A DNA stretch of 64,000 nt from Verrucomicrobia bacterium LW23. GTDB lineage: Bacteria > Verrucomicrobiota > Verrucomicrobiia > Methylacidiphilales > UBA1321. The stretch's first letter is position 1; each line of letters opens with the position of its first letter. Made by a program: the position numbers and the translations under genes. The stretch is from NCBI GenBank assembly GCA_003054695.1, contig QAZA01000025.1, forward strand, positions 1 to 64,000, in the 5' to 3' direction. This document shows positions 1 to 64,000 of the stretch, piece by piece. The notes below the pieces were generated by a model, which had not been told where the DNA came from, did no database searches, and was given only the letters and a program-made list of their open reading frames with translations.

Positions 1-9
1 CAGTACCCA

Positions 10-58
10 CCAACCCCTCTGCAGGCCCAAAACCCGCACGAGGGGTTGGCCCTTTTCT
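10..58 (+). terminator. possible intrinsic terminator
   Basis: A 10-bp inverted repeat (10-19 with 40-49) is followed by a short T-rich run. It would end transcription entering from a gene to the left of the window. The loop is about 20 nt, longer than usual, so this is tentative. The rest of 60-308 shows no gene. Bases 157-190 resemble one arm of the hairpin element at 20791-20886. Confidence 0.35.
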
Positions 59-308
59 ACCCCGGGACATGCTATTTTCTGTCCTGGGTGAGCCCGTCCA
101 GATCCGCCTTCCCCCGATTGCCGGCTCACGCACGGAACTGGGAGGATATGAGTCGGATTATTTCACGCGAAGGGGGACAAAGCCGCTAGACAGAGGAGAG
201 GAGGGGACATCATGTGCATGCGCATGACTGAGCCCGTGTGGTGACCGAATCGCCGGCGTGCCGTTGCCGCTGTCAGAAAACGGACGGCGTCAGCCTCTAT
301 CCCCATCT

Positions 309-1895
309 TCAGAAGCCGGCCTCGCTTGGCTTGCGGGGTGATACGGCTCCCGGGGGCTTTACTTCCGTGTTCAGGTCGGAGTGGAAAGCTTCGTTGGTTT
401 TGTCCTTCAGGAAATTTTCACCTACGGCGCGCAGAGGCCGGCGCTCGCCTTTGCCGGCAATCCTCGGCAGCAGCAGGTATTTGTTTACGATGTAGTCTTG
501 CGCCTGCACGCCGCCTTTCCAGTTGCTGGCCAGGGTGGCGGGTGCCTGGGCTTCCTTCTCGTACACGCCGTGGAAGGCCAGGCGCGTGAGCGTTTCGTCG
601 TAGGGGGCCAATTGCAGGGAGAGGTAGCGGCCTTTGATGTGCTCCGACGTGGCGCCGGCGACGTTGCGGTAGCCGGGCTTCTCCAGGTTGCCGTCCCAGC
701 ACATCTCCTTTTGGGTGCGGATGAAGCGTTGCAGGTCTTCCTCCGAGAACAGCAGGCCGCGCTGGTAAAAGTTGAGGGCGATGCTGAGCGAGGCGACGTA
801 CCATTCGCCGCGCGGGTCGGGGGCCATCCAGCCGATTTTCCAGGTGTCCGGCTTGGCGGGATCTGTCCCGACGTCCCATTTGCCGGCGGGGCACCAGCTC
901 ATCCACTCGTAGTGCTCGCCGGTGCCGCCGGGGGCTGTGGCGATGGAGAGGCATTGTTTAAAGCGGGCGCCGAGTTGCAGGGCGCGGCGCAGGTAATCGG
1001 GCTTGCCGGTGGCGGCGTGCAGGGCCAGCAGGCCGTCCACGGCTATGGAAGTCTTTTCGTGCGAGAGAGTTACGCCGCCGGTGATGGGGTAGTCCAGGCC
1101 GTGGTACACGGCGGGGCCGCCGGGGCTCAGCTCGGTGTAAAAGCCGCGTTTGTCCCACTTGGGGTAGAGGTGTTTTTCCATCAGCTCGGTGTAGGCGGCG
1201 ATGGTTTCGGCGTGGCGCGCGGCGTAAACGGCGTCGCTTTTGGCCAGGGTTACCCAGTCGCCCAGCAGCTTCATGGCGCGGAAGTTCATCTGAAGTTCAT
1301 CGATGCGGATGTCCGGCTTATCCCTGGGAATGCGCGGTTTGATGGGCGAGCCGTACCAGCCGAGGAACTCGTCGCCTTCGGTCGTCATGATGGCGCGGTA
1401 AAGGGCGAAGGTATCGCGCAGCTGATCCAGGTACGCGGTGTCGCCGGTAAGCTGGTAGGCGATGTTGAGGGAGATGAGGTGGCGAAAGCCGATCCACGCG
1501 AAGGTTTCGGGCGCCTTAAGGCATTCGGCGGCGACGGCTTCCGGTGTGCGCGAGCGGGCGTACTGCATGGCATGGCGGCAAAACGCCTCCAGCACCGGGT
1601 GGTCCTCGGCGGTCACGTGCAGGTCCTGGCGGAAGGTGATGGGCGGGAGCGCGGAGGAGGGGGCGGGGGCCTCCGCTGTCTGCGCGGGCGTGGCCGAGGG
1701 CACAGCGTTGGTGGCGGCCGGGGCCTGCTGCGCGCGGGCCTGGGTGGTGGGGATGGCGGTGAGGCAGAGGCTGAGCGCGAGGGCGGCGGCCACGGTGACG
1801 GCAGCAACAGCAGCAGGAGCAATAGCAGGAGTAGCAGTAGCAGCGGAGGAGGAGCCGAGGGGGTGCCTGGAGGTCGACGTTAAGAGCTTCACCAT
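309..1895 (-). CDS. secreted alpha-helical protein of unknown function
   Basis: 528 aa. The ATG at 1895 is chosen because it opens a signal peptide: basic start, long Ala/Val/Leu core and a likely cleavage site after ARA near residue 55. The in-frame extension to 2042 is acidic and low-complexity. The mature part is rich in aromatic helices and reads like an (alpha/alpha)-toroid of the kind found in polysaccharide lyases and glycoside hydrolases. Examples are the segments around ETFAWIGFRHL, ITGGVTLSHEKTS and HYEWMSWCPAGKW. No catalytic motif could be assigned. A carbohydrate-active role is an inference from fold-like features and export only. The upstream DNA is a long array of hairpins. Confidence 0.6.
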   Translation of the reverse strand: MVKLLTSTSRHPLGSSSAATATPAIAPAAVAAVTVAAALALSLCLTAIPTTQARAQQAPAATNAVPSATPAQTAEAPAPSSALPPITFRQDLHVTAEDHPVLEAFCRHAMQYARSRTPEAVAAECLKAPETFAWIGFRHLISLNIAYQLTGDTAYLDQLRDTFALYRAIMTTEGDEFLGWYGSPIKPRIPRDKPDIRIDELQMNFRAMKLLGDWVTLAKSDAVYAARHAETIAAYTELMEKHLYPKWDKRGFYTELSPGGPAVYHGLDYPITGGVTLSHEKTSIAVDGLLALHAATGKPDYLRRALQLGARFKQCLSIATAPGGTGEHYEWMSWCPAGKWDVGTDPAKPDTWKIGWMAPDPRGEWYVASLSIALNFYQRGLLFSEEDLQRFIRTQKEMCWDGNLEKPGYRNVAGATSEHIKGRYLSLQLAPYDETLTRLAFHGVYEKEAQAPATLASNWKGGVQAQDYIVNKYLLLPRIAGKGERRPLRAVGENFLKDKTNEAFHSDLNTEVKPPGAVSPRKPSEAGF

Positions 1896-2130
1896 ACTGG
1901 CGATAGTGAATCTTTTCGCGGTCTCTGGCGAGTGAAAAAAATCAATCGTGTGACCTTGCCTCTGCGCGGCCCCAACGCCTTCCCCGTCCTCCCTATCCTC
2001 ATCCTTCTCTTCTTCGCCTATCGCCTCAGAGGCTGTCGACATTCATATCCCTCGTCATCTGTGGTCAATTGAGTAAACGCCTTTACTGGCCCTTTCCGTA
2101 TCTCGTCCCCCGTAGCGTACGCTGCGTCTG

Positions 2131-2229
2131 CCCCGTGGCGACCGTTGCGTGAAAATCCGTCAAGCACTTTGCCCAGTGATAGGGTAATGCACCCGTGGAG
2201 CAGATTTTCACGCAACGTTCGCCACGGGG
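2131..2229. repeat. inverted repeat, hairpin 1 of the 2-3 kb island
   Basis: Arms 2131-2157 and 2203-2229 are near-perfect reverse complements (about 27 bp with one small bulge) around a 45-nt loop. It lies upstream of the secreted-protein gene and is non-coding. Confidence 0.75.
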
Positions 2230-2271
2230 GAAAGGGGAGTTGGCGTTTCAATAAATCTTAGTGGCTTGTAT

Positions 2272-2338
2272 CCCCCTAGAGCGAGACATATGTGAAGCCG
2301 TACTGCAGTACGGAGGAGAATGTCTCGCTCTAAGGGGG
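2272..2338. repeat. inverted repeat, hairpin 2, with perfect 16-bp central palindrome
   Basis: Arms 2272-2289 and 2320-2338 pair almost perfectly. Inside them lies the perfect 16-bp palindrome CCGTACTGCAGTACGG (2298-2313). The arm sequence (CCCCCTAGAGCGAGA) resembles the arms at 20791-20886, so both may belong to one family. Confidence 0.75.
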
Positions 2339-2405
2339 ACGTAAGCCTCCAAGCAGGCGATAAAGGGGGAACGTAAGAAATGTTGAACATCGTGGAAGCA
2401 ACCCT

Positions 2406-2496
2406 CTTGGCGAAGCTTTCCGCCCTTGGCGATGTTATCTGAAGGTCCGTAGATCCAAGGCAGATAGTATCGCCAAGGACGGAAAGTTTCGCCAAG
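2406..2496. repeat. inverted repeat, hairpin 3 (TTGGCGAAGCTTTCCG family)
   Basis: 36-bp arms 2406-2441 and 2461-2496 with few mismatches enclose a 19-nt loop. The arm core is shared with the hairpins at 23250-23412 and 30473-30620, indicating a dispersed family. Confidence 0.8.
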
Positions 2497-2503
2497 GACA
2501 GCC

Positions 2504-2854
2504 TCTAGTGCATTGACAAAGATCTATTTTAGGATCAGACGTGCATGGACGGGGAATTTCTGAGAACCTCGAAGAGGTTCTATAACCTAGCCCAGGGTTC
2601 CCCGAGCGAAGCGAGAGAATCCTGGGTAAGCGGCAGTTTCAGATCAACCCCAACGCGGGTTGTATCCCTCGGCGTCGAAAAGGGATGCGACCCGCGTTGG
2701 GGTCGTTCGATTTCGCGCCTTCACCCAGGGTTCTCTCGCTTCGCTCGGGGAACCCTGGGCTAGGTTATACAACCTCGTTGAGGTTGTCAGAGCCTTGCGA
2801 GCATCTCTTCTTGAACCGCCATAATCCTAAAACAGATCCTTGCTGCAACACTAG
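2504..2854. repeat. 350-bp imperfect palindrome, hairpin 4
   Basis: The two halves are reverse complements over about 165 bp each with scattered mismatches. Both ends begin CTAGTG, and the arms share AACCTAGCCCAGGGTT and GCGAAGCGAGAGAA. Smaller palindromes sit inside each arm (for example GAACCTC/GAGGTTC at 2564-2580 and its counterpart near 2770-2788). The result is a large branched, cruciform-capable element. No protein-like reading frame runs through it. Confidence 0.8.
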
Positions 2855-2894
2855 TCTCCTGAGTCAGAAATACGTATCAATAGCTTGCTACCCC

Positions 2895-3021
2895 TCCGTT
2901 CCGCCCCTTTGTGTCTTCGTGTCTTTGTGGTTAAATAATCCCCATTCCCATTTTCGGAGAGAAGCAGAGAGGAGGGGAATATTAACCACAAAGACACGAA
3001 GACACAAAGGGGCGGAACGGA
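2895..3021. repeat. inverted repeat, hairpin 5 (accacaaagacacgaagacac family)
   Basis: 40-bp arms 2895-2934 and 2982-3021 match almost perfectly. The arm contains TTAACCACAAAGACACGAAG, a sequence type shared with 4805-4901 and loosely with 9143-9175/9519-9552 and 21905-21953. Confidence 0.8.
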
Positions 3022-3078
3022 ACTAATGAAATTTACTTCTGATGCAGGTCATTAGAGGGTTAATTTCGACAGCCCCTA

Positions 3079-3240
3079 GACCAATGAGCAGAGCTGTTTG
3101 GGAGAAATCCCGGGTGCATTTCAGCTCGTGCTGCGTTGGAGCTACGGTCGAGCATCCATGGGGATGCACTCCGTCCGGCGCGCCTGCTCGCATCTCAAAA
3201 TCCCCCCGGGATTTCTCCCAGATAACTCTGATCATTGGTC
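3079..3240. repeat. inverted repeat, hairpin 6
   Basis: The ends 3079-3108 (GACCAATGAGCAGAG...) and 3212-3240 (...CTGATCATTGGTC) are reverse complements, continuing into GGGAGAAATCCCGGG against CCCGGGATTTCTCCC. The centre holds a smaller hairpin around GCATCCATGGGGATGC. It is the last of six consecutive hairpins before the next gene. Confidence 0.75.
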
Positions 3241-3373
3241 TTACGCCAGTCGCGTTGAAGAACGGGCAGGGGAGAGCCCCATGTCCCCATTCCCCTGAGA
3301 CCGGCGTGCCGTCATGCGCATGCGCGTCATCGTGCTGGCGTGGCGAAGGCGGCCGTGGTAGGGTTTGCGCTTT

Positions 3374-4369
3374 ATGTCGCTTACGATTGAAGAAGTGCCG
3401 TTTGGGGGCTGGGCGCGCAACCTGCGTCTGGCCAATAACACCGTCGAGCTCATTATCACCCTCGACGTGGGGCCGCGCATTATCCGCTTTGCGCCGCTGG
3501 GCGGGCGCAACGTGTTCAAGGAGTTTGCCGAGATGTTGGGCGGCACCGGCGAGGCTGAATGGATGATCCGCGGCGGCCACCGCCTCTGGACGGCCCCCGA
3601 AGGCGCGCACAGCTACGCGCCCGACAACACCCCCGTTACCTACTCCCGGCCGGACGACACGTCGGTCGAAATCGAAAGCCGCAACGACACGTTTGGCTTT
3701 ACCAAAACGCTGACGATCGAGCTGCAGCCCAGCGAGCCCGGCCCGGCCCCTGTTGCCGGCGGCCCGGTCAACCCCGGCGGGCGTGTCAAAGTAACGCACA
3801 CCCTTGGCAACGTGGGGGAGAAGCCGCTCGACATCACCCCCTGGTCGCTCAGCGTTATGGCGCCTGGCGGCACGGCCATCATCCCGCAACCGCCGTTTAT
3901 GCCGCACCCCACCGAGGCCCCGCCGGCGGATCCATCCGTGCCGCCGCAACCCGTTAACTACGACGACTTTCTGCCCAATCGCAACCTCATCCTCTGGCCC
4001 TTTACGGTGCTGAGCGACCCCCGCTATACCATGGGCCGCGACTTTTGGGTGGTGCGCCACCAGGACGGCGCGCCCGCCACCAAGTTCGGCATCCTGCACA
4101 AGCAGGGCTGGGTTGCCTACCAGCTGGGCGACATGGTCTTCTCCAAAAAAGTGCCCTACGTGCCCGGGGCCGAGTATCCGGACGGTGGCGTCAACTTCGA
4201 GCTCTTTACCAACACCGCCATCCTGGAGCTCGAGTGCCTCTCCCCCCTCGGCGCGCTGCAACCCGGCGACACCCGCACCCTTGTGGAGCTGTGGCGCCTG
4301 GACGCCACACCGGGCGACCTCTCGAACCCGGAGACCGCCGCCGCGTTCTTCCACGGGCTGGGGGACTGA
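3374..4369 (+). CDS. aldose 1-epimerase-like (galactose-mutarotase fold) protein
   Basis: 331 aa, cytoplasmic, with no signal peptide. The first true ATG is at 3374; a TTG nine bases upstream is less likely. The sequence has the beta-rich pattern of galactose-mutarotase-like proteins: an N-terminal segment with DVGPRIIRFAPLGG, then GGHRLWTAPE near residue 75, a central series of beta strands (VKVTHTLGNVGEKPLDITPWSLSV) and ELFTNTAILELECLSPLG near the end. The family rotates or recognises sugars, but I cannot see an unambiguous catalytic His/Glu pair, so catalytic activity is open. It stands alone between hairpin elements and a tandem repeat. Confidence 0.6.
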   Translation: MSLTIEEVPFGGWARNLRLANNTVELIITLDVGPRIIRFAPLGGRNVFKEFAEMLGGTGEAEWMIRGGHRLWTAPEGAHSYAPDNTPVTYSRPDDTSVEIESRNDTFGFTKTLTIELQPSEPGPAPVAGGPVNPGGRVKVTHTLGNVGEKPLDITPWSLSVMAPGGTAIIPQPPFMPHPTEAPPADPSVPPQPVNYDDFLPNRNLILWPFTVLSDPRYTMGRDFWVVRHQDGAPATKFGILHKQGWVAYQLGDMVFSKKVPYVPGAEYPDGGVNFELFTNTAILELECLSPLGALQPGDTRTLVELWRLDATPGDLSNPETAAAFFHGLGD

Positions 4370-4384
4370 GGCTTCGCGGGTTGC

Positions 4385-4469
4385 GCTGGCGGTGCTGGCG
4401 GTGCTGGCGGTGCTGGCGGTGCTGGCGGTGCTGGCGGTGCTGGCGGTGCTGGCGGTGCTGGCGGTGCTG
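4385..4469. repeat. 9-bp tandem repeat, about 9.4 copies
   Basis: The unit GCTGGCGGT is repeated perfectly from 4385 to 4469, just after the stop of the epimerase-like gene. On the minus strand it encodes a Ser-Thr-Ala run that extends the small reading frame from 4717. Perfect copies suggest recent slippage. Confidence 0.9.
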
Positions 4470-4717
4470 AGATCCGGCCGGGAGGGAGATGACATCTTTT
4501 GCCTGGCCGGACGCCTGGAAGGGGAAATCCGGGCCCTGTGCCGCGCACGCGCAAAGGCCTGCTCTCGGCGCTCCTGCTTCTCAAACTTATCCACCAGCGA
4601 CAGCATCGTGGTGACGTCCCGGGCGGTGGACTTCGGATCCTTCAGCGTATCCAGCGTGCGCAGGCACACGGCCCGCATAATGCATTCGTAGCTGGGGGCA
4701 TCGGCAGTTTGGCTCAT
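4470..4717 (-). pseudogene. possible small-protein gene running into the tandem repeat
   Basis: From the ATG at 4717 the first 65 or so codons give a protein-like sequence (MSQTADAPSYECIMRAV..., then KSTARDVTTMLSLVDKFEKQ), acidic then strongly basic and helical. The frame then enters the 9-bp tandem repeat as Ser-Thr-Ala repeats. It stays open antisense to the epimerase-like gene as far as 3023, which is not credible as protein. I interpret it as a gene whose original 3' end was lost or displaced by repeat expansion. I do not recognise the family. It could also be a chance frame. Confidence 0.35.
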
Positions 4718-4804
4718 ACCCCCAGTCAACCCGTAACCCGCCCGCCGCAACAGGGACGCGGGGGAGGCCGGTGCGCTGGGGGAAAAGAATCCGCTCTTTC
4801 CAGC

Positions 4805-4901
4805 CTTGGTGTCTTGGTGACTTGGTGGTTAATCTGCCCTTCCCTTAACGCGTTGCGATTTGAAAGGGGATTAACCACCACCAAGGCACCAAGACACCAA
4901 G
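4805..4901. repeat. inverted repeat hairpin (CTTGGTGTCTTGGTG arms)
   Basis: Arms 4805-4833 and 4869-4901 are reverse complements with one 3-nt bulge, ending in GGTTAATC/GATTAACC. It belongs to the same style as hairpin 5 (2895-3021). It lies immediately downstream of prs and could serve as its 3' end. Confidence 0.75.
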
Positions 4902-4926
4902 TTTCTGACAGGGACTAAGACCAATT

Positions 4927-5916
4927 CTAATGGCTGGGCTTGGCCAGGCCGGCTTTGCCGTCGACGTCGAAGAGGGACGAGACGCTTTCGCCGAAGTGGA
5001 TGCGTTTGATGGCTTCGCCGAGGAGTTCCGCCACGCTCAGGACGGTGAGCTTGAAGCCTTCGATCTTTTTGACCGGCGTGCTGTCGGTGCAGATAAGCTC
5101 CTCGATGGGGGAATCCAGGAGGCGTTTCTGCGCCAGCTCGCCCAGCACGGCGTGGGAGACGCCGGCCAGGATGCGGCGCGCGCCTTTGCTTTTCAGGATG
5201 CGGGCCGCGGCGGTGAGGGTGCCGGCGGTTTCCGTAAGATCATCTACCAGAAGGACATCGCGATCCTTGACCTCGCCGATGACGTACATCGGCTCGATCT
5301 CCGTGGGGCTGATGCGGCGTTTGGCCACGATCGCCAGGTCGGTATCCAGCATTTGCGCGTAGGCGCCGGCCATCTTCATGCCGCCCAGGTCGGGCGAGAC
5401 GACGACGGGCTTGTTGTCGGCGGGGAAGATCGTCTTGATGTAGCGATAGAGAACGGGAGCGGCGTAGAGGTGGTCGACGGGGATGTCGAAGAAGCCCTGG
5501 ATCTGCTGCGCGTGCAGGTCCATGGTAAGGATGCGGTCCGCGCCGGAGGCCACCAGGAGGTTGGCGACGAGTTTGGCGGTGATGGGCACGCGGGGCTGGT
5601 CCTTACGATCCTGCCGGGCGTAGCCGTAAAAGGGCATGACCGCCGTGATGCGCGTGGCGCTGGCGCGGCGCGCGGCGTCGATCATGATGAGCAGCTCCAT
5701 CAGGTTCTGGTTCGTCGGCGGGCAGGTGGGCTGCAGAATGAAGACGTCGCGCCCGCGGATGTTGTCGTTAAACTTAACAAACGTTTCGCCATCGGGAAAC
5801 GTGTCGACGATGGCGTCGCCGCGGGGCACCCCCAGGTAGTTGGCGATGTTGGTGGCCAGCTCGATATTGGCGGAGCCGGAGAATACCTGAATTTCACTAC
5901 TGTCGGAGATTTCCAT
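4927..5916 (-). CDS. prs: ribose-phosphate pyrophosphokinase (PRPP synthetase)
   Basis: 329 aa. It makes PRPP from ribose 5-phosphate and ATP for purine, pyrimidine, histidine, tryptophan and NAD synthesis. The start is MEISDSSEIQVF at 5916, where homology begins; the open frame to 6231 is antisense to the neighbouring hydrolase. Visible class I PRS motifs are the conserved PFYGYARQDRKDQPR segment, MDLHAQQIQGFFDIPVDHL, the KRR of the flexible catalytic loop, and the PRPP loop as VDDLTETAGTL. The usual form of that loop is DDMIDTAGTL, so it departs at two positions. The leader upstream is bracketed by a 15-bp inverted repeat. Confidence 0.95.
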   Translation of the reverse strand: MEISDSSEIQVFSGSANIELATNIANYLGVPRGDAIVDTFPDGETFVKFNDNIRGRDVFILQPTCPPTNQNLMELLIMIDAARRASATRITAVMPFYGYARQDRKDQPRVPITAKLVANLLVASGADRILTMDLHAQQIQGFFDIPVDHLYAAPVLYRYIKTIFPADNKPVVVSPDLGGMKMAGAYAQMLDTDLAIVAKRRISPTEIEPMYVIGEVKDRDVLLVDDLTETAGTLTAAARILKSKGARRILAGVSHAVLGELAQKRLLDSPIEELICTDSTPVKKIEGFKLTVLSVAELLGEAIKRIHFGESVSSLFDVDGKAGLAKPSH

Positions 5917-5928
5917 GGGGTGGTGCGG

Positions 5929-6063
5929 GCTGTTTTCGCTCGGGCGTGCGGCGCGCGGCCGTGGGCTTTGGTGGGGTGGTAAACGTCTGGAGTGGGTGAG
6001 GAAAAGCGCCGTGTACTGCGGTAAGTGGACCGGACCGGCGCATACTATCCGAGCGAAAACGGC
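5929..6063 (-). promoter_or_regulatory. prs 5' leader closed by a 15-bp inverted repeat
   Basis: Bases 5929-5943 and 6049-6063 are complementary at 14 of 15 positions. In the minus-strand transcript the two ends of the roughly 120-nt leader would pair, ending 12 nt before the prs start codon. An internal GCGCCG/CGGCGC pair (near 5999-6042) could form a second stem followed by TTTTCC. This resembles a P1-closed structured leader. It does not match any riboswitch consensus I can recall in detail. Confidence 0.4.
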
Positions 6064-6067
6064 GAGT

Positions 6068-7123
6068 CTACACGACTTCGCGCCAATGTGCAACATTGCA
6101 CAACCAGTCATCCATCGCTTCGCGGCTGCCGGGGGGAAACGGTTCGCTGGACCAGCAGCCGAAGCCGTGTGTGCCATGCGGGTACTCGTGGTACGCGGCG
6201 CCCGGGGTGCCGGCGGCCTGCAGGGCGGCAAACATCATGCGGCTGTGGAAGATGGGCACAATCGCGTCGTCAACGCCGTGCACCAGCAGCAGCGGGGGCG
6301 TCTCCGCCGTTACGTGCAGGTGGGCGGAGTAGTAGAGCGCGACCTCCGCCACGTCGGCCGGCATGGGCTCCAGCGGCGGCACACCGCAGCGGGCGGCGAT
6401 GGACGCGGGGTCGGCCGGATCGCCCACGCCGCCCATCTCCTGCGGCAGGGTAACGTCGGGCAGGGCCGCGGCCGCCTCGTCGCCAAACATGCCGCGGGCC
6501 CGCAAGGGGCGGTGCAGCAGGGAGATGGCGGGGTAGATGCACACCACGGCGTCGGGGCGGGAGGTTTCGCGCTCCACGGGGTCGTCGGAGGCCGGGTCGC
6601 CCTCAAACGCATGCACGGCAAGCACGGAGGCCAGGTGGCCGCCGGCACTGAAACCCATGATGGCGAGCTGCGGAGCGGGGGCGTGCGGATACGCGGCGGC
6701 GGCCAGGGCGCGCAGGGTGCGGATGGCGCGCTGGCCGTCGGTAAGCTGCACGGGGTGGTGGTAGTTGTCGGAGAAGAGGCGGTAGCGCATGACGAACGCC
6801 GCCACGCCCTGGGCCGCGTAGTCGCGCGCCAGGTCAAACTGGGCGTGGTCAAACCCGTGCTCCATGTAGCCGCCGCCGGGGATCATCAGCATGATACGCG
6901 AGGGGGCGGGGCCTGCGGGTGCGGCCGGGGCCTGCGCGACGCCGGGCGCAAGGCGCGGAGCGGCCAGGCGCAACGCGGCATCGCCCACCGCGGTAAGTGT
7001 AGGTATATCATGCACTTGCGAGCCGAGCGCCAGGGGCGTGGATGTCGTGCCGTCCGCCAGCGCCGGCCAGAGGGGGAACGTGTTGTTCGCGAGATCTGCG
7101 GGGATGGGATAGAGTGCGGCCAT
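6068..7123 (-). CDS. alpha/beta-hydrolase fold esterase (BD-FAE/xylan esterase-like)
   Basis: 351 aa. The start at MAALYPIPADL (7123) is preferred over an in-frame extension to 7201. The segment IPGGGYMEHG near residue 81 is an oxyanion-hole motif. The nucleophile elbow GFSAGGH gives Ser159, and VHGVDDAIVP and HGTHGFG supply the acid and His of the triad. The layout matches the carbohydrate-esterase/acetyl-hydrolase branch. No signal peptide is seen, so it is probably cytoplasmic and acts on imported acetylated or esterified sugars. That substrate is inferred. It is on the same strand as prs, 151 nt away, but co-transcription is uncertain because of the structured leader between them. Confidence 0.8.
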   Translation of the reverse strand: MAALYPIPADLANNTFPLWPALADGTTSTPLALGSQVHDIPTLTAVGDAALRLAAPRLAPGVAQAPAAPAGPAPSRIMLMIPGGGYMEHGFDHAQFDLARDYAAQGVAAFVMRYRLFSDNYHHPVQLTDGQRAIRTLRALAAAAYPHAPAPQLAIMGFSAGGHLASVLAVHAFEGDPASDDPVERETSRPDAVVCIYPAISLLHRPLRARGMFGDEAAAALPDVTLPQEMGGVGDPADPASIAARCGVPPLEPMPADVAEVALYYSAHLHVTAETPPLLLVHGVDDAIVPIFHSRMMFAALQAAGTPGAAYHEYPHGTHGFGCWSSEPFPPGSREAMDDWLCNVAHWREVV

Positions 7124-7315
7124 GGATGGGGATGGGATGCCCGAGCCTAGACGGATCGCCGGGATGATCCAGCCGAATAATTGAAGTGTAAAAGCCGGCA
7201 AAAGTGCTAGCTTTGCTGAATCCCGCTGCGGGCCGCGCGCACATCACATGACGCGGGCCGCCTGCTGCTGCGGATGTTTCAGTTGCATCGAAACAGAGAA
7301 CGAGTTCCCCGATTC

Positions 7316-7726
7316 ATGATGAAATCCAAACTTCTCTCCCTCTCCGTGGCGGCGCTGCTTGCCACCACCTTCCTAACCGGTTGCGAGACGATCGTCATTA
7401 CCGACGGCTCCGGCCCGCCCCCCAGCTCTCCCGGCGGCCCGGACGGCCCGCCCCGCCGCCCTCCGCTGCAGGCCGTGGTGGAGCCCGGTGCCGTGCGCCT
7501 GGTGCGCGGCGACCGCACCATGAATGTGATCCGCACCGCCCGCCCCATCGTGGAGCGCTGGCGCTGGGTCAACGGCAAGTCGCAAATCGCCATCAAGTCC
7601 CGCGGCAACCATGGCCCCGCGGTGGTGGAGCTGTTTGACTCCCGCAGCGGCCAGCAGCTCGACCGCGTCATGGCCTTCGCCATCCAGGGCGGCAGCCCGG
7701 AGTGGGCAATGGGCTTTGGAGATTAA
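7316..7726 (+). CDS. small lipoprotein of unknown function
   Basis: 136 aa from ATG 7316 (a second ATG follows at 7319). A short basic start and hydrophobic core end in the lipobox LTGC, with Cys about 22 residues in. The next stretch is Gly/Pro-rich (PPPSSPGGPDGPPRRPP), a flexible tether. The C-terminal 85 residues form a small beta-rich unit (AVRLVRGDRTMNVIRTARPIVERW). It is anchored in a membrane facing the periplasm or outside. I do not recognise the domain. It converges with the CobW gene across a hairpin. Confidence 0.65.
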   Translation: MMKSKLLSLSVAALLATTFLTGCETIVITDGSGPPPSSPGGPDGPPRRPPLQAVVEPGAVRLVRGDRTMNVIRTARPIVERWRWVNGKSQIAIKSRGNHGPAVVELFDSRSGQQLDRVMAFAIQGGSPEWAMGFGD

Positions 7727-7736
7727 GCGAGTGCGG

Positions 7737-7785
7737 GATTGAAGACCGGGGCCTCCTCCCTTCAATCGGGGGCCCCGCTCTTGGA
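7737..7785. terminator. bidirectional terminator between convergent genes
   Basis: Two overlapping inverted repeats, GATTGAAG/CTTCAATC (7737-7744, 7760-7767) and CCGGGGCC/GGGGCCCCG (7746-7753, 7768-7777), offer alternative stems. They sit between the lipoprotein stop (7726) and the CobW stop (7801). There is no long T run. Confidence 0.5.
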
Positions 7786-7800
7786 TGGGAGCGAGGCGCG

Positions 7801-9081
7801 TTACGCTTCCTCGTCCATCTCGGCGGTGATGTCGGGGAGGGGATCGGGGAACTGCAGCCAGGCGTCGGGGCCCAGCTCCATCTCTTCGTCGGTGAGCATG
7901 GCATTGCGCAGGGCCAGCATCAGGGCGCCGGAGATGCGGGGGGCGCCGACGACGACGAGTTCCTGGCGGCGGTCGCCGTAGGGTTCCTCCCACACGTCGT
8001 CGATGCGGCGGCGTTCGTCGCCTTCTATGGGCCAGTGTTTCAGCTCGATGGCGGACCACCAGTGGCCGGCCATGCCGCTCCAGAAGCTGGGGCCTGCCCA
8101 GCTGAGCGCCGCCACGATGTTGGGGCGTGTGGCCAGCCAGTACATGCCTTTCATGCGCACCAGCTCCGGCCACTCCGCAAACAGCACATCCGCAAGGCGT
8201 TCGGGGTGGAATGGGCGGCGGCCGGTCAGCAGCCAGGACTCGGTGGCGGGAAAAGCGGGGTGGGCCGCGGCGTCCCGGGGGCCGGCGGCCAGGGCGGTGG
8301 CGACGGCGGAGGTGCCGGCAAATGCAAACTCCTCCCACGCCAGGCTGTCCGACTGCCGCACGAGCACGTGGGCGGCGGGCTGCATCAGGCGGATAAACTG
8401 CTCGCAGGCGGCCACGTGCTGCTGGGTAAACTGCTCGTCGGGCGTGGCGCGAAGCACCACCACGTCGGCCGTGCGCAGGGCCTGGGATTGAAACTCCGTA
8501 AACGCCAGCCAGGGGCGGCGCGCCACTACCTCGGTTGTCAGCGCGGCGGGGTCCACGCGTGCGACCTCGAAGAAGAATGCGGGCGCATCGATAATGCGGT
8601 AGTGGCACGCCACGGGAGCGGAGACGGCGCCGGCGGTTGCGGAGGAGGAGGCGCTGCCGTTGCCGTTGGCGGCGATGGCGATGGCGGGGGATGGAGAGGC
8701 TTCTGCGCACGCCGCCTGGGCCAGGCGCGCCACTTCCACGGGGTCCTGGGAGGGGTCGAGCTCCACCACCATGCGGTCGAACGCGCCGCTGTGGGCGGCG
8801 TCGCGCACGGCGCGGGCAAAGGTGGTTTGCCAGTCGCGGCCCTCCTCCCGGGCGCCGTCAATCTGGATATCCACCACCAGATCCCGCTTGCGGCCGATGC
8901 TGCGCATGGTGCCGCGGATCAGGGTCAGATCGAGAGGGCTGCGCGTGCGGCTAAAGACGACAACGGCGAGGCCGCCGCCCCGGTACTCCCCCATGTAATG
9001 CTGCACAAACACGGACTTGCCGGCGCCAAAGTGGCCGCTGACAAGCATAAGGGGCAATAGCCTGGTGACATCGCGAGACAT
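7801..9081 (-). CDS. CobW/P47K-type G3E GTPase
   Basis: 426 aa, start MSRDVTRLLPL at 9081. Walker A is GHFGAGKS at residues 16-23. A CobW C-terminal domain follows from about residue 290 (RMKGMYWLATRP, HWPIEGDERRRIDD, GDRRQELVVVG). The G3E family inserts or shuttles metal ions into proteins using GTP. This copy lacks the CXCC metal-binding motif typical of the zinc-handling COG0523 proteins, and its middle part has a Ser/Ala-rich insertion near residue 130. The metal is unknown. The gene is a single unit preceded by a nested hairpin region and has no metal-enzyme neighbour. Confidence 0.8.
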   Translation of the reverse strand: MSRDVTRLLPLMLVSGHFGAGKSVFVQHYMGEYRGGGLAVVVFSRTRSPLDLTLIRGTMRSIGRKRDLVVDIQIDGAREEGRDWQTTFARAVRDAAHSGAFDRMVVELDPSQDPVEVARLAQAACAEASPSPAIAIAANGNGSASSSATAGAVSAPVACHYRIIDAPAFFFEVARVDPAALTTEVVARRPWLAFTEFQSQALRTADVVVLRATPDEQFTQQHVAACEQFIRLMQPAAHVLVRQSDSLAWEEFAFAGTSAVATALAAGPRDAAAHPAFPATESWLLTGRRPFHPERLADVLFAEWPELVRMKGMYWLATRPNIVAALSWAGPSFWSGMAGHWWSAIELKHWPIEGDERRRIDDVWEEPYGDRRQELVVVGAPRISGALMLALRNAMLTDEEMELGPDAWLQFPDPLPDITAEMDEEA

Positions 9082-9142
9082 AGCCCGCCACTTTGCCCCC
9101 ATTCGGCTCCGTCCGCAACCGCAAACCGGGGGGAGGGGGATA

Positions 9143-9553
9143 GTTTAACCACGAAGCACACGAACCACACGAAATTTACGGAGGGGAGGAGTGGGAGAAG
9201 GTATGAATAAATAAGCGGGCAAACAATCGCTACTTTCTGTTTCTGAATTCCCCCCTTTGCGGCCTTCGCGTCCTTTGCGTCCTTTGCGCGAAATCAGGCA
9301 CGGGACTTTGCCCGACTTCCAGCCATCGCTTTGCGTTGGGCTGATTTCGCGCAAAGAGCGCTAAGGACGCGAAGGCCGCAAAGGGGGATTCAGAAGGAGG
9401 ATGAATTACCTGATCACTTCCACTGCCTTTTCCCATGCCTCTCCTCCGTCATTCGTGCCATTCGTGTACTCGTGGTGAAAAAAACTCCCCATCCCCTTGC
9501 CCCCTTTCGTCCGCTCCGTAGATTTCGTGTGGTTCGTGTGCTTCGTGGTTACA
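9143..9553. repeat. outer pair of inverted repeats flanking a hairpin (nested element)
   Basis: 9143-9172 (AACCACGAAGCACACGAACC...) and 9519-9552 (...GGTTCGTGTGCTTCGTGGTT) are near-perfect reverse complements. The interval contains the hairpin 9239-9397. It looks like one element inserted in another of a related family. The whole 9082-9568 gap holds no gene. Confidence 0.7.
9239..9397. repeat. inverted repeat hairpin (GCGGCCTTCGCGTCC family)
   Basis: Arms 9239-9296 and 9341-9397 pair over about 50 bp (TTCTGAATTCCCCC against GGGGGATTCAGAA, then CTTTGCGGCCTTCGCGTCC against its complement). The same arm sequence recurs at 12886-13004, 13068-13147 and, as a fragment, at 33172-33198. Confidence 0.8.
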
Positions 9554-9568
9554 AAATCCTCTCTCCGC

Positions 9569-10777
9569 CTACTCTGCCAGCAGCGCTTCTACCTGTTTCT
9601 CCAGGTCTTTGCGGGCGTTGGTGGAGACGATCAGGCCTTTTTTGTTGATGAGCCACATGGCAGGGATGGAACTGATGCCGTATTTGGTGGAGATCTCGTT
9701 CTTCCAGCCCTTTTCGTCGCAGTGCTGGGGCCAGGTCATGTTGTTCTCTTTGATGAAGCTCAGGACATCCTTTTTGTTCTTGTCCAGGGAGATGCCGATG
9801 ATTTCGAAGCCCTTGTCTTTCAGCTTCTTGTACGCGGCGACGACGGTGGGGACCTCCTCCACGCAGGGGCCGCACCAGGTGGCCCAGAAGTCCAGCAGGA
9901 CGACTTTGCCGCGCAGCTTTTCCATGTCCACTTCGGTGCCGTCGATGGCGGTAAACTTCAGCTCAAAGGGCTTGCTCTTGAGGTCCGCCATCTCCTTCTC
10001 GGCGGCCATCATTTTTTCCGCGCGGGCCATAAAGGCGGTGCCCAGCGCTTTGACGTCCTCGTCGGTGGAGGCGGAGAGGCGTTTGGCCAGCTCGAAGGCT
10101 TTGGCCATGTCGATGCGGGAGAGCATGTTCAGCTGCTCCTTGCGGACGGAGGCGATGTAGCCTTTGGGCGGGGCGGGGCGGTAGGACTCCAGGCCGCCGA
10201 TTTTGCGATCGACCAGCTCCAGCGCTTTTTCGTCCTTAACGGCGGCCAGCATCAGCATCACCACAGCGCGGCGGTGTGCCTCCAGCTTTACCTTTTCGGG
10301 GGCTTTGAGGTCGGCGGCGATAGCCTCGTACTGGGTGGCGCCTTCCATCGGCTGGGTGCCCTGCATCACCTCCACCTGCACCAGCAGCAGTTTGGCGTCC
10401 CACACCTTTGGGCTCTCGGGGAAGCGGTTGATCAGCTCCACGAGGGCGTTGTTGGCAATGGTATACAGCTCGGCCCTGGGGATGCCCGACGAGCCCGTTT
10501 TTGCGGGCAGCTCCTGAATGTAGCTCCACAGTTCCTCCGCCGTTTTAAAGGTGGCGGGATCGATCAGCACATCCTTTACCTTGGAGGGATCCGGCCCCGG
10601 AGCAGGCGCAGGCTGTGGCGCAAGCGGCACCTGGGCGTGCGCGCCGGGGGCGGTTAGCAGCCCAAAGCCGAGGCCAAGGGTGGCTGTCAACACGCCGGCG
10701 GCAAGGGACCGCGCGGGGATACACGCAGATTTACGAGAAGGATGGCCAGGGATTGGGCGAGTGCGGAAGTGCAGCAT
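9569..10777 (-). CDS. exported TlpA-like thioredoxin-fold protein
   Basis: 402 aa, start MLHFRTRPIPG at 10777. The N-terminus is basic with a hydrophobic core ending GAHAQ, a likely Sec signal. Residues about 50-270 are a helical region without a recognised domain. The C-terminal 150 residues are a TlpA/ResA-type thioredoxin domain: GKVVLLDFWATWCGPC with the CXXC at 302-305, then IIGISLDKNKK, and SSIPAMWLINKKG with the cis-Pro. The family reduces or exchanges disulfides outside the cytoplasm, often for cytochrome maturation. The substrate cannot be deduced because no cytochrome gene is near. Confidence 0.85.
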   Translation of the reverse strand: MLHFRTRPIPGHPSRKSACIPARSLAAGVLTATLGLGFGLLTAPGAHAQVPLAPQPAPAPGPDPSKVKDVLIDPATFKTAEELWSYIQELPAKTGSSGIPRAELYTIANNALVELINRFPESPKVWDAKLLLVQVEVMQGTQPMEGATQYEAIAADLKAPEKVKLEAHRRAVVMLMLAAVKDEKALELVDRKIGGLESYRPAPPKGYIASVRKEQLNMLSRIDMAKAFELAKRLSASTDEDVKALGTAFMARAEKMMAAEKEMADLKSKPFELKFTAIDGTEVDMEKLRGKVVLLDFWATWCGPCVEEVPTVVAAYKKLKDKGFEIIGISLDKNKKDVLSFIKENNMTWPQHCDEKGWKNEISTKYGISSIPAMWLINKKGLIVSTNARKDLEKQVEALLAE

Positions 10778-11013
10778 AATCGCGGGATGCAGAAGTATGG
10801 GGGGGAGCGATAACCGGCAGGGCAAAGGGATACCGCCGATGCGATCGCCCGTAACCCCACTTATCCTACCACTTCCTGCCCGATGTGAAATGGATATTAT
10901 GCATGCCATGCAAAATGCCGTTGCCGGCGCCGCCGTTGCGCCAGGTGCCGCCGCCGGTGCCGCGCAAAATTGATCTCGCCCAAACCCGCGCCCGCCGGTA
11001 GAAGTGCGCACCT

Positions 11014-11697
11014 ATGTTTTCCCCCGGCGCCTACCTGGACCTGCAGCAGACGGCTCACGCCTCGCTTTTTGACGGCATTGAACACGTGTGGGAGGTGCTG
11101 CCCCGCATCGGCGGCTACCTGCGCGATAACCTGCGCCCCGCCAACCACGGCCGCGTGCTGGGCCAGCCGTACATTGGGGAGAACGTGTTTATTGGCGAGG
11201 GCACGGAGATTGACCCGGGCGTCGTCATCAAGGGGCCGGCGTGGATCGGCGCCAACTGCCAGCTGCGGCCCGGCGCGTATATTCGCGACAACGTGATTAT
11301 TGGCGACGGCTGCGTTATTGGCAATAGCTGCGAGTTCAAGAACTGCATTCTGTTTAATGGCTGCCAGGTGCCGCACTTCTCCTACGTGGGCGATAGCGTG
11401 ATGGGCTATAAAGCGCACCTGGGCGCGGGCGTCATCCTCAGCAACTTTAAGCTGGATGGCACGAACATCTCCATCCCCCACGACGGCAAGATCTTCCACA
11501 CCGGCCTGCGCAAGTTCGGCGCCATTCTGGGCGATCGCGCGGAGGTGGGCTGCAACGCGGTGCTCAACCCCGGCAGCATCATCGGCCGGCGCAGCATCAT
11601 CTACAGCGGAGCCCAGTGGCGCGGCGTGCTGCCGGAGAGCAGCGTGGCCAAGACTGTGCTGCGAACGCAGGTGGTGGAGCGGCGCTCGGGAACGTAA
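11014..11697 (+). CDS. left-handed beta-helix (GlmU C-domain-like) acyltransferase-like protein
   Basis: 227 aa. Hexapeptide repeats run from about residue 50 to 205 (IGENVFIGEGTEI, PAWIGANCQLRPGAYIRDNVIIGDGCVIGN, AEVGCNAVLNPGSIIGRRS). The order resembles the C-terminal half of GlmU, including KLDGTNI and AILGDRAEVG. No nucleotidyltransferase domain is present, so on its own it could only do the acyl-transfer half or act on another sugar nucleotide. The first 45 residues are helical. It diverges from the TlpA-like gene (236 nt apart). Confidence 0.75.
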   Translation: MFSPGAYLDLQQTAHASLFDGIEHVWEVLPRIGGYLRDNLRPANHGRVLGQPYIGENVFIGEGTEIDPGVVIKGPAWIGANCQLRPGAYIRDNVIIGDGCVIGNSCEFKNCILFNGCQVPHFSYVGDSVMGYKAHLGAGVILSNFKLDGTNISIPHDGKIFHTGLRKFGAILGDRAEVGCNAVLNPGSIIGRRSIIYSGAQWRGVLPESSVAKTVLRTQVVERRSGT

Positions 11698-12044
11698 AGG
11701 CATGCAGGAGCGGGGGATACGCAAGGTGTACGTATGGAGGAGACAGCACAACCGCTCCGTAGCGACGACGGCGCCACGCATTGTGCGGCCCGTGGTTAAC
11801 GTCCGCCGGTGCGCCGCAACCCTCGGTGCGGGCAGAAGTCCCGAGCGGGCTGAGGGGATGCGGCGATCCGGCGCCCGGGCTATGCGAAAATCCCTGCATC
11901 TTGCTGAAAGATTTTGATTTATTAGCGTCATAATCCTACGCTTCGGCCTGCTTTGGGTCGATTCTTCCGACATTATCGTCGCGCTTCCCTTCTTCCGTCA
12001 TTCCACCCTTCCATTGTCGCACTTAACGAGTGCGATCCCTCTCC

Positions 12045-12794
12045 ATGAGCAACGCCAACGCCAACGCCTTCACCCGTTCGCTTCGCCGTTCCGTCCTGCT
12101 GAGCATGAGTGTGCTGCTGCTAACAGCCATCGCCGCCCCCGTCGTCATGGCGGCTGATCCCGCCTCGTCGTCCGACGACGGCACGATGGCGACGCTGACG
12201 CCCGACAAGCCGTCGCAAAAGCAGGCGCAGGCGCGCACGCGGGCGGGGGGGCCGAGCGGCACGTCTGGCTACGGCAGCACCGGCAGCAGCTCCACGCGCT
12301 CCTCCAGCAACACCAGCATGAGCGAGGCAAACATGCAGAAGTCCTCCGCCGCGACAATGGCGCAGCAAACCACGCGCAAAAGCCGCAGCAACGGCACCAG
12401 CAGCGGGCAGTCCCCCAACCCGCATGGCACCACCACGCGCGACGGCAGCGGGCGGATTATCAACAACAGCTACACGTCACCCGCCGGCCGCACCACCTAT
12501 CGCAACGGCGACGGGCAAATCACCGGCACCTCCGACACCAGCCACACCGGCCGCACCACCTACCGCGACAGCCGCGGCTATATCTCCGGCACCCGCGACT
12601 ACAACCCCGATACGGGCAGCGGCACCTACCGCGACGGCAGCGGCCGCATCACCGGCACCTCCAGCACCAACCCCAGCGGCGATACCGTCACCTTCCGCGA
12701 CGCCAACGGCCGCATCACCGGCACCAAATACACCTCCCCCGCCGGCAACGTCACCTACCGCGACGGCAACGGCAACATCGTCGGCAGCCAGTAA
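12045..12794 (+). CDS. secreted Ser/Thr-rich protein with six ~21-residue repeats
   Basis: 249 aa, start MSNANANAFTRS at 12045. A signal peptide ends near VVMAAD (residue 37). Residues 40-130 are low-complexity Ser/Thr/Gln. Residues about 130-249 hold six repeats of about 21 residues built on T(Y/F)RDxxGRITGT followed by a Ser/Thr/Pro/Gly spacer. The alternation of GRITG and TYRD suggests short beta strands, like YD/RHS or beta-roll repeats, but it is not a clear member of either. It is probably a surface or matrix protein. The preceding gap 11698-12044 shows no gene. Confidence 0.65.
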   Translation: MSNANANAFTRSLRRSVLLSMSVLLLTAIAAPVVMAADPASSSDDGTMATLTPDKPSQKQAQARTRAGGPSGTSGYGSTGSSSTRSSSNTSMSEANMQKSSAATMAQQTTRKSRSNGTSSGQSPNPHGTTTRDGSGRIINNSYTSPAGRTTYRNGDGQITGTSDTSHTGRTTYRDSRGYISGTRDYNPDTGSGTYRDGSGRITGTSSTNPSGDTVTFRDANGRITGTKYTSPAGNVTYRDGNGNIVGSQ

Positions 12795-12860
12795 GGGAAG
12801 GAGGGAGGAGTGGGAAGGTGCCGGTGGACGGCGGCACCCTGGTCATCTTACCGGGGGAAT

Positions 12861-13176
12861 CATCGTCTTCGTGTTTCCCCGCTGCCCCCTTCGCGTCCTT
12901 TGCGCGAAATCGCCCTGACGCGTTGCAATGCCTCAACGTCGGGCAAAGTGTGGCGCCTGATTTCGCGCAACTGTCGCAGAGGACGCGAAGGCCGCAAAGG
13001 GGGGATACAGGAACAGAGAGGAAGGCTTTGTTTGTAATCAAGGAAGTTATCTTCTTCACGTTTCCCCCCTTCCCCCCCTTCGCGGCCTTCGCGCCCTCTG
13101 CGTCCTTTGCGCGAAATCACCCTGACGCGAAGGCCGCAAAGGGGGGATACAGGATTGGAGAAGAAAGCTTTGTTTG
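12861..13176. repeat. tandemly duplicated hairpin element
   Basis: Two adjacent units (about 12861-13033 and 13048-13176) each consist of a GCGAAATC...GATTTCGCGC-type hairpin with GGACGCGAAGGCCGCAAAG arms. Each is followed by the same tail, GGGGGGATACAGGA, and then a GCTTTGTTTGT stretch. The second unit has a shorter loop. The arms match those at 9239-9397. Confidence 0.75.
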
Positions 13177-13179
13177 TTT

Positions 13180-13219
13180 ACTTCTCCTACTCCTACTCCT
13201 ACTCCTACTCCTACTCCTT
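13180..13219. repeat. 6-bp microsatellite (TCCTAC)n
   Basis: About six perfect copies of TCCTAC followed by pyrimidine-rich DNA, within the gap upstream of the convergent AraC stop. It is non-coding. Confidence 0.85.
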
Positions 13220-13280
13220 TTCCTTCTTCCTTTCTCCCTTTCTCCGTTTCGTCCCCGCCGAAATTTCGTGTGCTTCGTGA

Positions 13281-14150
13281 TTAATCATTCCCCTTCCGCA
13301 TCCCATCCACACCCAGGTCCCGCGCGGCTTTGCGGTAAGTGTTGGGCGGCATGCCAAACTCCTTGGCAAAGCACCGGGAGAAGGCGCTGGCGCTGCCGAA
13401 ACCGGTGCACTCCGCAATACGCTCCAGCGTCATCGCGGAGTCACGCATCAGCCATTTAACGCGGCGGAACTGCACCTCCGTAAACGCGGCCTGCGGAGAG
13501 GTGCCGCGCAGCTTGTGAAACAGGCGCCGCAGGTGTGTGCTGGACATATGCACGGCGCGCGCCACGTCCTCGATCGTGGGGTTATGCACCAGGTTGGCCT
13601 CGTACCACGCCAGTGCCTCGGTCACCTTGGCCTCGCCGTAGTTGGGGGCCGGGCCCAGCTCCTCCTTCGGTACGTGGCGAAGAAAAATCAACGCAAGTTC
13701 CGCGCCCACAATAGTATAGATCAGCGGCTCAAAAAAGCCCGCGCGCTTCTTGGCCTCCGGCGGCGATGTGCCGAACGCCCGGTTGGCCTCCGCGCAGCGC
13801 TGGTACAGAGCGCGCACGGTCGGCACCTCCTCCTCCGCAAACGGCAAAAGCCGGCAACCGGCGCTGCCCACAATGGAGCGTACGGAAAAATCAATTTCGT
13901 CGAAGTGAAAGATGATGGCGTGGCAGACATCATCCGGCGTGCCGCTCCACCCGTGCACGCACTCCGGCCCCGTTACGCAGATCGTCGGCGACGTCACCCG
14001 CGTTTCGCGTCGCACGCCACGCGCGTCCTGTTCCACCACGGTAAGGCTTCCGCAGGTGATAAACTGGAACTCCCAGACCCGGCGCGGATGCGGCGCGATC
14101 GGCTCCCGCCCATAACGCCGGTCGCCCCGGTTGCGGTAGATCAGGAACAT
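13281..14150 (-). CDS. AraC-family transcriptional regulator
   Basis: 289 aa from ATG 14150 (MFLIYRNRGDRR); an ATG at 14171 would add seven residues. The N-terminal part is a cupin-like sensor (VWEFQFITCGSLTVVEQD, HAIIFHFDEIDF). The C-terminal 100 residues are the double HTH: TIEDVARAVHMSSTHLRRLFHKL for the first, TLERIAECTGFGSASAFSRCF for the second, then the usual GMPPNTYRK close. It diverges from the exported CBM9-like gene (170 nt apart), so it may control that gene in response to a sugar. That pairing is inferred. Confidence 0.9.
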   Translation of the reverse strand: MFLIYRNRGDRRYGREPIAPHPRRVWEFQFITCGSLTVVEQDARGVRRETRVTSPTICVTGPECVHGWSGTPDDVCHAIIFHFDEIDFSVRSIVGSAGCRLLPFAEEEVPTVRALYQRCAEANRAFGTSPPEAKKRAGFFEPLIYTIVGAELALIFLRHVPKEELGPAPNYGEAKVTEALAWYEANLVHNPTIEDVARAVHMSSTHLRRLFHKLRGTSPQAAFTEVQFRRVKWLMRDSAMTLERIAECTGFGSASAFSRCFAKEFGMPPNTYRKAARDLGVDGMRKGND

Positions 14151-14319
14151 GGCGGCAAGCGTAGCGTGCATGTGCGAAAATGTCAAGCGCAGGGAGGCTC
14201 CCGCTATGGCAAAAGCGTCGATAATGTGAAATACTGCCTTCCCTCCCGCCCCGCTTTGCCCTGAAATCGAGCCCATGCCAGGCGCCGCCCCCACCAGCAT
14301 CATCTGCACCCCCTCCCGC

Positions 14320-15204
14320 ATGCCGCTCCCCATGCCCCGCAGCGTCCTCCCCGCCGCCGTCGCCGTTGCCATCGCCATGATGCTGAGCTCCCTCGCCACA
14401 CCCGCGCCCGCGCCGGCCCAGCAGCCCCCGCCGGCCTCAGGAGCCCCCGGCGCCCCCGCCCTCCCGCACGCCTCCGCCCCGTACACCGCAAAGCCCCCCG
14501 TCATCGACGGCGAATGGACGCCCGGCGAGTGGGATGCCGCCCCGCCCGTCAGCTTCCCCGCTCCCGCGCCGCAAGGGCCGCTCTCCGGCGCGCCGGCACC
14601 CGCGCCCACTCCCACGGAGGTGCGCTTTCTGTACGACGACGCCGGGCTTTACGTCACGTTCCGCTGCATCGACGCGACCCCCGTCTTCGGCGCCTTCAAG
14701 CCCGGCGAGCCGCTGCATCAGGAGGACGTGTGCGAGCTTTTCCTGGACGAAAAGGGCGACCACCGCCAATTCACAGAGATCCAGTTCGACCCGGCCGGGC
14801 GACTCTACCTGCGCAACCACGTGCTCACCGCCGAGCCCCGCATCACCCCCGAAGGCCGCCTCACGCCCGAGTTTTGCGACCGCGAACTGTGGCGCTACTC
14901 CCCACCCACGCCGGAGGCCATGCGCGTTGCGAGCCGGCTCGATCGCACCACGGGCGTGTGGATCGCCGAGCTTTTTCTGCCCGCCGCGTTTGTCCAGCGC
15001 CGCGGCGGCGGTGGGCCGATGAAGCCCGGCACCTGGCGCATCAACCTGGTGCGGCACGACTGGTCCCAGCCCCTCGCCACACCCGGCCGCGCCCTCGCCT
15101 CCTGCGCCATGATGTACTGGGCTCCCGTCCAGCCCGGGCACCCCCACATCAGCCCCACCCGCATGGGCTACATGGTGCTGGAGGCCAAACCGTCCGCGCC
15201 GTAA
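14320..15204 (+). CDS. exported CBM9/DOMON-like carbohydrate-binding protein
   Basis: 294 aa, start MPLPMPRSVLP at 14320. The signal peptide ends near PAPAQ. After a Pro/Ala linker the single domain shows the family 9 pattern: KPPVIDGEWTPGEWDAA, then VRFLYDDAGLYVTFRCIDATP, EDVCELFLDEKGD, and FTEIQFDPAGRLY. These domains bind sugars or haem-like ligands outside the cell. No catalytic domain is attached. It is divergent from an AraC regulator, which fits substrate-induced expression. Confidence 0.8.
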   Translation: MPLPMPRSVLPAAVAVAIAMMLSSLATPAPAPAQQPPPASGAPGAPALPHASAPYTAKPPVIDGEWTPGEWDAAPPVSFPAPAPQGPLSGAPAPAPTPTEVRFLYDDAGLYVTFRCIDATPVFGAFKPGEPLHQEDVCELFLDEKGDHRQFTEIQFDPAGRLYLRNHVLTAEPRITPEGRLTPEFCDRELWRYSPPTPEAMRVASRLDRTTGVWIAELFLPAAFVQRRGGGGPMKPGTWRINLVRHDWSQPLATPGRALASCAMMYWAPVQPGHPHISPTRMGYMVLEAKPSAP

Positions 15205-15334
15205 ATCCGCCTCCTCCACATGCAGCGAGCCGCCCGCCCCGCCCCGCCCAAGGCGCCGCTTATCCCGCGCAAGGGCGGATTCGTCCCGCCGCCATTGTGT
15301 GCGGGCGGGCAATGCGGTAGCGTCAGGGGAAAGC

Positions 15335-16690
15335 ATGCAACTTCGCGCCCACATCTTTCCATTTCTGCTGGCTCTGGGGCGGGGCATGGCCCTTAGCTTG
15401 GCGTGCTATGGGGGGCTGGGCGTGCTGGTGGCGGGCTATATGGCGCTGCTCTCCGGCGCGCCGCTGGCGGATTCCCTGGGCATGGTGGCGCGCGACTGGC
15501 TGCCGTGGGCGGTGGCGACTCCCCTTATCTTTCTGCTGGTGTGGCACTTGCCGCTGGACGGCCTGCGCCGCTGGCGCGTGACGCTTCCCGCCCATCTCGC
15601 CGTTGCCGCGCTCATTCTCGCCGCCGTGGCGCTGTGGATGGACGCGCCCGGCGCCGCCCGCCGCATGGGGGGCGGTCCGGGTGGGGCGGGATCTGCGGCG
15701 CCGCCCCCCCAGATGCCGCGCCTGGCCTTTGCGCCGCCCCACGTCCTGCCGCCCCCCAACACGGAGCCTGCGGTTATGTATTTGTGGCAGATCAACATAC
15801 GTCTGGGCGCCTACCCGCAGCGGCGCATGCCCCGGCCCGGCCATCCGCCAATTCTCCAGCAAATGCATCCCGCTGTGTTTGTGCTGTTTATGATGGGGGT
15901 ACGCTTCCCTGTGTACCTTGCCATCGCCGGCGTGGCGCACGCGCTCTACTTTTACGAGCGCGCCCAGGAGCGCGAAAAGCGATCGCTGGGCCTGGAGGCC
16001 GGCCTGGCCCGCGCTCGCCTGGAGGCCCTGCGCATGCAACTGCAGCCCCACTTTCTGTTCAACTCCCTCAACGCCATTGCCGAGCTCGTTCACACCGATC
16101 CCGACAAGGCCGACGAAATGCTGGTGGCCCTCAGCGACCTGCTCCGCGCCACCCTGGAGAAGTCCGACAGGCAGGAAATTCCGCTGCATCAGGAGCTGGA
16201 ATTTGTTGACCGCTATCTCGCCATGCAAAAAGTGCGCCTTGCGGATCGCCTTCACATTCAGCGAGATATAGCGCCCGAAACGCGCCGCGCCCTCGTCCCG
16301 CCCTTTCTCCTGCAGCCCATCGTCGAGAACTCCCTTCGCCATGGCCTGGAGCCGCTGCCCGGCGGCGGCACGCTCACGCTGCGCAGCGCCGTTTCCCTCA
16401 ACAACGCCACGGGCGAGACCGTCCTGCGCCTCTCCGTGCACGACAGCGGCGCGGGCATCCCCGTCGGCGCGCCCCCGCGCGAAGGCATTGGCCTCACCAA
16501 CACCCGCGCCCGCCTGCGCGAGCTATACGGCCGCGCCGCCAGCCTGCGCCTCGTTAACCGCGACGGCCTGACCGTAGAGGTGGAGCTGCCCCTGCAGCTG
16601 GACCCCGACCTGCGCGCCGCCGCCCCCTTCGCGGCCGAAACGGAGATTGAAACGCGCCCGCGCACCGTTCGAGCGGGGGTGTCCCGATGA
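15335..16690 (+). CDS. LytS-type membrane sensor histidine kinase
   Basis: 451 aa. ATG 15335 is preceded by AGGGGA, one of the few good ribosome-binding sites in the window. Three or four membrane helices occupy residues 8-110, followed by a Pro/Gly-rich outside loop and another helix near 190-210. The transmitter has the LytS-type phospho-acceptor region MQLQPHFLFNSLNAIAEL with His239. An ATP-binding domain follows (PIVENSLRHGL, DSGAGIP, GIGLTNTRARL). It phosphorylates the LytTR regulator downstream, whose ATG overlaps this stop by 4 nt. Confidence 0.93.
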   Translation: MQLRAHIFPFLLALGRGMALSLACYGGLGVLVAGYMALLSGAPLADSLGMVARDWLPWAVATPLIFLLVWHLPLDGLRRWRVTLPAHLAVAALILAAVALWMDAPGAARRMGGGPGGAGSAAPPPQMPRLAFAPPHVLPPPNTEPAVMYLWQINIRLGAYPQRRMPRPGHPPILQQMHPAVFVLFMMGVRFPVYLAIAGVAHALYFYERAQEREKRSLGLEAGLARARLEALRMQLQPHFLFNSLNAIAELVHTDPDKADEMLVALSDLLRATLEKSDRQEIPLHQELEFVDRYLAMQKVRLADRLHIQRDIAPETRRALVPPFLLQPIVENSLRHGLEPLPGGGTLTLRSAVSLNNATGETVLRLSVHDSGAGIPVGAPPREGIGLTNTRARLRELYGRAASLRLVNRDGLTVEVELPLQLDPDLRAAAPFAAETEIETRPRTVRAGVSR

Positions 16691-17553
16691 GCGGAAGCGC
16701 CGGAGGATGCCCCATCGTGCCCGTGCGCGTGGCCCTGGTGGACGACGAGCCTCTGGCCCGCGATCGCCTGCGCCGCCTGCTCAAGGACGAGCCCGGCCTG
16801 GAGATTGTTGCCGAGTGCCGCGACGGCACCGAAGCCGTGGAAGCCGTGCGCGCCCATGCGCCCGATTTGCTGCTGCTGGACGTGCAAATGCCTGGTATGG
16901 ACGGCTTTGAAGCGCTGGAAGCCATGCGCCGCCTGGCCCTGGCGCCCATGCCCGAAGTCGTCTTCGTCACCGGCTTTGACCACCACGCCGTCAAAGCCTT
17001 TGAGGCCCGCGCCCTCGATTACCTGCTGAAACCCACCACCAAAGCCCGCCTGGCCGAATCCATGTTCCGCGCCCGCGAACGCATCAGCGCGCGCCGCGCC
17101 GCCCCGCCAGTCCCCCCCGAAAGCCCGGCGCCGCCGGGGGAAAGCGCTCCGTCCCATGCGGTTGCGGAGATTCCCCAGGCCATCCTGGACCTGCTGGCCG
17201 AGCGCCGCGCCGCCACGCCGAAAATGCGGCGCGTGCCCGTGCGCAACGGCGAGCGCATTCAGTTTGTGCCGGTGGAGGAGATCGACTGGGTGGAGGCGGC
17301 CGGCAACTACGTCGTCCTGCACGTCGGCGCCGCCACCCACATCCTGCGCGAAACCATGTCCGCCCTGGAGGAGCAACTGCCGCCCGAAGTCTTCTACCGC
17401 GCCAGCCGCTCCGCCATCGTTAACCTGCACACCATCAAGGAGATCCTCACCGGGGCCGCCGGCGAGCAACTCGCCGTCCTCACCACCGGCCACCGCCTCC
17501 CCGTCACCCGCAGCATCCGCGAGCTGGAAGAGAAGCTGCGCTTTGGCGGGTAG
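16687..17553 (+). CDS. LytTR-family response regulator
   Basis: 288 aa. The receiver domain 14-130 has the acidic pocket VDDEPLARDRL and phospho-acceptor Asp65 in LLLLDVQMPGMDG, with the conserved Lys in YLLKP. After a Pro-rich linker, residues about 178-285 are a LytTR DNA-binding domain (EEIDWVEAAGNYVVLH, FYRASRSAIVNL, LPVTRSIRELEEKL). It is translationally coupled to the kinase gene by an ATGA overlap. Its targets are unknown, since no obvious regulated gene follows in the same direction. Confidence 0.95.
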   Translation: MSGSAGGCPIVPVRVALVDDEPLARDRLRRLLKDEPGLEIVAECRDGTEAVEAVRAHAPDLLLLDVQMPGMDGFEALEAMRRLALAPMPEVVFVTGFDHHAVKAFEARALDYLLKPTTKARLAESMFRARERISARRAAPPVPPESPAPPGESAPSHAVAEIPQAILDLLAERRAATPKMRRVPVRNGERIQFVPVEEIDWVEAAGNYVVLHVGAATHILRETMSALEEQLPPEVFYRASRSAIVNLHTIKEILTGAAGEQLAVLTTGHRLPVTRSIRELEEKLRFGG

Positions 17554-17594
17554 GGGGCGGGCGGACGGCCAAGGTCGGAGCGTGATTTAAATGC

Positions 17595-20500
17595 TTAGAC
17601 ACCAGCGGCTTGCAGCTCGGCCTCCACCGCGGCGGGGGCCGGGCTTTCCGCCGGGGCCGAGGGGGCGGTGGCGAGCAGTTTGCGGAACTCCTGACGCACT
17701 GTGCCGCGCGGATCGCGGAGGTACGACTCTGCCTCGGGCAGGGGGGCGAGGCCCAGCGTTTGCCGGGTGCGGGAGATGACGAGGCACAGTTGCCAGGTCA
17801 TGTCCTGGCGTACGTCGGCGCCGCGGTCGTTGCCAAGCTTCTTGTCCTCCTGCCCGCGCAGGGCGCGCCAGAGGGAGCGGCTGGGTGGGAGCAGGCGCTC
17901 GGGGACGTCGTCGAGGGCCAGTGCGTCCAGGGCGGCGAGGATGTGCGGGCGGGCGGAGGCGCCGAGGCGCTGCGCAAGTCGCTCCAGCGTAAGGGCTAAG
18001 GTGGTGCGGACGTTGAGCGGCTGACGGGGCGCCCGGGCCAGGCTGGTAAGGGCGCTCAGGCAGCGCTCCGTGCCCATGCGGCGCAGCAGCATCACCGCCT
18101 GCAGCCAGTGCGGAATCGCCACCAGCTGGCCGAAAGCGCCCATCGCGCTCGGTGCCGGCTCCGGGCCCACTTCGCCCGTCTCGATCGCCTGCACAAGGCG
18201 GGGCTCGGCCGCCGCGTCGTCCCACATCGCCAGCACGGCGGCGGCGCGGAAGGAGAGGGCTTTGGCGGACTCCTCCGCAGCGCTGCTGTCCCCGGCGCGC
18301 AGCGCGTTGATGATGGCGGCGCGGTACTTCGCCTGCTGTCGCCACACGTGCCAAATCTGCACGCCTTCCATCGGGGGGAGCTCCACCGGGGATGCCGTAC
18401 CCGGCGCAGCTGCCGCAGACGCAAACTCAACGGCTCCATCGCTTTCCGTGGAGTTCTCCGCCGCCCGCCCCTTTGCGCCGGAGAGCTCCAGCGCGGTCTG
18501 CAGCGCGGCGATATCCACGGCGCGAGTGCGTACCGGGGTGCCCTCCTTGCACGCCATGGCGGCGGCCAGGCCGGCCGCTTCGCCCAGGCGCTGGATGTCG
18601 CGCTGCATGCGGATGCCGTAGGCGGCGGACGTCGTAACGCCGGCGGCGCGGCAGGCGATCCACACGTTCTCCAGCCCGCGCGGCAGCATCAGGCGGTACG
18701 GCATATCGCACTGCAGCGAGTGGCGGAAGCCGTGGCAGATCCAGTAATAAAATGCCATTTCGTCGCTTTCGAACTCAAAGTCCACCGCGTGGGTGTCGGC
18801 AAAGGTGGCCGTGATGCCCACACTGTCCTCGTAGCGCCGGCCGTCGGCCAGGTCCAGCATCGTGACGCTGGCGTCCGTCTCCACGTGGCGCGATTGCCGC
18901 AGGCCCAGCAGCGGGGCCAGGGCAAGCGGCCGGCCTGCGTGATTCCACGAAATGTGCTGAGCAATGCCCACCAGCCGCGCCCGCGTAAGGTCCTCGGCAT
19001 CAGCGGGATCCACCCAGCCTGCATCAAAGTTGCACCCCTGCGAGCTGAGCCGGCCCTCTCCCGTTGTCAGGTAAAGCACGGACTGGCTGTAGGCCAGCGT
19101 CGCGCCGTCGCCCGGGCGGCCGCTGTAGCTGGCGGCGCCGGCAAACACGGAGAGGTCGCCGTCACCCGTGGCGTCGATAAACGCGGCGGCGGGCAGGCGC
19201 GTCAGGCGGCCGTCGATAACCGCCAGCGCGGCGGTCACGCGGCCGGCGCTGTCCTTCTCCACCCCTGCCAGCAGGGCGTTGCCAATAAACGTGGCGCCCG
19301 CGGCGTCCATCATCTTCAGCAGGGCGATTTTGCGGGCGTCGTGGTGCCAGGGCCCGCGCGCGGTGGGCGAGGTGCCTGCCAGCACGTGACCTATCTGCGC
19401 CGTGATGTCGTCGGACTCCGTGGCGAGGCCCCCTTTGGCGCCGTGGCAGTAGGAGCAAATGTTGCCGCCCGTGCCGATGCCGCCCGGGTAGGTGGTAAAG
19501 TCGAACACCAGCACCCGCGCCCCCGCGCGCCCCGCCGCCACGGCCGCGATGCCGCCGCTGGTGCCCGCTCCTGCAATCAGCACGTCCACAGCGCTTAGCG
19601 TTACGGCCGGGGCGGGCAGTGTTGCCGGGGAAAGCCGGGCCAGTACGGTACGGTTGACGGCGGCCTTCGGAAGCCCCGCAAGTAGTTGCTGCGCAACGCC
19701 TGCGCCCAGGGCAAAGCGCTCTGCCGGCGTCGCCAGGGCCTGGCCGACAAGGCCGGGGCTGGCGATGGCGACGTTGCGCGCGGGCGAGGCGACTGTGGGG
19801 GAAGCGGCGGCGTAGACCGGGTAATCCGCCATGGCGCAATGGCTTACGATGAATGTCGGCAGCGGGGCGCCGTCGGCCGGGGCAAACGCGCGAAGGCGGC
19901 GCAGCGTCTCGGGGATCCACGTGTACCAGGGCTCGGCGGCACCGTCCGCGGTTGCGCTGTCCGTCTCGCGCCAGATGCGGAAATCGCCCGCGTGGAAGGT
20001 GGGCGCCCATTTCAGCGTGGCACCGCTTTCCGGATCAGCCGCGGCATACGCGGCAAGCACCGCCTCCATTCGCGCGGCGTCCAGAGTATGCAAGATGAAC
20101 GAGCGCAGGGACTTGTGCGGAGCGCGCGGGGCGATATCCGCATGCAGCAGGCGGCACAGATCGCCTCGCTCCGTCGCATCCACCCAGCGGCGGCCGGCAA
20201 TGCGTCGGGGGCCGGACTTGGTGGCAACGATAATGGAAGTAAGCTCTTTTTCCCCAGCAACTTGCGGGGCGGTTGAAGGTTGCGTTTCCACGGCGCAGGG
20301 CGCGGCGTACAGCAGGGTGCGGAATGGTGCGGGCACGGCATCCTGCGGATGCGCAAGTTCATGCGCTGTCGTTACTTCCGCCTGCGCGGGATCAAAATGG
20401 CGGTCATCCGCGGCGTTACGGCGGCGGATCGGCGCCAGCCACTCGCTCCACAGGCGCGCGGCCTGCTCCCCGGCGGCGGGCGCGGGGGTGGCATCGCCGT

Positions 20501-20699
20501 TCAGGGCGCGGGTGGCCTCCCACAGCAGGTCGCCGGTGGCATCGACGAGGAGCACGGCTTCGCCGCCGTTCGCCAGCGTCCGCGCCGCCGCATACCCGGC
20601 AAAGCCGGAGCCAACGACGACGGTGTCAAAAACGATATCGAAGACCGAAGTAAAGGGGGCGGTAGAAGTAGCGTGCATGGCGTTTTGGATTGGCAGCAT
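17595..20699 (-). CDS. large FAD-dependent oxidoreductase with two dinucleotide-binding motifs
   Basis: 1034 aa. The start at 20699 or at the ATG eight codons later (MHATSTAP) cannot be decided. Residues about 25-55 carry VVVGSGFAGYAAA. A second Rossmann motif, VLIAGAGTSGG, lies near 376 and is followed by GGIGTGGNICSYCHGAKGG, typical of the FAD_oxidored family of exported or sugar-linked flavoenzymes. ATGDGDLSVFAG near 500 is the second FAD contact. Residues 780-1034 are helical and HEAT-like (LTSLARAPRQPLNVRTTL). No signal peptide is seen. An AraC gene lies upstream on the same strand, suggesting catabolic regulation. The substrate is unknown. Confidence 0.8.
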   Translation of the reverse strand: MLPIQNAMHATSTAPFTSVFDIVFDTVVVGSGFAGYAAARTLANGGEAVLLVDATGDLLWEATRALNGDATPAPAAGEQAARLWSEWLAPIRRRNAADDRHFDPAQAEVTTAHELAHPQDAVPAPFRTLLYAAPCAVETQPSTAPQVAGEKELTSIIVATKSGPRRIAGRRWVDATERGDLCRLLHADIAPRAPHKSLRSFILHTLDAARMEAVLAAYAAADPESGATLKWAPTFHAGDFRIWRETDSATADGAAEPWYTWIPETLRRLRAFAPADGAPLPTFIVSHCAMADYPVYAAASPTVASPARNVAIASPGLVGQALATPAERFALGAGVAQQLLAGLPKAAVNRTVLARLSPATLPAPAVTLSAVDVLIAGAGTSGGIAAVAAGRAGARVLVFDFTTYPGGIGTGGNICSYCHGAKGGLATESDDITAQIGHVLAGTSPTARGPWHHDARKIALLKMMDAAGATFIGNALLAGVEKDSAGRVTAALAVIDGRLTRLPAAAFIDATGDGDLSVFAGAASYSGRPGDGATLAYSQSVLYLTTGEGRLSSQGCNFDAGWVDPADAEDLTRARLVGIAQHISWNHAGRPLALAPLLGLRQSRHVETDASVTMLDLADGRRYEDSVGITATFADTHAVDFEFESDEMAFYYWICHGFRHSLQCDMPYRLMLPRGLENVWIACRAAGVTTSAAYGIRMQRDIQRLGEAAGLAAAMACKEGTPVRTRAVDIAALQTALELSGAKGRAAENSTESDGAVEFASAAAAPGTASPVELPPMEGVQIWHVWRQQAKYRAAIINALRAGDSSAAEESAKALSFRAAAVLAMWDDAAAEPRLVQAIETGEVGPEPAPSAMGAFGQLVAIPHWLQAVMLLRRMGTERCLSALTSLARAPRQPLNVRTTLALTLERLAQRLGASARPHILAALDALALDDVPERLLPPSRSLWRALRGQEDKKLGNDRGADVRQDMTWQLCLVISRTRQTLGLAPLPEAESYLRDPRGTVRQEFRKLLATAPSAPAESPAPAAVEAELQAAGV

Positions 20700-20790
20700 T
20701 GTTGCTCATGCGACACCGCCGGACAACACGGAACGATAGTCTTTAGAGAAGAGAGACTTGTCCCTTTAGCTCATAGCCTCAAAAAACTCC

Positions 20791-20886
20791 CCCCTTCGCG
20801 GCTTTGTCCCCCTTAGCGTGAGATAATCCCCTTACGCCCCGCAAAGGCGGATTTTATCACGCTAAGGGAGACAAAGCCGCGAAGGG
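20791..20886. repeat. inverted repeat hairpin (TAGCGTGATA arms)
   Basis: Arms 20791-20826 and 20852-20886 pair over about 34 bp with two mismatches (CCCTTCGCGGCTTTGTC... against ...GACAAAGCCGCGAAGGG). It sits between the AraC stop and the flavoprotein start, so it may separate the two transcripts. A single arm of the same type is at 157-190. Confidence 0.8.
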
Positions 20887-20918
20887 TTGAGTGGGGAGAT
20901 GGCGAATGCTTAAGACCT

Positions 20919-21812
20919 TTACAAGCGCATGCCTTCGTGAGACTTACGGTATTCGCCGGGGGCCATGCGGAAGGTGCGGCGGAACCAGCGGACAAAGTTG
21001 GCGGGGTCGGAGTAGCCGAGGTTGAGGGCGATTTCCTTGATGGAGCGGGACGTGTAGAGCAATGCTTCGGCGCAGGACTCGGCGCGGTGGCGGCGCAGGT
21101 ACTCGCGCGGGGGCATGCCTAACTCTTTGGCAAACACGCGTTTAAGCTGGCTGATGCTGATGCCTGCGGCGGCGGCCAGTTCCGTTTCGGTGGCGCGGCT
21201 TTGGCGGTCGGCGGGTTGGCGGTGCCACCACTCCATGGCCAGGCGCAGGCCGGCGTGGCGCAGGGGCGTGGCAAAGGGTTCGCGCTCGCCTCCGGGGGGA
21301 AAGAGCGCGTCGATAAGGCCGGCCAGGCACACGCACCAGTGGCTGAGGGAGGCGTGCAGGCGCAGGTGGTACAGGGCGTTGGCGCGGGCGTCGCGGGGCA
21401 GGGCGCGCTCGGCGTACAGGCGCACCAGCTCGTCCGTTGCCTGGTGTGGAAGATCCTGCACCGCAACGGGATGCACCTCCGGCACCTGCAGCAGCGCGGC
21501 TTTTTCCAGCAGCACGCGTACGGAGACGGAGATGAACTGGGTGCCGGGGGCAAAGCGAAAGCCGCTCCGACCGGAGCCGAGCAAGACGCCGCACGGGGCC
21601 TCGAACTGCCGCGTGCGCCCCGTCGTTAATACTTCCGCCGCACCGCTTTGCAGATGCCACAGGGTGACGCCGGGGCGGTAGTGCAGATCCGGCTGCGCCA
21701 CCTGCGTCCGCTTGGCCTGAGCCCAAAGCAGCCGCACCTCCACCGCGCCCGGCAGGGCCAGGGTGACGGCGGGCGGCGGAGGCGCGATGGGCTGCGGGGC
21801 GGGGCGTTGCAT
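20919..21812 (-). CDS. AraC-family transcriptional regulator
   Basis: 297 aa. A cupin-like ligand domain occupies residues 35-130 (LHYRPGVTLWHLQSGAAE, FRFAPGTQFISVSVRV). The C-terminal DNA-binding region has TELAAAAGISISQLKRVF as the first HTH and SIKEIALNLGYSDPANFVRWF as the second, closing with FRMAPGEYRKS. It lies 220 nt upstream of the large flavoprotein gene in the same orientation, with a hairpin between them. Control of that gene is a reasonable guess. Confidence 0.92.
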   Translation of the reverse strand: MQRPAPQPIAPPPPAVTLALPGAVEVRLLWAQAKRTQVAQPDLHYRPGVTLWHLQSGAAEVLTTGRTRQFEAPCGVLLGSGRSGFRFAPGTQFISVSVRVLLEKAALLQVPEVHPVAVQDLPHQATDELVRLYAERALPRDARANALYHLRLHASLSHWCVCLAGLIDALFPPGGEREPFATPLRHAGLRLAMEWWHRQPADRQSRATETELAAAAGISISQLKRVFAKELGMPPREYLRRHRAESCAEALLYTSRSIKEIALNLGYSDPANFVRWFRRTFRMAPGEYRKSHEGMRL

Positions 21813-21904
21813 AGGCTGCTGGGCGCGGGGCGCGGCGTGTGGCGTGTGGGGTTGCAGTCCAGGTCAATGGAGTTTGGACAGTGTCGACATTCGACTACTG
21901 TGGA

Positions 21905-21953
21905 GAAAATTCCCCCTTTGCCCCTCCGTGTGCTCCGTGCTTTCCGTGGTTAA
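21905..21953. repeat. single arm of a hairpin family (CCGTGTGCTCCGTGC)
   Basis: This pyrimidine-rich stretch ends in CGTGGTTAATGAAG and resembles one arm of the accacaaagacac-type hairpins, without a facing partner. It is a probable half element. It lies in the 21813-22111 gap, which otherwise holds only the stem-loop at 22054. Confidence 0.4.
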
Positions 21954-22053
21954 TGAAGCTCCCCATTTTGGATTGCACCGAGGGGATGGAGTGATCCTGG
22001 CGTTCGATTCGAGCTTGAATGCCGACGGTGCAGCCTCTGAGTCAGTAGCACAA

Positions 22054-22086
22054 CGCCGCCCCACAGCCAAGCGCGTGGGGGCGGCG
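22054..22086 (-). terminator. stem-loop terminator after the ArsR/AHSA1 pair
   Basis: CGCCGCCCCAC (22054-22064) pairs with 22075-22086 around a 10-nt loop. On the minus strand it lies 25 nt past the AHSA1 stop and is followed by TTGTGCT. The U run is weak. Confidence 0.45.
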
Positions 22087-22111
22087 GCATCCGCGCAGCC
22101 TGTGGGCGGAG

Positions 22112-22609
22112 TCAGAGCGTCTTGACGAGCGCCACGAGCTGGTCCAGCGCGGTGCCCCAGCCTGTCATGAAGCCCATTTCCTCGTGCTTGACGCGGTCAG
22201 CTTCGTCCTTGTGGATGGCGATGGCGGTGTATTTGGTGCCGTTGTCGCCGTGTGGTTCCAGCAGAATCATCGCGGTCATGAAGCCCTGGCCGGTGGGGCG
22301 AAAGTCGGGCAGCAGCGCGTCGGTAAACACCAGCTTGCGCTGGGGTACGACCTCCAGGTAGCAGCCGGTGTTGGGGAACTGCTCGCCTTCGGGCGATTGC
22401 ATGGTGGTGCGGAAAATGCCGCCGGGGCGCAGGTCAAGTTCGGCGTCAATCGTCTTCCACGGCGCGGGGGTGAACCATTTTTTCAGGTGCTCCGGGGTAG
22501 TCCAGGCCGCCCACACCAGGTGGGGCGGTACGTCGACGATGCGCTCCAGCACAAGGTCCAGCTTAGGGTTGGGCGTGAAGGGGAGGGGGGATGCGGCGGG
22601 TTGTGTCAT
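22112..22609 (-). CDS. SRPBCC/AHSA1-family protein
   Basis: 165 aa. The START-like fold has the AHSA1 hallmarks: [30 protein letters not shown] at the N-terminus, then [32 protein letters not shown], and the C-terminal helix [15 protein letters not shown]. These proteins bind hydrophobic ligands, and those paired with ArsR regulators are common and poorly characterised. The start lies 9 nt after the ArsR stop, so the two are one operon. The ligand is unknown. Confidence 0.88.
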
Positions 22610-22618
22610 AACGGCGTG

Positions 22619-23062
22619 TTAGGGGGAGGGGGCCGGGCCGCTTTGCGACGGCTCGGGCGGTTGCTGTTGCTGTTGCGATTGCGAGGGTGTTGGTGCCACG
22701 GCGGCGGCCGGCGTGTCGGGAGACGAGGCATCGGCCTCGCGCAGGGTCAGCAGAAGGCTGTCGAGCTGGTCGAGGCGGCGCTCCCACAGGGTGCGCTGGT
22801 CGGCCAGCCACGCCTGGGCGCGGCGCAGCGGTTCGGGCGCGAGCTCGCAGGTGCGCACGCGCCCGTGTTTGCGGGTGGTGACCAGGCCCCTGCTCTCGAG
22901 CATGCGCAGGTGCTGCATAAAGGAGGGCAGGGCCATGTCGAAATGGCGGGCCAGCTCGCTGACGGGTGCGGGTCCGCGGCCCAGCCGTTCCAGCACGGCG
23001 CGTCGTGTCGCGTCTCCCAGTGCCTGGAAGATGAGATCGAGCTCGGCGGGATGGTTAGGCAT
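22619..23062 (-). CDS. ArsR-family winged-helix repressor
   Basis: 147 aa, start MPNHPAELDLIFQALGD at 23062. The winged helix has ALGDATRRAVLERLGRGPAP, then VSELARHFDMALPSFMQHLRM, the recognition helix, and LVTTRKHGRVRTCEL, the wing. No ArsR-type metal Cys motif (CVC) is present, so it belongs to the SdpR/AHSA1-associated branch that senses other signals. The C-terminal 60 residues are low-complexity Pro/Gln/Ser. A promoter with a symmetric operator ends right at its start codon, pointing to autoregulation. Confidence 0.9.
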   Translation of the reverse strand: MPNHPAELDLIFQALGDATRRAVLERLGRGPAPVSELARHFDMALPSFMQHLRMLESRGLVTTRKHGRVRTCELAPEPLRRAQAWLADQRTLWERRLDQLDSLLLTLREADASSPDTPAAAVAPTPSQSQQQQQPPEPSQSGPAPSP

Positions 23063-23098
23063 TGACCTAACCATAAGTGCGCGCAATAGGTAGGTCAA
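23062..23098 (-). promoter_or_regulatory. leaderless promoter with palindromic operator for arsR-AHSA1
   Basis: On the minus strand there is TTGACC, a 17-bp spacer, then TATGGT, with the ATG 7-8 nt after the -10, so the mRNA would be leaderless. TTGACCTA at 23062-23069 and TAGGTCAA at 23091-23098 are exact inverted copies. One covers the -35, the other the start codon. This is the arrangement expected for an ArsR dimer blocking its own promoter. Confidence 0.65.
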
Positions 23099-23249
23099 CA
23101 CCTAAGTTTCCTTTTTCCCCGCACGCAAATCATCCGCGCCGCACCGGGCGGCTACGCTCGGGCGACGCGGACTTCACTCACCTGCATGTTTTCTGGCTTG
23201 CGGACTGACAGACAGACCTTGGGACGGACGGACAACTGGATGGCGCCTA

Positions 23250-23412
23250 GGGGGCTGCCGACGTTTCGGGATTCCGCAGTTCCCCCTGGCGCTCTTTCCG
23301 TCCTTGGCGCTAAAAGAATCTTCGATGGATGGCCAGGGGAGTTTTAACGCGAAGGAAAGAAAGAGCACCAGGACTGAGGCGAGAAAAACTCAAATGTCGA
23401 CAGCCTCAGCCT
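23250..23412. repeat. inverted repeat hairpin (CTGTCGACATTT termini)
   Basis: Arms 23250-23325 and 23330-23412 pair imperfectly over most of their length (CCCCTGGCGCTCTTTCCG against GAAAGAAAGAGCACCAGG). The ends read GGCTGCCGACGTTT and AAATGTCGACAGCC. It is a diverged copy of the element at 30473-30620. The rest of the 23099-23462 gap shows nothing else. Confidence 0.65.
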
Positions 23413-23462
23413 CAAGACGGGCCGCTTTTGGGTGCAAAATACGGTGCACACAAGTCGTACGC

Positions 23463-24545
23463 TTACATGGCGGGGCCGGCGAGCGGCGCGTCGTCATCAT
23501 CTTCTTCTTCCTGCACATCCAGAAGGCTGACGGGCTGGGGGGCGACGGGCGCCGTGGGGCTGGGGGGCGGGGGCACGCTCAGGCGGGCGCGGATGGCTTC
23601 CATGCGCTTGAGGTAGTCGCGGTAGGCTTCGGGCACTTTGTCGCGGTCATCCTTGCTCTCCAGGCTGGAGCGGAAGAGCTCTTTGCCGGCGGCGTCGCGC
23701 ACGATAAACACATTCTTGCCGTCCTCGCTCTGCAGCTCGCAGCGGATATCGCCCTCGCGCAGCATGGTGTGGAACGTGCCCATGGCCGGCGGGGGCATCA
23801 GGCGCACGGCGGAGGGCGTAGGGGTGGGGGTGGGGGCGGGCGCTGTCCAGGGCTGCGCGGAGCCCGCGGGCGGTAGCGGCACGACGGTGGGCACCTGCCC
23901 GTGAAACGCCGGGCGGCTCATCAGGATGCGGCGATCGTGCAGGTTGCCGGACTCCTCCGCCAGCAGGCTGCGCGGTACGGATTTGCTGGCGACGCGCACT
24001 TTGGTGGTGAGCGTATCGCCGGCGCGGATGTACGTGAGGGTGATTTCGTCGTTGGCCTTAAGGCTGCGCACCAGCACCAGCAGTTGGCGCGGCTCGATCA
24101 GCTTCTGGTCGTCCAGCTTCACCAGAACGTCGTTCTCCTGAAGCCTGGCGGTGGCGGCGGGGCTGCCTTCGGCCACTTTGCCGACAAGCAGGCCAAAGCC
24201 GGGCTGCAGCTTTAGGTGGGCGGCCAGCGCCGGGGGCACGGGCACGGCGGCCACGCCCAAAAAGGTGATCTCGGCCATCTCCTCGCGCGGGGCGGTATCA
24301 CGCTTTGCGGTGGCGGGCGCGGGGGAGGCGTTCTTATCTTTGTCTTTATCCTTATCAACGGTCTTATCGCTGGTGGGCGAGGCGGCGGCGCTTTCGTTCT
24401 CCCGCGCGGCTTCCTCCTTGCTGCGGGCGGCGGCGGCCTCCCGGGACGTGGGGGCGGCGCCGGCCGCGGGCTTATCCTCGGCCATCAGGGCCGAGGAGTG
24501 GAGCGCGAGGAGCGCCGAAAGGGCGACTACGGAGGGCTTCATCAT
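23463..24545 (-). CDS. exported PDZ-domain protein
   Basis: 360 aa. A signal peptide ends near SALMAED (residue 22). Residues 25-90 are charged and low-complexity (an Asp/Lys run KDKDKDKN). A PDZ domain spans roughly 93-185: EITFLGVAAVPVPP, GFGLLVGKVAEGSPAA, NDVLVKLDDQKL, TLTYIRAGDTLTTKV. The C-terminal part is Pro-rich with a short conserved-looking unit (DIRCELQSEDGKNVFIVRD), and the tail is acidic. There is no protease triad, so it is a PDZ scaffold or sensor. It is the third gene after an ECF sigma factor and a membrane protein, an arrangement that hints at envelope-stress sensing. Confidence 0.8.
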   Translation of the reverse strand: MMKPSVVALSALLALHSSALMAEDKPAAGAAPTSREAAAARSKEEAARENESAAASPTSDKTVDKDKDKDKNASPAPATAKRDTAPREEMAEITFLGVAAVPVPPALAAHLKLQPGFGLLVGKVAEGSPAATARLQENDVLVKLDDQKLIEPRQLLVLVRSLKANDEITLTYIRAGDTLTTKVRVASKSVPRSLLAEESGNLHDRRILMSRPAFHGQVPTVVPLPPAGSAQPWTAPAPTPTPTPSAVRLMPPPAMGTFHTMLREGDIRCELQSEDGKNVFIVRDAAGKELFRSSLESKDDRDKVPEAYRDYLKRMEAIRARLSVPPPPSPTAPVAPQPVSLLDVQEEEDDDDAPLAGPAM

Positions 24546-24644
24546 AACTGTCGGGATATTAAGTGGTGGATGTGGGGTGGGCAGGAGTGAGTGAAAAGGG
24601 GCGGGCTCGGTGCCGGCACGGGCGCGTCCGTGGATGGCCGCGCG

Positions 24645-25256
24645 CTACTGAAAGTCCGGCTCGGAGATGTAAATCTGCTCGCGCGGGAAGGTCGTGGTGA
24701 TGGAGCTGCGGGACGCGGCGTCCTCCCACGTGTAGGAGGCTTGTGTGGCGGTGCGGGTTACCTGCATGGGCCGGCCGCGGTCGTCGTACACCAGGCTAAC
24801 CTCCGTGCCAAGGGGTACCTCGCCCCACGCGCCGCCATCGCTGGGCGCGGCTGTGGCGGTGGCCTCGGCGACAGCCTGCAAGGGCCGGAAGGCGCTGGTG
24901 GCCGTAGTGGCCGCCATGGGGGAGGTAACGGTGGCGACCGCCGGCCCAAACCCGGCGGAGGGCCCGACCGGCCCGATGGAGAGCAGCGAAACGCCCGCAA
25001 TCAGCACCGCGCAGGCCGCGGCGGCGGTGGGGGCGATCCAGCGCATCCAGCCGTGCGCCAGGGCGCGTGTCCAGGGGGTGGCGTCTTCCACCCGGGCCTG
25101 GCTAGCCGCACGGCTGCGGGCCACGCGTGCCTCTTCCGCCTCCCGAGCCGCCGCGGCGCGCGCCAGCTCCGCCCCGATGCGGGCCTTGAGGCCCGGCGAC
25201 GGGGGGGAAGGACGGAGCTTGCCGAGCTGCTGCTCGATGTCGGAGTCGGATTTCAT
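24645..25256 (-). CDS. putative membrane anti-sigma factor
   Basis: 203 aa. The short cytoplasmic N-terminus (SDIEQQLGKLRPSPPSPGLKARI...) is helical. One transmembrane segment lies near residues 72-96 (APTAAAACAVLIAGVSLL). The outer part is about 100 residues and ends in a beta-rich stretch (EVSLVYDDRGRPMQVTRT). Position directly after an ECF sigma gene, plus the one-helix layout, supports an anti-sigma role. No zinc-binding HXXXCXXC motif is seen, so the N-terminal domain is not the classical ZAS type. Confidence 0.6.
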   Translation of the reverse strand: MKSDSDIEQQLGKLRPSPPSPGLKARIGAELARAAAAREAEEARVARSRAASQARVEDATPWTRALAHGWMRWIAPTAAAACAVLIAGVSLLSIGPVGPSAGFGPAVATVTSPMAATTATSAFRPLQAVAEATATAAPSDGGAWGEVPLGTEVSLVYDDRGRPMQVTRTATQASYTWEDAASRSSITTTFPREQIYISEPDFQ

Positions 25257-25384
25257 GGGACAGGGAGAAAGATGAAGAAGGAGAGATGCCGGATGGCGAA
25301 GTATCTGCGGGAGAAAGGGATAGAAGGAGGAGGGCAGGGGAGGAGAGAAGAGTCGGGTTGCTTGGTGGCGTTTTTTTGCTACGG

Positions 25385-25888
25385 CTACGAGGCCGCCACG
25401 TTAAAGAATTTCTTCAGCGCCGCCACGGCGTAGCGGTAGCGCGAGGTTGCGGTCTCCGCGGCGGCACCGGTGATGGCGCCGATCTCGCCGAAGGAGAGGC
25501 CTCCCCAGATGCGCAGGACCACAGCCTCCCGCTGCTCCGCCGGCAGGGTGCCCAGGGCGGCGTCGACATCCTGCGGAGAGAGGGCGGGCGGCGTATCGAC
25601 CGTCTCGAAGAGAGGGCCTGCGCACACCTCGTTCTCCCGCTGGGCGCGGCGGGTGTTGCCGCGGATAAAATCGAGCGCCGCCGTGCGGGTAGCCGCGTAA
25701 AAGTAGGCGTCCTGATAACGCCCGTCCTCCTCGGCCCGTTTCCACACCCGCACAAAAGCGTCCTGAACGGCGTCCTCGGCATCGTGCTGCTGCGGAAGCC
25801 ATTGCCGGGCAAAGAGCACCAGCTTGGGCGCAAGCCGCTCATAGCAGTCTTCCCAGGATTCAGTAGGCTGTAATTCATCGTCGTCCAT
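25385..25888 (-). CDS. ECF-subfamily RNA polymerase sigma factor
   Basis: 167 aa, start MDDDELQPTESW at 25888. Region 2 has WLPQQHDAEDAVQDAFVRVW and YFYAATRTAALDFIRG. Region 4 has LGTLPAEQREAVVLRIWGGL and SFGEIGAITGAAAETATSRY, ending in the usual basic helix. It directs transcription of a specific regulon, probably including its own operon. The next genes (putative anti-sigma, PDZ protein) are 128 and 99 nt downstream on the same strand. Confidence 0.93.
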   Translation of the reverse strand: MDDDELQPTESWEDCYERLAPKLVLFARQWLPQQHDAEDAVQDAFVRVWKRAEEDGRYQDAYFYAATRTAALDFIRGNTRRAQRENEVCAGPLFETVDTPPALSPQDVDAALGTLPAEQREAVVLRIWGGLSFGEIGAITGAAAETATSRYRYAVAALKKFFNVAAS

Positions 25889-25899
25889 GCGAGCTTTCA

Positions 25900-25929
25900 A
25901 TCATACAAACGCCGCGCCGCCGCGTTTCC
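25900..25929 (-). promoter_or_regulatory. candidate promoter of the ECF sigma operon
   Basis: On the minus strand GGAAAC (25924-25929) is followed 18 bp later by TATGAT (25900-25905), 11 nt before the ATG. GGAAAC is like ECF -35 boxes, which would fit self-activation, but the -10 is not the usual GTC type. Weak evidence. Confidence 0.3.
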
Positions 25930-25975
25930 GTTTAAGCCATCGCACAAAACGTCGCACTTTTTTGCGGCGGCGCAC

Positions 25976-26008
25976 AAAAAAAGCGGCGCCCGGGGTGAGG
26001 CGCCGCCT
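25976..26008 (-). terminator. intrinsic terminator of the TPR-protein gene
   Basis: GCGGCGCC (25983-25990) pairs with GGCGCCGC (25999-26006) around an 8-nt loop. On the minus strand the stem is followed by seven Us. It ends the transcript from 27289-26165. Confidence 0.75.
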
Positions 26009-26044
26009 TGGCGACACTCGTGCAGACATAGCATCCTCACTAGC

Positions 26045-26135
26045 GCCAAAAGCGCGAAAGCCTATAGCCCAGGGCGTACGCCCTGGGTATGGTATGGATG
26101 GAAATCCGAACGCAACGTTGGCGCTTCGGATTATA
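26045..26135. repeat. palindromic intergenic element
   Basis: A perfect 20-bp palindrome (CCCAGGGCGTACGCCCTGGG, 26068-26087) is followed by the stem AATCCGAA/TTCGGATT (26103-26132). The outer GCGCCAAAAGCGC and GTTGGCGCTT also partly match. Compact paired structures suggest another dispersed element next to the terminator. Confidence 0.6.
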
Positions 26136-26164
26136 AGGTGTCTCTACTCGTCTTGAAACCGCCC

Positions 26165-27289
26165 CTACCGCGGCGTCGGCCGGGTCGTCCCCGGCGCGGC
26201 GGGGGCCCTGGGGGCGGCGGGTTGCCGCGGGGTGACGACCGGCGGGGCATCCTGCGGCACGGCAATATTGCCCTGGCCGGAGGGGGCGGCCGGCTGGCGT
26301 GGCGCTGGGGCCGACGGCTGGGGCGCGGCTGCGGGCTGGGCCGGGCCGCCGCGCAGCTCGTCGCCGCTGATGCTCTCCACCGGTTTGGGCGGGCGCGCCA
26401 GCATCTCCAAAAGCCACTTGCGGGTAGCGTCGTAGGTGGGCGGCACCAGCTTGAAGTCGTAGATATCGATGCGGTCGGTCTCTTCGCCCTTCACAAAAAT
26501 CTCGCTGTAGATAAAGACTTCCGCCTTCTGGTACTTGGCGTCGTTCGGGTGCTCCTTGCGCAGCTTGGCGGTTTTGTCCGGGTCGTAGGAGATGTAAATA
26601 TTGCGCAGGCGCTTGCCGTCCTTGGCAAAAATCTGCGCCATGTAGACGGCGTTGGGGCTGTCGTAATAGTTAAACGCCTCGCAAATCTCCATTACCGCGC
26701 CGCCCTGCATGCGAATGCGCTCGCGCACAAACATCGGGTCCACAAGCACCGAGATTTCCGGCCGGCCCAGGTCCCACTTGTCGCGGTCGGGATTTTTCGC
26801 CAGCACCTCCTTGCGCATGGCCAGCAGCTGGCGGCGCAGCGCATCCACGCGCGGCGTGCGTTTGAGCGCCTGGTTGGCCTGGATGAGGTGCACGATGGCG
26901 CGCGGATCCTGCGGCACCAGCACGCGAAAGCGCTCCAGATACTCAATGGCCTTCGCGCTCTCGCCCATAAACAGGCAGGCGTTGCCGCCGTAAAACAGGG
27001 AGCCTTTGGCGTCCGGCGCCTCGGCCAGGATGCCCTCGAACACCGCGCGGGCCTCCGCGTATTTTTCCTGCTGATACAGCTTCAGCCCCTCCCCAAAGCG
27101 CTGCTCAAATTCCTTGAGCTTCTCCGGGCTGTGGGTGGAGGCGGCGGGGGCGTTGGTGCCGGCCGGGGCGGGGGCCGGCGCCGGAGCCGTCGTCTGCGCA
27201 AGGGCGGCGACGGCGGTGAAGAGAAGGGCCAGCCCTGCGGTAGCCATGAGGCGCAGGGGCAAGTACCTGGGGATAAGGGAGATCCGCAT
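26165..27289 (-). CDS. exported TPR-like protein
   Basis: 374 aa, start MRISLIPRYLPLR at 27289. The signal peptide ends near ALAQT. A Pro/Ala linker leads to a tetratricopeptide-like region, residues about 60-160 (RFGEGLKLYQQEKYAEARAVFEGILAEAP, SAKAIEYLERFRVLVPQDPRA). Residues 160-310 form a separate domain (GRPEISVLVDPMF, QGGAVMEICEAFNYYDSP, YKAEVF-like strands). The tail is Pro/Ala-rich. It is an extracytoplasmic scaffold of unknown function, a single gene with its own terminator. Confidence 0.65.
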   Translation of the reverse strand: MRISLIPRYLPLRLMATAGLALLFTAVAALAQTTAPAPAPAPAGTNAPAASTHSPEKLKEFEQRFGEGLKLYQQEKYAEARAVFEGILAEAPDAKGSLFYGGNACLFMGESAKAIEYLERFRVLVPQDPRAIVHLIQANQALKRTPRVDALRRQLLAMRKEVLAKNPDRDKWDLGRPEISVLVDPMFVRERIRMQGGAVMEICEAFNYYDSPNAVYMAQIFAKDGKRLRNIYISYDPDKTAKLRKEHPNDAKYQKAEVFIYSEIFVKGEETDRIDIYDFKLVPPTYDATRKWLLEMLARPPKPVESISGDELRGGPAQPAAAPQPSAPAPRQPAAPSGQGNIAVPQDAPPVVTPRQPAAPRAPAAPGTTRPTPR

Positions 27290-27631
27290 AGGAAATGGTG
27301 GGTGCGGGTGACGGGACATCTGTATCCCGAAGCACGCCGGGCCATCATGCCCAACCCTCCGCGCCATTGCAATCCGGGAAAAAGCGGATTGCCCCGGGGC
27401 ACCGCAACGCCCTTCTGCAAACCGTTGAGATGCAATGGGTTGATCAACCCCTTAAGGGGAGGAGTCGGAGCCGCGCTGCGAGCGATAAGGCGTTGCGCGG
27501 CGCAAACGGGTACCCGCGTTGTGCCGCGCGACGTGTGGGGAGCGGACCCCATTTTTGGCTGTGCGAGACTGCCCAGGCGGCCGGTTGCCGAGAGGCGAGC
27601 ACCTTTTTTGATGTGGCTACCATAAACTTAG

Positions 27632-27660
27632 TTGACATTGCGCTGAATCGCTGCAACACT
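27632..27660 (+). promoter_or_regulatory. candidate sigma-70 promoter for the orphan pseudopilin
   Basis: A consensus TTGACA (27632-27637), 17-bp spacer and AACACT (27655-27660). It predicts a roughly 110-nt C-rich leader before ATG 27778. Elsewhere in the 27290-27631 gap only the palindrome GGGTTGATCAACCC (27437-27450) stands out. Confidence 0.45.
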
Positions 27661-27777
27661 TGATTCAATGGTTTGAATCACTTGCGCGGGTTCCCCCACC
27701 AACGCTCCCCCTTTCCCTCGTCAACCCGGCCCGTCCCCCCCCCTCCGACCGCAACCCTTCCACTCTTGCGTTCCCCC

Positions 27778-28296
27778 ATGAAAACTGCTATGCTATTTTT
27801 TGTGTTCTGGAATTCCTCCGCACGTCGTACCCCAAAGGGAGCCCCCCGCGCACGCCATGGCTTTAGCCTTGTGGAAGTTGTGCTGGCCCTCGGCGTTACG
27901 TCCATGAGCATGCTGGGCATGCTCAGCCTCACCATCGTGGGCATCACCTCCATGCGCGAGGCCATGGAGCAAACGGTGCACACCCAGATTGTACAGCGCA
28001 TCAGCAGCGAAGTGCAGCTGACCCCGTACGACAGCCTCGACACCACCGTCGTCGCCAAAACGTTTTTCTTTAACGGCGAGGCCATCGAGCAAACCTCCGC
28101 CGACGCCAACACCCGCTACAAAGTCACGCTCGACCGCCAGACGCCCAGCTTCCCCACCTCCGGCGCAATGCCCGATATGGAGCGCAGCCTCACCTCCGTG
28201 CGCATCTACGTCACCCCCATGGTCGGCGACACCCCGCAGCCCATTGCCCGCATCTCCACCTACGTCGTCCTTGTCCCCAACTCCGGCGAGCTTTGA
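27778..28296 (+). CDS. type IV pilin-like protein (orphan, Verru_Chthon B-like)
   Basis: 172 aa, start MKTAMLFFVFWN at 27778. A basic leader ends in the prepilin peptidase site HG|FSLVEVVLALGV, with Glu at +5 and a 20-residue hydrophobic helix. The rest (TVHTQIVQRISSEVQLTPYDSL, MVGDTPQPIARISTYVVLVPN) resembles the Verru_Chthon cassette protein B at 51802 in length and layout. It stands alone, with no secretion ATPase or other pilin nearby, so it presumably uses machinery elsewhere. The last 37 bases overlap a convergent gene. Confidence 0.8.
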   Translation: MKTAMLFFVFWNSSARRTPKGAPRARHGFSLVEVVLALGVTSMSMLGMLSLTIVGITSMREAMEQTVHTQIVQRISSEVQLTPYDSLDTTVVAKTFFFNGEAIEQTSADANTRYKVTLDRQTPSFPTSGAMPDMERSLTSVRIYVTPMVGDTPQPIARISTYVVLVPNSGEL

Positions 28297-28775
28297 TGTG
28301 AGCTGCCGCCGCGCGGGGGACGCTCCGGCGGACGCGTCGGTCCCGGCTGCGTCGCCGCAGCCGGCTGGCGCATAGCTTCGATAACCGACCAAAGGCTTGG
28401 CCCCGGCCCGGCCAGCGCCATGCACAGGAAGGGCAAAAGCACGCCGCACGCCAGCCCGCCCGGCAGGCCGGAGATCCAGCACTGCGCCACAACTTTGACA
28501 ACGCAGGCGCCCAGCATCATTCCCATCAGCGCCAGCAGGGGAAGCCCCATCGTCATCGTCCACGCCACATGTTTCTGGTAGCCAGGCGTCTCCAGCGCAA
28601 TAAACCAGCCGATAACGACCATGTAAAACGGCACAACGCCCGCCACTGCCGAGACGACGGCCCCGAGAAAGCCGTCGCGCCCCAGCCACGTCAGCACAGC
28701 CGTATCCACCACAATAAAGATAAGCGTGGCAAGCGCCACCCAAAGCAGCTGCAGCAGGTAAAAGGAATCGCCCAT
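28260..28775 (-). CDS. small four-helix membrane protein
   Basis: 171 aa, start MGDSFYLLQLLWV at 28775; longer in-frame upstream sequence is not protein-like. Four hydrophobic segments lie near residues 5-28, 35-60, 72-95 and 100-125, then a Pro/Arg/Ser-rich cytoplasmic tail of about 45 residues. No family is recognised. The tail coding region overlaps the end of the convergent pseudopilin gene by 37 nt, which is unusual for this gene-sparse part. Confidence 0.55.
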   Translation of the reverse strand: MGDSFYLLQLLWVALATLIFIVVDTAVLTWLGRDGFLGAVVSAVAGVVPFYMVVIGWFIALETPGYQKHVAWTMTMGLPLLALMGMMLGACVVKVVAQCWISGLPGGLACGVLLPFLCMALAGPGPSLWSVIEAMRQPAAATQPGPTRPPERPPRGGSSHQSSPELGTRTT

Positions 28776-29478
28776 AGATGTTGGATGGGGAGAGTGACAG
28801 GGGAGGCAGATGAATTGTGGCGGTGAGACCAGTTCCCACATGAATCGGCACAAGGGCGCGCCCCCGTTTGCATCTGCGTCCACCTTGCCTACGAGCTGTA
28901 GCAAGCAGCGCACGAAATGCGAATTCTTTCTGTCGGGCACTGGGCCCGAGCTCGTCTTCAGAGCTTTGAGGAGCGCGCAATGCCTTGCAGGGCGATCGTG
29001 CGCAGATTCCCCTTTTGCCATCAAATGCCGAGGGGGAGGGCCAATCTGGGCATAGGACACTTTGGCGCGGAAAGTAACGCTTGCGTCGGGCGGTACAGAT
29101 GCATAAACTCCGCCTGCTTTGCGGCATACCGGCTTTTGCCGTGTGCCGGGCGGAAACGATCCGATGACAGGTGTGTTTTTATAGTGACAAACGTAAAAAC
29201 TCTCCTTACCCTTCGCTCCCGCCCGCTGCTTTTCCTGCCCGCGCGCCTGCGCGGGTGCCGGTAGCTTTCCGCTGTCCCCGGGGGGGCCGCTCCTGCGCCT
29301 GCCGCGGGTTTCCGTGCGGGCGGCATGAGCATGCGGCATGCGCGGGCGGCCGCCCGGTTGGCAGCTGTGTGCATGCGTGCATGCGCGATTGCCGGCGCTT
29401 CTCTTTCTGCATCTTTGCTTATTGCTTCTCTCCATCCTCCTCTTTCTTTCCTTCCTTCCTTTCTTCTTTCCACAACTC
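28776..29478. other. 700-bp gap with no recognised gene
   Basis: Reading frames here are short, with Cys/Arg-rich translations and no consistent third-position GC bias. No tRNA-like or terminator structure was seen. The last 80 bases before the amidase start are a long pyrimidine tract (CTTCCTTCCTTTCTTC type), so that gene lacks a Shine-Dalgarno sequence. Confidence 0.5.
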
Positions 29479-30471
29479 GTGAACAAGCTTATTCCCAACC
29501 GGGCGTGGGGCTGGGTGGCGACGCTCCTGATTCTGCTCGCCTCTGCGGCTAACCTTTGCGCGGTCAACCACGTTGTGCAAGACGGCGAGTCGCTCCAGTC
29601 GATTGCCGACCAGCACGGGGTTTCCGCCTCGTCGATCGCCGATCTCAACCGGCGCGAGCTCTCCGGCTCCTCCGCCGTGCGCCCGGGCATGAATCTCCTT
29701 ATCCCCGCAACGCCGCCCAAAAAGCGCGAGAGCGAGGCGGTGTACCAGCGCTACGACGAGTTCCGCACCGCCAGCACCACCAGCAAGGGCATCCCCGGCC
29801 GCAAAACGCTCTCCTCCACTCAGGGGGACGCCGCGAAGATTCCGCCCATTGCCGCGCCCGCAGCGCCCAGCGAGGGCGAGACGGTGGTGGAGGCGCCGCG
29901 CATGAAGCTATCGGAACGGCCCTCCGACTCCGACGCGAAGAGCGAGATTAATGTGACATCCGAGGGCGGCATCTTTAACCGCCGCTACCGCTACTTGGGC
30001 CGCGCCAAAGCGAGCATCGACGCCGCCGACGTGGAGCGCGGCCGCTGGCGCATTGTGGTGCTGCACCACAGCGAGACGCAGCGCGGCAACGCCCGCCTGT
30101 TTGACCACTTTCACCGCCGCAAGCGGGGCATGAAGAACGGCCTGGCCTACCACTTTGTCATCGGCAACGGCACGGACTCCCGCGACGGCGAAATCGAGAT
30201 CGGCCCGCGCTGGCGGGAGCAGAAGGACGGCGGCCACGTGCGCAGCCGCGCCCTTAACGCGGTCAGCATCGGCATCTGTTTTGTGGGCGATTTTAACCAC
30301 AGCCGCCCCACCAAAAAGCAAATCGCCGCGTGCATTGAGCTGGTGAAATACCTGCGCCGCCGCTGCGACACCCGCTTCCGCTTTGCCCTGCACCGCGAGA
30401 TTAACCCGCACCCGACGGACTGCCCCGGCAAATACTTCCCGGGCCGCCTGTTTCACCAGATGTTTGATTAG
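29479..30471 (+). CDS. LysM-containing N-acetylmuramoyl-L-alanine amidase (amidase_2 type)
   Basis: 330 aa from GTG 29479 (reads NKLIPNRAWGW, then a hydrophobic core to SAANLCAVN); an ATG at 29338 would add 47 hydrophobic residues. A LysM domain lies near residues 32-76 (VVQDGESLQSIADQHGVSAS, LRPGMNLLIPA-like end). The linker is charged. Residues about 190-328 are the amidase: WRIVVLHHSET gives the first zinc His, GLAYHFVIGNGTDSRDGEI the substrate cleft, and LHREINPHPTDCPGKYF the second His and Cys. It cleaves peptide stems from peptidoglycan. Confidence 0.88.
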   Translation: MNKLIPNRAWGWVATLLILLASAANLCAVNHVVQDGESLQSIADQHGVSASSIADLNRRELSGSSAVRPGMNLLIPATPPKKRESEAVYQRYDEFRTASTTSKGIPGRKTLSSTQGDAAKIPPIAAPAAPSEGETVVEAPRMKLSERPSDSDAKSEINVTSEGGIFNRRYRYLGRAKASIDAADVERGRWRIVVLHHSETQRGNARLFDHFHRRKRGMKNGLAYHFVIGNGTDSRDGEIEIGPRWREQKDGGHVRSRALNAVSIGICFVGDFNHSRPTKKQIAACIELVKYLRRRCDTRFRFALHREINPHPTDCPGKYFPGRLFHQMFD

Positions 30472-30472
30472 C

Positions 30473-30620
30473 AGCTGTCGACATTCCGGGATATTGCAGT
30501 CCCCCCCTTGGCGAGCTTTCCGTCCCTGGCGTCAAAACTCTCTTCGTCGAATGCCAGGGGAGCTTTTAACTCCAAGGACGGAAAGTTTTGCCAAGGGGAT
30601 GCAGCGGAAATGTCGACAGC
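30473..30620. repeat. inverted repeat hairpin (CTGTCGACATT termini)
   Basis: Arms 30473-30541 and 30556-30620 pair with few mismatches around a 14-nt loop (TCTTCGTCGAATG). The ends read CTGTCGACATT and AATGTCGACAG (30474-30485, 30608-30619). It begins 1 nt after the amidase stop, so it could also end that transcript. It is the best-preserved copy of the family also seen at 23250 and in part at 2030 and 2406. Confidence 0.85.
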
Positions 30621-30837
30621 CTGTAGAGCAGGTCTCACTCGAACGCCCGAGCCTCGTAGGATAGCCTTGGCTGTCGCTCGGGGCCTATATACGTCCGTAT
30701 TAACGCCGCTCTTGGAGCGCAAATTCAGCCGGCCTGTGGATAAGATTCTCAGCCAACGCGCACCGGCGGCAACCCTCGCACAAATCCCGCCGATTTGAGT
30801 CGCGCCCGACCCGGTTCTCTGCCAGGATATCCTTGCC

Positions 30838-30978
30838 ATGGACGCCCTTTACGCCTTCTCCGGCACCGCGCTGATCGCCTATATGATCTACGCCAACGCC
30901 TACGGATATATGCCGCTGAACTTCGGCCCCAGCACGCCGATGACGCGCTCGCAGGTGCTTTTTGTCAACCATAAGTAG
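30838..30978 (+). CDS. 46-residue small protein upstream of the DUF350 gene
   Basis: ATG 30838 is preceded by AGGA at 30824-30827. The frame reads MDALYAFSGTALIAYMIYAN, then AYGYMPLNFGP and ends VLFVNHK. Almost every codon in the first half ends in G or C, as in real genes here. A hydrophobic N-terminal stretch suggests a short membrane-associated peptide. It precedes the DUF350 and spermidine-synthase-like genes on the same strand, separated by a hairpin (31022-31051). I do not recognise a family. Confidence 0.5.
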   Translation: MDALYAFSGTALIAYMIYANAYGYMPLNFGPSTPMTRSQVLFVNHK

Positions 30979-31021
30979 GACCCATGGGTCTGGGCCCCTA
31001 TTGTCCAGTGTACAAGCGCAG

Positions 31022-31051
31022 GCAGGCGCTGCCGGCAAAGGCCGGTGCCTG
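31022..31051 (+). other. stem-loop between the small protein and the DUF350 gene
   Basis: CAGGC...GCCTG outer and CCGGC/GCCGG inner pairs form a compact stem around AAAG. There is no U run, so it is more likely a processing or attenuating structure than a terminator. A 12-bp palindrome GACCCATGGGTC lies 35 nt upstream. Confidence 0.35.
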
Positions 31052-31195
31052 GCGTGTCGCATCGCATGTTACTTTGCATTGCATTGCGCGGGCGGGCTGT
31101 CGTAACATGCGGCAGTTTCAGAGTCGACCGCCCGCGGCGCAGCCCGTGCATCCCGCAGCCAACCCCCATTTCTCTCCACGAACGAACGGCCCCCC

Positions 31196-31417
31196 ATGGA
31201 ATATTTCATCCAGGAAATCAAACACCTGCCCGGTGCTTTGGCGTACTCGCTGCTCGGCGTCGCCATCCTCGTCATCAGCTTTAACGTGTGGGACAAGCTG
31301 ACGCCGTACGACTTGTGGAAGGAGCTGGTGGAGAAGAACAACATTGCCCTGGCTATTGTTGTCGGCGCCATGGCCATCGGCCTGTCGATCATTATTTCCT
31401 CCGCCATCCGCGGCTAG
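31196..31417 (+). CDS. DUF350-family membrane protein
   Basis: 73 aa, about half the usual 130-140 residues of DUF350, so it holds a single two-helix unit: YSLLGVAILVISFNVWDKLTPYDLW and NNIALAIVVGAMAIGLSIIISSAI. The WDKLTPYDLW...NNIALAIVVGA pattern is typical. DUF350 proteins often accompany membrane spermidine-synthase-like proteins, as here (54 nt upstream of it). The exact role of the pair is unknown; related loci are linked to membrane stress and polyamine chemistry. Confidence 0.8.
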   Translation: MEYFIQEIKHLPGALAYSLLGVAILVISFNVWDKLTPYDLWKELVEKNNIALAIVVGAMAIGLSIIISSAIRG

Positions 31418-31471
31418 CGCGGCGGCGGCCCACCCGCGTCCGCCCCCGCGCCCTCGCCCCACCCTGTTGTT

Positions 31472-33103
31472 GTGCAGGCCATCCTCCTGCTCTCCGTCGT
31501 GGTTATCGCCACGTGCGGCCTGGTGTACGAGCTGATTGCCGGCACCCTGGCCAGCTACCTGCTGGGCGATTCCGTCACGCAGTTCTCCACCATCATCGGC
31601 ACGTACCTGTTCTCGATGGGCATTGGCTCCTACGCCAGCAAGTATTTCACGCGCAACCTGGTTACTGCGTTTATCCAGACGGAGCTGCTCATCGGCGCCG
31701 TGGGCGGCTGCAGCGCGGCCATGCTGTTTCTGCTGTTCGATCACGTGGCGTCCTTTCGCGTACTGCTGTATGGAACGGTAGTGATTATCGGCGCACTGGT
31801 GGGCCTGGAGATCCCTCTGCTGATGCGGATTCTTGAGAAGCACTTCGAGTTCAAGGAACTAGTGGCGCGCGTCTTCACCTTCGACTACATCGGCGCGCTT
31901 TTTGCCTCGCTGCTCTTCCCCCTGGTCCTGGTGCCGCACCTGGGCCTGGTGCAGACGAGCTTTATGTTTGGCATGATTAACGTGGCCGTGGGCGTCTGGA
32001 CCCTGTACCTGCTGCCGCGCGAGGTGCCGCAACATGTGACGCTAAAGGTGATCGGCTGGCTGCTGCTGGCCGGCCTGGGCCTGGGCTTTGTGTATGCGGA
32101 AAAGATCGTCTCCACCGCCGAGTCCGCGCAGTATCCCGATCCTGTTATCTACGCCAAAACCTCTCAGTACCAACGCCTTGTGCTTACGCGATCGCGCGAC
32201 GACGTGCGGCTGTACCTCAACAGCAACCTGCAGTTCTCCTCGCGCGATGAATATCGCTACCACGAAGCCCTGGTGCACCCCGCCATGTGCCTTGCCTCCC
32301 AGCGGGCAGGGGAGGCAGGCGAGGGGAAGGGAGAGCGCACGAGCGGAGGCGGGGGAGGCGAGGGCGGCGACGGAGGCGCAAGCGGTGAAGGCGGCCGTCG
32401 CGAGGGGGCCGCGGCTTCGGCACCGCACCAGCACCCCGTGCGCCGCGTGCTGGTTCTCGGCGGCGGCGACGGTCTGGCGATTCGCGAAGTGCTGCGCTTT
32501 CCCCAGGTGGAGCACGTGACGCTTGTGGACCTGGACCCCGCGATGACGGAGCTTTTCCGCACCCATCCTAACCTCGTGCAGCTGAACGGGAACGCGCTGA
32601 ACTCCCCGCGCGTTACGGTGCTGAACAAGGACGCGTTTCTTTGGGTCAAAGAGAACAAGCAGCCGTTTGACGCGATCATCGTCGATTTCCCCGATCCCTC
32701 CAACTATTCGCTCAGCAAGCTCTACACCACGACGTTTTTCCGCCATCTCTACAACAACCTGGCGCCGGGCGGCGTGGCCGTTGTGCAAAGCACATCGCCC
32801 CTTGTGGCGCGCCGCAGTTTCTGGTGCGTGGACCAAACCCTGCGCGCCGTCGGGTTCCAGACCCTGCCCTACCACGTATACGTGCCGGCGTTTGGCGAAT
32901 GGGGCTTCATCCTGGCCGCCAAAACCCCGCTCAATCGCCCCCGCACCACGCTTCCCGACGCCCGCTTTCTCAACGCGCAAACTCTGCCCACCCTCTTCGA
33001 GTTCCCCCCCGACATGGACCGCGTCCCCACCAAAGTCAACACCCTCAACAACCACGCCCTGGTGCGCTACTTTGAGGAAGAGTGGGCGAACTACGCACAT
33101 TAG
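31472..33103 (+). CDS. multi-helix membrane protein with spermidine-synthase-like methyltransferase-fold domain
   Basis: 543 aa from GTG 31472. Residues 1-210 hold about seven membrane helices (CGLVYELIAGTLASYLLGDS, GTYLFSMGIGSYASKYF). The soluble part starts near 225 with YQRLVLTRS and LYLNSNLQFSSRDEYRYHE, the polyamine-site signature. It continues with VLVLGGGDGLAIREVLR and VTLVDLDPAMTELF for the decarboxylated-SAM site, and AIIVDFPDPSNYSL for the catalytic Asp. Between HEALVHPAM and the SAM site a Gly/Glu-rich low-complexity block of about 45 residues (31-33% glycine by eye) is inserted. It probably transfers an aminopropyl group at the membrane. The substrate is unknown. Confidence 0.85.
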   Translation: MQAILLLSVVVIATCGLVYELIAGTLASYLLGDSVTQFSTIIGTYLFSMGIGSYASKYFTRNLVTAFIQTELLIGAVGGCSAAMLFLLFDHVASFRVLLYGTVVIIGALVGLEIPLLMRILEKHFEFKELVARVFTFDYIGALFASLLFPLVLVPHLGLVQTSFMFGMINVAVGVWTLYLLPREVPQHVTLKVIGWLLLAGLGLGFVYAEKIVSTAESAQYPDPVIYAKTSQYQRLVLTRSRDDVRLYLNSNLQFSSRDEYRYHEALVHPAMCLASQRAGEAGEGKGERTSGGGGGEGGDGGASGEGGRREGAAASAPHQHPVRRVLVLGGGDGLAIREVLRFPQVEHVTLVDLDPAMTELFRTHPNLVQLNGNALNSPRVTVLNKDAFLWVKENKQPFDAIIVDFPDPSNYSLSKLYTTTFFRHLYNNLAPGGVAVVQSTSPLVARRSFWCVDQTLRAVGFQTLPYHVYVPAFGEWGFILAAKTPLNRPRTTLPDARFLNAQTLPTLFEFPPDMDRVPTKVNTLNNHALVRYFEEEWANYAH

Positions 33104-33192
33104 GCGAGCCATGAAGTTGGCCCAGGGGCCAGGGAGCGCCATGCGCCCAGCCACCGTGCAACAGCCAATCCGATTTCGCGCGAAGGACGCGA

Positions 33193-33237
33193 GGAGGGGA
33201 AGCAGGTTAACGTACGATTGCTTTTCCCTCCTTTACT
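33193..33237. terminator. terminator between convergent spermidine-synthase-like and YebC genes
   Basis: GGAGGGGAAGCA (33193-33204) pairs with 33219-33231 around a 14-nt loop and is followed by TTTACTTC on the plus strand. Just before it (33172-33198) is a fragment of the GCGAAATC/GGACGCGA hairpin family. Confidence 0.5.
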
Positions 33238-33964
33238 TCACCGCCGCCCAGACGCGGTGCACGTCGTCGTGATCATCCAGGTGATGGAGAAACTCGCCGA
33301 CTTCCTCGCGCTGCGCATCCGTAAGGTCGGGGAAGTTCTTGGGGATATACCCCATCTCCGCCGTCACAACCGTCCAGCCATTCTGCGTAAGCCATTGCGA
33401 GACAGCGTGTACCGCAGTGCGGTCGCACACAAAACGCGCGCCCAGTGTACCTGGGGGGATGTCGTCGTTTTGCGCGTGGTCCAGCCCTTCTACCTCGTTC
33501 GCGCCCGCTTCAATCGCCGCGCCCTCGGCGTCCGTGGACGTATCGGGATGGTGCGCCTCCACCAGGCCCACGTGGTCAAACAGAAACTTGTTGCTGCCGG
33601 CCGCGCCGAGCTGGCCCTTTTTGAAAAGCACGCGGATCTCCGGCGCGGTGCGATTGTTATTGTCCGTCAGAACTTCCACAATCACAGGTACTTTGTGCGG
33701 CGCATAGCCCTCAAAATTCACGTGCTCCAGCACCAGTTTGTCGTCGCCAATGCCGGCGCCCTTGTTAATGGCGCGCTGAATGACATCACGCGTAACACTT
33801 TCCCGCTTAGCCTTTTCCACCGCCGCAAACAGGCGCGCGTTCGTAGCGGGATCGGCGCCGCCATGCTTGGCGGCCACCATAATTTCGCGCACGAACTTGC
33901 CGGTTGCCTTCGATTTGCGCAACGAAGCGACTTCGCGCTTTGCCAGTAGCCATTGACGTCCCAT
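33233..33964 (-). CDS. YebC/PmpR-family protein (translational/transcriptional regulator)
   Basis: 243 aa, start MGRQWLLAKREVASLRKSKA at 33964. The family signature is clear: GKFVREIMVAAKHGGADPATNARL, then AKRESVTRDVIQRAINKGAG, EGYAPHKVPVIVEVLTDN-type strands, and VRVLFKKGQLG with GSNKFLFDHVGLVE. The N-terminus usually reads AGHSKW; here it is shortened and changed to MGRQWLLAK. Members resolve stalled ribosomes at proline stretches or act as DNA-binding regulators. The frame to 34135 overlaps the next gene and is rejected. Confidence 0.9.
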   Translation of the reverse strand: MGRQWLLAKREVASLRKSKATGKFVREIMVAAKHGGADPATNARLFAAVEKAKRESVTRDVIQRAINKGAGIGDDKLVLEHVNFEGYAPHKVPVIVEVLTDNNNRTAPEIRVLFKKGQLGAAGSNKFLFDHVGLVEAHHPDTSTDAEGAAIEAGANEVEGLDHAQNDDIPPGTLGARFVCDRTAVHAVSQWLTQNGWTVVTAEMGYIPKNFPDLTDAQREEVGEFLHHLDDHDDVHRVWAAVK

Positions 33965-34049
33965 AGGAGGTGCAATTCTAACACATGCGGCTGTTGGTGC
34001 CAAGACTACACTTTGTACTTTTCGCCACGGGCGCAGTTCTGCGCGTCGT

Positions 34050-35717
34050 TCAGTCCAAACCCGTGGAAGCCAAATATTTACGCAGCGCCGGGTAATCCAC
34101 CTTGGCATTATGCCGCCGATCCAGCGGTATCGCACTTACCGGAACAATCCGGATCGGCGAGACCCACGCCAATGCCTCTGCTAGCGCCACGCTTTCCTCA
34201 GCGGCAGGGGGGCGGCTGTGCTCCACCACCAGGATTCGCACGCCGCGTCCCGCAACAAACGCGCAACGCCGCACGCAGTCAAACGACATCGCAACACATT
34301 CCACCGCAAAGGGATACAGCGTTGCCCTGTCGTCTCTCACGCAAGCCGAAACCCGGCCCAGCAGCCACAACCGGCCCTGCGTGTCGAGATACCCCGCGTC
34401 GCCCGTACGGTGCCAGACGGTGCCGCTGCCCTCCGCATTTCCTTCCCCAACCGCGCCGCTTACAACGCATTTGCACTCCGCGTCCCCGCGCCCGCCCAGG
34501 TAACCCTGCAAAACGTGGGCGCCCGCCACCCAAATTTCCCCGGCCTCGCCGGTTGCTGTTGCCATGCTTTGGAAGTCGGTGTCGGAAATGCGCATCGGCC
34601 CTCTGCCGGGGAAGGCGCCGGCCTCCTCGTCGCAACCGCTTTGAGCCAAACGCGTTATATCGACAATGCGCAACTGAATCTCCTGCACAGGATGTCCCGC
34701 CAGCAGCCCCTTGCCGCCTCTCATCAGCTCCAGGTCCTCTGACGACATCGCGTCCCAGGGAATGTGGCTGACCGGCTCCGCCTCCGTAGAGCCATACACC
34801 GCAACAACTTGCGCATGCGGCGCAGCCTCCTGTAACCGGCGCAGCGTCGACGGAAACACCGGCGCGCCCCCCGTATAAAGGCGGCGGAAGCTCCCCAGTA
34901 CCTCCGGCCCCGCCTCGGCCAGAATGCGCAGATAAAATGCCGGTGAGCCCGCCGTTCTCGCAGGCCTGTGACGCGCCACCTGCGCCGCAATTCGATCCGC
35001 GCGCACCTGCCCCGGCCGCCGCATGTCGGCGTCGGGCAGCAGGGAGGTGACCCCGGACGCCATGTTAGCCAGTACAAACACGGGCAAAGTTGTCAGATCC
35101 ACTTCCCCCGCCCGAAGCTCCAGCGCCTTCGCAAGTGCCTGATGCTGAGCAATAAGGAAGCCATGCGTCCGCACCGCAGCCTTGGGCCGCCCCGTGCTGC
35201 CGCTCGTAAACGTTAACAGCGCCGCCGTCTCCGGCCCCGGTCCAGGCATGCCGCTCTCCGGCGCGGCTTCGCAGGGGAGCCGCGATGGGTCGAGCGAAAC
35301 CCACACGCTCAGCTCCGCCGCGCGAATCTCCGGCACCAACAACCGCAACGCGTGTGCCTTCCAGACGCCAAAAAAGGCGCGCGGCGGTTGCTCCGCGCAG
35401 CACGCCCGCACATGCTCCAGCCCCGCGGCCGGATCGAGGATCATAGCCGTAGCGCCAACCCTAAATAACGCCAGCAGAACAACATACAGTGACGACGACA
35501 TGGGCGCGAGCACAAGCACCACATCGCCGCGGCCCACGCCTCGCCGCACCAGCCAGGCCGCCAGTCCGAGCGACATTGCATCCAGTTGACGAAATGTCAC
35601 CGCTCGTTCACCCCGCGTCAGCCACCCGGCGCGCGCCTCGATGAGCGCGGCATTGTCCGGATACGCCTCGCACTGGCGCCGAATCACGTCCGGAATGGTG
35701 GCGAAGTCAGTGGCCAT
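34050..35717 (-). CDS. acyl-AMP ligase (ANL superfamily, OleC-like)
   Basis: 555 aa, start MATDFATIPDVIRRQCE at 35717. ANL core motifs are visible: TFTSGSTGRPKAA (P-loop, residues 170-181), YGSTEAEP near 300, HRTGDAGYLDTQGRLWLLGR near 445, and the C-terminal lysine in RRHNAKVDYP. The segment DLTTLPVFVLANMASGVTS after the P-loop is of the kind seen in OleC-type ligases that close beta-hydroxy acids to beta-lactones, but ordinary fatty-acid activation is equally possible. It is the last gene of the 48-34 kb minus-strand cluster and starts 4 nt after the GNAT-like stop. Confidence 0.85.
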   Translation of the reverse strand: MATDFATIPDVIRRQCEAYPDNAALIEARAGWLTRGERAVTFRQLDAMSLGLAAWLVRRGVGRGDVVLVLAPMSSSLYVVLLALFRVGATAMILDPAAGLEHVRACCAEQPPRAFFGVWKAHALRLLVPEIRAAELSVWVSLDPSRLPCEAAPESGMPGPGPETAALLTFTSGSTGRPKAAVRTHGFLIAQHQALAKALELRAGEVDLTTLPVFVLANMASGVTSLLPDADMRRPGQVRADRIAAQVARHRPARTAGSPAFYLRILAEAGPEVLGSFRRLYTGGAPVFPSTLRRLQEAAPHAQVVAVYGSTEAEPVSHIPWDAMSSEDLELMRGGKGLLAGHPVQEIQLRIVDITRLAQSGCDEEAGAFPGRGPMRISDTDFQSMATATGEAGEIWVAGAHVLQGYLGGRGDAECKCVVSGAVGEGNAEGSGTVWHRTGDAGYLDTQGRLWLLGRVSACVRDDRATLYPFAVECVAMSFDCVRRCAFVAGRGVRILVVEHSRPPAAEESVALAEALAWVSPIRIVPVSAIPLDRRHNAKVDYPALRKYLASTGLD

Positions 35718-35721
35718 GGCG

Positions 35722-36732
35722 TTACAAGTCTTTGATGTACAACGTGTAACCTCGCATGCGTTCCCCAAAAAAACTGCTGATGTTTTGCGACCTCGCGTTG
35801 CCCTCATGCGCCAGCGCATGGATGCACCTCGTCATCCCCATCGCACGCGCGCGTCTGTGGAACTCGTTCACCAGCACCGCCCCAAGCCCCGCGAAGGCGC
35901 GGGCCGGCAATATCGCCAGCGTCTTGATGATCGCCGTGTTCACCTGCAGCCCCCGCTGCGCCTGCGTAAGGTCCGGAATACCAAAGAGATAGCCCACCAG
36001 AGTCGCCCCCTGCCAGGCCAGTAGCACCATCTCCGCCACCATACGCGCGCGCAGTGGCTGGTAGAGCGCAAGAAAGTGTGGCAGATCGATCGGCGTGTAG
36101 AGATATTGCTGCGTAAAGCTTTGACACGAAAGGTGATACACCGCTTCGAGATCCGCATCAAACCGCGCAGGATCCATCGCGCGAATCTCGATGCCTCCCG
36201 CCGCAAGCCGCGCCCGCGCCCTGTCGGCCCGCGGGTCCTCGCGCTCCAGGTCCGTAACCAGGGTGGAGCTATACTGCGCCAGCGGTGCGAAGCCGTTCTG
36301 CATAAACCACTTAGGGTAGTCGTCAGGATTCTGCGGCTCCAGCATAAAGGGTGGCTCCGCGCTATCGCGTTCTCCGCGTAAGTCTGTCACAAAGCGATAC
36401 TTACGCCATGTTGTGCCGTCCATCGGCCCCACGGCGCACGTGCAGCCTGCTTGCCTTAGCAGCCGCGACGCCTCGTCCAGCACCGCCGCCGCGGCGATGG
36501 GCCCCGTGGCGGCAAAGTGGCCGATCGTCCCAGGCCTGCGCCCCTCCATTTGCGGCACATGCGTCCACCAAAGCGAGGCCCGCGCGTGCTCCGTTTCCGT
36601 GGCAACAACCAGATGCATATCGCAGTCGTGCGATGCAAGTATCTCGCGCTTAAGAGGTTCCAGCGTCGAAACATCCGGGTAAACGACGCTGTCGGAGGAA
36701 AAGTCGGTTCTTGTGAAGTGATGAAAGATCAT
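35722..36732 (-). CDS. GNAT-like acyltransferase, two-domain
   Basis: 336 aa. The C-terminal half looks like a GNAT domain: LLAWQGATLVGYLFGIPD, then TAIIKTLAILPARAFAGLGAVLVNEFHRRA with the acyl-CoA binding turn, and CIHALAHEGNARSQNISSFFG. The N-terminal half (MHLVVATETEHARASLWW, GPMDGTTWRKYRFVTD) is a second, degenerate unit. It probably transfers an acyl group to an amine or hydroxyl. In this cluster a homoserine-type amine made by the BtaA-like enzyme would be a logical acceptor, but that is inference. It is tightly spaced with the ligase (4 nt) and the kinase-like gene (15 nt). Confidence 0.65.
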   Translation of the reverse strand: MIFHHFTRTDFSSDSVVYPDVSTLEPLKREILASHDCDMHLVVATETEHARASLWWTHVPQMEGRRPGTIGHFAATGPIAAAAVLDEASRLLRQAGCTCAVGPMDGTTWRKYRFVTDLRGERDSAEPPFMLEPQNPDDYPKWFMQNGFAPLAQYSSTLVTDLEREDPRADRARARLAAGGIEIRAMDPARFDADLEAVYHLSCQSFTQQYLYTPIDLPHFLALYQPLRARMVAEMVLLAWQGATLVGYLFGIPDLTQAQRGLQVNTAIIKTLAILPARAFAGLGAVLVNEFHRRARAMGMTRCIHALAHEGNARSQNISSFFGERMRGYTLYIKDL

Positions 36733-36747
36733 GAAATAGACAAGCCA

Positions 36748-38172
36748 TCATGTGTTCTGAAACCATAGCATTAACGCAGGAATCCACCCCGTGCATGCCG
36801 CCACCGGCGCGATTACGGATTCCACAACCCATTGACGCGCTTGATCTTGCACACGCGGCTCCACTGGCGACCAGTAGCGCGCAAACAGGGCGATGGAGGC
36901 CCACAATCCGGCCGCCATCATCACCAGCGCCACGGGCCAGGCGGCGGAGGAAAGCATGAGAGGCACCGCAGGTGCAAAAGCAATCCACGTCGTCAGCCAG
37001 GCCGTCCAGACAACGCGTCCCAGGCTCATCTCCCGCTGAACCACGCGCAGCCGGGCCGCTACCATATTGCCCGTGCTGCACGCCAGGCACAAGTGAAACG
37101 GAAGCCACCCGTGTTCCAGCCCCACCGCAAGTGCCACAAACAGATGGAGATACGCACCGCACACCACCCGGCTGACCGCATAAAGATTAAGCATTGGCCG
37201 CAGCCCGGACGAAAATGTAGGTAAGAAGATGTGCATCACAAACAAGAGCAATGGGCTTACAAGATACGGCCATGCCCCCAGCGCCCACAGCCCGAATGCG
37301 GAAAGCGACGCTGCCATCAGCGCGTTGTCGCTCAGGGTGGTGCGATTGCGGCAAACGATGGAAAGCAACGCAAGCGACGTAAGGACAACGAGTTGAATAA
37401 CAAGCTCCGCGGCGCTTAGGTGGATGTATAGCTGTAAGATATAAAAGGTGCCAACAGGTATAAACAGGTTGTCCAGCCCTCGCCACGAAATAGCCTCCAC
37501 CAGCATGATAATCAGTCCGACGACCACCCCAATCAGCAGGCATTCCGCCCTCCCCACGGGGCTGAAGAGGAGGAGTGGCACGTGGGTTGTCAAAAATGCG
37601 ACGCTGAAGAACGCCAGGGAACCCTCGAAGCTCTTTTCGCCCTCCTGCGTTTTGTACCGGTGCAGGCCGTAGCGCACGCCGACAACAGCGCCAACCGCAT
37701 CCGCAACGGTAAGTGTAAGCACGGGAATGAGATACAAAAGCCACTCTCCGTGGGCGAGCCAAAACATCACGCCGATGGAAATGGGAAAGTACATCTCTCC
37801 CAACGAGATACGATCTACGTAAATGCCGCCTCCCATCACGCGTTGCAGTGCGGGAATCCACCGGATGGCCAGCAGCGCCGCAGTGGTGGCACCTGACCAC
37901 GCCAGCACCGGCCACGTCTCCGCAAACAGCCAGGGAAAAGTGAGGCAAACCAGCCCGGTGCCAACGTGCGCGGCCTTGCGGGTAAGTTCGCGATCAATCC
38001 CGTAAGTGCCTGGTGCGGAGGATGTAACATTGCCACCCGTGTCTCCGGCGAGAGATGCCGCGGCGCAGCGCCTTTGCAGGGTGCACAGCGCTGCAACCAT
38101 CAACCCGGGCGCCGCCGTTACGGCCACAAGCGCCATGGCGAAGAGCCATGTGTGGGTGGAGGCAGTCATCAT
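36748..38172 (-). CDS. CTP-dependent phytol/dolichol-kinase-like membrane protein with long C-terminal membrane extension
   Basis: 474 aa, about 12 hydrophobic segments. The first 240 residues match the phytol kinase/dolichol kinase/CDP-DAG-synthase-like superfamily: DRELTRKAAHVGTGLVCL, GEMYFPISIGVMFW, the nucleotide-site ADAVGAVVGVRYG, and GEKSFEGSLAFF. These enzymes phosphorylate polyprenyl alcohols with CTP. Residues 250-474 are extra membrane helices not found in typical phytol kinases. The start overlaps the stop of the BtaA-like gene by 4 nt, so the two are translationally coupled. Confidence 0.75.
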   Translation of the reverse strand: MMTASTHTWLFAMALVAVTAAPGLMVAALCTLQRRCAAASLAGDTGGNVTSSAPGTYGIDRELTRKAAHVGTGLVCLTFPWLFAETWPVLAWSGATTAALLAIRWIPALQRVMGGGIYVDRISLGEMYFPISIGVMFWLAHGEWLLYLIPVLTLTVADAVGAVVGVRYGLHRYKTQEGEKSFEGSLAFFSVAFLTTHVPLLLFSPVGRAECLLIGVVVGLIIMLVEAISWRGLDNLFIPVGTFYILQLYIHLSAAELVIQLVVLTSLALLSIVCRNRTTLSDNALMAASLSAFGLWALGAWPYLVSPLLLFVMHIFLPTFSSGLRPMLNLYAVSRVVCGAYLHLFVALAVGLEHGWLPFHLCLACSTGNMVAARLRVVQREMSLGRVVWTAWLTTWIAFAPAVPLMLSSAAWPVALVMMAAGLWASIALFARYWSPVEPRVQDQARQWVVESVIAPVAACTGWIPALMLWFQNT

Positions 38173-39332
38173 GGGCCTAGGACCTCCTCCACATGTAAAG
38201 CATTGTAGAAGAACGCCTTATCCTTAGCGTGCAAGCTCGCGGAAAGGCCGCCGCCGACGGGACGGATGAGATGGTGCATCTCCGGCGGCGTGCATCGTGG
38301 GGCCAGCATATTCCAGTAGACGAGCCGAGCCCCTGGTTTTGCCACCCGGGCAATGGTTGCCAGCAAGCTATTGGTGTTTTCCTGCGACATGTATTCGAAG
38401 ATGTCGCTCAGATTCAGTCGCGAAATCGGATCTCCCTGGTGCTGAGCGAGATACGACTCGATGGAGCTTTGATGCCACTCGAGCCTACCGAGGTTGCGGC
38501 GGATGGCTTCGAAGTTTTCCGGACGAAGCCAATAAGGCAGCGCGGTAGTGTGCGTTCCCAGCATAATCCATTGCATATAAGGATTTTGCGAGGGATCCAA
38601 AACCGTCGCTGCATAGCGGGAGCGCTCCAGAACGCGTTGCGAGACGGAAACGTAGCCATCCACGTAGCGGAAAAAGCTGGGGTCGCGCCCTGCCCACCCC
38701 ATCACGGTTCGCGAGAAAAAGAGGCGGAACAGGAGACGCCACCGCCACGTGTTAAAGCGTTGCGCATAAAAGACTTCGCGTTGCCGATGATCGCGTGGGA
38801 CGAATAGCTCCCGCACGTTGGCCTGGCTGTGAACCAGAGGGAGGACTTGTGTGCGAAACAGGTGAAAATAGCGCTCAAATTTTCCCGAACGGCCGATTCC
38901 CGCGGCGATATCGCTTGGTCGGGCGTCCCAGAATTCCCTGCTTGACGGCTCGAGTTCGGCGCGGCAGCTCTGGTACAAGCGCTGGCGCTCCATCGCGAGG
39001 TGCTTCCGTTCGCCCGGCGAGAGGTCTAAAGCTTCAACTCCCACCAGCACAAGCAGTTGCGAGTGAGTGAGCGTTCGAAATGCGGCGACCCGAAGAGCGA
39101 GGCAGGCGAGTTGAGCCGCGCTTAGGTCAAGAGCGATAACTCGTTGCGCCCCAGTGGCTAACATTGCAAGGGCATTGTCTCCGGCGGAGGCAATGGAGAG
39201 GCACTCATCACCGGGACCCGCGTTGAGGCCCTCGAGCAGAACGTCGGCATCCTCCCATACCTGGGCGTAGCGGATGAGGTCGAAGCGAGCGTGCGCGGCG
39301 GCTTCGGCGGGTGGGGCTGGGAGGGTGCTCAT
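38169..39332 (-). CDS. BtaA-like SAM:diacylglycerol 3-amino-3-carboxypropyltransferase (DUF3419)
   Basis: 387 aa. Motifs of the BtaA family are RYAQVWEDADVLLEGL at residue 21, the SAM site SIASAGDNALAML and VIALDLSAAQLACLALRV, GKFERYFHLFR, and the C-terminal SRLNLSDIFEYMS with KPGARLVYWNMLAPR. BtaA moves the aminocarboxypropyl group of SAM onto the free hydroxyl of diacylglycerol, giving diacylglyceryl-homoserine. No BtaB N-methyltransferase is in the window, so a betaine lipid is not assured. The gene overlaps both neighbours by 4 nt (39329-39332 and 38169-38172). Confidence 0.85.
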   Translation of the reverse strand: MSTLPAPPAEAAAHARFDLIRYAQVWEDADVLLEGLNAGPGDECLSIASAGDNALAMLATGAQRVIALDLSAAQLACLALRVAAFRTLTHSQLLVLVGVEALDLSPGERKHLAMERQRLYQSCRAELEPSSREFWDARPSDIAAGIGRSGKFERYFHLFRTQVLPLVHSQANVRELFVPRDHRQREVFYAQRFNTWRWRLLFRLFFSRTVMGWAGRDPSFFRYVDGYVSVSQRVLERSRYAATVLDPSQNPYMQWIMLGTHTTALPYWLRPENFEAIRRNLGRLEWHQSSIESYLAQHQGDPISRLNLSDIFEYMSQENTNSLLATIARVAKPGARLVYWNMLAPRCTPPEMHHLIRPVGGGLSASLHAKDKAFFYNALHVEEVLGP

Positions 39333-41992
39333 GTCGCCGCCTCCGCTTCGTGTAAGGTTTTGCGTATCAACAGGATGCGGCCGGTTGATCCGTCGAACTC
39401 CACTTCGTCGCCCGTGTGCAGCCAGCTTGTCAGCCCGGGGATGGAGACGATGGCCGGGATGCCCATTTCGCGAGCGACAATGGCCGAGTGCGACAGGAGG
39501 CTGCCGTGCTCCACAAGCAGGCCGGCTGCGGAGGGGAACAACATGATCCAGCCAGGGTCCGTGCGCGGCGCTACAAGTATCTCTCCCACTTCTATTTGCG
39601 CATGGCGCGGGCTAAGGATGACGCGCACTTTGGCTCGCACGATGCCCGGGCAGCAGCCCGTGCCGGTGCGCTGGCTGGCGGCGTTTGCGGAGGTGGAGGC
39701 AGGGGCGGCGGCGGTCGCAGTCGGGCCATCAAAGGCGTTGCCGACGTACACGGCGCCGCGGGTAGCGAAGCGGTCGGCGGGTGGCGGGCTGTCGCGGAAT
39801 TGTTGGAACTCCTTCACTCGCAACGCGATAAGTCCTCGAAGATCCGTGGTTGCGGCAGTTCCGTCAATGAAGCTGAATATTTCTTCGATGGTGAGGTAGA
39901 AGATATCCCGGGGCGCTTCCAGGCGTCCTTCCGCGTGAAGGCGCTTGCCGATTTCCACAAAAATGCGGCGCGCGCGACCGAACACGCGGGTGCGCTCGAA
40001 GCGCAGGTTTTCGCGGTCGCGAATCCTGGCTCTCGCCTGGTTCAGCACGTAGCAGAAGATTCTGTAGCGCAACGGGTTATGCGCGAGGGCGTCCTCGACG
40101 CGGCGCTCGGCTTGGGTGCGCAATGCGGCCGGTCCCGGGCCTTGCGTTTCCCTCTGCATGGCAGCCGTGCCTGCGAGGCGGCCGACGGCGCGATACAGCA
40201 TGAGGGGATCGTCGTGGAGGGTAGCGCTTTCGAGCTTGAGCTCTTCCAGGCATCGCTCGCCGAATTTGTCTAGATATTGGGCGAACGCATGCCGTAACTG
40301 CATGATGCTGTGGATGTTGTGATCGAGGCTCCAGTAAATTTCCGCCAGGTTTCCGCCCGAAAGTGTGGCGACGATTCCAGGGCTCTCGACCTCGGCTGCA
40401 GCGGCCAGGCGGGCCATCTCCTGGATGCGGCGGGCCGGTTCCGCGCTGATCATCGCTCCTTCGCTGGATGCTGCGACGAGGTTGTTTTGAAGCGTTCCAT
40501 CGGTGTCGCCGCACCAGCTGGTGCACAGTTTGCGCAGGGTGCCGTAGTAGATCATCGCGAAGAAGTCGTTGATGAGCGGTGCGTCCCAGTGGGTGAGGAG
40601 GCGCGACTGGATCTCGCGGAACGACGAGGCCAATTGTTCCAAGCGCATGTGGCTGAGTGGCAGGGACTTTGCGTTGAGAACAGCGTCGAGTCTCGCATAA
40701 AAGGCGCGAACTTTTTTCGGCAAAGTCCAGTGGCTGCGGATCAGCCCTGCGATGGTGGAGAGGAGTTCGGCGTAGTCGGCAATTTGTGCGGGCGCGCTTT
40801 CAAATTCGCGCATAACTTCTTGGGGCAGAGGCTCTTTCACGCCCATCATCTGTTCCATAAACGTGCGGTTAATGGCGAAGCCGGGAAGCATGGCAAGCAC
40901 GCGATACCAATTGACCATGTTGTAGTACACTCTTCCCCTAATAAGCCCCAGCATTCGTGGAAAGACATCGGCGCCCTGGTCGATTCGCCTTTGTGGCACC
41001 CCTAAAATCGTGACAAACTGCCGATAGACCGCCTCGTAGCTTTGGCGGGCAAAACTGAAGGTGAGGGGTGTAGTAACGCCGTTATAGCTTTCCGATATAT
41101 TGCTGTTATCCCAAAGTTGCCAGGCGCCGTCGGGGTCCGGCCGGCCCGCCAGCGAGGTAATCGGGCGCGACTGGAGGAGCCAGATCTTATCGTCGTGCAA
41201 GGCCCATTCGATATCCTGAGGCAGCCCAAAGTGGGCGGCGCAGCGCCTTGCCAGGGCTGCAACCGCCTTGATGTGTACACCGGAAAGCGTTGGGGGGGAA
41301 GGGGATGCAGGGGCCTTGTCTGATCCCTGGAGAATGTCACCTTCCTGGGAGACTCGATATGTCTCGCCATCGGCTTCGCCGCTTACAAGCTTCTCGCCGG
41401 TACCGCGCACGGCGGCTACTACGGCAATGGAGCGGCTGCCTGAAACAGGATCTGCGCTGAAAGCCACGCCGGCTGCTTCTGCAGGAATCATGGCCTGGAT
41501 GATGACGGCGGGTGCCGGCGGTGGGAGATCAAGTCCGGCCTGCTTGCGGTAGGCGTAGATGCGCGGACTGTAGCCGGAGCGCCACACATCAGATATACGT
41601 GTTGCTACGTCGTCCCAGCTTACATGCAAAAAGCTGTCCAGCTGCCCGGCAAAAGAGTGGCCAGCGCCATCCTCGTCGGCGGCGGAGGATCGCACGGCCA
41701 GGCCGGCCGCCGGGTTGCCGAGCATTGGCCGCAGGCGCGGCAACTCCTGGGCGATCCAGCGAGGGGAAGGTGCTAGGCCGCGCAGAATCTCCGCGGCCTG
41801 CTCGGCCGTGGCTGCCTGGGAGAGAGCATCGCGTTGCGATGGGCTCAGCGCCTCCATAAAAGCTTGTGGCGCAACCACCTGGAAGGGCGGGACCGGGAAG
41901 GCCGGACGCTCCGGGGTCTCGGCCAGGCTCATCAGAGCGCGGGCCTTGCCACCAGGGTCGGTCTCGGGAGAGATGGGCGTAGGGTGCTGCAT
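39329..41992 (-). CDS. PEP-synthase/rifampin-phosphotransferase-like phosphotransferase
   Basis: 887 aa. The ATP-grasp N-domain carries LAVRSSAADEDGAGHSFAGQLDSFL near residue 100, VIIQAMIPAEAAGVAFSADP, and DIEWALHDDKIWLLQSRPI near 275. The C-terminal swivelling domain has LVEHGSLLSHSAIVAREMGIPAI with catalytic His at about 835. There is no PEP-binding barrel. The length and layout match rifampin phosphotransferase (about 865 aa), which phosphorylates a small-molecule hydroxyl with ATP. The central 300-650 region is long, helical and probably binds the acceptor. In this cluster the target could be a lipid alcohol, but this is unproven. Confidence 0.82.
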   Translation of the reverse strand: MQHPTPISPETDPGGKARALMSLAETPERPAFPVPPFQVVAPQAFMEALSPSQRDALSQAATAEQAAEILRGLAPSPRWIAQELPRLRPMLGNPAAGLAVRSSAADEDGAGHSFAGQLDSFLHVSWDDVATRISDVWRSGYSPRIYAYRKQAGLDLPPPAPAVIIQAMIPAEAAGVAFSADPVSGSRSIAVVAAVRGTGEKLVSGEADGETYRVSQEGDILQGSDKAPASPSPPTLSGVHIKAVAALARRCAAHFGLPQDIEWALHDDKIWLLQSRPITSLAGRPDPDGAWQLWDNSNISESYNGVTTPLTFSFARQSYEAVYRQFVTILGVPQRRIDQGADVFPRMLGLIRGRVYYNMVNWYRVLAMLPGFAINRTFMEQMMGVKEPLPQEVMREFESAPAQIADYAELLSTIAGLIRSHWTLPKKVRAFYARLDAVLNAKSLPLSHMRLEQLASSFREIQSRLLTHWDAPLINDFFAMIYYGTLRKLCTSWCGDTDGTLQNNLVAASSEGAMISAEPARRIQEMARLAAAAEVESPGIVATLSGGNLAEIYWSLDHNIHSIMQLRHAFAQYLDKFGERCLEELKLESATLHDDPLMLYRAVGRLAGTAAMQRETQGPGPAALRTQAERRVEDALAHNPLRYRIFCYVLNQARARIRDRENLRFERTRVFGRARRIFVEIGKRLHAEGRLEAPRDIFYLTIEEIFSFIDGTAATTDLRGLIALRVKEFQQFRDSPPPADRFATRGAVYVGNAFDGPTATAAAPASTSANAASQRTGTGCCPGIVRAKVRVILSPRHAQIEVGEILVAPRTDPGWIMLFPSAAGLLVEHGSLLSHSAIVAREMGIPAIVSIPGLTSWLHTGDEVEFDGSTGRILLIRKTLHEAEAAT

Positions 41993-42025
41993 GGTGACGG
42001 AGGGGGAGAGTGTGGAGGCGAAGGA

Positions 42026-43090
42026 TCAGGTGGCAGGCGAGGCCCACAGGACGCGCAGGGCAAACGGGGCGACGCCGAGGCCCAGATAGAGGGCGAGCGT
42101 CCACAACGCGGCAAACAGCTCGAACGATTTGCCACGGCCTGGAGAGGGATTCCCGAGGAAGCGCGCGCTTATGGCGGCGTAAACGAGAAGCATCGCAACA
42201 ATCACAACAGCAACAGGTTGTGCAAAGCGAATGCACGCCGCAGCGAGGATGGCGCTGAGCGATGTCAGCCCAATGACAACCGCCAGTGTGGTGACAGCAC
42301 GGCCGCGCCCCCAGGTGGCACTATAGGTGGGCACGCCGGCCTCTTCGTCGAGGGGGGAGCGGATTTTGCGGCCAATCTCGATGATAAAGCCGCTAAAGAA
42401 GCTGACCGCGACAAACCAGGCCAGGCCGGGGGGCGGCACGGCATCGCGGGTGGGCAACCAGTCGCACGCTGTGGCATAAAAGTCGATGAGCGGCATAATG
42501 AGCATGTGCGTCCACATGTAGGTGATGGGGCGCGCCTTCAGCCAGTCGCGGCAAAAGAACTCACGGCTCATCAGGGCCAGGTAGGCCCAGGTGGCCAGTA
42601 GCGGCACAAGCAGGCGGGCGTCCAGCCACAGGGCCAGGGCCAGCTGGATAACGGCGCCCGCGATGCCAAGCACGGCCAGCTCGCGCAGCGTTACAAGGCC
42701 GCGCGGCACTGGTCTGTAGGGGCGATAAAGCGTGTCCTCCTCCAGGTCCTTGAATTCGTCCGCAATACGCAAATGTAGAAAGGAGATGAAGGAGGTGACA
42801 AACGCCACGAGGAACGCATGCCAAGTGGGTGGCGCAATCGTCGCGACGTCCGGCCCTGGCGCGCCGGTCTCCCCGCCCACGCCGCGCAGCAAGGCGGAAA
42901 AACATACCGCGCATGCGCTAAATGCCAGAACGAGAGGACCATGCGCCAGCACCGGAAAGCGCTCGCGCTGGTACATCCACCATCGGGCGAGAAACCCTGG
43001 GGTGGCGTGCGAGGCTGGAGTTGGAGGGGATGTAGCGGACACCAAGTAGTGGGCGCCAAATGTGCGACGCCAGTTCGATATTCTACGCAC
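42026..43090 (-). CDS. UbiA-family prenyltransferase
   Basis: 354 aa from GTG 43090 (a TTG at 43093 is adjacent; ATG 42976 is a shorter option). Eight or nine membrane helices. The first Asp-rich motif is HLRIADEFKDLEEDTLYRP near residue 107. The second is GRKIRSPLDEEAGVPTYSATWG near 240. Both bind Mg-diphosphate and orient the prenyl donor. UbiA enzymes attach prenyl chains to aromatic rings, chlorophyllide, haem or glycerol ethers. Neighbouring genes do not settle which. The stop lies 33 nt before the phosphotransferase start. Confidence 0.85.
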   Translation of the reverse strand: MRRISNWRRTFGAHYLVSATSPPTPASHATPGFLARWWMYQRERFPVLAHGPLVLAFSACAVCFSALLRGVGGETGAPGPDVATIAPPTWHAFLVAFVTSFISFLHLRIADEFKDLEEDTLYRPYRPVPRGLVTLRELAVLGIAGAVIQLALALWLDARLLVPLLATWAYLALMSREFFCRDWLKARPITYMWTHMLIMPLIDFYATACDWLPTRDAVPPPGLAWFVAVSFFSGFIIEIGRKIRSPLDEEAGVPTYSATWGRGRAVTTLAVVIGLTSLSAILAAACIRFAQPVAVVIVAMLLVYAAISARFLGNPSPGRGKSFELFAALWTLALYLGLGVAPFALRVLWASPAT

Positions 43091-43147
43091 CAACTCGCCA
43101 TTCTTTCACCTGGCAATACACAAACGGAACGCAAAAGCGACAACGCC

Positions 43148-44512
43148 CTACGCGGCCGAGGGCGTGGATGGGGCCGGCGCCCGCCGCGCCAGCTTGCGGT
43201 GGGCCTGGGCAAACTCGCCGGCGGAGAGGGCCCCGACAATGGAGAGCTCGCCCGCAAGTGCCAGGGCGGCAGCTACTTCCGCAAGGGAGCGCGCGTGCCC
43301 AGCGCCGCGCAGGCCCAGGATATCGAGGCATGCCGCCTGCGTGGGCAGCCCGGTTCCACCGCCTACGGTGCCGACGATAAGGTTAGGCAGCGTTACACAG
43401 GCGTATAAACTGCCGTCGCCCTGCAGTTGAAACCGCGTGATGCCCACGGCCGCCTCGGAAACGCACGCGGCATCCTGCCCGGTGGCGATAAAAAGCGCGG
43501 CCAGGCCATTGGCATAGTGCCCTTGCACGCCAATGGTGCCGCTGATGACGCCGCCCAGCACGGTCATTGCCCAATATTCGGCGATATCCGCCGCTGTGGT
43601 GTGCAGGCGCTTGCGTATAAGTTCGTCCGGCACAATAACTTCCGCGCACACCTTTTTGCCGCGAACACTTTGGAACGACTGGGTGCACGCCTTCTTGTCA
43701 CCGGAAAGGTTCGCCTCCACAAAAATGCGCCGCGGCTTGATGGGCGCGCAACGCACGATGTAGTCGCAAATAGCGTCCGTTGCAAGGGTTACCATGTTTT
43801 GGCCGGCGGCGTCCCCGGTCAGATATTCGAAGGAAAGGTAGACGTGATTGCCCTCCACCGTCATGCGCGTGCGGGTAAGGCGGCCGTGCCTGGTGGTGGA
43901 GGCGGCCACGACCGCAAATGCCTCCTCCTGCGTCACGGCCCAGGCGATAAACGCGCCCGCCTGCGCCACCGTCTCAAACACCAGGCCCGGCGCACGGGTC
44001 ACCCCCTCGGCCAGCAACGCAGCCGCGCAGCCGCCGGCTTCGCTAATAAGCATTGCCCCACGCTGGTAGGAGGCGACAAGAGCGGCCTCCGTAGTGGCCA
44101 GGGGCACGTAAAAATCTCCAGCTGTGCAACTTCCGTTAATGCGCAGGGGCCCCGCAATACCGATGGGGAGCTGCACGGTGCCCACCGCATACTCAATATT
44201 GCGCGCGTACGGCGCCAGATTGGAGTGAACGCTGGCGGAAGCATCGGCGGCCCCGGAAACATTGGCAGCCGAGGCAGGATCCAACACCGCCCGGGCCGCG
44301 GCAATCGTCGTGGACCGCTCAGGGCTCGCCGGCGCGGCGGCAAGGATGCCCCACCGTTGCTCCACGGAGGCCCGGCTTAACGAGGTAGCGCCCGTAAAGC
44401 GCGCCGGCAATGGATGATGCTGCGGCTTAAGGCGTTGCAACACGGAGTCCAGGTTTCCCTCACCCACAAGCCGCTGCAAATGCGCGGCTGCGCCCTGCGA
44501 ACTGGTCGACAT
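43148..44512 (-). CDS. hydroxymethylglutaryl-CoA reductase, class I
   Basis: 454 aa. Catalytic residues are in place: Glu142 in ATTEAALVASYQRG, Lys273/274 in SGDKKACTQS, Asp347 in IATGQDAACVS and His438 in SAGEFAQAHRKL. The NADPH motif TGDAAGQNM is at 232-240 and GTVGGGTGLPTQ at 381-392. It converts HMG-CoA to mevalonate. The length and motif order match the soluble class I (archaeal/eukaryotic-like) type, not the class II NADH enzyme. The other mevalonate enzymes are not in the window. It is the first gene after tRNA-Gly (64 nt). Confidence 0.93.
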   Translation of the reverse strand: MSTSSQGAAAHLQRLVGEGNLDSVLQRLKPQHHPLPARFTGATSLSRASVEQRWGILAAAPASPERSTTIAAARAVLDPASAANVSGAADASASVHSNLAPYARNIEYAVGTVQLPIGIAGPLRINGSCTAGDFYVPLATTEAALVASYQRGAMLISEAGGCAAALLAEGVTRAPGLVFETVAQAGAFIAWAVTQEEAFAVVAASTTRHGRLTRTRMTVEGNHVYLSFEYLTGDAAGQNMVTLATDAICDYIVRCAPIKPRRIFVEANLSGDKKACTQSFQSVRGKKVCAEVIVPDELIRKRLHTTAADIAEYWAMTVLGGVISGTIGVQGHYANGLAALFIATGQDAACVSEAAVGITRFQLQGDGSLYACVTLPNLIVGTVGGGTGLPTQAACLDILGLRGAGHARSLAEVAAALALAGELSIVGALSAGEFAQAHRKLARRAPAPSTPSAA

Positions 44513-44576
44513 ATGCCGAGAAATCTAGGCCCTGCGCGCGCTGTTGAAAAGCGGCAATCGCTACACAAAAAAAGGG

Positions 44577-44647
44577 AGCGGGTAGAGGGAATCGAACCCT
44601 CGTGTGCAGCTTGGAAGGCTGCCGTTCTACCATTGAACTATACCCGC
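44577..44647 (-). tRNA. tRNA-Gly (anticodon UCC)
   Basis: 71 nt. Minus-strand sequence forms a 7-bp acceptor stem GCGGGTA/TACCCGC with U as discriminator base. The anticodon arm is GCAGC-CTTCCAA-GCTGC, giving UCC, and the T arm is GAGGGTTCGATTCCCTC. CCA is not encoded. A run of seven Us follows. It lies inside the biosynthetic cluster, between the endonuclease-V-like and HMG-CoA reductase genes, in the same direction. Confidence 0.97.
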
Positions 44648-44733
44648 AGATGGGAGACGAAAGGCTAGAGGCTAGCGCGATTGAGGTAGGATTGGCAAAC
44701 AAAAAGTGCGTGGGCGCACAATAGAAACGTAAC

Positions 44734-45237
44734 TCAGCTTGCATCAACGTCTTGCGTAAGCTGATCCACACGCCGAAGTAGTGTGGGAATCCGAAAAGCG
44801 CCGGCCATTGCGGCGACGTGTTGTGCTGCAACGGCGGGCTCCATCCCGGCGGCCGTAATGTAGAGAGGGCGGGAGGAGCCGGCGCGTCGCAGTGCAATGG
44901 CATGGGTGCCGCCCCGGAAAGCGGTTTTGGCGATGCCGATAAGCGTAACCTTTTGGTGCAGAGCATCATACAGGCGGGAGCCGAGGCCGGGCGTTCCGGC
45001 GTCATCGAGCCAGACATAGCCGTCGACGACGGCGATGCGGGTCTCGGGAAACTCCGCCACCATGGCGAGAAGGCAGGGGAGCTCGCGCAGGTAAAAGCGC
45101 CCGGGCTGGTAGGGCGCCGCCACGGGTAGACGCAGTACTTTCTCGCGCAACGGAGCGGCATCCGGCCAGCCGCCGGCAAGCACACCGGCGGCGATAGCGA
45201 CGTCGCCGTGGTAGCCCACATCGAGAAAGAGAATCAT
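44734..45237 (-). CDS. endonuclease V-like protein
   Basis: 167 aa, start MILFLDVGYHGDVA at 45237. Endonuclease V active-site positions are recognisable: Asp6 in LFLDVGY, Glu52 in APYQPGRFYLRELP and Asp72 in AVVDGYVWLDDAG, plus the later VTLIGIAKTAFRG strand. Typical members are about 220 residues and cut DNA or RNA next to deoxyinosine. This one is shorter, and DGHG-type residues after Asp72 are replaced. Its ATG overlaps the stop of the flavoprotein gene by 4 nt (ATGA), so it is co-translated with a biosynthetic enzyme, an odd partner for a repair nuclease. Confidence 0.7.
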   Translation of the reverse strand: MILFLDVGYHGDVAIAAGVLAGGWPDAAPLREKVLRLPVAAPYQPGRFYLRELPCLLAMVAEFPETRIAVVDGYVWLDDAGTPGLGSRLYDALHQKVTLIGIAKTAFRGGTHAIALRRAGSSRPLYITAAGMEPAVAAQHVAAMAGAFRIPTLLRRVDQLTQDVDAS

Positions 45238-46376
45238 GAAGCGGCGTGCGGCGGCGGAGCCGGATGCACCCAGCGGACCAGGGTGCCGAGAGCGCCGGGG
45301 ATTGCGGAAAGCACCCGGACGGCCCGCATTGCCAGGGCGGGCCTTAATGCACACCAATGCACAAACTGGTTGACCCAAACGCGCTTTCCATACAAGGCTG
45401 CGTGCGAGGATTGGTAGGTGGCGAGGCCCTTGCGAAGACAGGCGTCCGCCCTGACGGGTGTCGCGTCTAAACCGTTGAGAGTATGGAGGATAGCGTCTGC
45501 TGCCGCCTCTCCGGACGCCAGAGCAAAGTAGATGCCCTCGCCGGTAAAAGGCTCAACCATTCGAGCGGCGTCTCCGGCCAGCCACACGCGGCCCCGGCCA
45601 AGAGTGGACGGGGCGCGGGTGATGGGTGTGACGCTTCGCCATGTACACGGGCGGGTGTTGGGGATGTAGCGGGAAAGCACGGACTGCGGCGTGGCCTTGG
45701 AATGGCGACTCATGACTATGCACATATTTGCACTTTTCTCGTTGATGCGTACCAGGCCGTAGTAGCCGTCGGGAAAGAGATTCATGTGCACGTGCCCATC
45801 CACTGCGGATGCATCGAGAGTGGTTTGCCAGGCCAGTCGGCCGCATCTCCCTGGACGGGAAGAGGTTAGACCTGCCATCCGCGCAATCGTCGAGTTCCGG
45901 CCGTCGGCGCCCAGGATCATCCGCCCGTGGTAGTCCCCCTGGGTGGTGGTAATGACGCCTGTAGTTGTATCTACGGCTGTGACAGAGATTTCTGTATGAA
46001 ACTCGGCCCCTGCGGCAATCGCCCGCCCCATCACCCACTCGTCCAGATCGCTGCGACGCACGGCCCGGGGGCCAAAGTGTGGGCCCGGGGCAAAATCGTG
46101 GCGAAAAAGCTCCCGGCCGGCGCTCTCCAGGCACACACCGGCGCTGAGGTGATGGGGAAGCGCGCCAAACTCCTCCTCCAGACCGTGGCGGCGCCAGATT
46201 TCCCACGCGCTTGGGTTGATGCAATCGCCGCACACTTTTTCTCTCGGCCAGCGCATTTTCTCCAGCACGATCACGCGGCGTCCGGCCCGGGCCAGTACCA
46301 GGGCCGCCATGGCCCCCGCAGGCCCGGCCCCGGCGATAACCACATCGTACAGAGGCAGTTGCGAGGGGTCGGACAT
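45234..46376 (-). CDS. geranylgeranyl-reductase-family FAD oxidoreductase
   Basis: 380 aa. The Rossmann motif VVIAGAGPAGAMAALVLA starts near residue 12. KVCGDCINPSAW near 48 and MILGADGRNSTIARMAG near 155 are typical of the group. WLAGDAARMVEPFTGEGI near 287 is the second FAD contact. Members saturate isoprenoid chains (chlorophyll, archaeal lipids, menaquinone) or hydroxylate aromatic rings. With UbiA, a phytol-kinase-like enzyme and HMG-CoA reductase close by, isoprenoid reduction is favoured, but this is inference. It is coupled to the endonuclease-V-like gene and lies 24 nt downstream of the ketoacyl synthase. Confidence 0.82.
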   Translation of the reverse strand: MSDPSQLPLYDVVIAGAGPAGAMAALVLARAGRRVIVLEKMRWPREKVCGDCINPSAWEIWRRHGLEEEFGALPHHLSAGVCLESAGRELFRHDFAPGPHFGPRAVRRSDLDEWVMGRAIAAGAEFHTEISVTAVDTTTGVITTTQGDYHGRMILGADGRNSTIARMAGLTSSRPGRCGRLAWQTTLDASAVDGHVHMNLFPDGYYGLVRINEKSANMCIVMSRHSKATPQSVLSRYIPNTRPCTWRSVTPITRAPSTLGRGRVWLAGDAARMVEPFTGEGIYFALASGEAAADAILHTLNGLDATPVRADACLRKGLATYQSSHAALYGKRVWVNQFVHWCALRPALAMRAVRVLSAIPGALGTLVRWVHPAPPPHAAS

Positions 46377-46400
46377 GGGGGGAGGATCGGAGGCGCGCCG

Positions 46401-47636
46401 CTAGATGCCGTACCGCCCCAGCACGAGCGTGGCGTTGATGCCGCCAAAGCCGAAGCTGTTGGACAGCACGTAGTTAACCCGGGTGTGGCGGGGTTCGCCG
46501 AGGATAAGATCGAAGCCCGGCGCAATGTCCGGCTCCTCGCAGTTCAGTGTCTCCGGAAGATACTCGTCGGCGATAGACAAAGCGCAAATCGCGGCCTCAA
46601 TGCCGCCGGCTGCCCCCAACGGATGGCCATAGAAGGCCTTGGTACCGCTGACAGGTGGGGTATTCGATCCAAATAGCTTGGTGATAGCATGTTGCTCATG
46701 CTCATCATTCATCGGGGTACTGCTGGCATGTGCATTAATGTAGCCGATTTGATCCGGCCGAAGCCCTGCCTCCTTAAGCGAACGCGACATCGCGTCAATT
46801 GCTGCGGCGCCGTCGGGTAGTGACGATGTCATGTGGTATGCGTCGTTGTTGAGCGAGTAGCCGAGCACCTCCGCGTAAATCCGCGCACCTCGTTGCAGCG
46901 CATGCTCTTCCGTCTCCAGCACCATGGCCGTTGCGCCTTCCGCCATCACAAAGCCGCCCCTACGCCTGTCGAAGGGGCGGCACGCAAGGGCGGGATTTGT
47001 TTCCCGCGACATCGTTTTGATGACATCGAAAGCGCCAAAAGTAAGAGGCGCCAGAGGCGTCTCGGACGATCCGGCAATCATCACACGCGCCAGGCCGTCG
47101 CGCAGCACGCGGTACGCCTCGCCGACTGAGACGGTGCCCGAGGCGCAGCTGTTGGAGTTGGTTGTATTGTAGCCGCGAAAGCCGTTGGCAATAGCAATAT
47201 TGGTATGTGCCGATCCACCAAAGACTTGCAACGCAAGCGATGCCGGGATTGCCTTGACGCCTTCGCTCAGAAAGCGCGCGTGCTGGCTCTCCGCATTCGT
47301 AATCCCGCCCAACGCGGTGCCAAAGCTGACGCCGATGTCGAAGGACGGCGCCTCCGTGCAAGGCGCTATGCCTGCATCTTCCATGGCCTGACGGGTCACG
47401 ACCAGGCAAAACTGCGCGTATTTGTCGATGCGCTTGAGGCGGTGCGGCGGGAAGTAGCGCGTGGGCTCGTAGTCCAGAATCTGCGCCGCGCATTTGGCGC
47501 TAAACTCTTGCGTATTAAACTGTTCGATAAGCGTAACCCGCGACTTGCGAGCGCGCAGGCCGGCGCGAATCCCTTCGACGCCGTGCCCCATCGGGGTAAG
47601 GGCGCCGATGCCGGTAATAACGACGCGGTGCTTCAT
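46401..47636 (-). CDS. 3-oxoacyl-[ACP] synthase II (FabF-like ketosynthase)
   Basis: 411 aa, ATG 47636 (MKHRVVITGIGALTPMG). Active-site Cys164 in SNSCASGTVSVG, His303 in INAHASSTPMND, Lys333 and His338 in GTKAFYGHPLGAAGG complete the Cys-His-His triad. The motif around the Cys is NSNSCASG instead of the TACASG common in housekeeping FabF, and the first His motif is NAHASST instead of NAHGTST. This points to a specialised secondary-metabolism-like member. No ACP, chain-length factor or ketoreductase gene is beside it, so the acyl carrier must come from elsewhere. Confidence 0.88.
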   Translation of the reverse strand: MKHRVVITGIGALTPMGHGVEGIRAGLRARKSRVTLIEQFNTQEFSAKCAAQILDYEPTRYFPPHRLKRIDKYAQFCLVVTRQAMEDAGIAPCTEAPSFDIGVSFGTALGGITNAESQHARFLSEGVKAIPASLALQVFGGSAHTNIAIANGFRGYNTTNSNSCASGTVSVGEAYRVLRDGLARVMIAGSSETPLAPLTFGAFDVIKTMSRETNPALACRPFDRRRGGFVMAEGATAMVLETEEHALQRGARIYAEVLGYSLNNDAYHMTSSLPDGAAAIDAMSRSLKEAGLRPDQIGYINAHASSTPMNDEHEQHAITKLFGSNTPPVSGTKAFYGHPLGAAGGIEAAICALSIADEYLPETLNCEEPDIAPGFDLILGEPRHTRVNYVLSNSFGFGGINATLVLGRYGI

Positions 47637-47703
47637 AAACACCTTTCGCCGTGAAAGTTAAGGGGAAGATATCGAAGAATCCTCAACAAATGGCATGCAG
47701 GCA

Positions 47704-48159
47704 TTACTTGCGGGCCTCCATTCGCTTCTTTAGCCCATGAAGCGTTTTGTTGGCGATGTGGGAGATAAAAAACCAGCCGATAATCCAGTCCGCAACAAAG
47801 CTGCCGATAATGGGCCAGTTTAGCGTATGTACATGGTGGATAACGATATGCACACCGTCTTCGCCGCGATCCGTAAACGTCCAGGTAACTTTCATGCCCT
47901 TGGTGGCATCCCAGCAGGAGTTCAGATGCTCAAAATGCAACTGCTGGTGCTCCGGGTCGCTGCGAAACACGGAAACCCATGTGGTTACAATGCCAGTGCG
48001 CGTGCTGCACATCTTGACAACGCCGCCCCAGGGCATACGGCTAAGGAACTTGTTGTACCTATAGTGGGAAAGGAAACTGGGCCAGTTGGCCAGGTCCGAT
48101 GCCACGCTAAATACATCAGCGAGAGGAGCTTTTATCAAAATTTCGTTCTTCCTGTCCAT
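47704..48159 (-). CDS. SRPBCC-family polyketide cyclase/aromatase-like protein
   Basis: 151 aa. It begins MDRKNEILIKAPLADVFSVAS, then LANWPSFLSHYRYNKFLSR and ends in a long helix with WIIGWFFISHIANKTLHGLKKRM. That is the START/COQ10-like fold used by polyketide aromatases and quinone-binding proteins. It is the first gene of the cluster, 67 nt upstream of the ketosynthase. A role in folding a polyketide chain or in binding a lipid-quinone product is plausible. The two are not distinguishable from sequence alone. Confidence 0.75.
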   Translation of the reverse strand: MDRKNEILIKAPLADVFSVASDLANWPSFLSHYRYNKFLSRMPWGGVVKMCSTRTGIVTTWVSVFRSDPEHQQLHFEHLNSCWDATKGMKVTWTFTDRGEDGVHIVIHHVHTLNWPIIGSFVADWIIGWFFISHIANKTLHGLKKRMEARK

Positions 48160-48264
48160 GGGAGCGGCGTTCGTTACCCCGCGACCATAGTACGACGCGA
48201 GCGTTTAGCCAAGCGGAACAACCGGAAATTCGCGCCTGCCCCTGAAACGGGCTGACGCTTTGCT

Positions 48265-48293
48265 TTGACACAAGGCGAAAGATGGCCAAGAAT
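48265..48293 (+). promoter_or_regulatory. sigma-70 promoter of purS
   Basis: Consensus TTGACA (48265-48270), 17-bp spacer and AAGAAT (48288-48293). Transcription would begin near 48300, giving a 33-nt leader to the purS ATG. The rest of the 48160-48332 divergent region holds no gene. Confidence 0.6.
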
Positions 48294-48332
48294 GCCGGAA
48301 GCTGGCTCCGGGCCGCCATATTACCTCCACAC

Positions 48333-48806
48333 ATGAAAGTTGAAATTCTCGTAACACCGAAAAAGAGCGTTTTTGATCCGCAGGGCGACGCCGTTCTGCG
48401 CTGCCTGCACACCCAGGGGCTGGAGAAGGCCGTCTCGGTTCGCATTGGCAAATACATTGAGCTGGAAGTAGATGCGGCGGAAGGTGAGGTATCCGGCGCG
48501 CGCCTGGAAGAAATCTGCCGCGACATCCTCAGCAACCCCGTTATTGAGGATTACGCCCTGCGCCTGGTCGCCCCCGCGCCCGCCGCAACAAAGCCCAAGG
48601 CCAAAAAGGAGGCCGTGGCCGCTCCCGCCCAGGTGGCAGACGCGGTCGTCGCGCCCGAGAAGAAAGCCAGGAAAGTGCCGCTGAAGCCGGTCAACGCCAA
48701 GCCGGCCAAAAGCTTTGCGTTCGCTAAATCCAAAGCCACTATCGGCAAAGTGCTCCCTCTCAAGGACGCTACCTCCAAGCTGAAGGCAAAGAAGAAAGCG
48801 AGCTGA
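48333..48806 (+). CDS. purS: phosphoribosylformylglycinamidine synthase subunit PurS with basic C-terminal tail
   Basis: 157 aa, start MKVEILVTPKKSVFDPQGDA at 48333. Residues 1-82 are PurS: GLEKAVSVRIGKYIELEV, ARLEEICRDILSNPVIEDYALRL. PurS bridges PurL and PurQ in purine synthesis step 4. Normal PurS is about 80-85 residues. Here a Lys/Ala/Pro-rich tail of about 75 residues follows (KPKAKKEAV, KKARKVPLKP, ending KLKAKKKAS), resembling histone-H1-like tails. purL and purQ are not adjacent. The gene converges with the AAA+ ATPase. Confidence 0.85.
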   Translation: MKVEILVTPKKSVFDPQGDAVLRCLHTQGLEKAVSVRIGKYIELEVDAAEGEVSGARLEEICRDILSNPVIEDYALRLVAPAPAATKPKAKKEAVAAPAQVADAVVAPEKKARKVPLKPVNAKPAKSFAFAKSKATIGKVLPLKDATSKLKAKKKAS

Positions 48807-48860
48807 TCGCTGCGCGCCACGCCACGTTCCGCCGCCGCAACTGGTGGCCAGGACATAGTG

Positions 48861-48892
48861 CAGGGGCGTCGGCCGGTGCCGCCTCGCCCCTG
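48861..48892. terminator. stem-loop between convergent purS and AAA+ genes
   Basis: CAGGGGCG (48861-48868) pairs exactly with CGCCCCTG (48885-48892), and an inner GGC/GCC pair tightens the loop. No U run on either strand, so it may act by structure only. Confidence 0.45.
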
Positions 48893-48897
48893 TACGG

Positions 48898-50637
48898 TTA
48901 GCTGTCCCGCAGATGTTGCAATGGGGGCGGCACAAATTCCCAGTCCGTCGCCTCGTTGACGGCGATGCGGATTTGAAATTCCATCACGTCGCGTGAAATC
49001 GGCGCCTGGTAGTCCTTCAGGCTCTCTTTTACAGCGGAAAGAGAGTCCAGCTTTTGCGTGCGCTGCGTTCTATATGCCTTAACGGCAAGGGCTTCCGCCG
49101 CGCCTGCGGTGAGCAGGTTGGGGATCTGGGCCTCGAGTTCCGGGAAGGATTCTTCCGCGACCACCAGGCCGCGGCGTTTGCACAGCGCGCGGAGCAGATC
49201 AAAGCCTTCGCGGGCGTTGGTTGTGGGAAAAATCGGAACTTTAATGTCGACGCGCCCCGGGCGCTTCAGGTCCACCTCAATCAAATCCGGCCGGCTGCTG
49301 GCCAGGATCCAGACGATCTTGCCGCGGTTTTCGCTGTTACTCATCTCCTTGGCAATCATGGAGTAAATGCGGCCGGAGAGGCCCGAATCATTGCTGCCGG
49401 AGTCGCGCTTGCCCAGGGCCTGGTCGGCCTCGTCCACAAACACAAAGCAGCGGCCCAGGGCATGCAATAATCGAAATATCTTCTCCAGATTGCCTTCCGT
49501 GCTGCCCACCCATTTATCGCGAAAATTCTTGATCTTGACGACCGGCACGCCCGCTTCTCCCGCCAGGCACTCCACCATGTAGGTTTTGCCCGTGCCAATA
49601 GGGCCGCACACCAGGTAGCCCATGGGCATCGCCTGTAAGTCCCCCTGGCGCCACAGGGCAATGTCTTCGCGCAGGCGGGCCTTCAACTTGGGCTGGCTGG
49701 ACATGTCCTCCAGGGTGCGGCGCGTTTCGATGAACTCGATCAGGTCGTTGCAGTCGCGCTCCACCAGCTCCTTCTTCAGGCGCACAAGATCTTGCGGCAG
49801 AACGGCTTCCTTCTTGTACTCCTTCAGCTTCAGCATGCTCTCCACGCTGCTTATCGTAGCGCCGGCCAGTTGCGCGCCCAGGGAGGGCAGGTCGTTCGCA
49901 AAATGGCGCAGCGCCGTGGGGTAGAGGCGCGAAAAGACAAGCAGGGCCGGGGTTACTTCCGTCTCCGCAGGCTGCGGAATTTGCAGTTGCGCCGCGCGCG
50001 GGTTGTTGACGAGCAAGGGGTGCAGGTCGTTCAGGTTATCGGTAAGTAGGAGTGTAGCAATGGGTTGCGAGACAAGCAAGTCCTCCGTTCCCCACTCCCG
50101 GATCAGCATGGCAAGCGCGCTCAGGTCGTAGTTGAGCGAGCCCGGAATGGCCGGGACGACAAGGTGCGCGGCTTTGATGATGACGCCGATATGCGTGGCC
50201 GGCTTGCCCAGGCGGGCCAGGTTGGCGCAAAAGCGGAAGTAGCGGGTGAGCGCTTCGATGGCCTCGCGAGGGGCGCGCGGGAGGGGGGCGCCGTCGCGCA
50301 TGGGCGGCCACTGCGTCATGATTTCCGCGCCCTTTTCAATGCGCAGGCCATTTCCAAGGTCATAGGACAGAACGACCTGGAACGGCTGCATCAACACGCG
50401 CAGTAAAAAGTCGGAGAGGCCGCCAATGGTTGGGTCGCCCGATGCGGCGCCGGCGGCCGGTATGGGTAACACGCAGCGGTCGTTGATGTTACCGAAGAGG
50501 ATGAACTGGCTGGCGGCGTTGCTGCGGTAATGCGTGGCCAGCTCCAGCGCCCAGGCGGGCCAGGAGCGCGCGTCGGGGCCTGTGGCGATGGGGGTGGGGG
50601 GGGCGGCCTGCGTGGGGATGGCGTCGGGGGTGGGCAT
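48898..50637 (-). CDS. AAA+ ATPase with unusual N-terminal half
   Basis: 579 aa, start MPTPDAIPTQAAPP at 50637. The C-terminal half is a classical AAA+ module: Walker A GPIGTGKT near residue 342, Walker B RCFVFVDEADQALGKR near 395, sensor 1 ILASSRPDLIEVDL and the arginine region KRPGRVDIKVP. Residues 20-330 are helical (ALELATHYRSNAASQFILFGNIND, SALAMLIREWGTEDLL) and look like a degenerate second ATPase or adaptor domain. SRH-like features suggest a hexameric remodeller. The gene is a single unit, 107 nt from the pseudopilin C stop. Confidence 0.8.
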   Translation of the reverse strand: MPTPDAIPTQAAPPTPIATGPDARSWPAWALELATHYRSNAASQFILFGNINDRCVLPIPAAGAASGDPTIGGLSDFLLRVLMQPFQVVLSYDLGNGLRIEKGAEIMTQWPPMRDGAPLPRAPREAIEALTRYFRFCANLARLGKPATHIGVIIKAAHLVVPAIPGSLNYDLSALAMLIREWGTEDLLVSQPIATLLLTDNLNDLHPLLVNNPRAAQLQIPQPAETEVTPALLVFSRLYPTALRHFANDLPSLGAQLAGATISSVESMLKLKEYKKEAVLPQDLVRLKKELVERDCNDLIEFIETRRTLEDMSSQPKLKARLREDIALWRQGDLQAMPMGYLVCGPIGTGKTYMVECLAGEAGVPVVKIKNFRDKWVGSTEGNLEKIFRLLHALGRCFVFVDEADQALGKRDSGSNDSGLSGRIYSMIAKEMSNSENRGKIVWILASSRPDLIEVDLKRPGRVDIKVPIFPTTNAREGFDLLRALCKRRGLVVAEESFPELEAQIPNLLTAGAAEALAVKAYRTQRTQKLDSLSAVKESLKDYQAPISRDVMEFQIRIAVNEATDWEFVPPPLQHLRDS

Positions 50638-50744
50638 GGACAGGAGGCGTGGCAGGTGTGATCGCTGCCATTGCCTGCTTGTAGCGCGGCGCCCGTCGCG
50701 GGGCAAGGTTGGATGCGGGGAAGTTTGCGGGCGGAACGGCGTTT

Positions 50745-51776
50745 CTAGTTGGACCACTGAGAGGCGTGAATCGCCACCGTGGTGGAGAATACGCGGTAGT
50801 TAAGCCGCAAAGCTTTGAGCCGGTCCTGAAGCGAAGCCATATCTGCCTCGTATTGAGCGGTTTGCGTAAAGCGTGAGGCCAACCCGAGGTCGGGCGGGGT
50901 GGAGCCGTGCTGGCTTTGCCACTGGGCTGCCGAACGTTCATCAATAGCAACAAGCGTTAGTTTGATAAGGGGAGGTAACTGATGTTCAGTTTTGGGTTGA
51001 TTAGGCGTCGTAAACAGGGAGCCGGAGGTGGGACGTGAAGAATAAGAATAGTCACTGGACAGAGAAACATTAGCGGTGGAAGAGATATTGCTTAGCTGGG
51101 GCTCCACAATCAACGCAACGATATTCTCAGCCACGGGTCGAATATAGTTTTGCTGAGTCAGAGAGGCCGCAATCCAGCCGGATCCTGTACGGGCTTCGTA
51201 CACACGAAAATCCTGTGCCGGTTGCATCACTTGCATCAGGCGAAAACGCATACGTGGTTGCACTTGCGTATGCAGGAAAGAGGGGATGAAGTTGGTGTCG
51301 GAGTTCCATTCGACATAGTATCCGCATACGTTGAGAAGCCCGTTCAGATCCGAAAGAGGATGGGATGCGGGATAGGTGTAGCCAAGCGGCGCCTGAAAGA
51401 AAACAGCGTGTGTAGGATGTGTCGCTTTAGGAGCGGAAAGAATATCGGAAGCCTGGCCGTTGATATAGTGAAGATCCGACATTCTTAAGTAGGTAGTCGG
51501 GGCATTCGTACTGTCGTAGTCCCAATAGGTCTGCAAGGTTGCCTGTCCGATGTTTCTGGCGAGCGAATCGAACGTGATGCGAGCGGCCTGAAAGGACTTG
51601 ATTCTGGCGTCGGAGCTTTGCCACAACCGCGTTGTTTGATTGAGGATACTGAAGATAACTATCGACAATACGGAGAGTATACCGAGAACCACCAGCATCT
51701 CCACTAATGAGAAGGCTAAGCAATGCAACCTTCTTCGGGAACCATGAGGTAGACGCACTTGCATGAGCGGAAGCAT
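50745..51776 (-). CDS. Verru_Chthon cassette protein C-like pseudopilin
   Basis: 343 aa. The leader (MLPLMQVRLPHGSRRRLHCLA) ends at A|FSLVEMLVVLGILSVLSI, so the peptidase site has Ala at -1 instead of Gly. After the N-terminal helix comes a large domain (RITFDSLARNIGQATLQTYWDYD, AVFFQAPLGYTY) and the C-terminus RLNYRVFSTTVAIHASQW, typical of protein C of this verrucomicrobial cassette. Pseudopilins of this kind belong to type II/IV-like secretion or fibre systems. It follows protein B by 26 nt. Proteins A and D of the cassette are not in the window. The DNA is clearly AT-richer than its surroundings. Confidence 0.82.
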   Translation of the reverse strand: MLPLMQVRLPHGSRRRLHCLAFSLVEMLVVLGILSVLSIVIFSILNQTTRLWQSSDARIKSFQAARITFDSLARNIGQATLQTYWDYDSTNAPTTYLRMSDLHYINGQASDILSAPKATHPTHAVFFQAPLGYTYPASHPLSDLNGLLNVCGYYVEWNSDTNFIPSFLHTQVQPRMRFRLMQVMQPAQDFRVYEARTGSGWIAASLTQQNYIRPVAENIVALIVEPQLSNISSTANVSLSSDYSYSSRPTSGSLFTTPNQPKTEHQLPPLIKLTLVAIDERSAAQWQSQHGSTPPDLGLASRFTQTAQYEADMASLQDRLKALRLNYRVFSTTVAIHASQWSN

Positions 51777-51801
51777 TGCGTGGGGTGCTTTGCTGTATTA
51801 G

Positions 51802-52323
51802 TTAACGTACGGCCACTACAGCAGAATAGAGATTGGTAGCGGTAGAACGCGTTCTATTGACAATAGCGATGCGGAGCGTGGCGAGGGTGCTGGAGAGAGG
51901 TTCTACGCCGGAGCCTACAGGTAAGGAAGTATCCCTGTACCGGGAAACGGTAATGGTGTAGATGGCGAGAGACGGGTCCTCTGTAATCTGGCCCTGATCA
52001 TCGCAGTAAAAGCTTTTGATATAAGCAGGATCATCGAACAGGGTAAAGGAAGACTGTTGAAGATCATTAACCGTGCGCTGGACAATTCCCGCTTCAATTG
52101 CTGTATCTGCCGCATCCTTAAATGTTTTAAGGCCCACGGGAAGCAAGGCAAGCAATGTGGAAAAGGTGAAGGCGACAATGCCGAGGGCAATGACAATCTC
52201 GACGAGCGAGAAAGCGCTCCTGTGCGTGCGGCTTTGGTCCGTGGACTTACGGGACTTCCTGTAGGGCAAGGACTTATGCTGATTTTGCCAAAGTCCGGAA
52301 ATGGTGGGGAAGAGACTCCTCAT
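51802..52323 (-). CDS. Verru_Chthon cassette protein B-like pseudopilin
   Basis: 173 aa. A long basic leader of about 36 residues ends at RSA|FSLVEIVIALGIVAF, again with Ala at -1. The middle (GIVQRTVNDLQQSSFTLFDD) and the end (TLATLRIAIVNRTRSTATN, YSAVVAVR) match the B-type pseudopilin layout. It is upstream of and presumably co-transcribed with the C-like gene. The region has lower GC and more mixed third codon positions than the flanking genes, suggesting separate origin or relaxed codon selection. Confidence 0.82.
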   Translation of the reverse strand: MRSLFPTISGLWQNQHKSLPYRKSRKSTDQSRTHRSAFSLVEIVIALGIVAFTFSTLLALLPVGLKTFKDAADTAIEAGIVQRTVNDLQQSSFTLFDDPAYIKSFYCDDQGQITEDPSLAIYTITVSRYRDTSLPVGSGVEPLSSTLATLRIAIVNRTRSTATNLYSAVVAVR

Positions 52324-52558
52324 AGTGGGAAGGGGAAGGAGTTACGCTGCGAAAAGGTTGATTACTGCCAACAGTTTCATTTCATCACTTTACTGCTTTG
52401 GCAACAAGGCATGCTTTACTTGACAGTCCAGTAGCTCGAAACTTCGTTTCGCGCATTTACATTGCGTTGAAGCTGTGTAAGGTGCGGGTTCTGGCTGATG
52501 CGGGCGATTTCGCCTGTCTCGGTCTGTGCCTATAAACCCTTCCACGTCAGTCTTTTAC

Positions 52559-53299
52559 ATGAAACTTCCCCTTTACGTTCAGCTTTACAGCCTTCGTCGC
52601 GAGTTTGCCAAAGATGCCGAGGCCGCGTTGCGCTCCGTGCCCGGCCTGGGCTTTGATGGTGTTGAAATGGCAGGTACTTATGACTGGTCGCTTGAAAAGT
52701 GGCAGACGCTGCTGAAGGAGACCGGCCTGTCGGTCGTGGCGGCTCACGTGGGCCTGGATGGGGTGGAAGGGGATGTCGCAGGCACGGCGGCCTTCCATAA
52801 AGGTCTGGGCAACAACAATTTAGTTGTGCCGTGGATTGGTGAGGATCTGCGTACGAAAGAGGGCTATACCTCGGTAGCGGCGCGACTGAATGCTGCGGCC
52901 GTTGCGTATAAGCCCTATGGTATCAACATCTTATATCATAACCATGACTTCGAGCTCTTCGACCTGGGAGGCACGAACGGCCTGGAGATTCTGATGAATG
53001 AGACGGATCCGGAACTTGTTGCGTTTGAAGTGGATACGTATTGGGTGGAGCATGCGGGCAAAGATGCTTACCAGTACATTGTGGACAACAACTCCCGCAT
53101 CGGGATGATTCACGCCAAAGAGCTGCGCAAAGCCGACAAGGCGGATGTGCCTGCGGGACAAGGAGATGTGAACTTCCGCGGCGTTATATCCATCGGCAAG
53201 GGCAAGGAGTGGCCGACGATTGTGGAGTTTGAAGGCGAAAACGCGCCCGAGGCCGTTGCTGCCAGCGCCAAATATCTGCGCGGTTTGCTGGATGCGTAA
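52559..53299 (+). CDS. sugar phosphate isomerase/epimerase-like TIM barrel
   Basis: 246 aa, start MKLPLYVQLYSLRREFAKD at 52559. The AP-endonuclease-2-like TIM barrel shows LGFDGVEMAGTYDW, VVAAHVGLDGVEGD, ILYHNHDFELFDLGG, ELVAFEVDTYWVEHAGKD, SRIGMIHAKELRK and the final GVISIGKGKEWPTIVEFEGE. His, Glu, Asp and His of these strands form the usual metal site. Such proteins are very abundant in Verrucomicrobiota sugar catabolism. The substrate is not predictable. Confidence 0.85.
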   Translation: MKLPLYVQLYSLRREFAKDAEAALRSVPGLGFDGVEMAGTYDWSLEKWQTLLKETGLSVVAAHVGLDGVEGDVAGTAAFHKGLGNNNLVVPWIGEDLRTKEGYTSVAARLNAAAVAYKPYGINILYHNHDFELFDLGGTNGLEILMNETDPELVAFEVDTYWVEHAGKDAYQYIVDNNSRIGMIHAKELRKADKADVPAGQGDVNFRGVISIGKGKEWPTIVEFEGENAPEAVAASAKYLRGLLDA

Positions 53300-53326
53300 C
53301 TAGATGCGCCGCAAAGGCTTACGCTG

Positions 53327-53386
53327 AAAATAGCCAAGGCCGGCGAGGAGGGCATCCGCGTGGGATGCCTCTTGCCGGCCATTTGC
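53327..53386. terminator. strong bidirectional terminator
   Basis: A 19-bp stem (53338-53357 with 53362-53380) with two small mismatches and a tiny loop. The outer AAATAGCCAAGG/CCATTTGCC sides extend it. It lies between the isomerase stop and the convergent YciI stop. Confidence 0.7.
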
Positions 53387-53399
53387 CTTAATGCGTTGC

Positions 53400-53753
53400 T
53401 TACGAGGCTGTTGCCGCGGATTCAGCCGGGCGGGACTCGGGGGCAACCAGATTGTTGGAGCCGTCAATCCACGGCTTCATAAACGGTTGGGATTTAACAG
53501 CTTCGAACTCAACAATGCGGTAGCTTGCCACATTCTCGCGCTGGAACGGATCGGCCGCCAGAAACTCCTGGAGGAGCTCGATATTCGGGGCGCGGGCGAT
53601 GATAATGCCACCCGTTTTAGGGTTTTGCGGGCCGGAGAACAGGAGAAGTTCGGCGTCGTAGCCGCGTTGCAGGTAGGTGCGGTGCTCGGGGACGAATTGT
53701 GCCACGCGCTCAAAGGGGGCGGTGTAGGTCAGCTCGACCATGAAGTGTTTCAT
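53400..53753 (-). CDS. YciI-like protein
   Basis: 117 aa, start MKHFMVELTYTAPFERVAQF at 53753; the frame further upstream to 54080 overlaps the divergent kinase gene. The dimeric ferredoxin-like fold has FVPEHRTYLQRGYDAELLLF with the conserved His, SGPQNPKTGGIIIARAPNIE and FLAADPFQRENVASYRIVEF with the DPF motif. YciI-like proteins are small enzymes or ligand binders of mostly unknown function. A 20-residue Ala/Glu/Ser tail is additional. It diverges from the hybrid kinase gene with about 100 nt between starts. Confidence 0.85.
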   Translation of the reverse strand: MKHFMVELTYTAPFERVAQFVPEHRTYLQRGYDAELLLFSGPQNPKTGGIIIARAPNIELLQEFLAADPFQRENVASYRIVEFEAVKSQPFMKPWIDGSNNLVAPESRPAESAATAS

Positions 53754-53855
53754 AAGCGGCCATAGTGGAGGAGGGGAGGATTGCTGGCCAGTCCGAAAAG
53801 CGGCGACGGCGCGTAAATGATCGCGCGGCGGGCGCCGATGGTGTAGGCTGCGGTT

Positions 53856-56726
53856 GTGGAGACGATTTCCTTCGCATCGAGCATCCGCGCAAGGCTCATT
53901 ACGTGCTTGCTGGGCACGGTATGTATCTTGTTTTTGTTGGCACTTTACCTGCAGTACTCCTTGCGGATGACAAGCCAGGGCAACCCGGATGCCTTTGCGC
54001 GGATGACGTATGTTGCTCACCTGGAGGCGGTTCCGCGGCTCGCCTCTGTCCTGCGGGTTTCCGCGGAAGCTTACGGCCATTCGGCCGACGCACGCTACCT
54101 GCAGCCGTATTTTGAGACCAGGATGTTGCTGGACAACAGTTTATACGCGCGGGATATCATGGATGCCGGCAGTCGCTTCGGTGGTCCGATGGATGCGGAG
54201 TTGCGCGGAGATGTAGACCGGCTACTTAAGGAGCTGGGCGGCGTTATACCGGCTGTCACAGCCCCGATGCCGCAGGAAGAGGGTACCGGTGCGGACGCTG
54301 CTAATCCGCCTGTGGACGCAACCACCACCCCGCCCCCCGCACCCGCCCGGCCGGATTGGGAGGCGTTGCGAGGGTTGGAGAAGCAGGTGGCGGAGAAGGC
54401 GATTTTGCTGGGGTCCATCGTGCGCAGGCAGGTAGAAATAGCGCAGCAGGCTGAGGAGCTTGGTTCCTCCTACTATGTGCGCTATATGTGGGTGGCTGTG
54501 GGGTTTGTGGGAGTATTTACGCTTTTTATTCAGCAGATTATTACGCGTTCCATCGTATCCCCGCTTACGGATCTGGGCGAGACCGTGCGCCGGCTCAAGG
54601 CGGGGGAGTACACGGTGCGGGCGCCGTTACACTCGTCGGATGAGATTGGTATGCTGGCCTCGGCCTTTAACGCGATGGCGGACAGTATTGAGGAGAACCA
54701 GCGCGTTCTGGAGGTGGCCAATCGGCAGTTGTCCCGCCAGCAGGATGAGTTACAAAATATAAATCAGGAGCTGGAGAAGCGCGTTGAGGAGAAGACAGAT
54801 GAGCTGAAAAAGACGCTCGCCACGGCTGAAAGCGACGCCACCAAGCTCCAGACTATCATCAACCGTATGCCGGATGGCCTGGTGCTGCTGGGCGAGCGCT
54901 CCCGTATCCTCAGCGCCAACGCGGCAGCGCTGCACATTCTCGGGCATCGCGAGGCGGCCTCCGTGCAGGACTGGATTGACACCAAGCCGGGCGCTTTCGG
55001 CTTCCGCCAGATGAATCACGTGAGCGTGGGGCGCGACGAGATGCCGTTTGCGCGGGCCAGCCGGGGCGACAGTTTCTCGAACGTGTCGCTGTACCTGCGG
55101 GGCACGGATAACCAGTCGCGGCTCGTCTCTTTTAGCGGCGGGCCGATTCTCTTTGATACGGCGGGGCAGGTGACGCTCAGTGTCTGCATCTTTCGCGATG
55201 TGTCGCTGGAACTTGCTCTGCGGCAGGAGCTTGAGGAGAAAAACATTAAGCTGGCGGAGGCCGCGCGCCTTAAGGATGAGTTTTTGGCCACGCTCAGTCA
55301 CGAGCTGCGCACGCCGCTCACGCCGGTCGTCAGCCATGCGCATTTGTTGCTGAGCGACTCGGGGCTGAGCGAGGACGATATGCACTCCGTGCGCGTTATT
55401 GAGCGGAACGCGAGGGCGCTTTCGCGAATGATTGATGAGTTGCTGGACCTCTCCGGTGTGATGAACCGCAAGCTGCGATTGCTGCGCGAGCCGACGAAAA
55501 TTCGCACCTGGGTGGAGCATACGCTCGATACAATCCGCCCCGCCTGCGCGAAGAAGGGGCAGACGCTTCATTTTCACTCCGGCGACGAGGAAGTGACGCT
55601 AAATATTGATCCCGCGCGACTTACGCAGGTGCTGGTAAATCTTGTGACGAACGCGGTGAAGTATACGGACGAAGGCGGGCGCATTGATGTAACGCTGGCG
55701 GTTGAGCCTGCGGATGTGCTTGTGCATGTGAGGGATAACGGGATAGGGCTGTCGCGGCACGACATGCGGGAAATCTTTGCCATGTTCCACCAGACGCGCG
55801 CCTCCATGACACGGCGCGCGGGCGGGCTGGGGATCGGCCTCTCGGTCGCAAAGAGTCTGGCCGAGCTGCACGGCGGCGATATTTCCGTGCACAGCGACGG
55901 GCCGGGGAAGGGCTCCGTGTTTACGCTGCGCTTGCCTCGGGAGGCGCCCATGGCTGCCGCGGAGGAGCCGACGAAGCAGCCCGGGGCGCAGTCGGCGGAA
56001 GCGGAAGTTGTTGCGGTGCAAAGAAATGGGGCGACGCATGAGTCGTCGGAACTCGAGGACGCGGCGCCCGGCTTGCACTCTGTCGCCACGTCCGGCGCCA
56101 GCCACGATAGCATGGGCGTGCACCTGCCGGAGGGGGATCGCGATCGCGGCGATGGAGCGGACGTTGCCCCTGCCGGCGCCGCGAGTTCCCCGACCGAGCT
56201 TCTCCCTTTGCCCGCGGGTGCGCCCGTGCCGGCCACCGAGGCTGCGGCATCCGCGGCATCGGCCCCGCCTGTGGCCGCGGTGATGGACCGCCGCCTGCTG
56301 CGCGGCCGCCGCATTCTTATTGTGGAGGACAGCGAAGATACGCTGGAAGCGCTGAGCCGCATTTTGCGCCGGCGCGAGTGCGTGGTGTTTACGGCCGGCG
56401 ACGGGCGCGCGGGGCTGGAGCTGGCTCGGCGCGAGCACCCGGACATCATCCTGTCGGACATCGGCCTGCCGGTAATGGACGGGCTGGAAATGGCGCGGCG
56501 CATTCGGGCGGATTCCTCCATGGCGCGGGTCATCATGGTGGCCTCCAGCGGCCTGGGGCGCGCGCAGGATATCGAGGCGGCGATTCAGGCCGGCTTTGCG
56601 GCGCATGTGCTTAAGCCTGTGGATATTGCGGCGCTGGACAAGCTGTTGCTTCGCCTGTTGGATAGCGGGGCGACACCCGAGGCGGATGCCGCACGCGCCG
56701 GGACATCCGCAAATCTCTCGGCATAA
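53856..56726 (+). CDS. membrane hybrid sensor histidine kinase
   Basis: 956 aa from GTG 53856. One membrane helix lies at 12-35 and a second near 208-230, enclosing a periplasmic sensor of about 170 residues. HAMP is at 230-282 (TRSIVSPLTDLGETVRRL), followed by a coiled coil (NINQELEKRVEEKTDELKK), a PAS-like domain at 325-445, and HisKA with His482 in LATLSHELRTPLTP. The ATPase has NLVTNAVKYTDEGG, VRDNGIGLSR and GGLGIGLSVAKSL. After a Pro/Ala linker comes a receiver with Asp868 in IILSDIGLPVMDG and KPVD. The phosphorylation target after the internal receiver is unknown. The next gene, an adenylate cyclase, is 100 nt downstream. Confidence 0.92.
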   Translation: METISFASSIRARLITCLLGTVCILFLLALYLQYSLRMTSQGNPDAFARMTYVAHLEAVPRLASVLRVSAEAYGHSADARYLQPYFETRMLLDNSLYARDIMDAGSRFGGPMDAELRGDVDRLLKELGGVIPAVTAPMPQEEGTGADAANPPVDATTTPPPAPARPDWEALRGLEKQVAEKAILLGSIVRRQVEIAQQAEELGSSYYVRYMWVAVGFVGVFTLFIQQIITRSIVSPLTDLGETVRRLKAGEYTVRAPLHSSDEIGMLASAFNAMADSIEENQRVLEVANRQLSRQQDELQNINQELEKRVEEKTDELKKTLATAESDATKLQTIINRMPDGLVLLGERSRILSANAAALHILGHREAASVQDWIDTKPGAFGFRQMNHVSVGRDEMPFARASRGDSFSNVSLYLRGTDNQSRLVSFSGGPILFDTAGQVTLSVCIFRDVSLELALRQELEEKNIKLAEAARLKDEFLATLSHELRTPLTPVVSHAHLLLSDSGLSEDDMHSVRVIERNARALSRMIDELLDLSGVMNRKLRLLREPTKIRTWVEHTLDTIRPACAKKGQTLHFHSGDEEVTLNIDPARLTQVLVNLVTNAVKYTDEGGRIDVTLAVEPADVLVHVRDNGIGLSRHDMREIFAMFHQTRASMTRRAGGLGIGLSVAKSLAELHGGDISVHSDGPGKGSVFTLRLPREAPMAAAEEPTKQPGAQSAEAEVVAVQRNGATHESSELEDAAPGLHSVATSGASHDSMGVHLPEGDRDRGDGADVAPAGAASSPTELLPLPAGAPVPATEAAASAASAPPVAAVMDRRLLRGRRILIVEDSEDTLEALSRILRRRECVVFTAGDGRAGLELARREHPDIILSDIGLPVMDGLEMARRIRADSSMARVIMVASSGLGRAQDIEAAIQAGFAAHVLKPVDIAALDKLLLRLLDSGATPEADAARAGTSANLSA

Positions 56727-56776
56727 GGCGGTTGCGTGGCGGTAACGTGCCGATGCGTGATGCGCTTTGCGACCGG

Positions 56777-56826
56777 CAGGCGTCGAAATGCTCGCATTTC
56801 GTCGCGCTTTTGCTACACTGCTGTGC
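56777..56826 (+). promoter_or_regulatory. hairpin plus extended -10 upstream of the cyclase gene
   Basis: A 12-bp inverted repeat GCGTCGAAATGC/GCATTTCGTCGC (56779-56804) is followed by GCTTTT, a possible terminator of the kinase transcript. TGCTACACT (56811-56819) is a good extended -10. The ATG at 56827 lies 7 nt after it, so the cyclase mRNA would be leaderless. Confidence 0.45.
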
Positions 56827-57807
56827 ATGGATAGTAGTGACGTGGAGCAGCAATCTCAGGCAGCCGAGCTGGAGGCCCGCATGGCGGCGCTGACGTCGGA
56901 GCTGGAGGACATGCGCATTCTCTACGAAAGCACGCTTCAGCACAGCGCCGCCATTGAGGACGAGCTGCAGGACCAGAACACGCGCATGACCGCGCACCTG
57001 GCGATGCTGAAAAAATACCTGTCGCCCCAGCTGTACGACGCCATTATGGGCGGGCGCACGGAGGTGAAGCTGAATTACAAGCGGCAAAAGTTAACGGTTT
57101 TCTTCTCGGATATCGTCGACTTTACGCGCGCCACGGACATGCTGGAGGCCGAAGTCCTCTCGGAGCTGCTCAACCAGTACCTGGACGAAATGGCGCGCAT
57201 TGCGCTCGATCACGGCGCCACAATCGACAAGTTTATCGGCGATGCGGTGATGATTTTCTTTGGCGACCCGGAGTTTATCAGCGACCGGGTGCACGCCGAG
57301 CGATGCGTGCGCATGGCCGTTAAAATGCAGGAGCGGATTCGCGACCTGAGCGACAACTGGATAGCGAAAGGCGCCGAGTTTGGGCTGCGCGTGCGCATGG
57401 GCATCAACACGGGCTACTGTACGGTGGGCAATTTTGGGTGCGAAAACAGGATGGACTACACCATCATTGGCGGGCAGGTCAACATTGCGTCGCGCCTGGA
57501 GAGTATGGCAGAGGCGGGCACCATCGCCATCTCGGGCACCACCTATTCCCTCGTGGAGCACATGGTGGATGCCGTGCCGCTGGGGAAGCTGGAGGTGCGC
57601 GGCGTCTTTCATCCCATCCCCGCCTTTAAGCTGCTGGGGATACGGGAGGAGGGCTCCACGCCAACGCCAAGCTCGCTTATCTCTTTCTCTCCCAACGGTT
57701 TCTCGCTGTCGTCCATCGCGTATCACCCCGCCGCCACCACGGAGGCCGATCGCGCCGCGTACATCCGCGCGCTGCGTCAGGCGCTGGCTCGGCTGGAGGA
57801 GGGGTAG
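56827..57807 (+). CDS. class III adenylate cyclase
   Basis: 326 aa, start MDSSDVEQQSQAAELEA at 56827. Residues 5-60 are a coiled coil. The catalytic domain runs from about 84 to 275: metal Asp95 in VFFSDIVDFT and Asp139 in DKFIGDAVMIFFGD, with Lys135 as the adenine-selecting residue. GINTGYCTVGNFG and DYTIIGGQVNIASRLES bring the transition-state Asn and Arg. All residues needed for ATP cyclisation are present, with Lys/Asp base choice, so cAMP is the expected product. It is soluble and lacks a sensor other than the coiled coil. Proximity to the hybrid kinase suggests coordinated signalling. Confidence 0.93.
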   Translation: MDSSDVEQQSQAAELEARMAALTSELEDMRILYESTLQHSAAIEDELQDQNTRMTAHLAMLKKYLSPQLYDAIMGGRTEVKLNYKRQKLTVFFSDIVDFTRATDMLEAEVLSELLNQYLDEMARIALDHGATIDKFIGDAVMIFFGDPEFISDRVHAERCVRMAVKMQERIRDLSDNWIAKGAEFGLRVRMGINTGYCTVGNFGCENRMDYTIIGGQVNIASRLESMAEAGTIAISGTTYSLVEHMVDAVPLGKLEVRGVFHPIPAFKLLGIREEGSTPTPSSLISFSPNGFSLSSIAYHPAATTEADRAAYIRALRQALARLEEG

Positions 57808-57848
57808 GGGGGAGTTGCACGGACGCGGTGGTGCGGCTAGGATACTGC

Positions 57849-58697
57849 ATGGCGAATACGTCTATTCTTCGAATCATGGGGCCGGGCCGCGTGGCGCGTC
57901 TGGCGGAGATTATGTCCGCAACGGCATGGGCGCTTTGCGTGGCAATGGTTGTGGTTGCAGGCACTTACGTTGCGCATGCGGCGGAGGCGGCGAAGGGGAC
58001 TCCGGCAGGTGGCGATAAGAAAAAGGCGGTGCTGTTTATCCTGACCAATGCCGCCACCATGGGCAGCACGGGCAAGCCGACCGGCGCCTATTTGTCGGAG
58101 ATCACGCACCCCTACTACGAGTTCAAGCGGGCCGGCCTGGAGATCGTCTTTGCCAGCCCGAAAGGCGGTGTGGTGCCGCTGACGGGTATCGAGGACGCCA
58201 GGGACGCGGAAAGCCTTCAGTTCCTGAAAGATGCGCAGCTTATGGAAGCGCTGAAAACCACAAGGCCGCTTGCCGACGTAAAGGCTGCGGACTATGCGGC
58301 TATCTTCTTCCCCGGAGGCCACGGCACGATGTTCGATCTGCCTGACTCGCAGGTAGTTGCGGACTTTACCGGCAAGTTTTACGACGCGGGCGGCGTCGTT
58401 TCCGCCGTATGCCACGGCCCGGCCGGTCTCGTCAACGTCAAGCTGGCAAACGGGAAGTATCTCGTTGAAGGCAAGCATGTTTCGTGCTTTACGGACTCCG
58501 AGGAGCGCGCCGTCAAGCTGGATAAAGCGATGCCCTTTTTGCTGGAGAGCAAACTGGAAGAACGCGGCGCCATCATTGCCAAGGCCGACAACTTCAAGAT
58601 GCATGTTGTTGTCTCCGAGCGTCTTGTAACCGGGCAGAATCCTGCCTCCGCCAAGGACGTGGCGAAAGAAGTATTGCTGTTGCTGAAGAAGAAGTAG
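57849..58697 (+). CDS. exported DJ-1/PfpI (Hsp31-like) family protein
   Basis: 282 aa, start MANTSILRIMGPGR at 57849. A signal peptide covers about residues 1-47 and ends near VAHAAEA. The DJ-1/PfpI domain has VLFILTNAATMGSTG, Glu91 in YYEFKRAGLEIVFASP, FFPGGHGTMFDLPD, and the nucleophile Cys188 in VSAVCHGPAGLVN. The Glu/Cys/His set resembles Hsp31-type glyoxalase III/deglycase members. Export from the cytoplasm is uncommon in this family. It is downstream of the cyclase by 41 nt on the same strand. Confidence 0.88.
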   Translation: MANTSILRIMGPGRVARLAEIMSATAWALCVAMVVVAGTYVAHAAEAAKGTPAGGDKKKAVLFILTNAATMGSTGKPTGAYLSEITHPYYEFKRAGLEIVFASPKGGVVPLTGIEDARDAESLQFLKDAQLMEALKTTRPLADVKAADYAAIFFPGGHGTMFDLPDSQVVADFTGKFYDAGGVVSAVCHGPAGLVNVKLANGKYLVEGKHVSCFTDSEERAVKLDKAMPFLLESKLEERGAIIAKADNFKMHVVVSERLVTGQNPASAKDVAKEVLLLLKKK

Positions 58698-58715
58698 CTG
58701 CCTCGCCTGGCTTTT

Positions 58716-59135
58716 TCACCCGAAGTAGTTGCGGTAATATCCGAGATGATCTTCGGGTAAAAAGTCGCGTAAATGCCCGCTACGCAAGGTCTCCTGCAGA
58801 TATCCAAGGGCCTTGGCTGCGTCGCTGTTGTCCAGGGCGCGTTTCTTCAGAAATTCCACCGTGGGTACAATGCCTGCACCGAGCATAAACTCCATATCCA
58901 TGCCGCATGCCGTGTCAAAGCAGGTAAATTTGGCCTGATAAATGGGCAGCGAATCTTCGGCAAATCCCATACTAAAGAGCTGTAGCATCAACAACCGCAT
59001 GAGATCGGCGTCGTAAGGCTCCTCCCATATCGCGGATCGCCTCGCCTCGTCCTCCAGCATGGCGAGGATTTCCTGGCGGAGCTCACGTGGCGGCGTCAGC
59101 CCATGAAGCTTGTACCAGGATTTGCACGTGTGCAT
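58716..59135 (-). CDS. uncharacterised 139-residue protein
   Basis: 139 aa, start MHTCKSWYKLHGLTPP at 59135. It is soluble, helical and acidic, with a central stretch IWEEPYDADLMRLLMLQLFSMGFAEDSLPIYQAKFTCFD, and ends DFLPEDHLGYYRNYFG. The composition and lack of low-complexity sequence indicate a real gene. No family is recognised. It starts 37 nt after the helicase stop on the same strand, so it may be the second gene of that operon. Confidence 0.6.
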   Translation of the reverse strand: MHTCKSWYKLHGLTPPRELRQEILAMLEDEARRSAIWEEPYDADLMRLLMLQLFSMGFAEDSLPIYQAKFTCFDTACGMDMEFMLGAGIVPTVEFLKKRALDNSDAAKALGYLQETLRSGHLRDFLPEDHLGYYRNYFG

Positions 59136-59172
59136 TGTGGATAAAGTTTAGCACTGCCCCGTGCAATTTCAC

Positions 59173-61335
59173 TTAAAAAAGCCCGCGCGGCCCTGGCGAT
59201 CCAAAATTCTTGCCGTACGTGCTTTTGCCGCCGCTGCTTTCGTCTGCTGATCTCCGGCGTGCGGGCTTGGCGGCGGTGGCGGGGCGGCCGGGGCCGCGCA
59301 TTGTGCTGTAGTCGGAGTCGTGGCGATTGCCCCACGATCCATTGCCGCTGGGGCGTGCGGGCGGGCGGGCGCCGCCGATGGCGCCGGGCGGCGGGGGCAC
59401 GGCCATGCGCCAGGGCGTTTGCTCGTCCAGAAAGGGCGTGGGCAGCTGCTCCTTGCCGGGCGGTTTATCGTTGGCAAAGCGCTTCTCCTTTTCCGCTCCG
59501 GCCTCTCCGCCGGCGGCGTCTTCGTCCTCCTCGTTGCCGCTGCTGGAGAAGCGCTCGGGCGTCTCCAGAATGGTGGGGTAGGAGATAATGAGGTGTTGCC
59601 GGGCGCGCGTAACGGCCACGTAAAACAGGCGGCGTTCCTCGGCAATCTGCGCGGCGTCGTCGCGGGTGCGGGGGTGGGGCACCTGCAGGTTGCCGCAGCC
59701 CATCACCCACACGCCGTCCCACTCCAGGCCCTTGGCGCTGTGCACGGTGCTCAGCACGGCAAAGTCGTCGGGGTGATTCTCGTTGGGCTCGCCGCCCAGG
59801 CTGTATTTGTCGAGAAACGCCTGCTCCTCCAGCTTCGCGATATCGTCGGCCATGGTGCCGATGCGATTCATCCGCTGGTCGTAGTCCTTGGGGTAGTTGG
59901 CCTTGATGAGCGGCTCAATCGCGTTTTGCAGGAATTTGCACTTGGCTTCCATCCCACGCTCGGCCGCAAGCCTGCGCATCACGTCCTGCGCCTGGTGCGG
60001 CCAGGCGGCAAACGGCTCGCGGCTTTTGGCAAAAAGATCGAACTGATGCGCCTCCGTATCGGCCTCTTCTTTCACCAGTTTCTCGGCTTTTTTCTCGCCG
60101 ACGCCGGGGAACTGCGTCAGCACGCGCAGCGACGAAACGCTGTCAGAATGATTGAGCGATACTGTCAAAAAGCTCAGAAAATCCTGGATCTCCGCCGCGC
60201 GCGCAAAGGCCATGCCGCCGTACTTTTTGTAGCGGATGCCCTCCGCCATCAGCTTGCTCTCCACGGCGTAGAGCGACCGCGAGCCGCGCGCCAGCACGGC
60301 ATAGTTGTGCCGGTTTTTGCGCGTCTTTATCCACTGCGCCACGCAGGCCGCCTCGTCGTCGCTGGTGGGGCACGCCATGTATTTGATGTCGCTGGGCATC
60401 TCGCGGCGCGCGCTCTGCAGCACCAGCGCGGAGTCCGTGCCGGCGACGACCTTGTTGGCCAGGTCCAGAATCGTCTGGCCGCTGCGGTAATTGCTTTCCA
60501 GCCTCAGCACCTTGGCGCCCGCGTGTTTGCGGGGAAAATCGTGAATCAGACTCACGTCGCTGCCGCGAAAGCCGTAGATCGACTGGTTGGCATCGCCGAC
60601 AACCAGCAGGTTTTCCGGGTTCAGCCCCTCAATGATTGCGGAGTTAAGCTGGTTGTTATCCTGCATCTCGTCAACCAGCACGTAGCGCCAGCGGTTGCGT
60701 AATTTTGCAGCATAATCCTCGTCAGCGGCCAGGCGATCGGCCCACAGCACCAGCAGATCGTCGTAATCCACCGCGTTGGCCGTTTTCTTCAAGTTCTCGT
60801 ACATTTTGGCCAGCGATACGGCTTCTTGTGCGCCGTCGCCAAACGTCTCAGCATATACTTGCAGCAGGTCCTGCCGCTTGTTGCGGGCCAGGGAGTAGAG
60901 CATGCTCAGCTTGGCCGGATTATGCAAGAAGCCATCCGGCTCCACCTGGGCCTGGCGCAGCGCGCTTTTCCACAGGCTTTTGGTTTGGGAGTCGTCGAGC
61001 GTGGTAAAGTAGCGGTTGCGAAGGCCAAAGTTTTGCGCGTCCTCGCGCAGCAGCTGGCTGGCCACGGCGTGGTAGGTGCCTACCATCAGCTGCTCCTTCT
61101 CCCACTTGCGGGGCACGGAGGCGATGAGCCGCTCCACGCGGTGTGCCATCTCGTTGGCGGCCTTGCGGGTAAAGGTAATCATCAACACCTGCGAGCGCGA
61201 GGCGGCGCCCGCCTTGATGCGCTCCGCCACCCAGTGCACGCTGGTTGCCGTTTTGCCCGTGCCAGCGCCGGCGAGTACCAGCAGGCGCTTTTCGCGCGAG
61301 GTGACGACGTTGAGCTGCGAGGGATTGAGATTCAT
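59173..61335 (-). CDS. UvrD/Rep-family superfamily 1 DNA helicase
   Basis: 720 aa. Motif I is LVLAGAGTGKTATS (residues 19-32). Motif Ia follows (MITFTRKAANEMAHRVE). Motif II is YVLVDEMQDNN, motif III VVGDANQSIYGFRGSDV, motif IV LESNYRSGQTILDLAN, motif V TVHSAKGLEWDGVWVMG and motif VI RRLFYVAVTRARQHLI. The last 120 residues are a Gly/Arg/Pro-rich disordered tail. It is a 3'-5' helicase for repair or replication restart. Motif II reads DEMQD instead of the usual DEYQD. Confidence 0.93.
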   Translation of the reverse strand: MNLNPSQLNVVTSREKRLLVLAGAGTGKTATSVHWVAERIKAGAASRSQVLMITFTRKAANEMAHRVERLIASVPRKWEKEQLMVGTYHAVASQLLREDAQNFGLRNRYFTTLDDSQTKSLWKSALRQAQVEPDGFLHNPAKLSMLYSLARNKRQDLLQVYAETFGDGAQEAVSLAKMYENLKKTANAVDYDDLLVLWADRLAADEDYAAKLRNRWRYVLVDEMQDNNQLNSAIIEGLNPENLLVVGDANQSIYGFRGSDVSLIHDFPRKHAGAKVLRLESNYRSGQTILDLANKVVAGTDSALVLQSARREMPSDIKYMACPTSDDEAACVAQWIKTRKNRHNYAVLARGSRSLYAVESKLMAEGIRYKKYGGMAFARAAEIQDFLSFLTVSLNHSDSVSSLRVLTQFPGVGEKKAEKLVKEEADTEAHQFDLFAKSREPFAAWPHQAQDVMRRLAAERGMEAKCKFLQNAIEPLIKANYPKDYDQRMNRIGTMADDIAKLEEQAFLDKYSLGGEPNENHPDDFAVLSTVHSAKGLEWDGVWVMGCGNLQVPHPRTRDDAAQIAEERRLFYVAVTRARQHLIISYPTILETPERFSSSGNEEDEDAAGGEAGAEKEKRFANDKPPGKEQLPTPFLDEQTPWRMAVPPPPGAIGGARPPARPSGNGSWGNRHDSDYSTMRGPGRPATAAKPARRRSADESSGGKSTYGKNFGSPGPRGLF

Positions 61336-61448
61336 AGCGGGCGGGCTAGAATCGCATTCCTGTACAGATGGGCAAGCGCAAAGCGAATCCGGGCGGCGCG
61401 CTCAGGGGGGCGCTGCCATGCAAACCGCTGCCGGCCAGCGGGTTGCTC

Positions 61449-61997
61449 CTAACCGTTGCTGTCGGTCTCGCTTGCAAGAATCTTGTGGGGAAGCGCATCG
61501 GTACCGGCCGGCGGCTGGGGAGCGGGGCGAGTAAAGCCCTGCCAGTTCAGCACAGATTTGTTTGCCCTTGTGAACTGGATTGCAAGCCCTACCGGCATGC
61601 GTTTGGCGATGATATGCGCGAGCTCCTCGTCAGTAAACGGACGGTCGGCGGCTGGTGCCTTTGGGGTGCCAATGGAGCGCATGGCCATGGCATCGGCCTC
61701 CTTAACCATGTTGCAGATGGTTCCATAGGTAAGACGCTCACCATCTTCGAGTTGCAGGCGAAGGTGACTCTCAATAGTGCGGGCTATTTTTGATCCGTAG
61801 TTCATCTTGATCTTATCGAGAAAGTCCCGCGTTGTTTCTTTATTCTTGATAACTTCTTCTTTGGGCCGATGATACCATGTCTCTCTGGAGTGCATCTTAA
61901 TGGGTTTATTGTTTTCTAACGTAACAGGGTCTCGCATATCCAGATGACGCAGCTGATTGTATCCCTCCAGAAAAGCTGTACCAAATGTTAGTTTCAT
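61449..61997 (-). CDS. uncharacterised 182-residue protein in lower-GC DNA
   Basis: 182 aa, start MKLTFGTAFLEGYNQLRHLD at 61997. Basic and soluble; the middle (KNKETTRDFLDKIKMNYGSKIARTIESHLRLQLEDGERLTYG) is helical, and the C-terminal 40 residues are Pro/Ala/Thr-rich. The coding DNA is AT-richer than the helicase gene next to it. No domain is recognised. It may be a recent acquisition. The 61998-62192 gap upstream shows no gene. Confidence 0.55.
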   Translation of the reverse strand: MKLTFGTAFLEGYNQLRHLDMRDPVTLENNKPIKMHSRETWYHRPKEEVIKNKETTRDFLDKIKMNYGSKIARTIESHLRLQLEDGERLTYGTICNMVKEADAMAMRSIGTPKAPAADRPFTDEELAHIIAKRMPVGLAIQFTRANKSVLNWQGFTRPAPQPPAGTDALPHKILASETDSNG

Positions 61998-62192
61998 AGG
62001 GTATTATCGATTAAAGAAGGTAGCTTTTGCAGCAGCCGGCGCATTCAAGGGAAGAAATGTTGCCTTTATCGCAGCTGTGGGTCATGGGCGCGAAGAATCT
62101 TCCATTATGAGATTGCGCTTTGGTTTGAAAGCCTTTTAGTCATCAGAATAGATTCGCAGTTCGCGTTCGCCGAACGCCCCACCCCCACTCCC

Positions 62193-62993
62193 ATGTCCCA
62201 CGCCTCCCAGAATCCCGGCGAGCCCGCGGCCGCTTCGGATTCCGTACTTGTTGCCGGTGCGCCGGCTATTGTTGTGACATCCACCCCCGGCGAGGAGCCC
62301 GAGGCAGGGGCAGGCGTGCTGCAACGTGCTGTGGCCAAAGGATTTGCCGCCGCCTGGGAGAACCGGGTGCCGGCTATCGTTACGCTGGCGTGCATGGCCA
62401 CGATGGTGGTGTGCTACTACCTGTGGCCCTCCACCGGCATTGTGCTGCAGATCCTCGCCGGCTGGAAGGAGGCCGGCGGCTTTACGTTTGCGGCACTGGC
62501 CAGTGGCTTTACGGGCGGCATTATGGCGCAGGCCGTCAAAGTGGCTCTTATTCAACGCTTTAGGTGGACCTGGCAGAATACGGTGGACGCCGTGTTCTGC
62601 TTCATTTTCTTTGCCATTAACGGCATGCTGGTGGTGGTGCTTTACCGCTGGCAGGCCGACTATTTTGGGCACGAGGCGCGGTGGGATATCATCGCCAAAA
62701 AGGTGCTTTTCGACCAGTTTGTCTTCAGCTTCTTCTGGTCCGCCCCCTTCGCCTCCATTGCGTTTGCGTGGAAGGATTGCGGCTTTAGCTGGGTTGCGCT
62801 GCGCCCCCGGCTCAACCTCGGCTTCGTCGCAGACACCATCCTGCCCATGGTTATCACCAACTGGTGCTTCTGGATTCCGATGGTGTCGCTGGTGTACTCG
62901 CTGCCCACCGCGCTGCAATATCCGCTCTTTCTCATCATTATGGCGCTGTGGTCGCTTATCCTTGCCACGCTGGCGGAGAAGCGGACGGCCTGA
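62193..62993 (+). CDS. six-helix membrane protein, possibly Mpv17/PMP22-like
   Basis: 266 aa. The N-terminal 45 residues are polar and Ala/Pro-rich. Hydrophobic segments follow: VPAIVTLACMATMVVCYYLW, GFTGGIMAQAVKVALIQ, DAVFCFIFFAINGMLVVVL, VFSFFWSAPFASIAFAW, DTILPMVITNWCFWIPMVSL and LFLIIMALWSLILATLAE. The TNWCFWIPMVSLVY region resembles the W...P..NF..VP motif of Mpv17/PMP22 proteins, but identity is weak. It is upstream of dapF (170 nt) on the same strand. Confidence 0.55.
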   Translation: MSHASQNPGEPAAASDSVLVAGAPAIVVTSTPGEEPEAGAGVLQRAVAKGFAAAWENRVPAIVTLACMATMVVCYYLWPSTGIVLQILAGWKEAGGFTFAALASGFTGGIMAQAVKVALIQRFRWTWQNTVDAVFCFIFFAINGMLVVVLYRWQADYFGHEARWDIIAKKVLFDQFVFSFFWSAPFASIAFAWKDCGFSWVALRPRLNLGFVADTILPMVITNWCFWIPMVSLVYSLPTALQYPLFLIIMALWSLILATLAEKRTA

Positions 62994-63163
62994 GCCGATG
63001 TGGGGCGGCGGAGGAGGATGAGGAGGAGGGGGTGGCAAGTCGTCACGCTTTTCTTGCTTTGCACAAGCGCAAGATTGTTTTAGCATGTATGGTGCTCGTC
63101 CCTTTGCCAACGCATTTGCAGCGAAGGCAGTTGCGGCGGCACTCCCGTTCCCACCACACCCCG

Positions 63164-63979
63164 ATGAAACTGGCTTTCTCCAAAATGAGCGGTGCCGGCA
63201 ACGATTTTGTTGTCGTCGATAACCGCGACGCCTCCCTTGATCTCAACGCCGATCTCGTCGCCAAACTGTGCGACCGCCATTTCGGCGTGGGCGCGGATGG
63301 CCTTCTGGCCGTGGAACTTACGCCGGATGCCGACTTTCGCATGCGGTACTACAATGCCGATGGCGGCGAGGCCGAAATGTGCGGCAATGGCGCCCGCTGC
63401 TTTGCGCGTTACGTGCAGCCGATGAGCCGGCGCGACAACGCCGTGGTCACCTTTACCACACCCGCCGGCCTCATTCGCGGCGAGTACGTGGGCAGCGACG
63501 TGGCGGTTAATCTGACCGCGCCGACCGGCCTGGCGCTGAACCAGAAGATTGTGCTGCCCATCCCGGGCGAGCCCGAAGTGCTGGTGCACAGCCTCAACAC
63601 CGGCGTGCCGCATGCCGTTGTGTTTGTGGAGGATGTGGAGAATACGCCCATTGTGGAGTGGGGCCGCGCCATCCGCCGCCATACCGCCTTTGCCCCCAGG
63701 GGCACCAACGCCAATTTTGCACAGATAATCGACGGGTCGAGCATTCGCGTACGCACCTATGAGCGCGGCGTGGAGGACGAGACGCTGGCGTGCGGCACGG
63801 GCGTTACGGCGGCGGCCATTCTGGCGCATGTCGTTCATGGCGTGGAGCTTCCGGTGCGCGTGAAAGTGCAGGGCGGCGATTTCCTCGCGGTGCGCTTTAA
63901 ACGCGATGGCGACGCTTTTGCTGATGTAACGCTGCAAGGCCCTGCCACTGTGGTGTTTAAAGGCGAAATCGAAATCTGA
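63164..63979 (+). CDS. dapF: diaminopimelate epimerase
   Basis: 271 aa, start MKLAFSKMSGAGNDFVVVDN at 63164. It interconverts LL- and meso-diaminopimelate for peptidoglycan and lysine synthesis. The two catalytic cysteines are Cys73 in EAEMCGNGARCFARYV and Cys210 in EDETLACGTGVTAAA. Other conserved parts are HFGVGADGLL, FRMRYYNADGGEAE and NTGVPHAVVFVEDV. The frame further upstream overlaps the membrane-protein gene and is rejected. Complete, within 21 nt of the window end. Confidence 0.96.
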   Translation: MKLAFSKMSGAGNDFVVVDNRDASLDLNADLVAKLCDRHFGVGADGLLAVELTPDADFRMRYYNADGGEAEMCGNGARCFARYVQPMSRRDNAVVTFTTPAGLIRGEYVGSDVAVNLTAPTGLALNQKIVLPIPGEPEVLVHSLNTGVPHAVVFVEDVENTPIVEWGRAIRRHTAFAPRGTNANFAQIIDGSSIRVRTYERGVEDETLACGTGVTAAAILAHVVHGVELPVRVKVQGGDFLAVRFKRDGDAFADVTLQGPATVVFKGEIEI

Positions 63980-64000
63980 TTTCCGCCACACCGCCTGAGA

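Follow-up and report, generated by a model that had tools for sequence, protein, structure and literature searches.

An island of hairpins in Verrucomicrobia bacterium LW23 is a nest of MITEs, very probably built by serial insertion at TA

Background

The BOX, RUP and SPRITE repeats of pneumococcal genomes are small, non-coding and bounded by terminal inverted repeats, with IS630-like ends in the case of RUP, and they form clusters in which one repeat sits inside another (PMC3049150). The authors of that work leave open whether such clusters reflect a common site preference or a general tolerance of insertions (PMC3049150). IS630-type elements insert at TA, with CTAG preferred (PMC2170065, citing Tenzen and Ohtsubo 1991), and most members of the IS427 group of the IS5 family generate 2-bp duplications (PMC3281130). 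In the part of its description drawn on here, MITEPsy1 of Pseudomonas syringae is an IS5-like MITE of about 100 bp that inserts at CTAG or YTAA; a 4-bp duplication is reported for it there and no chains are described (PMC3189936).

The island described below belongs with the mutually inserted clusters of the pneumococcal type, but has clearer junctions. Its sequences and its phylum are different from those of the pneumococcal repeats, neighbours in it are joined through a single TA, and one target site can be seen to have been split. MITEPsy1 is comparable as a small IS5-like MITE with a similar target, but is unrelated in sequence. It is a known phenomenon in clean form and not a new system.

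Structure of the island

The window is the whole stretch of 64,000 nucleotides that was analysed (C25:1-64000), taken from a draft genome of 6.6 Mb in 56 contigs. By protein comparison one named relative was found, the metagenome-assembled Candidatus Methylacidiphilaceae bacterium UBA1321, at 51% identity. The initial annotation had reported six strong hairpins between positions 2131 and 3240, and all six were recovered with the same positions and sizes (Table 1). Neither outcome that it had named as refuting was seen. The arms are found genome-wide, and every hairpin folds far better than shuffled sequence, none of the dinucleotide shuffles (200 per hairpin, 100 for hairpin 4) folding as well as the real hairpin. 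The open reading frames inside the island gave no Pfam match, and hence no transposase gene was recognised there.

The left border of the island lies at 2029 instead of 2131, since positions 2029-2043 hold an A-type terminal repeat whose partner is at 3062-3076; the whole island spans 2029-3240. It consists of nested MITEs (non-autonomous DNA transposons), with at least five elements of four terminal-repeat families, termed A, B, C and D, which are short, multicopy and bounded by terminal inverted repeats. The earlier view that several families of hairpin elements had landed here therefore stands, each of the four being repeated elsewhere in the genome. Its two further suggestions do not. The hairpins are not each of a different sequence type, because hairpins 2 and 3 form one element (A-long) and hairpin 1 sits within another (A2), hairpins 4, 5 and 6 corresponding to B, C and D; nor is the place a special landing zone, since an ordinary YTAR/CTAG site has been reused and similar chains occur elsewhere in the genome. 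Family A is present twice, as A2 and as the remnant of A-long.

Table 1. Elements, junctions and hairpins of the island (window positions; z, RNA fold against dinucleotide shuffles)
Feature	Position	Strand	Description
MITE A2, left piece	2029..2258	+	starts GAGGCTGTCGACATT; family A terminal repeat; aligns to uninterrupted A2 paralogue C56:358381-358546
Hairpin 1	2131..2229	.	99 bp; in loop of A2's own small hairpin; missing from C56 A2 copy; z -8.0
Shared TA, A2 left piece / inserted block	2259..2260	.	site TTAG; intact in C56 A2 copy as CTAACTCTTAGAGGG
MITE A-long remnant	2261..2505	-	hairpins 2 and 3; ends ACAGCCTC; left end gone, ~19 bp deleted near right end
Hairpin 2	2272..2338	.	67 bp; z -8.3
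Hairpin 3	2406..2496	.	91 bp; z -11.2
Hairpin 4	2505..2855	.	351 bp; z -19.0 (2504-2844 folded)
Shared TA, A-long / B	2506..2507	.	CTAG; A|TA|B junction recurs at other loci
MITE B	2508..2851	+	344 bp; hairpin 4; GTGCAT..CAACAC; column identity averages 96% over nine aligned copies
REP-like palindromic core of B	2559..2791	.	TAGCCCAGGG..CCCTGGGCTA; found outside B too
Shared TA, B / C	2852..2853	.	CTAG
MITE C	2854..3052	+	~199 bp; hairpin 5; starts GTCTCCTGAGTCAGAAATA
Hairpin 5	2895..3021	.	127 bp; z -16.1
TA, C / A2 right piece	3053..3054	.	second copy of split TTAG site
MITE A2, right piece	3055..3076	+	GAGGGTTAATTTCGACAGCCCC; matches right end of C56 A2 copy, 27-bp block, 3 mismatches
Shared TA, A2 / D	3077..3078	.	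CTAG; A|TA|D junction (L174)
MITE D	3079..3240	+	162 bp; hairpin 6; GACCAATGA..TCATTGGTC; followed by TTA 3241-3243
Hairpin 6	3079..3240	.	162 bp; z -7.9 (3080-3239 folded)

Hairpin 1 may have been inserted into A2 at this locus or may have been lost from the copy on contig C56; relatives of it occur inside other repeats (L040, L041). The open reading frames that flank the island, 312-2042 and 3365-4366, gave no Pfam match, and the latter is conserved in genomes of the same family. Further along the window, tandem GGTGCTGGC repeats at 4381-4470 directly follow a 334-aa open reading frame.

Element families and their copies in the genome

When positions 2040-3300 were compared with the entire genome at the DNA level, 143 matches were obtained that ended at consistent borders, namely about 2257-2497 (hairpins 2 and 3), 2505-2855, 2851-3058 and 3078-3244. 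Inspection of the flanks yielded the terminal repeat of each family: GAGGCTGTCGACATT for A, GTGnnnnnGCAARGATCTAT for B, GTSTCCTRARTCAGAARTA for C and GACCAAT for D. As patterns these hit the genome 151, 44, 41 and 68 times respectively, and the reversed control gave 0 hits. The A terminal repeat was counted 128 times in this genome as against at most once in each of 59 relatives, making family A nearly private to this genome among the 60 searched. The exact A-MITE pattern had no match in a wider contig collection from which the records of this genome itself were possibly left out.

The long version of A is represented by roughly twelve 241-bp copies with 83-95% identity, each covering hairpins 2 and 3 together, and complete copies carrying both terminal repeats exist elsewhere in the genome. 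Hairpin 2 may have been inserted in the long version or deleted from the short one; when the two were set side by side as empty and occupied site, they showed no clean duplication. B also exists in shorter forms, one of 138 bp and one of 157 bp, and D has a 90% identical copy at C17:259981-260148.

Several other repeats were seen in the course of this survey. A solitary second A-family MITE of 153 bp lies at 30471-30623 of the window, flanked by TTA and TAG. A fifth terminal sequence, family F (GAGCATTTTCCAGATAGC; GAGCATTTTCCAGATAGCTTGTCGCG), often adjoins A and C ends at a common TA (L040, L029, L140-L159). In the C element at 382 kb of contig C45 (L007 1981-2160) the hairpin is enlarged by tandem GAAGCCAC/GAAGACAC units, as if one hairpin arm had grown into a minisatellite. 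More inverted repeats, of type CTTTGTGTCTTCGTGTCTTTGTGG or CCCTTCGCGGCC, are located in the window at 4805-4901, 9146-9551, 12958-13146 and 20792-20886; the CTTTGTGTCTTCGTGTCTTTGTGG motif matches this genome 82 times and other genomes of the phylum only a few times. At 26042-26087 the window contains an Acido-Lenti-1 RNA match exceeding the Rfam gathering score.

Target site and target-site duplication

Within the collected loci a TA flanks the ends of A in 93 of 121 cases, those of B in 35 of 47 and those of C in 30 of 35, and this TA is preceded by C or T in nearly every case (A, 85/93; B, 35/35; C, 29/30). One end of D is flanked by TTA and the opposite end by TAA. These counts point to YTAR, mostly CTAG, as the target of A, B and C and to TTA as that of D, with a duplication of TA on both sides for the first three families and of TTA for D. 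In A elements the right-hand TA is followed on the outside by either G or A, the first base inside the left end is always G, and the mirror image holds on the other side. Because the outer base is variable and the inner G constant, TA is the duplicated unit and the G and C are part of the element. A 4-bp duplication of CTAG was considered for family A and ruled out, as the outer bases on the two sides vary independently.

Probable serial insertion at regenerated sites

The island very probably arose as MITEs accumulated by serial insertion into the TA within YTAR, mostly CTAG. The elements start with G and end with C, so an insertion converts YTAR into YTA-G...C-TAR and both of its ends are again YTAR target sites. 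Further elements of any YTAR-inserting family could then join at these ends, in either orientation and with the TA in common, and the near absence of spacers would follow from the sharing of one TA by insertions at such regenerated ends.

The split site within A2 illustrates this arrangement. The A2 copy on contig C56 is continuous, and window positions 2029-2126, 2224-2261 and 3052-3078 align to its consecutive parts, the junction of the last two blocks being the intact site of the paralogue. In the window this TTAG is divided by the block of A-long, B and C, with a TA on each side. A comparable case is a B copy at L016 that occupies the CTAG of a REP motif found intact elsewhere. The nearest relatives compared gave no orthologous empty site, as they match the downstream gene only and are too divergent across the island.

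An order of events can be proposed from the flanks, since D has TTA on its right and CTA on its left, the C being the last base of A2, and A2 has TCA on its left, presumably a mutated TTA. D would have landed first, at TTA, after which A2 would have entered the TA of the left TTA flank of D, and the block of A-long, B and C would have entered the internal TTAG of A2. Later A-long would have eroded, losing its left end and the ~19 bp near its right end, and a single T-to-C change would have taken place in the left flank of A2.

Junctions of this kind are not confined to the island. Neighbouring elements in the collected loci, which were partly gathered by similarity to the island, are separated by exactly 2 bp in 28 cases, by 3 bp in 2, and by other distances from -10 to 200 bp in 8. 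The pairings seen are A-B, A-D, C-F, A-C, B-C, A-F and D-D. Locus L042 has the chain A2-C-A and L007 the chain A-B-C-A, with C next to B but reversed relative to the window; as order and orientation vary between loci, these chains were not produced by copying a single ancestral array.

It could be argued that a tolerant intergenic gap is sufficient to explain the pile-up, the regenerated sites having no preferential role. This would modify the reading of serial insertion, and we consider it rather unlikely. In the same partly similarity-gathered loci elements are stacked well beyond what YTAR sites across the genome would lead one to expect. If about one tenth of YTAR sites are tolerant, however, a proportion that is assumed and not measured, the stacking of A, B and D does not exceed expectation, so that it is unproved that element ends are preferred to tolerant intergenic sites. 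Family C exceeds even this restricted expectation. Moreover, that 28 of the 38 close pairs share exactly one TA is not the scatter of distances that tolerance would lead one to expect. Serial insertion at YTAR, with elements joined through one TA, is the preferred reading.

Candidate transposases

A probable source for family A is resident in the genome. The terminal repeat of A occurs around a DDE_Tnp_1 gene as a 19-bp CTAGAGGCTGTCGACATTC inverted repeat. An insertion sequence (IS) at C10:283199-283887 combines an A-type terminal repeat and a CTAG flank with the end of a DDE_Tnp_1 transposase, a run of N interrupting the draft sequence inside it; a related IS copy on contig C41 retains a DDE_Tnp_1 stretch of 144 residues. 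Numerous contigs stop just inside an A-type IS, the pattern to be expected where assembly fails at near-identical copies. The DDE_Tnp_1 transposase and the 2-bp duplication, both present, place the source of A in the IS5 family, probably in its IS427 group. An N-terminal DUF4096 in related copies and short perfect terminal repeats are further likenesses to that group, whereas the A MITEs have only the terminal repeat in common with the IS. From that common repeat we infer that A would be moved in trans by the resident IS5-type transposase.

For C and D an IS630-type transposase probably acts in trans, judging by the resemblance of their terminal repeats. A DDE_3 (IS630-type) gene on contig C19 is flanked by ends that begin GACCAATT, similar to D. 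C-like ends adjoin an open reading frame with helix-turn-helix domains, and C-type IS ends are found at about a dozen contig ends, the coding part being absent from the draft assembly. The TA duplication, the preference for CTAG and the genomic DDE_3 transposases with D-like ends are all shared with the IS630/Tc1-mariner group; unlike it, D is flanked by TTA on both sides, and the likeness of C and D lies in their ends. No autonomous partner of B was found in the genome.

A wider proposal would have two unrelated transposase families, IS5-type and IS630-type, converging on YTAR, every insertion rebuilding the site, chains feeding their own growth preferentially at existing elements, and the shells carrying exchangeable REP-like hairpins. 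This is tentative, and we give it somewhat less than an even chance.

Alternative origins of the hairpins

Very stable folds and a location between divergently transcribed open reading frames are features that would also suit functional structured RNAs or regulatory hairpins under selection (an sRNA, an attenuator or a cluster of terminators). However, the Rfam scan gave no match within the island, copies are dispersed in unrelated contexts, and among the 130 pairs of the nine 344-bp B copies there were 0 compensatory changes, the covariation term being unfavourable. Nothing in these nine copies points to selection on the fold, and we regard a functional RNA as very improbable. The hairpins follow from the palindromic build of the elements, and there is no evidence in the data of selection on folded RNA.

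The core of B raises the further possibility that REP-associated tyrosine transposases (RAYTs) moved all of the hairpins as palindromic units. The genome has four Y1_Tnp genes and a fragment, and two of these genes (L003, L055) are flanked by AGCCCAGGG..CCCTGGG hairpins, a motif also present in the B core, where the full unit is not identical. The core, with its paired palindromes, thereby resembles REP/BIMEs, and it occurs without the B shell at C25:98645, C10:1931, C9:147347 and C9:245884, where matches are limited to about 2558-2791. The shell of B, on the other hand, is a TA-flanked element with terminal repeats of its own. Families A to D all end in terminal inverted repeats with a flanking TA, as is typical of DDE elements, and for A there is a matching insertion sequence with DDE_Tnp_1, so that mobilization by RAYTs fits the B core only and is highly unlikely for the island as a whole. 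A single composite unit or array spreading whole, with the hairpins as its modules, is less credible still: some neighbour pairs recur (A-B, B-C) and the A2 terminal repeats enclose most of the island, but most genomic copies match a single element with its own boundaries, order and orientation differ among loci, and an A2 lacking the inner block exists on contig C56.

Implications

A nest of MITEs put together by serial insertion at TA shows at base resolution how hairpin islands of bacteria form, with neighbours having one TA in common. This genome offers several hundred element ends, and junctions that can be counted, and so makes the question of site preference versus tolerance testable. 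Large non-coding hairpins in genomes of this kind should be checked first as transposon stacks before they are called RNAs.
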